IMG/VR virus record: IMGVR_UViG_3300025120_000620
Location: 1 to 22,344 of that record
Direction: 5' to 3' (one strand)
DNA length: 22,344 bases
From: a virus
The position numbers and the translations under genes were made by a program. Below, in pieces: positions 1 through 22,344 of this stretch. Every line of letters starts with the position of its first letter. The first letter of the stretch is position 1. The notes below the pieces were generated by a model. The model was given only the letters and a program-made list of their open reading frames with translations. It ran no database searches and was not told where the DNA came from.

Positions 1-609
1 GCACAAATGGTTACATCAAAGGTTGTTCGTGATACTTGGAAGAAACTATACGGACAAACATTAGTCGGTATATCAACAACAGCATTATATGGTATTCATT
101 CAATGTATAATGGAATACCACAATGGAAAACCCTTGGTGAAACTAAAGGTAAGATTAGTTTAAAGCCAGATGATTCATTTTATGATACTTGGCACCAATG
201 GTTGAAAGATAATAAGTCTGAAGATTACAAACGAGTAACTACATCGAAAACAGGTCAACCCGTAACAGGTATTAAACAAAAGATTATACAATTAATATAT
301 AAAGAATTAGATATCAAACGAGCAAAGTATGAACACGGATTCAAACGAGGTTGTTACTTTGCTAACATATATCAAAATGGAAAAGAATTTTTAAGAAGTG
401 AAATCAATGAAAACGAACTACAAATTAGAAATATGTTCGATAGAGATATTGAGTATATTGATAGTTGGTGGAAACGTAAAGCAATCAAACGATATGAAAA
501 CTTATTAGAACAAAACAGAATTAACCCCGAGATGTTATTTTATTCAGGTATGATTAACATTACTTGGGAACAAGCAAAAGAAAAATACCTAAAGGACATT
601 GGAAGATGA
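1..609 (+). CDS. Phage protein with distant DUF4338/DruA-like resemblance (5' end probably cut)
   Basis: The frame is open from the first base of the window. The ATG at 7 is only the first internal Met (200 aa from there), so the gene probably begins upstream. The N-terminal part carries W-x3-YG, then a T...LYG run and a WKTLGETKGK stretch. That spacing recalls the core of DUF4338, the family of the Druantia protein DruA (W..YG...L..T...Y...W..LG.T.G). The resemblance is by eye and weak. The middle has GIKQKIIQLIYKEL and HGFKRGCYFANIYQNG; the C-terminus is basic and aromatic (DSWWKRKAIKRYENL). There is no signal peptide or membrane segment, so it should be cytoplasmic. It ends in a 4-base ATGA overlap with the HD-domain gene, so the two are co-translated. 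A function in DNA handling or modification would be a guess. I am sure of the gene and unsure of the family. Confidence 0.6.
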   Translation, partial: AQMVTSKVVRDTWKKLYGQTLVGISTTALYGIHSMYNGIPQWKTLGETKGKISLKPDDSFYDTWHQWLKDNKSEDYKRVTTSKTGQPVTGIKQKIIQLIYKELDIKRAKYEHGFKRGCYFANIYQNGKEFLRSEINENELQIRNMFDRDIEYIDSWWKRKAIKRYENLLEQNRINPEMLFYSGMINITWEQAKEKYLKDIGR

Positions 610-1388
610 AACAATTAAACGAAAAACAAATACAACAAAATTGGACGGACTTACGAACAATTATCAATAATACATTTGAGGGTGATAGATTAGAAAAACT
701 CAATAAGATGTATGATTACTTTGAAGATAGGATGGTGATGGCGCCAGCAAGTGGTAGAGCACATTTTCATAATGCTATGGTGGGTGGATATGTAGAACAT
801 ATATTACACGTTGTTAGTAACGCACAAGAGATTAGAGATGTGTGGGAAAAGAACGGAGCAACAATTAACTTTACTAATGAAGAATTAGTATTTGCAGCTT
901 TACATCACGACTTAGGTAAGGTAGGTAATTTAGAACACGACTATTATGTTCCACAAGAATCAGATTGGCATCGTAAGAATCGTGGAGAAATATTCACACA
1001 CAATTCAGAACTACAATATATGACTGTAACTGATAGGTCTTGTTGGATACTACAACATTTTCAAATTCCTATGACAGAATGGGAGTTTATTGGATTGAGA
1101 TTAACAGATGGATTGTACGAAGAAGGTAATTCTAAATACTATATGGGATATAATCCAGACTTTGGATTGAGAAGTAATATTGCTTACATCTTACACCAAG
1201 CCGATATGATGGCAACTCACATTGAAGGTAATCAATGGGATAGAGGTGATAAAGTGGAAAGTGAAAAAGTCCAAAAGTCAGTAACGAATATAAAACAGGC
1301 AGTTGATAGTGAGGTAAAAGAAAAGTTTACCAAGTCAACAGATGCTAAAGACATATTTAACGAACTATTTGGAGAAGCAACGAAATGA
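606..1388 (+). CDS. HD-domain metal-dependent phosphohydrolase
   Basis: This is a 260-aa cytoplasmic protein with the metal-binding signature of the HD superfamily: a first His in GGYVEH (H65), the HD doublet in HHDLGK (H101-D102) and the distal Asp in HQADMMA (D200). The segment before H65 (AHFHNAMVGGYVEH) resembles the opening of YhaM-type HD domains. HD proteins hydrolyse phosphoester bonds, often in nucleotides or nucleic acids; the substrate here cannot be read from sequence. The C-terminal ~45 residues are charged and probably helical. I chose the ATG at 606 because it overlaps the upstream TGA (ATGA) and has AAGGA/GGAAG purine runs before it. An in-frame ATG at 564 lies deep inside the previous gene and has no such site. 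The gene overlaps the next one by ATGA at 1385. The HD family call is firm; the substrate is unknown. Confidence 0.85.
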   Translation: MKQLNEKQIQQNWTDLRTIINNTFEGDRLEKLNKMYDYFEDRMVMAPASGRAHFHNAMVGGYVEHILHVVSNAQEIRDVWEKNGATINFTNEELVFAALHHDLGKVGNLEHDYYVPQESDWHRKNRGEIFTHNSELQYMTVTDRSCWILQHFQIPMTEWEFIGLRLTDGLYEEGNSKYYMGYNPDFGLRSNIAYILHQADMMATHIEGNQWDRGDKVESEKVQKSVTNIKQAVDSEVKEKFTKSTDAKDIFNELFGEATK

Positions 1389-1636
1389 TATTACAAATAA
1401 TATTAGGTTTAGCAGTTCTTGGTGAGGGATATATTATATGGAACTTAACGAGAAAAACTGAACGATTGGAAACTTGGATAGAAGATTACGCACAACGTGT
1501 AATTGATACACAAGAAACATTAAACATTATTGATGACAAAGGAAACTTTGAAGCCGATGATGAAGTAGGAGTTGTCTTTGATTCAATCAAAGAAACCATA
1601 GACGAATTAACCAAAATAACAGAAAAGGAATTATAA
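1385..1636 (+). CDS. Small membrane-anchored coiled-coil protein
   Basis: This is an 83-aa protein. Residues 1-20 (MILQIILGLAVLGEGYIIWN) form one hydrophobic helix and could be an uncleaved membrane anchor. From residue 22 it is a charged, probably coiled-coil helix (RKTERLETWIEDYAQRV), followed by an acidic C-terminus. It should be a bitopic inner-membrane protein with a short soluble helix. It starts inside the stop of the HD gene (ATGA) and its TAA shares one base with the ATG of the sigma-like gene (TAATG at 1634-1638). It therefore sits in the middle of a translationally coupled four-gene run. I do not recognise a family. The size and topology would suit a membrane tether, but nothing in the sequence proves a role. 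Confidence 0.75.
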   Translation: MILQIILGLAVLGEGYIIWNLTRKTERLETWIEDYAQRVIDTQETLNIIDDKGNFEADDEVGVVFDSIKETIDELTKITEKEL

Positions 1637-2361
1637 TGCCAAGAAAAGCAGCAAAGGGTTCACCAAGATATTACTTTCACCAAGGAACAGAAGACGCAAT
1701 CATAAGACACAATAAAGAAACTCGTCCACATATGAGAGAAAGAATTTATAATGAACACATTAGAGTTCCCTTTGAAAAGTTGGCAGAAAATATAATTCAT
1801 ACATTTAAGTTTTATTACTTTGATGTTCCAAGTACAGATGTTATGCACGAAGTTGTAAGTTTCTTATATATGAATATGCATAAGTTTACTGAAGGTAAAG
1901 GAAAAGCATTCTCATACTTTAGTATTGTTGCTAAGAACTATTTGATTCTACACAACAACAATAATTACAAGAAGATGAAACAAACTGATAGTGAGGAAGT
2001 TACTGATTACAAACGTAATCCAATCACCGAAGCAACTCGTGAAGATTTACTCACAGCAAAGAAAGAGTATCTTGATTTGTTTATTGAGTATTGGTCAAAC
2101 AACTTGACTACTGTTTTTAAACGTAAGCAAGATATGGATGTTGCTAATTCGGTATTGTATCTTATGGAACACAGAGAGAACATTGATAACTTCAATAAGA
2201 AAGCTCTATACATTTTAATCAGAGAAATGACAGGTTCCAATACACAACACATTACACGAGTAGTGAATGTGATGAAAAAACATCACGTTAATCTACAACA
2301 CAATTACCTAACGACTGGCTCAATCGAAACTAAGTTTACAGGCAGTTGGGATAATTTGTAA
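1636..2361 (+). CDS. gp55: Late transcription sigma factor, T4 gp55-like
   Basis: This is a 241-aa protein. Residues about 46-112 resemble sigma70 region 2 as found in T4-type late sigma factors: EKLAENIIHTFKFYYFD, then HEVVSFLYMNMHKF, then GKGKAFSYFSIVAKNYLI. The last stretch is the aromatic, -10-contacting helix. T4 gp55 is a minimal sigma lacking region 4; it directs host RNA polymerase to TATAAATA late promoters with gp33 and the sliding clamp. The C-terminal half (DLLTAKKEYLDLFIEYWSNN onward) is helical and ends in a basic stretch (VVNVMKKHHVNLQHN). Nothing resembles a region 4. An exact TATAAATA lies about 700 bp downstream at 3058, ahead of the structural genes, which supports the role. 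The start is fixed by the TAATG overlap with the preceding gene. The main alternative is another small sigma-like regulator. Confidence 0.75.
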   Translation: MPRKAAKGSPRYYFHQGTEDAIIRHNKETRPHMRERIYNEHIRVPFEKLAENIIHTFKFYYFDVPSTDVMHEVVSFLYMNMHKFTEGKGKAFSYFSIVAKNYLILHNNNNYKKMKQTDSEEVTDYKRNPITEATREDLLTAKKEYLDLFIEYWSNNLTTVFKRKQDMDVANSVLYLMEHRENIDNFNKKALYILIREMTGSNTQHITRVVNVMKKHHVNLQHNYLTTGSIETKFTGSWDNL

Positions 2362-2369
2362 AAAAAAGC

Positions 2370-2398
2370 TTGACATTGTTAGTAAAAATACATATATT
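2370..2398 (+). promoter_or_regulatory. Sigma70-type promoter for the 67-aa gene
   Basis: TTGACA (2370-2375) and TATATT (2393-2398) are separated by exactly 17 bases, a near-consensus housekeeping promoter just after the sigma gene. The -10 runs into TAGATTTG (2398-2405). That matches the TAnnTTTG -7 element known in Bacteroidota, with ATTG 19 bases upstream (2375-2378) as an imperfect -33 element. A second TAnnTTTG (TAAATTTG) occurs at 2433-2440. Either reading would put transcription start roughly 50-80 bases ahead of the gene at 2485. Confidence 0.55.
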
Positions 2399-2484
2399 AG
2401 ATTTGAATAATTAAGTTATATCAGTTTTGTTCTAAATTTGCAGTTTACCAATAAAGGTATACTAAAACATAAAAGGAACTAAAA

Positions 2485-2688
2485 ATGACAGAAATACTAA
2501 ATAGATACAACAACGAGGGAATATTCCCAACAGATGAAGAACTTCAAGTCATTGTAAATGAAGATGAAAACTACAATGAACCACTTGAAGTGGAATTGGA
2601 ACTCTTAAGATTGGCGGAGAATCCAAATCACCCGTATCATAATATGACTCTTCCTCGAGAGTTTACTATCGAAGACATCATAAACTAA
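2485..2688 (+). CDS. Small acidic protein of unknown function
   Basis: This 67-aa, strongly acidic protein has no signal peptide, membrane segment or cysteine. Residues 15-45 (FPTDEELQVIVNEDENYNEP and on) are helical and rich in Glu/Asp. The C-terminus contains PREFTIEDIIN. It has its own ribosome site (AAAGGA, about 8 bases before ATG), a near-consensus promoter upstream and a strong hairpin terminator just downstream, so it forms an independent one-gene unit between the sigma gene and the structural block. Small acidic proteins made from a host-type promoter in phages often bind host proteins, for example polymerase or nuclease inhibitors or DNA mimics. That is only a possibility here. I recognise no family. 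Confidence 0.7.
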   Translation: MTEILNRYNNEGIFPTDEELQVIVNEDENYNEPLEVELELLRLAENPNHPYHNMTLPREFTIEDIIN

Positions 2689-2693
2689 AACAA

Positions 2694-2723
2694 AAAAAGG
2701 GGAATATTTCTATTCCCCTTTTT
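2694..2723. terminator. Bidirectional intrinsic terminator
   Basis: A perfect 13-bp inverted repeat: arm AAAAAGGGGAATA at 2694-2706, loop TTTC at 2707-2710, arm TATTCCCCTTTTT at 2711-2723. The A run on one side and T run on the other give a U-tract in both directions. It lies between two convergent genes (2485-2688 + and 2744-2968 -), as expected for a shared terminator. Confidence 0.92.
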
Positions 2724-2743
2724 AATTCCACCTTTATTCTTTC

Positions 2744-2968
2744 TTATTTATTATTCAGCAATCCTAATATCACCAATAGTGATATAAATCCAGCGAATCC
2801 ACTTGTTGCAAATAAATTCACTAAACTAATCAGATTACCAATAATGTCCATACCGAAGAACCCGCCAACAAAAATCAATTGAACGAGAACCCCAAGACCA
2901 ATAACAGATAATAGCACATCTTTAAGACCTGCCACTACATCTATTATCATAGCCATAGTATTTTTCAT
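2744..2968 (-). CDS. Small two-helix hydrophobic membrane protein (holin-like size and topology)
   Basis: This is the only convincing minus-strand gene in the window. It is 74 aa, with a short charged N-terminus (MKNTMAMIIDVVAGLKD), a hydrophobic helix at about 16-38 (Gly-rich near 24-37), and a second long hydrophobic stretch at about 41-71 ending in LLNNK. The start is supported by a GGGGG/GGGGGA ribosome site about 7 bases before the ATG. It has its own terminator and is read opposite to all neighbouring genes, so it is separately controlled from the late operon. Length and topology are those of small phage holins or other membrane-perturbing or superinfection-exclusion proteins, but no sequence feature proves lysis function. 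No endolysin is visible in this window. Confidence 0.75.
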   Translation of the reverse strand: MKNTMAMIIDVVAGLKDVLLSVIGLGVLVQLIFVGGFFGMDIIGNLISLVNLFATSGFAGFISLLVILGLLNNK

Positions 2969-2986
2969 ATTCGTTTCCCCCTTTTA

Positions 2987-3109
2987 TTAATCTAAAAGAC
3001 TACAAATTCCATAGTCGTATAATAACTATATACCAATCTAACAAAAATTAAATGATATATAAATATATATCCCTATTTTTTAAGTTTTATCTATTTATTA
3101 TTAGATTAA
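2987..3109. repeat. Inverted repeat TTAATCTAA / TTAGATTAA flanking the divergent spacer
   Basis: TTAATCTAA at 2987-2995 is matched by its exact reverse complement TTAGATTAA at 3101-3109. The copies lie 18 and 24 bases from the two divergent start codons. A third partial copy, AATCTAA, is at 3035-3041. The placement would suit operator half-sites controlling both genes. The sites are short and AT-rich, so this is suggestive only. Confidence 0.35.
3058..3065 (+). promoter_or_regulatory. T4-type late promoter box TATAAATA
   Basis: This is an exact match to the T4 late-promoter -10 octamer, 68 bases before the start at 3134, at the head of the baseplate gene run. It sits inside an 18-base near-palindrome (3054-3071: arms GATATATA and TATATATC around a central AA). 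The gp55-like sigma encoded at 1636-2361 is the expected reader. The surrounding DNA is very AT-rich, so a chance match is possible, but position and context favour a real site. Confidence 0.6.
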
Positions 3110-3133
3110 AAACAAGCAAAAATAAGCAAAATT

Positions 3134-3523
3134 ATGTCAACAGATTACGAAATATTCAAAGGAAAAACACTCGGAGATGTGTTCAAAGACATCTATGATA
3201 ATTCCCATACCAATAAAAAACAATTAGAAGTATTGATGAAAGAGGTAGTGGGGTTTATTAAAGATGGTGATACTGCCGTGCAAATAATTCCTATGTTAAA
3301 GGAATACTTAGAAATCAATGTAAAGAACGATGAGCAACTCGTCAAACTAGCAACAATCGTTCAAAGAATTACAGCAGCTGAAGGTAGAGCAACAGCTGAT
3401 GGAGATGAGTTCGGATTATCCGAATCAGAAAAAGAACAATTAATGGACGCAATAGAAGAAAATGTTCAAGAGTTACAAAACAAGCAAGACGAGATTATTC
3501 AAGATATCAAACAGGAAAACTAA
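3134..3523 (+). CDS. Conserved-looking helical phage protein, first gene of the baseplate block
   Basis: This 129-aa protein is acidic and predicted all-helical, with no membrane segment. It contains KKQLEVLMKEVVGFIKDGD, then a helical stretch (AVQIIPMLKEYLEINVKNDEQLVKLATIVQRI), a linker rich in Ala/Gly/Asp, and a C-terminal charged coiled-coil-like tail (NVQELQNKQDEIIQDIKQEN). I see no good Shine-Dalgarno before the ATG; the leader is A-rich. Its TAA overlaps the ATG of the gp5-like hub gene (TAATG at 3521-3525), so the two are co-translated. It could be a small baseplate or assembly factor. A terminase-small-subunit role was considered because of the helical layout, but the location beside baseplate genes does not favour it. 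The family is not recognised. Confidence 0.7.
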   Translation: MSTDYEIFKGKTLGDVFKDIYDNSHTNKKQLEVLMKEVVGFIKDGDTAVQIIPMLKEYLEINVKNDEQLVKLATIVQRITAAEGRATADGDEFGLSESEKEQLMDAIEENVQELQNKQDEIIQDIKQEN

Positions 3524-5226
3524 TGGCTAACATTATCAAGAAGGGTTCTGGTGGAGAACCAAATCCTTTAGATAATCAATTACTAACAAGTGATGGATTA
3601 AAAAACAAACTTGCGCAATTAGGCGCAGAACACTTATTTTTTGAATTAGAAGTATTAGAAGTTGTTGATACTTTTAGATTAATAAATGCGGATACCGATG
3701 AGACAACAACATCACAACCAGGTGCTATACTTGGTAGATATGTTTTTTCAGAGCAAGGTGATAGAGCTTCTGAATTACAAGAATTTTTACCATTAGATAC
3801 TAACATACTACAATACCCATTGGTTGGTGAAGTTGTAATTGGGTTTGAATTTAATAATAATAGATATTATTTTGGTAAGGTAAATGATGTCTTATCAAAA
3901 GTAAACTTTAGTAAATTTAATATAAGTGGTGTTGATAAAGCAAGCACATTAGAAGATGATGAAAGCCCAACACTAAACGCTGGGATAGACAAAGAGGACT
4001 TAATGCAAGGCGAATACTTCTTTGATGTAGAACCAGAAAGACTTCTTGCTGATGAAGGGGATACTATTATTCAAGGAAGATTTGGAAACTCAATTAGATT
4101 GGGTAGTAATCAGAGACTTGGAAGTATTGATTCTTCCAATGTTAAGATTGTAGCAGGTGTTATAAGTGGTAAAGAAACACTTACTGAAGATAAAGCATCT
4201 ATATACTTAACGAATGATGAACAAGTAACGTATTCAGAACCTACAAAAACATTAGCACCTAAGATGGGTGGATTTTTTGGTAGAGATTTAGATATAGATT
4301 ATACAGGCCCACAAATAGTATTTGATTCCGATAGAGTTATGATAAATGCTAAATCAAATGATATTGGTATTTTTGCACAAGGTGAAGTATTTATTAAAGG
4401 TAATAGTGTAAATATTGAAAATTCTGAAGCAGTGAGTATTGTAACCAAATCATTAGTAGCAGATACATCAGCAGGAGTAAAGAAAGATATAACTAAAAAA
4501 CTAAATGATGTAGATGGTGATACAAAGTTATTACCAGAAAACATTTTACCAATGGCAGAATCTATGAAACCACATATAGCAGCTATTAACAACGGAGTAA
4601 TATCAGCGGCATCAAAAATATTACCACCCGTAATAGCACCAGGAACACCAAACCCATTAAATCTTTTTGGTCATCTACAAGACTTAAGATTTTTTGAAAA
4701 TCAATTAAAAGAAGTAAAAAAGTTTTTTAAATTTGAATGGTTAAATAAACAAGAGTGGAAAACCGTGTCTTTAAATGACGTTACGGAAGCACTCGGATTA
4801 AATGAATTAGATTCTCTTCCTGAAAATAACATAGTTAAGTGGGAAGAATTTTTTGATGATATAGATGCGGCAAAAGCTAAAGTAGCAAACATACAAGCTC
4901 AGGCAGCTGCAGCAGCTGTATCGGTTGCGGCATTAAATGCAGCATTTGATGCGATACAAGGTGGTGGTGGTAGTGTTGAATCAATAGTAGAAGCACTTGA
5001 CGCTTACGAAGCAGACCCAAATAATCCACCATTAGACACAACAGATATCAGAGATATCATTTCAGATGGTGCTGATACTGAAGGTGTTAAAAGATACCTT
5101 GACTTTGGTGGTTCACCACAAGTTAGAGAATTATTAATCAGTTCTCAAAAAAAGGAGCAAGATGCTCAAAAAATGTCTTCAATGGGAATAATTGCAGACT
5201 TGATTAATGAAGGAATGAATTTATAA
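3523..5226 (+). CDS. gp5: Baseplate hub protein, gp5-like OB-fold/beta-helix without lysozyme
   Basis: This is a 567-aa structural protein. Residues about 35-125 look like the OB-fold domain of T4 gp5/VgrG hubs (beta strands ending in YPLVGEVVIGFEFNNNRYYFGKVN). Residues 178-200 hold the IIQGRFGNSIRLGS stretch typical of marine T4-like hub proteins. Residues 262-305 (GPQIVFDSDRVMINAKSND, then GIFAQGEVFIKGNSVNIEN) have the short-strand pattern of the gp5/VgrG triple beta-helix. The T4 lysozyme domain between OB-fold and helix is absent. The C-terminal third is helical, with an Ala-rich stretch at 453-475 and a Gly4 run near 480. It should sit at the tip of the tail tube as a trimer. The next genes include gp25 and gp6 wedge proteins, which fits. 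The role is confident; the exact T4 equivalence is less so. Confidence 0.7.
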   Translation: MANIIKKGSGGEPNPLDNQLLTSDGLKNKLAQLGAEHLFFELEVLEVVDTFRLINADTDETTTSQPGAILGRYVFSEQGDRASELQEFLPLDTNILQYPLVGEVVIGFEFNNNRYYFGKVNDVLSKVNFSKFNISGVDKASTLEDDESPTLNAGIDKEDLMQGEYFFDVEPERLLADEGDTIIQGRFGNSIRLGSNQRLGSIDSSNVKIVAGVISGKETLTEDKASIYLTNDEQVTYSEPTKTLAPKMGGFFGRDLDIDYTGPQIVFDSDRVMINAKSNDIGIFAQGEVFIKGNSVNIENSEAVSIVTKSLVADTSAGVKKDITKKLNDVDGDTKLLPENILPMAESMKPHIAAINNGVISAASKILPPVIAPGTPNPLNLFGHLQDLRFFENQLKEVKKFFKFEWLNKQEWKTVSLNDVTEALGLNELDSLPENNIVKWEEFFDDIDAAKAKVANIQAQAAAAAVSVAALNAAFDAIQGGGGSVESIVEALDAYEADPNNPPLDTTDIRDIISDGADTEGVKRYLDFGGSPQVRELLISSQKKEQDAQKMSSMGIIADLINEGMNL

Positions 5227-5242
5227 CTAAATAGGAGTAGTA

Positions 5243-5716
5243 ATGAAGAAAAATGACTTAGTAAAAATAATCGAATTAGTTGTCCGTAAAGAAGTTAAAA
5301 AGCAGATGACCGAGATATTTATTAACGAAGATAAAGAAATCAGCTTATCAGAAGTTATTTCTAAACCAAAACAAAAAGCTAAAAAAAGAAGAGTTAAAAA
5401 ACAATACTCAAAAAATTCAGCATTGAACGAAGTATTGAACAAAACCAATCCATTAGGTCAAACTGACGATTACCCATCATTGGGTGGTGGAGTATTAGGT
5501 TCAAACAATATGGCAGAAGTATTGGGTTATGGAAATTTAGGTGGAAAGCAAGATAAAGAAACAGCAAGAGAAATGGCAGCAGTAGACACAATTAAGAAAG
5601 CTGGAGTTAGTGTAGATTCAGTTCCAGAGGGTGTACAAGATGCTTTAACTCGTGATTACTCTGGATTAATGAAAGCAATTAACAAAAAGAAAAAAGGTGA
5701 GAACTTTAGACCATAA
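5243..5716 (+). CDS. Basic phage protein of unknown function in the baseplate block
   Basis: This 157-aa protein starts MKKNDLVKIIELVVRKEVKK, an amphipathic charged helix. A very basic patch follows at about 43-55 (KPKQKAKKRRVKKQYS), then a Gly/Leu/Asn-rich flexible region (SLGGGVLGSNNMAEVLGYGN), and a C-terminal helix ending in KKKKGENFRP. The translation start has a clear AGGAG 5 bases upstream of the ATG. Its stop overlaps the start of gp25 (TAATG, 5714-5718). The N-terminal helix plus basic linker suggests an assembly or scaffold-like adaptor or a nucleic-acid contact, but I recognise no family. The conserved position between hub and gp25 makes a virion-assembly role likely. Confidence 0.7.
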   Translation: MKKNDLVKIIELVVRKEVKKQMTEIFINEDKEISLSEVISKPKQKAKKRRVKKQYSKNSALNEVLNKTNPLGQTDDYPSLGGGVLGSNNMAEVLGYGNLGGKQDKETAREMAAVDTIKKAGVSVDSVPEGVQDALTRDYSGLMKAINKKKKGENFRP

Positions 5717-6123
5717 TGGCAAGTGTAAGAGAAATAGATAAAAATGATGATATGTATGTTGGAGTTAGATTTCCATTAGGTTACAGTCAAGAAGGTTTTT
5801 TGTTTAAGACAAAAACTATATTGGAACAAGCTAAAGCTAATCTAAGAAATCTACTATTAACATCAAAGGGTGAAAGAGTTATGCAACCTGAGTTTGGTTC
5901 AAGATTAACTGATGTATTATTTGAACAAGGGCCAGATGTTCAGAATCAAATAGATGAAGTTATTAGAGAAGCAACTTCATTTTGGTTACCATACATAAAC
6001 ATAAACGATATAGGTGTGGTTCAAAACGATAGTAATATCGTAGATGTATCAATAGACTTTTCAGTATCAGTAGACCCTGATTCTTTTGAAACACTAACAT
6101 TTAATTTTAATATTGGAGAATAA
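5716..6123 (+). CDS. gp25: Baseplate wedge protein gp25 (GPW/gp25 family)
   Basis: This 135-aa protein is the usual size for gp25. It has the family layout: N-terminal VGVRFPLGYSQEGFLF, a helix TILEQAKANLRNLLLTSKGE, the diagnostic GERVMQPEFGSRLTDVLFEQ, a helix QNQIDEVIREATSFWLPYI, and C-terminal beta strands VVDVSIDFSVSVD. In T4, gp25 binds gp6 and gp53 in the wedge core and helps start sheath polymerisation; related proteins are found in phage P2 (gpW) and type VI secretion (TssE). It is preceded by a coupled TAATG junction and followed two bases later by gp6, the same gp25-gp6 pairing seen in contractile tails. This is one of the safest calls in the window and implies a contractile-tail (myovirus) particle. 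Confidence 0.93.
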   Translation: MASVREIDKNDDMYVGVRFPLGYSQEGFLFKTKTILEQAKANLRNLLLTSKGERVMQPEFGSRLTDVLFEQGPDVQNQIDEVIREATSFWLPYININDIGVVQNDSNIVDVSIDFSVSVDPDSFETLTFNFNIGE

Positions 6124-6125
6124 GA

Positions 6126-8099
6126 ATGCCGAGGCAAGTAGACTACGGAACAAATAAAAAATTAGTAAAGAAAGAGGTAAATTATCTCGGTAGAGATTTC
6201 CGTGATATAAGACAAAATCTTATAGAATTTGCAAAGAGTTACTTCCCAACAACATACAATGATTTCAATGAAGCATCACCAGGAATGATGTTTGTTGAGA
6301 TGGCAGCATATGTTGGTGATGTGTTGAATTATTATGTAGATAATCAATTCAGAGAAACACTTTTACAACACGCAGAAGAAAGAAAAAATGTATTAGCAAT
6401 TGCTCAATCATATGGATATAAACCAACATTAGCAGCACCTTCAATAGTAGAACTTACGGCTCAAGTTGATGTTCCTGCTAAAAACTTAGGTAGTGGTAAT
6501 TTTAAAGCAGACTTAGATTATGCTGGTATCGTTAGTGCAAACTCAACCGTAATGTCAACAAACGGAACAGAATTTAGTTTAATGGATGATGTTAATTTTA
6601 AAACATCAAGTTCATTAGACCCAATGAAAGTAGAAATACTACAACCAGATTCAGGTAACATTCCAACAAATTATAGATTAACTAAAAAAGTTTTAGCTAA
6701 ATCTGGAACAAGAGAAACAGAAACATTTACATTTACAGGCGCTAAAAAGTTTGACAAGATAGTTTTATCGAATGAAAAGGTAACAGAGATTGTATCGGTA
6801 ACTGATAGTGAAAATAATACATACTATCAAGTTCCTTTCTTAGCACAAGATACAGTGTTTGAGTCAGAAGAGAATACAACACTAAATGACCCAGCGTTAT
6901 CACAATATCAAAATGATACACCTTACTTATTGAGGTTAATCAAAACAGCAAGAAGATTTACAACTTATGTTCGTGATGATAATAAAATGGAGTTAAGGTT
7001 CGGTAGTGGTATTAGTGCAGACGCAGATGAAGAATTAATACCAAATCCAGATAATGTTGGTTCATCATTAGGAACTGGCATTTCAAGGTTAGACGAATCG
7101 TTTGACCCAACAAATTTCTTAAAAACACAAACATTTGGATTAGCACCATCAAACACTACATTAACTATACAATATAATTATGGTGGTAGTGTTGAGGATA
7201 ACGTTCCATCAAATGCTATTAACAGATTTAATAGGAAGACTTACACAAATAGTACAGAAAATTTAAATAGTGATACACAAGATATTTCAAATGCAACATT
7301 AGTGATATTCAATGAATCACCAAGTTCAGGTGGAGCAAGTCAAGAAACACTAACAGAGATAAAAGAAAATGCTGCAGGATACTTTAATGCACAAAACAGA
7401 GCAGTAACAAGAGCAGACTACATAACAAGAGTTTATTCCTTACCACAGAAATATGGAAACATAGCAAAAGCTTATGTTGTTCAAGATGAACAATTAGAAC
7501 TAGAAGGACAATTGGAAGTTATCGATGGAGTAGCAAAGAAAGTTAATCCAACAACCATTCCTAATCCACTAGCACTAAATATGTACTTGTTAGGGTATAC
7601 AGGAAATAAAAAATTAACTCAAGTAAACAATGCAGTAAAACAAAATTTAAAATTATATCTTTCACAATATAGAGTATTAACAGATGCGATTAATCTTAAA
7701 GATGCTTATGTAATAAACATCGGTGTTAAGTTTAATATCATAACTCGTAGAGGATTTAATAAAAATGATGTATTGTTCAGAGCAATACAACAAGTCAAGA
7801 AATTCTTTGCAACAGAAAAATGGCAAATTAATCAACCAATTATATTGAGTGACTTAGCATATCAGATTTCATTAGTTGATGGAGTAGTTTCTATTGTTCC
7901 ACCAGAAACAAACAATCCACAAAAGAATTTAATTGTTATTGAAAACAAACATTTAACAACAGACAATTATAGTGGTAATGTTTACGATATAGATTCAGCA
8001 TCAAAAGATGGAATCATATATCCATCATTAGACCCAAGTATATTTGAACTGAAATTCCCTGATATAGATATCGAGGGAAGAGTATTGGGAGATAAATAA
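6126..8099 (+). CDS. gp6: Baseplate wedge protein gp6 (baseplate J-like)
   Basis: This is a 657-aa protein, close to T4 gp6 (660 aa). The N-terminus carries the gp6/baseplate-J signature: NYLGRDFRDIRQNLIEFAKS, FNEASPGMMFVEMAAYVGDV, then LNYYVDNQFRETLLQHAEER. These are helices that dimerise gp6 around the hub. The middle is beta-rich, with RFGSGISAD near 292. The C-terminal third has the J-like segment with RAVTRADYITRVYSLPQKYG (about 421-440) and a late region with VLTDAINLKDAYVINIGVKF. It starts two bases after gp25, with GGAG 8 bases before the ATG, and its stop overlaps the next start (TAATG at 8097-8101). In the particle it forms the inner ring of the baseplate with gp7, gp25 and gp53. 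Confidence 0.92.
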   Translation: MPRQVDYGTNKKLVKKEVNYLGRDFRDIRQNLIEFAKSYFPTTYNDFNEASPGMMFVEMAAYVGDVLNYYVDNQFRETLLQHAEERKNVLAIAQSYGYKPTLAAPSIVELTAQVDVPAKNLGSGNFKADLDYAGIVSANSTVMSTNGTEFSLMDDVNFKTSSSLDPMKVEILQPDSGNIPTNYRLTKKVLAKSGTRETETFTFTGAKKFDKIVLSNEKVTEIVSVTDSENNTYYQVPFLAQDTVFESEENTTLNDPALSQYQNDTPYLLRLIKTARRFTTYVRDDNKMELRFGSGISADADEELIPNPDNVGSSLGTGISRLDESFDPTNFLKTQTFGLAPSNTTLTIQYNYGGSVEDNVPSNAINRFNRKTYTNSTENLNSDTQDISNATLVIFNESPSSGGASQETLTEIKENAAGYFNAQNRAVTRADYITRVYSLPQKYGNIAKAYVVQDEQLELEGQLEVIDGVAKKVNPTTIPNPLALNMYLLGYTGNKKLTQVNNAVKQNLKLYLSQYRVLTDAINLKDAYVINIGVKFNIITRRGFNKNDVLFRAIQQVKKFFATEKWQINQPIILSDLAYQISLVDGVVSIVPPETNNPQKNLIVIENKHLTTDNYSGNVYDIDSASKDGIIYPSLDPSIFELKFPDIDIEGRVLGDK

Positions 8100-9265
8100 T
8101 GCATTATTTTGAATTTGGAAAACGAGATACAACACTTTATTCGGGCGGAACAACATCTTCCATTAATACTGGATTAGACGAAATATTAGAAGTCAATAAA
8201 GTCGTTCAACAAAATGGTAGTATAGCAAACGTATCAAGAATCTTGATGGACTTTGACTTAGCATACATTTCAGAATCAATCCAAAGTGGTGTAATGCCAA
8301 CGGGAACAAAATTCTTTTTAAATTTATTCGACGCAACTTCAGAAGAAGTTGAAGCAGAACAAAAATTACACGTCTATATGGTAAGTGGTAGTTGGAAAGC
8401 AGGAACAGGAAAACTTGACCACAATCCAGTAACGGATGATGGAGCAAGTTATCAATATCGTAATCACGCAGCAAAAACACCTTGGGTAACAGGTTCAGTA
8501 TTGACTGAGGGTGGTACTTGGTTTACATCAAGTATTGATGCCAATCAAGAGTATGGAATTAGTTCTTCTTTCGATATTACGTTTGACAAGAAGGATGTCA
8601 GAGCAGATGTAACAGACTTGGTAAATAATTTTATTTACTCAAGTTCAGTTTATCCGAACAACGGATTTATTATCAAAAGAGAAGATAGTGGTTCTTATGG
8701 AAACAACAACGCAACAGCAAGTTTTGATTTCAATACAGGACAAGAAGGTGATTCAAGTCGTTTAGGAAATCTAAAATTCTTTTCAAGAGAAACACATACA
8801 ATATATCCACCTAAGTTGGAAGCAGTGTGGGACGATTCAGTTTGGACAACAGGAAGTTTATCACCATTAAGTTCAACAGACTTAGAAAGACTAAAAGTTT
8901 ATTTTAAAAATTTAAGACCTGAATATAAGGAAAAGTCAAAAGTAAAACTAAGAGTAGTTGGTAGAGAATTATATCCAACAACAGCTTTTGCTACAACACC
9001 TGCAGAATTGGATGTAAAATATTTACCAAGTGCATCTGCTTTTTATTCAGTTCGTGACGCAGAAACAGAGGAAGAAATAATTCCATTTGGAACAGGTTCA
9101 AAGATTAGTTGTGATTCAACAAGTAACTTCTTTAACATACAAATGGACGGACTACAAGCAGAGAGAAATTATAGATTTGCTATCAAAGTAATTAGTGGTA
9201 GTGACACTACTGATGAACAAATTAATTTCTATGATGATGAATTTGAATTTAGAGTGGTAAGATAA
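8099..9265 (+). CDS. DNRLRE-domain virion structural protein
   Basis: This 388-aa protein has an N-terminal half that fits the DNRLRE beta-sandwich pattern: RILMDFDL (about 46-53), a strand with KFFLNLFDAT, the SWKAGTGKLDHNP turn followed by GGTWF, then DVTDLVNNFI, NNGFIIKRED, and the closing LKFFSRETHTIYPPKLEAVW. DNRLRE domains are best known in secreted or cell-wall proteins. Here the protein has no signal peptide and is coupled to gp6 by TAATG, so it should be a particle component. The C-terminal half (about 250-388) is a further beta-rich region with LRPEYKEKSKVKLRVVGREL. In T4 the gene after gp6 is gp7, but I see no gp7 resemblance. A peripheral baseplate or short tail-fibre role is my inference. 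Confidence 0.7.
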   Translation: MHYFEFGKRDTTLYSGGTTSSINTGLDEILEVNKVVQQNGSIANVSRILMDFDLAYISESIQSGVMPTGTKFFLNLFDATSEEVEAEQKLHVYMVSGSWKAGTGKLDHNPVTDDGASYQYRNHAAKTPWVTGSVLTEGGTWFTSSIDANQEYGISSSFDITFDKKDVRADVTDLVNNFIYSSSVYPNNGFIIKREDSGSYGNNNATASFDFNTGQEGDSSRLGNLKFFSRETHTIYPPKLEAVWDDSVWTTGSLSPLSSTDLERLKVYFKNLRPEYKEKSKVKLRVVGRELYPTTAFATTPAELDVKYLPSASAFYSVRDAETEEEIIPFGTGSKISCDSTSNFFNIQMDGLQAERNYRFAIKVISGSDTTDEQINFYDDEFEFRVVR

Positions 9266-9266
9266 A

Positions 9267-9983
9267 ATGCCTTACTTACCATCGGACGCAAGAAAAAAAT
9301 CTGAAGAATATAATAATATTCTAAGTGGAGATGTCATAGAATATCAGAATACAATTGAAGACCTAAAGAAGTCATTAAATATATCAGGTTCAGTAGTTGA
9401 TGCGAAAGCACCACTAAGAAATTCAGAAGGAATATTACAATCATTTGAGGGTTCAATAGATGGATTATCATTAGAAGAAGATTTTCAACAAGTTCGTTTA
9501 GAAAACAAACAACAATTCTTTACAGGACAACTTGATAATAGTTTTAGTTTCTTTGGAGCAGGACAAGATAGTTCAACAACAGATTCAGAAACAGAGACAA
9601 CAAGCAACCAAATAACTACGGAAGTAATTGAGTTTCAAGCAACCATAAGAGATTATTTAATTCAAGTCATCAATGAATTTTTTAATGAAGAAAACACACC
9701 AGATATGTCGACAGATGCTTTACACGAAAAGATATTGAAATTTTTTACAGAAAACAAAAAAGATAAAAAAAATGTTAACGCTGATGGTTGGGAAGCATTT
9801 AGAATTAATACGAAAAGAAACGTTAGAGGCATAAGTGGTAAAAGACTAATTGAAATATTTAAAGATTTAAAGAATTTTCGTTATGATGAAATAGTTGAAG
9901 ACCATTTATACAGAACATTACAAGGTCAACGAATATGGTTACAACTTGGATTTCCATACATAATAGATAAGAAACTTAATTAA
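9267..9983 (+). CDS. Structural-block protein of unknown function
   Basis: This 238-aa soluble protein has three visible parts. The first is a helical, charged N-terminus (MPYLPSDARKKSEEYNNILS to about 95). The second is a Ser/Thr/Glu-rich linker around 98-116 (AGQDSSTTDSETETTSNQ). The third is a helical C-terminal domain (TIRDYLIQVINEFFNEENTP; GWEAFRINTKRNVRGISGKRL). It begins two bases after the DNRLRE gene stop, with only a weak ribosome site, so coupling is likely. I recognise no family; its fixed place within the baseplate/tail run suggests a connector or assembly factor. Confidence 0.7.
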   Translation: MPYLPSDARKKSEEYNNILSGDVIEYQNTIEDLKKSLNISGSVVDAKAPLRNSEGILQSFEGSIDGLSLEEDFQQVRLENKQQFFTGQLDNSFSFFGAGQDSSTTDSETETTSNQITTEVIEFQATIRDYLIQVINEFFNEENTPDMSTDALHEKILKFFTENKKDKKNVNADGWEAFRINTKRNVRGISGKRLIEIFKDLKNFRYDEIVEDHLYRTLQGQRIWLQLGFPYIIDKKLN

Positions 9984-9991
9984 GGGTAACA

Positions 9992-10867
9992 ATGGCTTTA
10001 GAATACGGATTCACAGACAAAGAAAAAATAAACTATTACCAACCAAGTAAAGTTTATAGTAGTTTCGGTAAAGATACTACCAATGACTATATTGCATTAT
10101 ATGTCTATGATATTAATGATACTCTGCTCGTAACAAGAATAATGGGATTGGATGAAGTTGAATTTACCAATGATGGTTCTTTTGTTGATTTGGATATTGG
10201 ACAACACTTAAGAACATTAGGTTTTAGACAAGGTGACTTTAAGGTTACTTATAAATTTTTAAGAAGATTGGCAGGTAGACCAAGAAGTATTTTTGTTAAA
10301 GATAATGGAACTATATTTAAAGGTGAAGCTGAAAGAAAAATAATTAACGGAGAAATAAGATACTTTCAAAAAACATCTGATGAACAAAAATCAAATTCAG
10401 AACCTATGGAAGTATTTATTAAAGAACAAAAATATATAATTTCTCAAACTTCACCTGACAAAACAGAATTAAATATTACAACTGACAACTTAGTTACGAA
10501 TGCAGAATATTTAACCGACTTTAAAGAAATGAATGCTATGATTGAATATAGTGCAATTGAAGCAGATAACTCTGGATTAATTAAATTTGACTCAAAAGAC
10601 CAAAATGTTTTAGAGTTTGATATCAATTCAAAGGATAGAGGATTCACACAAAATATGGTAGGTGGACAAATTATTATACCAAGTCTATACAAGATTACAG
10701 GTAATGAAGATACAACAAATGAAGATACTTCACCACCACAACAAGACCCAATTACTGAAGATGAATATAGAGAATTAACACAGGAAGAGTTAATTGAATT
10801 AGCTTCACAAGGTGATGAAATAGCAGATATGACACTTCAAGAACAAGCGGCAGACGAACAATACTAA
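9992..10867 (+). CDS. Tail/baseplate structural protein of unknown family
   Basis: This is a 291-aa protein. Residues 1-110 are beta-rich (YYQPSKVYSSFGKDTTNDYI; IALYVYDINDTLLVTRIMGL; FVDLDIGQHLRTLGFRQGDF; KVTYKFLRRLAGRPRSIFV), with the look of an Ig-like or beta-sandwich structural module. The middle repeats this type of strand pattern. The C-terminal ~50 residues are very acidic, rich in Glu/Asp/Thr/Gln (TNEDTSPPQQDPITEDEYRE). No signal peptide or membrane segment. It has a ribosome site (AAGGGTAAC just before the ATG), and its TAA overlaps the ATG of the giant 1369-aa gene (TAATG at 10865-10869), which suggests 1:1 production. The acidic tail could be a partner-binding arm. The family is not recognised. 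Confidence 0.7.
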   Translation: MALEYGFTDKEKINYYQPSKVYSSFGKDTTNDYIALYVYDINDTLLVTRIMGLDEVEFTNDGSFVDLDIGQHLRTLGFRQGDFKVTYKFLRRLAGRPRSIFVKDNGTIFKGEAERKIINGEIRYFQKTSDEQKSNSEPMEVFIKEQKYIISQTSPDKTELNITTDNLVTNAEYLTDFKEMNAMIEYSAIEADNSGLIKFDSKDQNVLEFDINSKDRGFTQNMVGGQIIIPSLYKITGNEDTTNEDTSPPQQDPITEDEYRELTQEELIELASQGDEIADMTLQEQAADEQY

Positions 10868-13800
10868 TGGCTAGAACAAGAACAGAAGAAAGAATGGGAG
10901 AAACTTACGGAGAAGCATCCGAAGGACGTAGCTCAAGAAAAAATCAAGCGACTTCTAATAGAGCGCCATCAGGCGGTGGTGCACCACGTTTACCCAAACA
11001 ACCTAAGATAGAACAAATAACTGAGGAGAAGGATACTTCACAGCCAGGTAATGCCGCAGCAAATATTGCAGCAGCATACACACCAAAACCACCAAAAGCT
11101 GTAACTGAAGCAGAAGTAAAGTCTGAAATAGTAGCAGTATGTTTGAGGGGACAACCAACACCATCACCAATTAAACCATTGGTTATTCCAGCACCAGCAA
11201 TTTTACCACCAACAGTAATTCCAGAAAAATCTACCAAGGATATAGGTGTTCAAACACCAATGCAAATAAGGTCAGAAACAAATTTAAGACCCGACGGAGT
11301 AACAGAAATTCTTGGACCAGGCGGAGTAGTATTGGAAGAAATCGGTGGAGATGGAAGAGTTCTCGTTGACCCAATAAAAGATGTAGGATTTGACCCAAAA
11401 GACCCACCACCAGCTATTCAAGCACTTAGAGAAGATTTTGCAGAACACGTAGCAACAGGTAAAGATGAGGCAGGAGAAGTATTTGAGGCAAAGCCAGACA
11501 CAAAGAAAGCTTTAAAGAAAGCTGGATTAGAAAGATTTATTCCTAAAGTTCCTAAAAAAGTTATTGAATCCACTACTGAAAATGAAGGTGGTCAAAAAGG
11601 TGGTACGGCAAAAGAAAAAATTATAACCACGACTCAGGCACAAGTAAAATTAACACCAAGAGATTATGTAGCAACAATTACAGAAGTCTTAGATAGTAAT
11701 CGTGTTCGTGTTTCGTTATCATATAATGATGGAGTAAATCAATATCAACATAAGGGTGATGATGAAGTAGCAAAGAAATTTAAAAACTTCCGAGTCAATT
11801 ATATAAATAATAATATTGAACGATACAAAACCTATATGGTAAAAGATAATCAATATTATTTAATTACAAATGAAGAACTTGGAGCAAGTGGTAAAGAAAG
11901 ATTTGTTAAATTAAAACAACCACTACAAGGTACAGATGTAGATGATAAAGTTTTATTTGTAGAAAAAAGACTGCCAGACTATAAGGATATCGTTACATTA
12001 AATCCATTTGTAGAAGCAGAAGACAGCAGTATATTTTTAAGAATACCAAATTTAAATTCAGTTGATAATCCAATTGACTTTCAAGGAACTAATTATAAAA
12101 GTCACGATGGGTTGTTAAGTAATAAAGATGATGACGCAAGAGATATTGAAAGATTATTAACATCGGGTAGTTTATTAGATGTTCAACCAAATATTGATTA
12201 TCAAAAAACAACAACTGATTTATCAATAGAAAACGATGATACAGGTTTTGGAAACTTTGTTCATTTCTCAAATGCAGAAAGAAGACTTATTAATTTTAAA
12301 GAAAAATTAACATTGATTGAAAGTCATAGTGCAGCTAGTGCTTCATTAACAACAATATCAAGTTCTGCTAACACAAGATTAGATTTACAAAGAAAGAAAC
12401 AACGAGTGATTAATTCGTTTGACCCATATGAACATTATTTATATTTTGAAAGTTCATCTTACGTGAGTTCATCAGACGGACAATTCCACGATACAGCTTG
12501 GCCTAAATCAAATTCATCTTCACCATTTACATTACAATCAACAGGAGATGCTTCAAGTTGGTACAACTCTATGATATCAAGTGCTTCTTCTTATGACCAA
12601 GGAAATATGAATTCATTGAGAAATTCATTACCATTACACATTAATCAAGATACTGAAAATAATGTATTCTTAGAATTTATGGATATGGTCGGACAACAAT
12701 TTGATGAGATATGGACTTACACAAAATCCATTACGGATGTTAATATAAGGGTAGAAAAGTTATCAGAGGGTATATCAAAAGATGTAGCACAAAATTATGC
12801 ACGAGCACTTGGATTAAACTTAACAAGTGGAAATGATTTGGTAAATTTACCTGAATATCTATTGGGTAATGATGTTGATGGAACTTCAGTATTTGAATCA
12901 CCACAAGAAGCCGTAACCGAAGAAATTTGGAAAAGGATATTAGCAAACTTACCTTTCTTTATTAAATCAAAAGGAACGGAAAGAGCATTAAAAGGATTAT
13001 TAAATTGTTATGGTATACCGAGTTCAATATTACGAGTAAGAGAATATGGTGGACCAGATAAGGGAACACGAGTTAATTATGAAATTAAAAGAAAGTTTAC
13101 ACGAGCAACAGACTTTAGGTCTTCTCAATTTGTTAAATCACATTGGAAAACAGCCGCAGACGGACAAGTTCCTGATACGATAGAAGTTAGATTTAGAACA
13201 CCTAAATCACAAGACCAAGTCATATTACAAAAAGATAATGACTTTGCTATTTCATTACAAGACAATGGTTCAACAGATGATTATGGATTTTTAAGATTCG
13301 AAATAAGTGGTTCAGACCAAGTGTATGACCAATTTATAACTTCATCGACATTACCATTTTATAACGATGACTTCTGGTCAGTAATGTTAACAAGAAAAGA
13401 TACAAGTGGAAATGAAGTTACCGATGATAAGATATTAAGTCAAAGTATTTATGAATTAACAACAAAACAATATGATTCAACAAGACAAAGAATTTTATAC
13501 CAATCAAGTGAAAGTTTACAAACACACACTTCAAGTTTAGCAACTGATGTAAACAACATAACAGGTAGCCAATTAAATGCAGCATACACATCAAGTGGAC
13601 ACATTTATCTTGGTGGTAGTGGTAGCGCATTTGGTGCTAACACATTTACAGGTTCATTAATGGAGTTTCGTGTGTGGTCAGAACCATTGAGTGCAAGTGT
13701 ATTCAACAATCACGTTAGAGCACCAAAGTCATATAACGGAAATAGTATTTCATCATCATACGATGACTTATTAGTTCGTTATGAATTAAATGACAACAAG

Positions 13801-14976
13801 AATTTACAATCATCACCAACCTTTTCAAACTCTGCACATTTAAAAACATATGAGTTAGGAACTTCTGGTAGTGATGTTAATGGGTTTACGGGTAATTTCT
13901 CAAGAACATTAGTAGACCAAGAAAAATTAAGAGTACCAGATATTGGTGGTGTTCGTAGAAATGCTACGAAAGTTAGAATCGAGGACTCGATTTTGACAGG
14001 AAACTTGAATCGTAATAAACCAGTACAAAAATCATCACAAGATTTTGCACCAATAGATAGTAATAAACTTGGTATTTATTTTGCACCAACTGATGTAGTG
14101 AACGAAGACATAATGTATAGTGTAGCAGACTTTGACTTTGATGATTTTATTGGTGACCCAAGAGATGAATTTAGAGTAAATTATCCAGAATTAAGAAGTG
14201 TTCGAAGAGAATATTTTAAACGATATACGAATACAAATAACTTCTTTGATTATTTAAGAATACTAAGTTTCTACGACTCAAGTGTATTTACACAAGTAAA
14301 GAATTTAGTTCCTGCCAGAGCAAAAGCTTCAGTCGGTGTGTTGATTGAACCAACTATTTTAGAAAGAAGTAAACAGATTGTTGGAGATAGACCTGAATTT
14401 GATAATCGTTATTTTGAAAATGCAGGACACTTTGGTGAGGGAATAAAGGTAACAAGATATATAACAGGTTCAGCTGATAATTATTTCGAAACAAGTGGTG
14501 AATACAATACATACAATGGTGAAATTAATTTAAATAATAGTACAGGTTCATCATTAGGATTTTTAAATCAACGCTCTTTAATGGTGTTGGACGCATTAGA
14601 CCCACGAAGTGAATTTGGTTCATTATACGCAACAGCAAGTGTTTCTCGAGGAACAAGTAATAAAATATTTACAGAAACATTACAACCAAATTTAACGGCA
14701 TCAAGAGCAGCAGAAAATAATCAAGAAGAAGTATTCTTTTATTCAAGTTCATTGAGTGCTTCAATAGGAGAGTCGGTAGCATATAGTTCATCATTTATAA
14801 CAAGTGATTTACAGAGTATTGCATATGATTCACCGCTATTTAGAACATTTTACCTCGGAACAAAACTTACAAGAGATAACACAATAGATGGAAAAGAACC
14901 TATTGAGATTAACCAAGTATCACCAACAACAATAGTGACACAAGATTCAGACATAACTAAACTAAGAACGGATTAA
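10867..14976 (+). CDS. Giant tail protein with LamG/concanavalin-like domain
   Basis: At 1369 aa this is the largest gene in the window. Residues 1-130 are low-complexity (Gly/Ala/Pro/Lys/Glu-rich, with PSGGGAPRLPKQPK). Residues about 255-520 form a mixed domain with VRVSLSYNDG. Residues about 600-730 are helical and include ILANLPFFIKSKGTERALKG then LLNCYGIPSSILRVREYGG, a block I associate with large tail/baseplate proteins of marine T4-like phages. Residues about 755-950 form a LamG-type lectin-like sandwich (TIEVRFRTPKSQDQVILQKD; GHIYLGGSGSAFGANTFTGS; LMEFRVWSEPLSASVFNNHV). The C-terminal ~400 residues are beta-rich, Ser/Thr/Asn-heavy and fibre-like. There is no signal peptide. It may bridge the baseplate to host-binding fibres, with the LamG domain binding a surface glycan; that is inference. 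It is translationally coupled to the preceding gene. Confidence 0.8.
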   Translation: MARTRTEERMGETYGEASEGRSSRKNQATSNRAPSGGGAPRLPKQPKIEQITEEKDTSQPGNAAANIAAAYTPKPPKAVTEAEVKSEIVAVCLRGQPTPSPIKPLVIPAPAILPPTVIPEKSTKDIGVQTPMQIRSETNLRPDGVTEILGPGGVVLEEIGGDGRVLVDPIKDVGFDPKDPPPAIQALREDFAEHVATGKDEAGEVFEAKPDTKKALKKAGLERFIPKVPKKVIESTTENEGGQKGGTAKEKIITTTQAQVKLTPRDYVATITEVLDSNRVRVSLSYNDGVNQYQHKGDDEVAKKFKNFRVNYINNNIERYKTYMVKDNQYYLITNEELGASGKERFVKLKQPLQGTDVDDKVLFVEKRLPDYKDIVTLNPFVEAEDSSIFLRIPNLNSVDNPIDFQGTNYKSHDGLLSNKDDDARDIERLLTSGSLLDVQPNIDYQKTTTDLSIENDDTGFGNFVHFSNAERRLINFKEKLTLIESHSAASASLTTISSSANTRLDLQRKKQRVINSFDPYEHYLYFESSSYVSSSDGQFHDTAWPKSNSSSPFTLQSTGDASSWYNSMISSASSYDQGNMNSLRNSLPLHINQDTENNVFLEFMDMVGQQFDEIWTYTKSITDVNIRVEKLSEGISKDVAQNYARALGLNLTSGNDLVNLPEYLLGNDVDGTSVFESPQEAVTEEIWKRILANLPFFIKSKGTERALKGLLNCYGIPSSILRVREYGGPDKGTRVNYEIKRKFTRATDFRSSQFVKSHWKTAADGQVPDTIEVRFRTPKSQDQVILQKDNDFAISLQDNGSTDDYGFLRFEISGSDQVYDQFITSSTLPFYNDDFWSVMLTRKDTSGNEVTDDKILSQSIYELTTKQYDSTRQRILYQSSESLQTHTSSLATDVNNITGSQLNAAYTSSGHIYLGGSGSAFGANTFTGSLMEFRVWSEPLSASVFNNHVRAPKSYNGNSISSSYDDLLVRYELNDNKNLQSSPTFSNSAHLKTYELGTSGSDVNGFTGNFSRTLVDQEKLRVPDIGGVRRNATKVRIEDSILTGNLNRNKPVQKSSQDFAPIDSNKLGIYFAPTDVVNEDIMYSVADFDFDDFIGDPRDEFRVNYPELRSVRREYFKRYTNTNNFFDYLRILSFYDSSVFTQVKNLVPARAKASVGVLIEPTILERSKQIVGDRPEFDNRYFENAGHFGEGIKVTRYITGSADNYFETSGEYNTYNGEINLNNSTGSSLGFLNQRSLMVLDALDPRSEFGSLYATASVSRGTSNKIFTETLQPNLTASRAAENNQEEVFFYSSSLSASIGESVAYSSSFITSDLQSIAYDSPLFRTFYLGTKLTRDNTIDGKEPIEINQVSPTTIVTQDSDITKLRTD

Positions 14977-14999
14977 AACTAATGGAAAATTTAACTTTC

Positions 15000-15011
15000 T
15001 TATATTTATTA
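15000..15011 (+). promoter_or_regulatory. Recurrent AT motif TTATATTTATTA upstream of a tail gene
   Basis: This 12-mer lies in the 78-base spacer before the gene at 15055 and recurs exactly at 17822-17833, before the T9SS cargo gene. A shorter related form (TATTTATTA, 3092-3100) lies before the gene at 3134. All three are in the few spacers where coupling is broken. They might be phage promoter elements. In such AT-rich DNA the evidence is modest. Confidence 0.35.
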
Positions 15012-15054
15012 GAGAACAAGAATAGTTATATAATTTCCACAGGAGCAAAATAAA

Positions 15055-15762
15055 ATGGGATTTTTAGACAATACGAGTATAACAGTAGACGCAATTTTGA
15101 CCAAGAAAGGTCGTGAACTTTTGGCAAGAGGGCAGAACGAATTTAAAATAACAAAATTTGCATTAGCAGATGACGAGGTTGATTATAACCTTTACGATAC
15201 AACACACCCAAATGGGTCAAACTTTTATGGGGCAGTGATTGAAAATATGCCTTTATTAGAAGCGTTCGTAGATGAGAATCAGCTAATGAGATATAAATTG
15301 ACAACACTTCCAAAGGAAACAGCAAAACTTCCTATATTGGAATTACCTTCACCTTCATTGACTTTCAATGGAGCAGGACAAACTCAAACCATTACACCAA
15401 ACACTCGTAATGGTATTGATACATCATACATATTCATATTACAGAACGCAGAAATAGCAAATATTTCACCAGTAGGTGTCGCAGTTTCTAGCACATCCCA
15501 ACAAGCTAAACAAATAGCAAAAACGGGTGGAGTTCTTCAAGAAGAGTTTGATACATTTCCAAAAGCTGGTGGAACAACAACTCCAGTATTTATGAATGAA
15601 GGAGAAAGAAAACGCTCAATCACAATTACTGCTAAGTCAGTTAACTTGATATCAAGGTCAATAACAGCACAAACTTCAACAAATATAACGGTAGTAGGTA
15701 ATAATTCAGGTGCACAATTTACCTTACCAATAACCGTTAAAGCAGACCCAAGTAAAGTATAA
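15055..15762 (+). CDS. Phage tail structural protein with Ig-like C-terminus
   Basis: This is a 235-aa protein. The N-terminal ~80 residues (GFLDNTSITVDAILTKKGRE; LLARGQNEFKITKFALADDE) are a distinct block I associate with tail proteins of marine T4-like phages: a short helix carrying KKGRELLARG, then strands and an acidic loop. Residues about 95-230 look like one or two beta-sandwich (Ig-like) repeats, ending in AQFTLPITVKADPSKV. It has a strong AGGAG ribosome site 9 bases before the ATG, breaking the coupling chain, so it may be expressed at a different level. It probably assembles in the distal tail or a fibre base. Role inferred from position and composition. Confidence 0.75.
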   Translation: MGFLDNTSITVDAILTKKGRELLARGQNEFKITKFALADDEVDYNLYDTTHPNGSNFYGAVIENMPLLEAFVDENQLMRYKLTTLPKETAKLPILELPSPSLTFNGAGQTQTITPNTRNGIDTSYIFILQNAEIANISPVGVAVSSTSQQAKQIAKTGGVLQEEFDTFPKAGGTTTPVFMNEGERKRSITITAKSVNLISRSITAQTSTNITVVGNNSGAQFTLPITVKADPSKV

Positions 15763-15772
15763 GGAGTAATTA

Positions 15773-16816
15773 ATGTCAACATTTCAAATATTTGATAAAG
15801 AAAATGATGTAGTTGAAAATCAAAGAACAACTATCTCAAGTGGATTATGGACAGGTGGTTCAGGAACTTTAACCGCAGCATATACACAATCTACAAATGG
15901 AAATATTACAGGTTCCTTTTTAGATATCTATAACGAAGACCCAAATCTTTCAAGTTCAGCAGAAGTCCAATACGCAGTTGGATATGCACACTTTGACGGA
16001 AGTGGTTCAAGAGGTAACACAACTAAATTAACAACAGGTGGTAGACAATCAAAAGCATTGTATAGTCAATTCAGAAATGTATTGTTAGCACCAAACACAG
16101 ATAAGTTTGAATTTACATCTTCACCAACAGCATCAGGCGATAAAGACTTTTACTTTGTTTCGTTCCAAAGAGCAAGACAAAGAGAAAAGATTGACCCAGG
16201 AAATTGGGAATTACATTTAGCAGGAGCAATGCCAGCAGGTGATACACACGATAGTAAAATTAAATTAATTGATGATAGTGGAGCAGGAGCAAATGTTACC
16301 GTTAATCAAGGTGGTAGAGTATTTAATGTTGTTAGTGGTTCAGTAGCAGGTGGAGTTAATGTAACAGCAGCAGCTGAAACAGCATTCGGTGCTTATGGAT
16401 TATTTTATCCCGACTTAGGATTAATATTATTAAATGCTAAGATGGCTGAATTGAGTGGTGGTTTAGCAGCTAATCCAAGAAGTGCAGATGCATTTGACAA
16501 CAGACCACAAGCATTCTATAACTCAATTGAATCAGGTTCATACTTTGCAGCTCGTAGAGAAGAAGAAATTAGTTCAACGAATTACTTTGTTCGTGTTAAT
16601 AACAAGAGATTTAACTTTAGTTCTAATCCAACATTTGCAACAGGTTCGGATGGTTCTTTAACTCAAGCTACTTTCTTTAAAGACCCTAAAACTTTTATTA
16701 CACAAGTTGGTCTTTATAATAATGAGAATGAGTTATTGGCAATTGCTAAGTTATCTCAACCTTTACTAAAGTCATATTCAAGGGAAGCTATTATTAAAGT
16801 GAAACTTGATTTTTAG
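15773..16816 (+). CDS. Tail fibre/appendage structural protein A
   Basis: This 347-aa protein is Ser/Gly/Thr/Asn/Ala-rich with no signal peptide. Features include FRNVLLAPNTDKFEFTSSPT and DFYFVSFQRARQREKIDPGN early on, and a Gly/Val/Asn-rich middle. The C-terminus (FKDPKTFITQVGLYNNENEL; LAIAKLSQPLLKSYSREAII) matches the end of the next gene, which is therefore a partial paralogue. That C-terminal module (TxVGLYNxxNELLAxAKLxxP) is a compact beta region, perhaps an anchor to a shared partner. The start is set by AAGGAG overlapping the previous stop codon. Probably a component of tail fibres or baseplate appendages. Confidence 0.75.
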   Translation: MSTFQIFDKENDVVENQRTTISSGLWTGGSGTLTAAYTQSTNGNITGSFLDIYNEDPNLSSSAEVQYAVGYAHFDGSGSRGNTTKLTTGGRQSKALYSQFRNVLLAPNTDKFEFTSSPTASGDKDFYFVSFQRARQREKIDPGNWELHLAGAMPAGDTHDSKIKLIDDSGAGANVTVNQGGRVFNVVSGSVAGGVNVTAAAETAFGAYGLFYPDLGLILLNAKMAELSGGLAANPRSADAFDNRPQAFYNSIESGSYFAARREEEISSTNYFVRVNNKRFNFSSNPTFATGSDGSLTQATFFKDPKTFITQVGLYNNENELLAIAKLSQPLLKSYSREAIIKVKLDF

Positions 16817-16825
16817 GACAAAATA

Positions 16826-17809
16826 ATGTTCAAAAATCTTGAATTACAAGAATCAACAGTTAGACCTTTTAAAACTCATAAGAACTTTACATTTAGTAAT
16901 AATGATAGTGGAAGTGGAATATGGGGAATAAAAGCTCGTAGTGGTTCTTTATACAATTACATAAGCGCATCAGACGCAGTGACTGAAGTCGTATCGGGTT
17001 CAGTAACAACACGATATTTTTCATCACCAACTTGGCATATGTTAAATCAAACATTTTATGCTAATCACATAACAGCAAGTTATAATCCAGGACTTATAAG
17101 TAGAAATTTAAATACATCTGCTTCAATACTAAGTGTTGGTAGAGATTTATTTGGGGAAGAAATAAAACCGGGTAGTCTTGACTTATCGGTAACGATTGGT
17201 AGTGTAACTTTTGATATTAGAGATGATGGAGATGGTAATCTTTATGATAATGCACACTCTGCAAGTTTCTCAACATTTAAAACAAACAAATTTACAAGTG
17301 GTAGTACAACTACTACAAATGCAGTAGGTAGTGGTAGTGAAGTCGGTAATATAATGTATGGTCAAGGACTATTAGTCTTTACTGATACAGGTTCTTACGC
17401 TGATGCAGCAACATCACCATTTACTTTAAAGTATCAAGCAACTCATACAATATATGAATATGAGTACCTTGTAAAAGCAAAACCTTTTGAATTTAATACT
17501 TCAACAAATATCAGTTTAACACCTGATAGAAGTGGTAGTATTACAGTAAAAGAGGGTGCGGTTTCAATGTCTAACTTCTTCCCACCAAGTCACAATCCAA
17601 GTGGTCACGGAACAGGAAGTTATGCAACATTCTATAATGCAGCATCTGAGTCATTACCAATGGTAACTGGTTCAGAATTTAAACCATATGTGACAGATAT
17701 AGGTCTTTATAGTGAAGACAATGAACTATTAGCTCACGGAAAATTAGCAAAACCTATCAGATTAAGTGATGATATCGAGACGACTTTTGTAGTTCGTTTT
17801 GATGTATAA
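16826..17809 (+). CDS. Tail fibre/appendage structural protein B (shares C-terminus with A)
   Basis: This 327-aa, beta-rich protein has many Ser/Thr/Gly/Asn residues and no signal peptide or membrane segment. Its last ~45 residues (FKPYVTDIGLYSEDNELLAH, then GKLAKPIRLSDDIETTFVVR) line up with the C-terminus of the preceding protein: shared [TD]x[IV]GLYxxxNELLAxxKLxxP and a final VxFD/VKLDF. The N-terminal parts are different, so the pair share an attachment module but not an outer body. The N-terminus contains a Thr/Ser-rich SGSVTTRYFSSPTWHMLNQT stretch. This is a common arrangement for exchangeable fibre subunits. It is the last clearly virion gene before the secreted pair. Confidence 0.75.
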   Translation: MFKNLELQESTVRPFKTHKNFTFSNNDSGSGIWGIKARSGSLYNYISASDAVTEVVSGSVTTRYFSSPTWHMLNQTFYANHITASYNPGLISRNLNTSASILSVGRDLFGEEIKPGSLDLSVTIGSVTFDIRDDGDGNLYDNAHSASFSTFKTNKFTSGSTTTTNAVGSGSEVGNIMYGQGLLVFTDTGSYADAATSPFTLKYQATHTIYEYEYLVKAKPFEFNTSTNISLTPDRSGSITVKEGAVSMSNFFPPSHNPSGHGTGSYATFYNAASESLPMVTGSEFKPYVTDIGLYSEDNELLAHGKLAKPIRLSDDIETTFVVRFDV

Positions 17810-17821
17810 TCTTTGTAAACT

Positions 17822-17833
17822 TTATATTTATTA
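17822..17833 (+). promoter_or_regulatory. Recurrent AT motif TTATATTTATTA upstream of the secreted cargo gene
   Basis: Exact second copy of the 12-mer found at 15000-15011. It lies in the 51-base spacer ahead of the T9SS cargo gene at 17861, followed by a GGAG ribosome site at 17851-17854. If it is a promoter element, the cargo gene could have its own late start as well as read-through from the tail genes; no terminator is visible between them. Confidence 0.35.
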
Positions 17834-17860
17834 TTGAATTGAACCTTAACGGAGAACATA

Positions 17861-20824
17861 ATGTTTCGTTTTATGAAAAAGATGGTTATAACGACAGTTA
17901 TGTTTGGATTTGTCTTTGCACAAAGTCCAATCATAAGGGTAAAACAAATTGGTGAATGGAAAACACCAGAGTATTGGTGGAAAGCACAGGAGACTGTACA
18001 ATTACAGACTTTCTTAGCTGATGATATATCAACACCAGCTTTTAAGAATAATAATTTTGATTCTTGGAGAGATGACATTTTAGAAATAGAAGTCACTCTT
18101 GACGATGTAGGACAAGATATTACTACATTTAGATTTGATATTGCATTTGACAACGATTTAATCACTTGGATTGAAAATGATGGAACTAATCAAGAAACAT
18201 CAATCAATGCTTGGAGTCAAGGAAACTCACGAGTAATTGTGGGTTCACATATAGCAGATTGGACTGAAGGTGATGAAACATCAAATAATTCAACTGACTA
18301 TTCTTTTGAAGTAGTTCACTTTTCTAATGTTGGATACACAGACGCTATCCAAAGTAGTGGGAATGAAACTTCAGCACAGGATTCAGGCTATGATTGGTTA
18401 AGAGTTACTATGGTAAGTCACGGAGTTGATGCTAATAGTGATGGAACACCAGATTTTACATTTGGTAATGGAAACGGAAATCAAGCACAAGTATTAAAAT
18501 TACAATTTAGAATTAATGATGTAGTTGATAATTATCAACCACGTTCATTTAGAATACCTACACTTTATAGTGGTGGAACTGGATACTATACTTTCGTATC
18601 CGATGACTACCTATTAGATTATAAAGTTTACATTGACGGAAACTTTGATACCGCAGTAGACAATACAGGTAATGGTGGAGCAAGAGGAGATATTTCTCTA
18701 CATCCAAAACTTGTTGATGTTGAAGGCTTCGGTAGATACATTGGTGAATGGGTTGATGTAAATGGAGATGGAGTAAAAGATTCAGGTGATGACTTTGAAC
18801 AAAAAACTTATCCTTATTGGAAAGTTGTATTTGAGTTAGATGAAAATAATCCTGATACAGACGGAAACGGAACCGCTACACCATTCCCTACTTGGTATAA
18901 TATAGAAGATGTTGCTGATGATTCAAACACAGCAGACGAAGATTTATCTGATGATGTTATTGGAGATGGTAGTGGAACATATTACTATCTGAAAATGACC
19001 GACACAAACGGAGTAACAACATTAGCAGACCAAGCATTACCTGATAAAGGATTCTTAGGAGTATCATATTTTGATTACACCTATACGGATAAAAATGGAT
19101 ATTATAATATTCAATTACCAAGAAATAATACTTATCGTGTTTCTATCTGGCCACCAGACGCAGCAGATGATATTGGTCAACATACACAATTAGAATTGGA
19201 TAGAGGAGCGATTACAAACATTAATGACGCAATCGCAGCATTTAATTTCCAATCAAACAAATTTGAAAATTCTAATGATATTAAAGTAGATTCACCAAGT
19301 GCTTACTTAATTGGTGATGTAGACGGAGATGATGTATTCCAATTAAATGACGCATACTTTATATGGGCATATGTAAGTGGAGTATTTTCAACATCATATA
19401 CTCACATTAATGGAAACTCATATCAACAATGGTCAAGTATAGATAATTTAAAATCAAATGGAAGTGCACAAACTCTTAATTATTATCAAGCACTTAGAGG
19501 TGGTGATACAAAACAAAGAAGAGAGTTTACATTATTTTTAGATGACGACTTAGCACAAGAAACAACATCACTAACAAAAGACGCTGGTGGAGTTGCTTGG
19601 TTTAATCCTTTAATGGATGATGTCGTAACAGGTATGGATACTTTACAAGTAAGTATTGGAGCAGGAACATCAACCTTTGATGACCCGGACATTACTACTG
19701 ATGGAGATGTAAATCCAGATTACACTTATGATGAGGTCGCAGTTTACTTTACAGGTGATATGAATTTATCAGGAACAAAAGTTCAAGAAAGTGGTGGTGA
19801 TGGATATCAAGACGCATATGCAGGAACAACATATTATCGTTGGGCAACACACACGGTTCAAAACGGAAGTTCAGGAGATAACTCTTGGAATCAGAATTGT
19901 GTAAACGCATCTTGTGATGACGCACCAAGTGCTTGGACATACACAAATACAAATGGTGAATATGATGGAGCAAGTAAAATTATGGCTACAAATTCAACAC
20001 CCGATGTAAGTTTATCATTACCAGACGATGGAAGTGTTAAAGTTCAAATGGGTAACCAAGTTGTAGTTCCTTTGACAATTACACCTAATTTAGATTTGGT
20101 AACAGGAGAACCTACTAAGATAGCAGGTTTTGAATTTGAGGTTAGATTTGATACTAATCAATTACAATTTATTGACGCTCAAACAGGACTTTTACCAGGA
20201 CCTTGGATGACTTACTTAAATGAAAGTGAGATTGATGACGAGGGATATAAAACAATTTCATTCGGAGCATTAGAAAATTCACCAAACAATGCACCAGAGG
20301 ACTATTATTTGACTGAAGAGTTAGTTGGACTACAATTAGTATTCAATTCACAACTTAATGAAAATAATAATCAAGAGTGGACAGAAGCTGACTTACAATT
20401 TGTAGGAAAAGCTAACGCTGGTAATCCAGCGGGTGATGATTTATTTATGGAAAGACAAAGTGGAAAAATAAACATATGGAATAAGTTTTGGGCATTTGGT
20501 GGTGGACAACCATCAGAAGATGAGATGACTTATGTTTATCCAAATCCATATAAAGATAGTGAACATAGTTCAATTAACTTCCAATTCTATATGGAACAAT
20601 CAGGTAATGTGATGATTAGTATATACAACGCTAATGGTCAAAAGGTTGGAACTTTATTAGATGAAGTTGTTAATGACGGAATGCACACATATACTTTCTC
20701 AGACTTGCCAGATGCTTTCGGTGATGGATATGGTGGATATCAAGAATTAGATTCTGGTATTTATCTATTCGTAATGGAAACAGAAAACAAAATTAAGTCT
20801 AAGAAATTTACAATAATTAAATAA
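17861..20824 (+). CDS. Secreted multidomain protein with T9SS C-terminal sorting domain, cohesin/dockerin-like segments
   Basis: This is a 987-aa protein. Residues 1-20 are a Sec signal peptide (basic MFRFMKKM, hydrophobic VITTVMFGFVF) with predicted cut FA|Q, leaving Gln21 as N-terminus. Beta-rich domains follow. Residues about 73-215 look like a cohesin-type sandwich (ILEIEVTLDDVGQDITTFRF). Asp/Asn-rich calcium-loop-like segments occur at 190-199 and 299-313 (DVNGDGVKDSGDDFE). A dockerin-like loop is at 485-507 (GDVDGDDVFQLNDAYFIWAY). A clearer cohesin-type domain is at about 725-830 (KIAGFEFEVRFDTNQLQFID). Residues about 890-987 are a type A T9SS sorting domain: YVYPNPYKDS, ISIYNANGQKVGTLLDEV, SGIYLFVMET and a KKFTIIK end. 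Only two Cys (680, 685) are present. Such proteins cross the outer membrane by T9SS and attach to the surface. It lies directly after tail genes and just before a PorV-like gene. A start at internal Met5 is possible, but the GGAG site favours 17861. Confidence 0.88.
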   Translation: MFRFMKKMVITTVMFGFVFAQSPIIRVKQIGEWKTPEYWWKAQETVQLQTFLADDISTPAFKNNNFDSWRDDILEIEVTLDDVGQDITTFRFDIAFDNDLITWIENDGTNQETSINAWSQGNSRVIVGSHIADWTEGDETSNNSTDYSFEVVHFSNVGYTDAIQSSGNETSAQDSGYDWLRVTMVSHGVDANSDGTPDFTFGNGNGNQAQVLKLQFRINDVVDNYQPRSFRIPTLYSGGTGYYTFVSDDYLLDYKVYIDGNFDTAVDNTGNGGARGDISLHPKLVDVEGFGRYIGEWVDVNGDGVKDSGDDFEQKTYPYWKVVFELDENNPDTDGNGTATPFPTWYNIEDVADDSNTADEDLSDDVIGDGSGTYYYLKMTDTNGVTTLADQALPDKGFLGVSYFDYTYTDKNGYYNIQLPRNNTYRVSIWPPDAADDIGQHTQLELDRGAITNINDAIAAFNFQSNKFENSNDIKVDSPSAYLIGDVDGDDVFQLNDAYFIWAYVSGVFSTSYTHINGNSYQQWSSIDNLKSNGSAQTLNYYQALRGGDTKQRREFTLFLDDDLAQETTSLTKDAGGVAWFNPLMDDVVTGMDTLQVSIGAGTSTFDDPDITTDGDVNPDYTYDEVAVYFTGDMNLSGTKVQESGGDGYQDAYAGTTYYRWATHTVQNGSSGDNSWNQNCVNASCDDAPSAWTYTNTNGEYDGASKIMATNSTPDVSLSLPDDGSVKVQMGNQVVVPLTITPNLDLVTGEPTKIAGFEFEVRFDTNQLQFIDAQTGLLPGPWMTYLNESEIDDEGYKTISFGALENSPNNAPEDYYLTEELVGLQLVFNSQLNENNNQEWTEADLQFVGKANAGNPAGDDLFMERQSGKINIWNKFWAFGGGQPSEDEMTYVYPNPYKDSEHSSINFQFYMEQSGNVMISIYNANGQKVGTLLDEVVNDGMHTYTFSDLPDAFGDGYGGYQELDSGIYLFVMETENKIKSKKFTIIK

Positions 20825-20832
20825 GAGGGACA

Positions 20833-21690
20833 ATGATGAAAAAATTATTAAGTTTATTAGTATTAACAGGAACATTATTTGCACAAGCAAATGATATCTT
20901 TACACTTAATCCAAGTGTAAATAGTGCCGGTATGGGTAATGTCGGTATAGCACACGCAGATGTAAGAAATGTATTTCACAATCCAGCCTTTGCAGGACTA
21001 AAAAAGACACATTACGAAATATCACACGTAAAATGGTTACCAAACTTATCAGATGATATGGGATATCAAAGTATGTTACACACTTCAGATATGGGTTGGT
21101 CAGGTGAAATATTTTACTTTGATTACGGAACACAAACAGAAGCTAATTCAGGCGGAATCATCATAGGTGATTTTGAATCAGCATCATTTAGAATGAGTGG
21201 TGGTTATGGATTTGGATTCAACGATTGGTTAGTCGGAGCAAGATTAAATTTCTATCATCATAATTTTGTAGACGATATTGATATCGGTATGAACTATGGA
21301 TTTGATATCGGTGCTTACAAAGAGTTCGGTAATACATCAGTTGGTATCGTATTAAAAGATGTCGGTGGTGATACAGAAATATTAGAACAAACACTTAATT
21401 TACCTATGTCAATAGGTGTTGGTGTTGGACAAAAATTTGGAGACTTTACATTAGCATCTGATGTTAAGGTATTTGAGGATTATAATTCGATTGGTATTGG
21501 TGGAGAATATTCACTTGGTGTCGCAAGTTTAAAAGCAGGATACTATACTGAATCAGAATTTGATGTTGATTACTTTACAATAGGTGGTGGCATTAACGCA
21601 GGTATCGTAGACTTATCATTAGCATATTACTACAATACAGATAGTTTTCATAACGAAACTTTAATGATTTCATTTGGATTTAACTTCTAA
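20833..21690 (+). CDS. porV: PorV/PorQ-family outer-membrane beta-barrel protein
   Basis: This 285-aa protein has a signal peptide MMKKLLSLLVLTGTLFA with predicted cut before Gln18. It then shows the PorV/PorQ (UPF0164-like) opening: NPSVNSAGMGNVGIAHADV and a HNPAFAGL box, matching the family's SAGMGxxGxAxAD...NPA signature. About twelve alternating hydrophobic strands follow, with the barrel closing on an aromatic end (LMISFGFNF). In T9SS, PorV is the outer-membrane shuttle that takes cargo from the SprA/Sov translocon to the attachment complex; PorQ acts in that complex. This protein is shorter than typical PorV (roughly 380 aa), nearer to PorQ-type or minimal members. It begins 8 bases after the cargo stop (AGAGGG ribosome site), so the two are almost certainly one unit. 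PorV versus PorQ is undecided; the family is clear. Confidence 0.82.
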   Translation: MMKKLLSLLVLTGTLFAQANDIFTLNPSVNSAGMGNVGIAHADVRNVFHNPAFAGLKKTHYEISHVKWLPNLSDDMGYQSMLHTSDMGWSGEIFYFDYGTQTEANSGGIIIGDFESASFRMSGGYGFGFNDWLVGARLNFYHHNFVDDIDIGMNYGFDIGAYKEFGNTSVGIVLKDVGGDTEILEQTLNLPMSIGVGVGQKFGDFTLASDVKVFEDYNSIGIGGEYSLGVASLKAGYYTESEFDVDYFTIGGGINAGIVDLSLAYYYNTDSFHNETLMISFGFNF

Positions 21691-21821
21691 TGGATATCGT
21701 TGAAATATGGAATTCAATAGGATACTTTGACGGAATATTGTTTACAATATGGTTAGGGATATTGTATTATGGAAAATGTTGGATAGACAGCAGATTTAAA
21801 GTTATTAATTATCATAAATAG
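21690..21821 (+). CDS. 43-aa membrane micro-protein
   Basis: This small gene starts within the stop of the porV-like gene (TAATG at 21688-21692) and ends at TAG 21819-21821, followed 9 bases later by the next start. The product (MDIVEIWNSIGYFDGILFTI and on) has a hydrophobic segment at about 14-29 (GILFTIWLGILYYGKC) and a basic tail ending RFKVINYHK. The exact coupling overlap and the way it fills the spacer argue for a real gene. It would be a single-pass inner-membrane peptide, probably with its basic C-terminus inside. No family recognised. Confidence 0.6.
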   Translation: MDIVEIWNSIGYFDGILFTIWLGILYYGKCWIDSRFKVINYHK

Positions 21822-21830
21822 GAAAATAAA

Positions 21831-22244
21831 ATGGCAAAACAAGTAGACGCAGAACAATTAGTAGATAATTTACAAAACGCAAAGTTTGGATTATCAATAC
21901 AAAACATAGTAGCTATCGTTACGGTATTATCATCACTTATAGCAGGTTGGTATACTTTTACAGGTAGAATAGATTCATTAGAAGAAGTGGTTCAAGGATT
22001 TGCAGAAGCATCAGATATTGAATTAGTCGGACAGAAGTTAGATACTTTTGAAAAAGATATTGATTACCTTAAAGAAAGAATCGATTCTTTTGAAGGTGTT
22101 GATTTATCAGGTATCACAGGTGATATCATTAAGTTAGAAGCTGAAATTAAAGATGTTAAAAGAAATGCTAACGCAGCTCATAAACACATAGATAAACACG
22201 AAGTGGATTTTCACGGAGACCCATTAGCAAAATTTAAAAAATAA
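21831..22244 (+). CDS. Membrane-anchored coiled-coil protein
   Basis: This is a 137-aa protein with a short soluble N-terminus (MAKQVDAEQLVDNLQNAKFG), one transmembrane helix at about 22-44 (LSIQNIVAIVTVLSSLIAGW), and a long charged, heptad-like helix from about 46 to 120 (RIDSLEEVVQGF; KLDTFEKDIDYLKERIDSFE; IIKLEAEIKDVKRNANAAHK). The end is His/Lys-rich (KHIDKHEVDFHGDP). This should be a bitopic inner-membrane protein with a coiled coil on one side. AGGA lies about 8 bases before the ATG, and its TAA overlaps the ferredoxin ATG (TAATG). A spanin or lysis accessory role is conceivable from topology, but there is no supporting motif. Family not recognised. Confidence 0.75.
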   Translation: MAKQVDAEQLVDNLQNAKFGLSIQNIVAIVTVLSSLIAGWYTFTGRIDSLEEVVQGFAEASDIELVGQKLDTFEKDIDYLKERIDSFEGVDLSGITGDIIKLEAEIKDVKRNANAAHKHIDKHEVDFHGDPLAKFKK

Positions 22245-22344
22245 TGACTTTTATAATAACAGAACCGTGTATCGGAACTTGTGATACAGCTTGTGTGGAT
22301 GTATGTCCAGTAGATTGTATTCACGGCCCAATAGATGTAACGGG
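22244..22344 (+). CDS. Ferredoxin, iron-sulphur cluster protein (3' end cut by window)
   Basis: Only the first 33 codons are in the window. The product opens MTFIITEPCIGTCDTACVDV and continues CPVDCIHGP. This matches the N-terminus of the bacterial 7Fe/8Fe ferredoxin family (usual form ..EPCIGTKDTACVDVCPVDCIHP). Cysteines are at 9, 13, 17, 21 and 25. The CxxxCP (17/21) and the trailing Cys25 are typical cluster ligands. Cys13 replaces a residue that is usually Lys or similar and is an unusual extra thiol. Ferredoxins carry low-potential electrons in the cytoplasm. It is coupled to the previous gene by TAATG, so it is phage-borne in this layout and probably an auxiliary metabolic gene. The second cluster region lies outside the window. 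Confidence 0.88.
   Translation, partial: MTFIITEPCIGTCDTACVDVCPVDCIHGPIDVT

Follow-up and report, generated by a model that had tools for sequence, protein, structure and literature searches.

The question raised by this locus is why a T4-like phage should encode, immediately behind its tail genes, a large protein that carries the address of the host T9SS, and by what route such a protein could reach the surface of the infected cell. The window analysed here covers positions 1 to 22,344 of the IMG/VR virus record IMGVR_UViG_3300025120_000620; its features that bear on the question are collected in Table 1.

Table 1. Features of the window on which the analysis rests; the limits of the cargo open reading frame are exact, from its ATG to the last position of its stop codon.
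Feature	Position	Strand	Remarks
gp25-like baseplate wedge protein	5716..6123	+	PF04965, 48.1 bits
gp6-like baseplate wedge protein	6126..8099	+	phrog_219, E 1.7e-18
g16, tail gene	15773..16816	+	C-terminal motif in common with g17
g17, tail gene	16826..17809	+	directly upstream of the cargo gene in 65/65 contigs
T9SS cargo protein	17861..20824	+	987 aa; signal peptide, long passenger, cohesin module, type A sorting domain
Sec signal peptide of cargo	17861..17923	+	by-eye reading; cleavage before invariant Gln21 (Q-rule)
Dockerin-like Ca-loop motif GDVDGDDxxQLNDxYF	19313..19360	+	residues 485-500; invariant in alignment
Cohesin module of cargo	19997..20470	+	residues ~713-870; PF00963; Foldseek top matches are cohesins
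T9SS type A sorting domain of cargo	20534..20824	+	residues 892-987; TIGR04183; Lys982 invariant
PorV/PorQ-family outer-membrane barrel	20833..21690	+	285 aa; putative shuttle that carries the cargo
137-aa coiled-coil protein with a single TM segment at its N terminus	21831..22244	+	conserved next gene after the barrel in long contigs

Analysis of the cargo sequence points to an export signal at each end. The N-terminal signal peptide, read by eye from the sequence as MKKMVITTVMFGFVFA before QSP with predicted cleavage at FVFA/Q, looks clear, and the glutamine at +1 (Q21) is invariant in two alignments of relatives (23 rows and 9 rows); glutamine at +1 after signal peptide cleavage is the 'Q-rule' of Bacteroidetes (PMC10653852). 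At the C terminus, residues 892-985 match TIGR04183 with 34.2 bits (cut-off 23; E 1.9e-8) and also PF18962 with 27.4 bits (cut-off 27). Type A sorting domains possess a near-invariant lysine close to the C terminus (PMC10994853), with which Lys982, invariant in 9 rows spanning both clades, was equated by eye.

The initial annotation had placed cohesin-like and dockerin-like modules in the protein, of which the former is borne out and the latter is not. The cohesin module matches PF00963 with 25.8 bits (gathering score 24.1), and Foldseek with the C-terminal third of an AlphaFold model retrieves mostly cohesins (best E 1.9e-10); this third (residues ~713-870 plus the tail) is the sole confident part of a model with a mean pLDDT of 40.8 overall, and it alone was used, the full-length fold being of low confidence. 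A Ca-loop-like motif, GDVDGDDxxQLND, is invariant in the alignment at residues 485-497, and a second motif, GDxNxxG, is found at residues 632-638, but the cargo has no Pfam HMM match to the dockerin, a duplicated Ca-binding F-hand domain; because the motifs are isolated, 'dockerin-like' applies at the level of motifs only. A sequence search of the PDB with the cargo gave no match. Cellular homologues of the passenger were sought with two patterns in cellular genome contigs and with a profile built from the phage cargo alone in 297 genomes of one cellular phylum, both with limited sensitivity: the patterns found none, and the profile matched cellular proteins at the sorting domain alone. This phylum is that of the Flavobacteriaceae MAG NAT163, one contig of which (L054/L171; PACV01000021.1) is the sole match among cellular genomes and is itself a phage contig.

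The cargo gene starts 51 bp after g17 in a T4-like late structural region, with gp25 and gp6-like wedge genes farther upstream (PF04965, phrog_219, phrog_261). The gp6-like protein of the window matches those of Microcystis phage Mel-JY01 at 48% and Flavobacterium phage immuto at 39%, and g16 and g17 match one another at 33-34% over ~85 aa. A scan based on the cargo yielded 15 contigs, or 45 with an alignment as the query. An independent scan from g17 yielded 325 relatives, of which 80 were kept; 15 of these end within 115 bp of g17, and the cargo follows g17 in all of the 65 that have at least 120 bp left past the tail gene. Since every continuing contig possesses it, as does a second record that matches the window (L002), the cargo is a core gene of the lineage. 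Its identity falls to ~50% (tblastn) in a diverged clade (L129, L137, L147, L150, L152), and the TIGR04183 cut-off is passed in 10/10 long related records that reach the sorting domain. There is next to no probability that positions 17810-21690 are a host fragment misassembled onto phage sequence: the junction is common to 65/65 independent contigs, the match of L002 to the window stays at 100% across the two junctions, the GC content is unchanged, and phage-type genes resume past the barrel with the TM/coiled-coil gene and continue in L002. A chimera is rejected on this recurrence and synteny. The central proposal of the initial annotation, that a T4-like phage encodes a T9SS type A cargo directly behind tail genes, is upheld by a sorting-domain match over its cut-off and by recurrence in independent phage contigs; neither a failure of that match nor a host fragment was found.

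The adjoining gene, which was absent from the initial annotation, makes the locus more than a cargo alone. It starts 8 bp downstream of the cargo gene and encodes a barrel in which, as in the cargo, the Q-rule glutamine is invariant in the alignments. The barrel of the window scores 90.2 bits against NF033709 (cut-off 90), a family matched by the barrels of 13/13 relatives; among the long records that reach the barrel, 10/10 match, 7 over the cut-off and 3 below it. The equivalog models for PorV (NF033710, 40.5 bits against a cut-off of 250) and PorQ (NF033711, 54.5 bits against 220) are not reached: the phage barrel is a member of the PorV/PorQ family, but is not assignable by score to PorV or PorQ proper. 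Since PorQ is part of the attachment complex and not a carrier, this lack of assignment counts against a carrier role for the barrel. A barrel profile that includes the diverged clade has Flavobacterium johnsoniae PorV (6h3i_F, E 6.2e-13) as its sole significant match in the PDB; a profile from close relatives alone gave no meaningful PDB match. Foldseek with the AlphaFold model of the barrel (pLDDT 69) ranks the PorV chains of the T9SS translocon 1 and 2 among 350,542 chains (8gl6_F and 6h3i_F), with FadL-type barrels after them, and a search of BFVD returned generic barrels only. In the phylum of NAT163, the barrel profile matches at E 1e-15 or better in 152/396 genomes, and the cellular matches tested by NCBIfam are PorQ, PorV or general members of the PorV family. 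Thus the barrel resembles PorV (8gl6, 6h3i; PMC10994853) in its 14-strand-like fold, with PorV as its top structural and profile match, and differs from it in being phage-encoded, in falling below the PorV equivalog cut-off, in its length (~285 aa versus 345-402, with a stretch of ~90 residues of F. johnsoniae PorV unmatched), and in its descent, the phage barrels forming, in a tree, one deep clade (99/96) apart from the sampled PorV, PorQ and other family members.

The barrel follows the cargo in 20/20 contigs that are long enough, with at most one small gene between them in long contigs, and both genes are under purifying selection (dN/dS ~0.1-0.45 in 12 pairs). Where a gene intervenes in L003 (12957-13451) and L005 (12970-13368), it encodes a small secreted charged protein (132-164 aa) whose N-terminal part resembles a second secreted protein encoded farther downstream; a small secreted protein occupies the same place in L008. 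Distances among barrels hardly co-vary with distances among cargos in the close clade (r 0.21, or 0.24 with the sorting domain alone), which argues against strict pair specificity; it is as if the barrel were exchanged separately from the cargo, perhaps to suit the SprA of the host. The logic of the pairing may exist in cells too, since secreted proteins of the sorting-domain type directly precede PorV-family genes at two or three loci in the phylum of NAT163 (L183:147-2346, L184:1405-3741, L178:1129-3654). Full-text literature searches that paired phage with either PorV or T9SS sorting domains turned up no phage reported to encode a member of the PorV family, nor did the literature searched contain a phage cargo-carrier pair; neither the cargo nor the barrel of the window had a relative in a collection of annotated phages.

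The pair appears to head a conserved outer-membrane cassette, which in L002 and relatives runs in the order TM/coiled-coil protein, ferredoxin, lipoprotein, barrel-like secreted protein (with the N-terminal motif YxYxDPC...PC), second secreted protein, spanin-like coiled coil and PAP2 phosphatase. A glutamine follows the predicted cleavage site in most of the secreted members, in keeping with the Q-rule. The run from the lipoprotein to the spanin-like protein is kept in L002 (14676-17737), L008, L027, L051, L163, L165 and L160. The 4Fe-4S ferredoxin gene, situated between the TM protein and the lipoprotein (L002:14384-14671 and relatives), is missing in some relatives, such as L096. The lipoprotein bears a weak resemblance to CsgG (PF03783, 14.8 bits, below the cut-off of 20.8), and with no profile match in the PDB its identity as CsgG is not established; the spanin-like coiled-coil TM protein matches Rz-spanin weakly (phrog_739, E 1.6e-4).

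We consider it moderately probable that cargo and barrel constitute a cargo-carrier pair, in which a carrier made by the phage exports the cargo through the host T9SS for display on the infected cell. In cellular systems, type A cargo binds the loops of PorV inside SprA and exits the lateral gate together with PorV (PMC10994853), and type B cargo is served by carriers of its own, encoded at linked genes, that also determine where it ends up (PMC12618676). The phage proteins would act late in infection, as the position of their genes suggests: export of the cargo by Sec, with removal of the signal peptide to expose the glutamine; entry of its type A sorting domain into the host translocon (SprA/Sov); insertion of the phage-made PorV/PorQ-family barrel into the outer membrane, where it would dock at SprA's lateral gate; and uptake of the sorting domain by the barrel, which would draw the cargo out and leave the large cohesin-bearing passenger on the outside of the infected cell. 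The locus would be most simply explained by a dedicated or supplementary carrier. With such a carrier the phage would no longer depend on how much PorV the host has or on the specificity of that PorV, and the carrier could keep the cargo anchored, as dedicated PorP/SprF carriers do with type B cargo. By this means the phage probably gives the infected cell a new surface, and the benefit, which is the weakest step of the proposal, is most likely a remodelling of that surface that results in superinfection exclusion or altered adhesion; the binding of glycans or of progeny virions, put forward in the initial annotation alongside these two, may be further uses. Tentatively, one may go further and suppose that the lineage evolved its own branch of T9SS carriers along with a dedicated cargo and reprogrammes the host translocon so that it takes up a viral surface protein and exposes it on the cell, perhaps displacing host cargo as well.

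The cargo might instead depend on the host's PorV, the phage barrel serving to occupy or block the host translocon, so that export of host type A proteins (adhesins, receptors) stops and other phages are excluded. The absence of co-variation between barrel and cargo would agree with such a role, as would the shortness of the barrel and the stretch of F. johnsoniae PorV that it leaves unmatched, and because phage immuto has a cargo with a sorting domain without any PorV, phage cargo presumably can use the carrier of the host. A blocker would, however, stop the phage's own cargo too, and cargo and barrel are adjacent in all contigs; on balance a block is unlikely. It is likewise rather unlikely that cargo, barrel, TM protein, lipoprotein, second barrel and spanin-like protein together make up a module for outer-membrane disruption or lysis. 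The CsgG-like lipoprotein, the barrel-like secreted protein and the weak Rz-spanin match all point in that direction, and the CsgGF proteins of other marine phages have been proposed to act in lysis (PMC9004378); yet lysis has no need of a 987-aa protein with a T9SS address, and the resemblance to CsgG was not borne out when solved structures were searched with a profile.

Position alone might suggest that the cargo is a component of the virion, such as a tail fibre or decoration protein, since it occupies the place of tail fibre or spike genes in relatives: behind the g17 homologue of immuto there is an annotated tail fibre, followed by tail spikes, and Mel-JY01 has large genes of unassigned function at that place. 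Virion proteins assembled in the cytoplasm, however, need no Sec signal peptide, Q-rule glutamine or T9SS sorting domain, and the cohesin and sorting-domain gene of immuto is located far from its tail fibres, which makes a structural role very improbable. The cargo-carrier reading accounts for the locus most simply.

Cultured relatives bear on this reading. The cassette of Flavobacterium phage vB_FspM_immuto (MW353176.1, 11598-15868) has the same order as that of the window lineage: a 243-aa protein with cohesin and TIGR04183 domains (45-47 bits), then a small TM protein in the matching place, a lipoprotein homologue (38%) and a homologue of the second barrel (33% over 75 aa, E 2e-6). Unlike that of the window, the immuto cassette is not behind tail genes, and its cargo is small, corresponding to the C-terminal third only; this small cargo can be aligned to the final third of the cargo in the window (hhalign E 4.7e-5, with a probability of only 68%; BLASTP E 0.002), and homology of immuto_14 to the N-terminal part is not supported. 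No PorV-family gene was found in the immuto genome. Microcystis phage Mel-JY01, which has a cyanobacterial host, possesses neither a cohesin and sorting-domain protein nor a PorV-family gene. The Flavobacterium phage has a sorting-domain protein and the cyanobacterial phage has none, a distribution that agrees, to the extent that a handful of cases can tell, with whether the host possesses a T9SS.

The statement in the initial annotation that no phage strategy of this kind is well described overlooked precedents. The main report of phage T9SS cargo that was found, on Cryophage (Nat Commun 2020, PMC7468147), describes, as in the window, phage proteins with T9SS type A sorting domains, and its authors proposed use of the host T9SS and effects on superinfection; the crAss-BACON lineage is another such report (PMC6949934). 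The cohesin and TIGR04183 gene of immuto was likewise missed, having gone unremarked. The three Cryophage genes (endoglucanase, GH39, PA14) are accessory and variable, and no carrier was reported for them, whereas the single gene of the window lineage belongs to the core, keeps its position and has a partner of the PorV family. A parallel to the pair is found in F. johnsoniae, where a type B cargo gene adjoins the gene of its own carrier, PorP/SprF, which also fixes the final place of the cargo (PMC12618676); that system joins a type B sorting domain to PorP/SprF, and the window joins a type A sorting domain to the PorV/PorQ family. The CsgGF 'curli' genes of pelagimyophages and of methylophage Melnitz (PMC7029224, PMC9004378) are also phage-borne parts of outer-membrane secretion, but they belong to type VIII and supply pore parts without cargo and without a T9SS.

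Here a phage appears to bring along its cargo and also an interchangeable component of the secretion machinery of the host. The genes by which phages change the cell surface usually encode enzymes or small exclusion proteins. If the proposal is true, a virus takes over a machine for protein secretion by providing one of its exchangeable subunits, and cargo and putative carrier belong to the core of a phage lineage that is widespread in the sea; the pair would then open a way to study how the phages of T9SS bacteria govern the surface of the cells they infect. As a natural and compact pair, the two genes make the carrier specificity of the T9SS testable; immuto, growing on Flavobacterium, is a cultured relative with a simpler, carrier-free version that can be deleted.

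The contig binned into NAT163 might appear to identify the host as a member of the Flavobacteriaceae. Shine-Dalgarno motifs precede 5/7 genes of this contig and 62-80% of genes in the window lineage, as compared with 15% in sampled contigs of the NAT163 MAG and 5% in Flavobacterium phage immuto. Bacteroidetes are generally without such motifs (PMC6847099). Since its Shine-Dalgarno usage differs from that of the rest of the MAG, the binning of the contig is doubtful and it is probably mis-binned, and the contig is not taken to identify the host. Because the motif is frequent in the lineage and rare in the Bacteroidetes comparisons, the more likely host is a Shine-Dalgarno-using lineage that possesses a T9SS. 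One guess is SAR406/Marinimicrobia.

Scans for regulatory signals found no enrichment of T4-type late promoters (TATAAATA), and those for sigma-70 promoters and terminators found nothing telling. At the beginning of the window, an open-ended reading frame (1-609) resembles Druantia DruA below threshold (PF14236, 26.2 bits; cut-off 27) and also resembles phrog_19197. The only likely gene on the minus strand of the window (2744-2968), in a region of negative GC skew (2001-3500), is a 74-aa reading frame rich in hydrophobic segments, possibly encoding a small membrane protein. Among the relatives, a 50-kb contig (G300) carries a phage tmRNA with the tag GTQFNYAYA (L164:1953-2298), and five tRNA genes are present in a related contig of 54 kb (L161).
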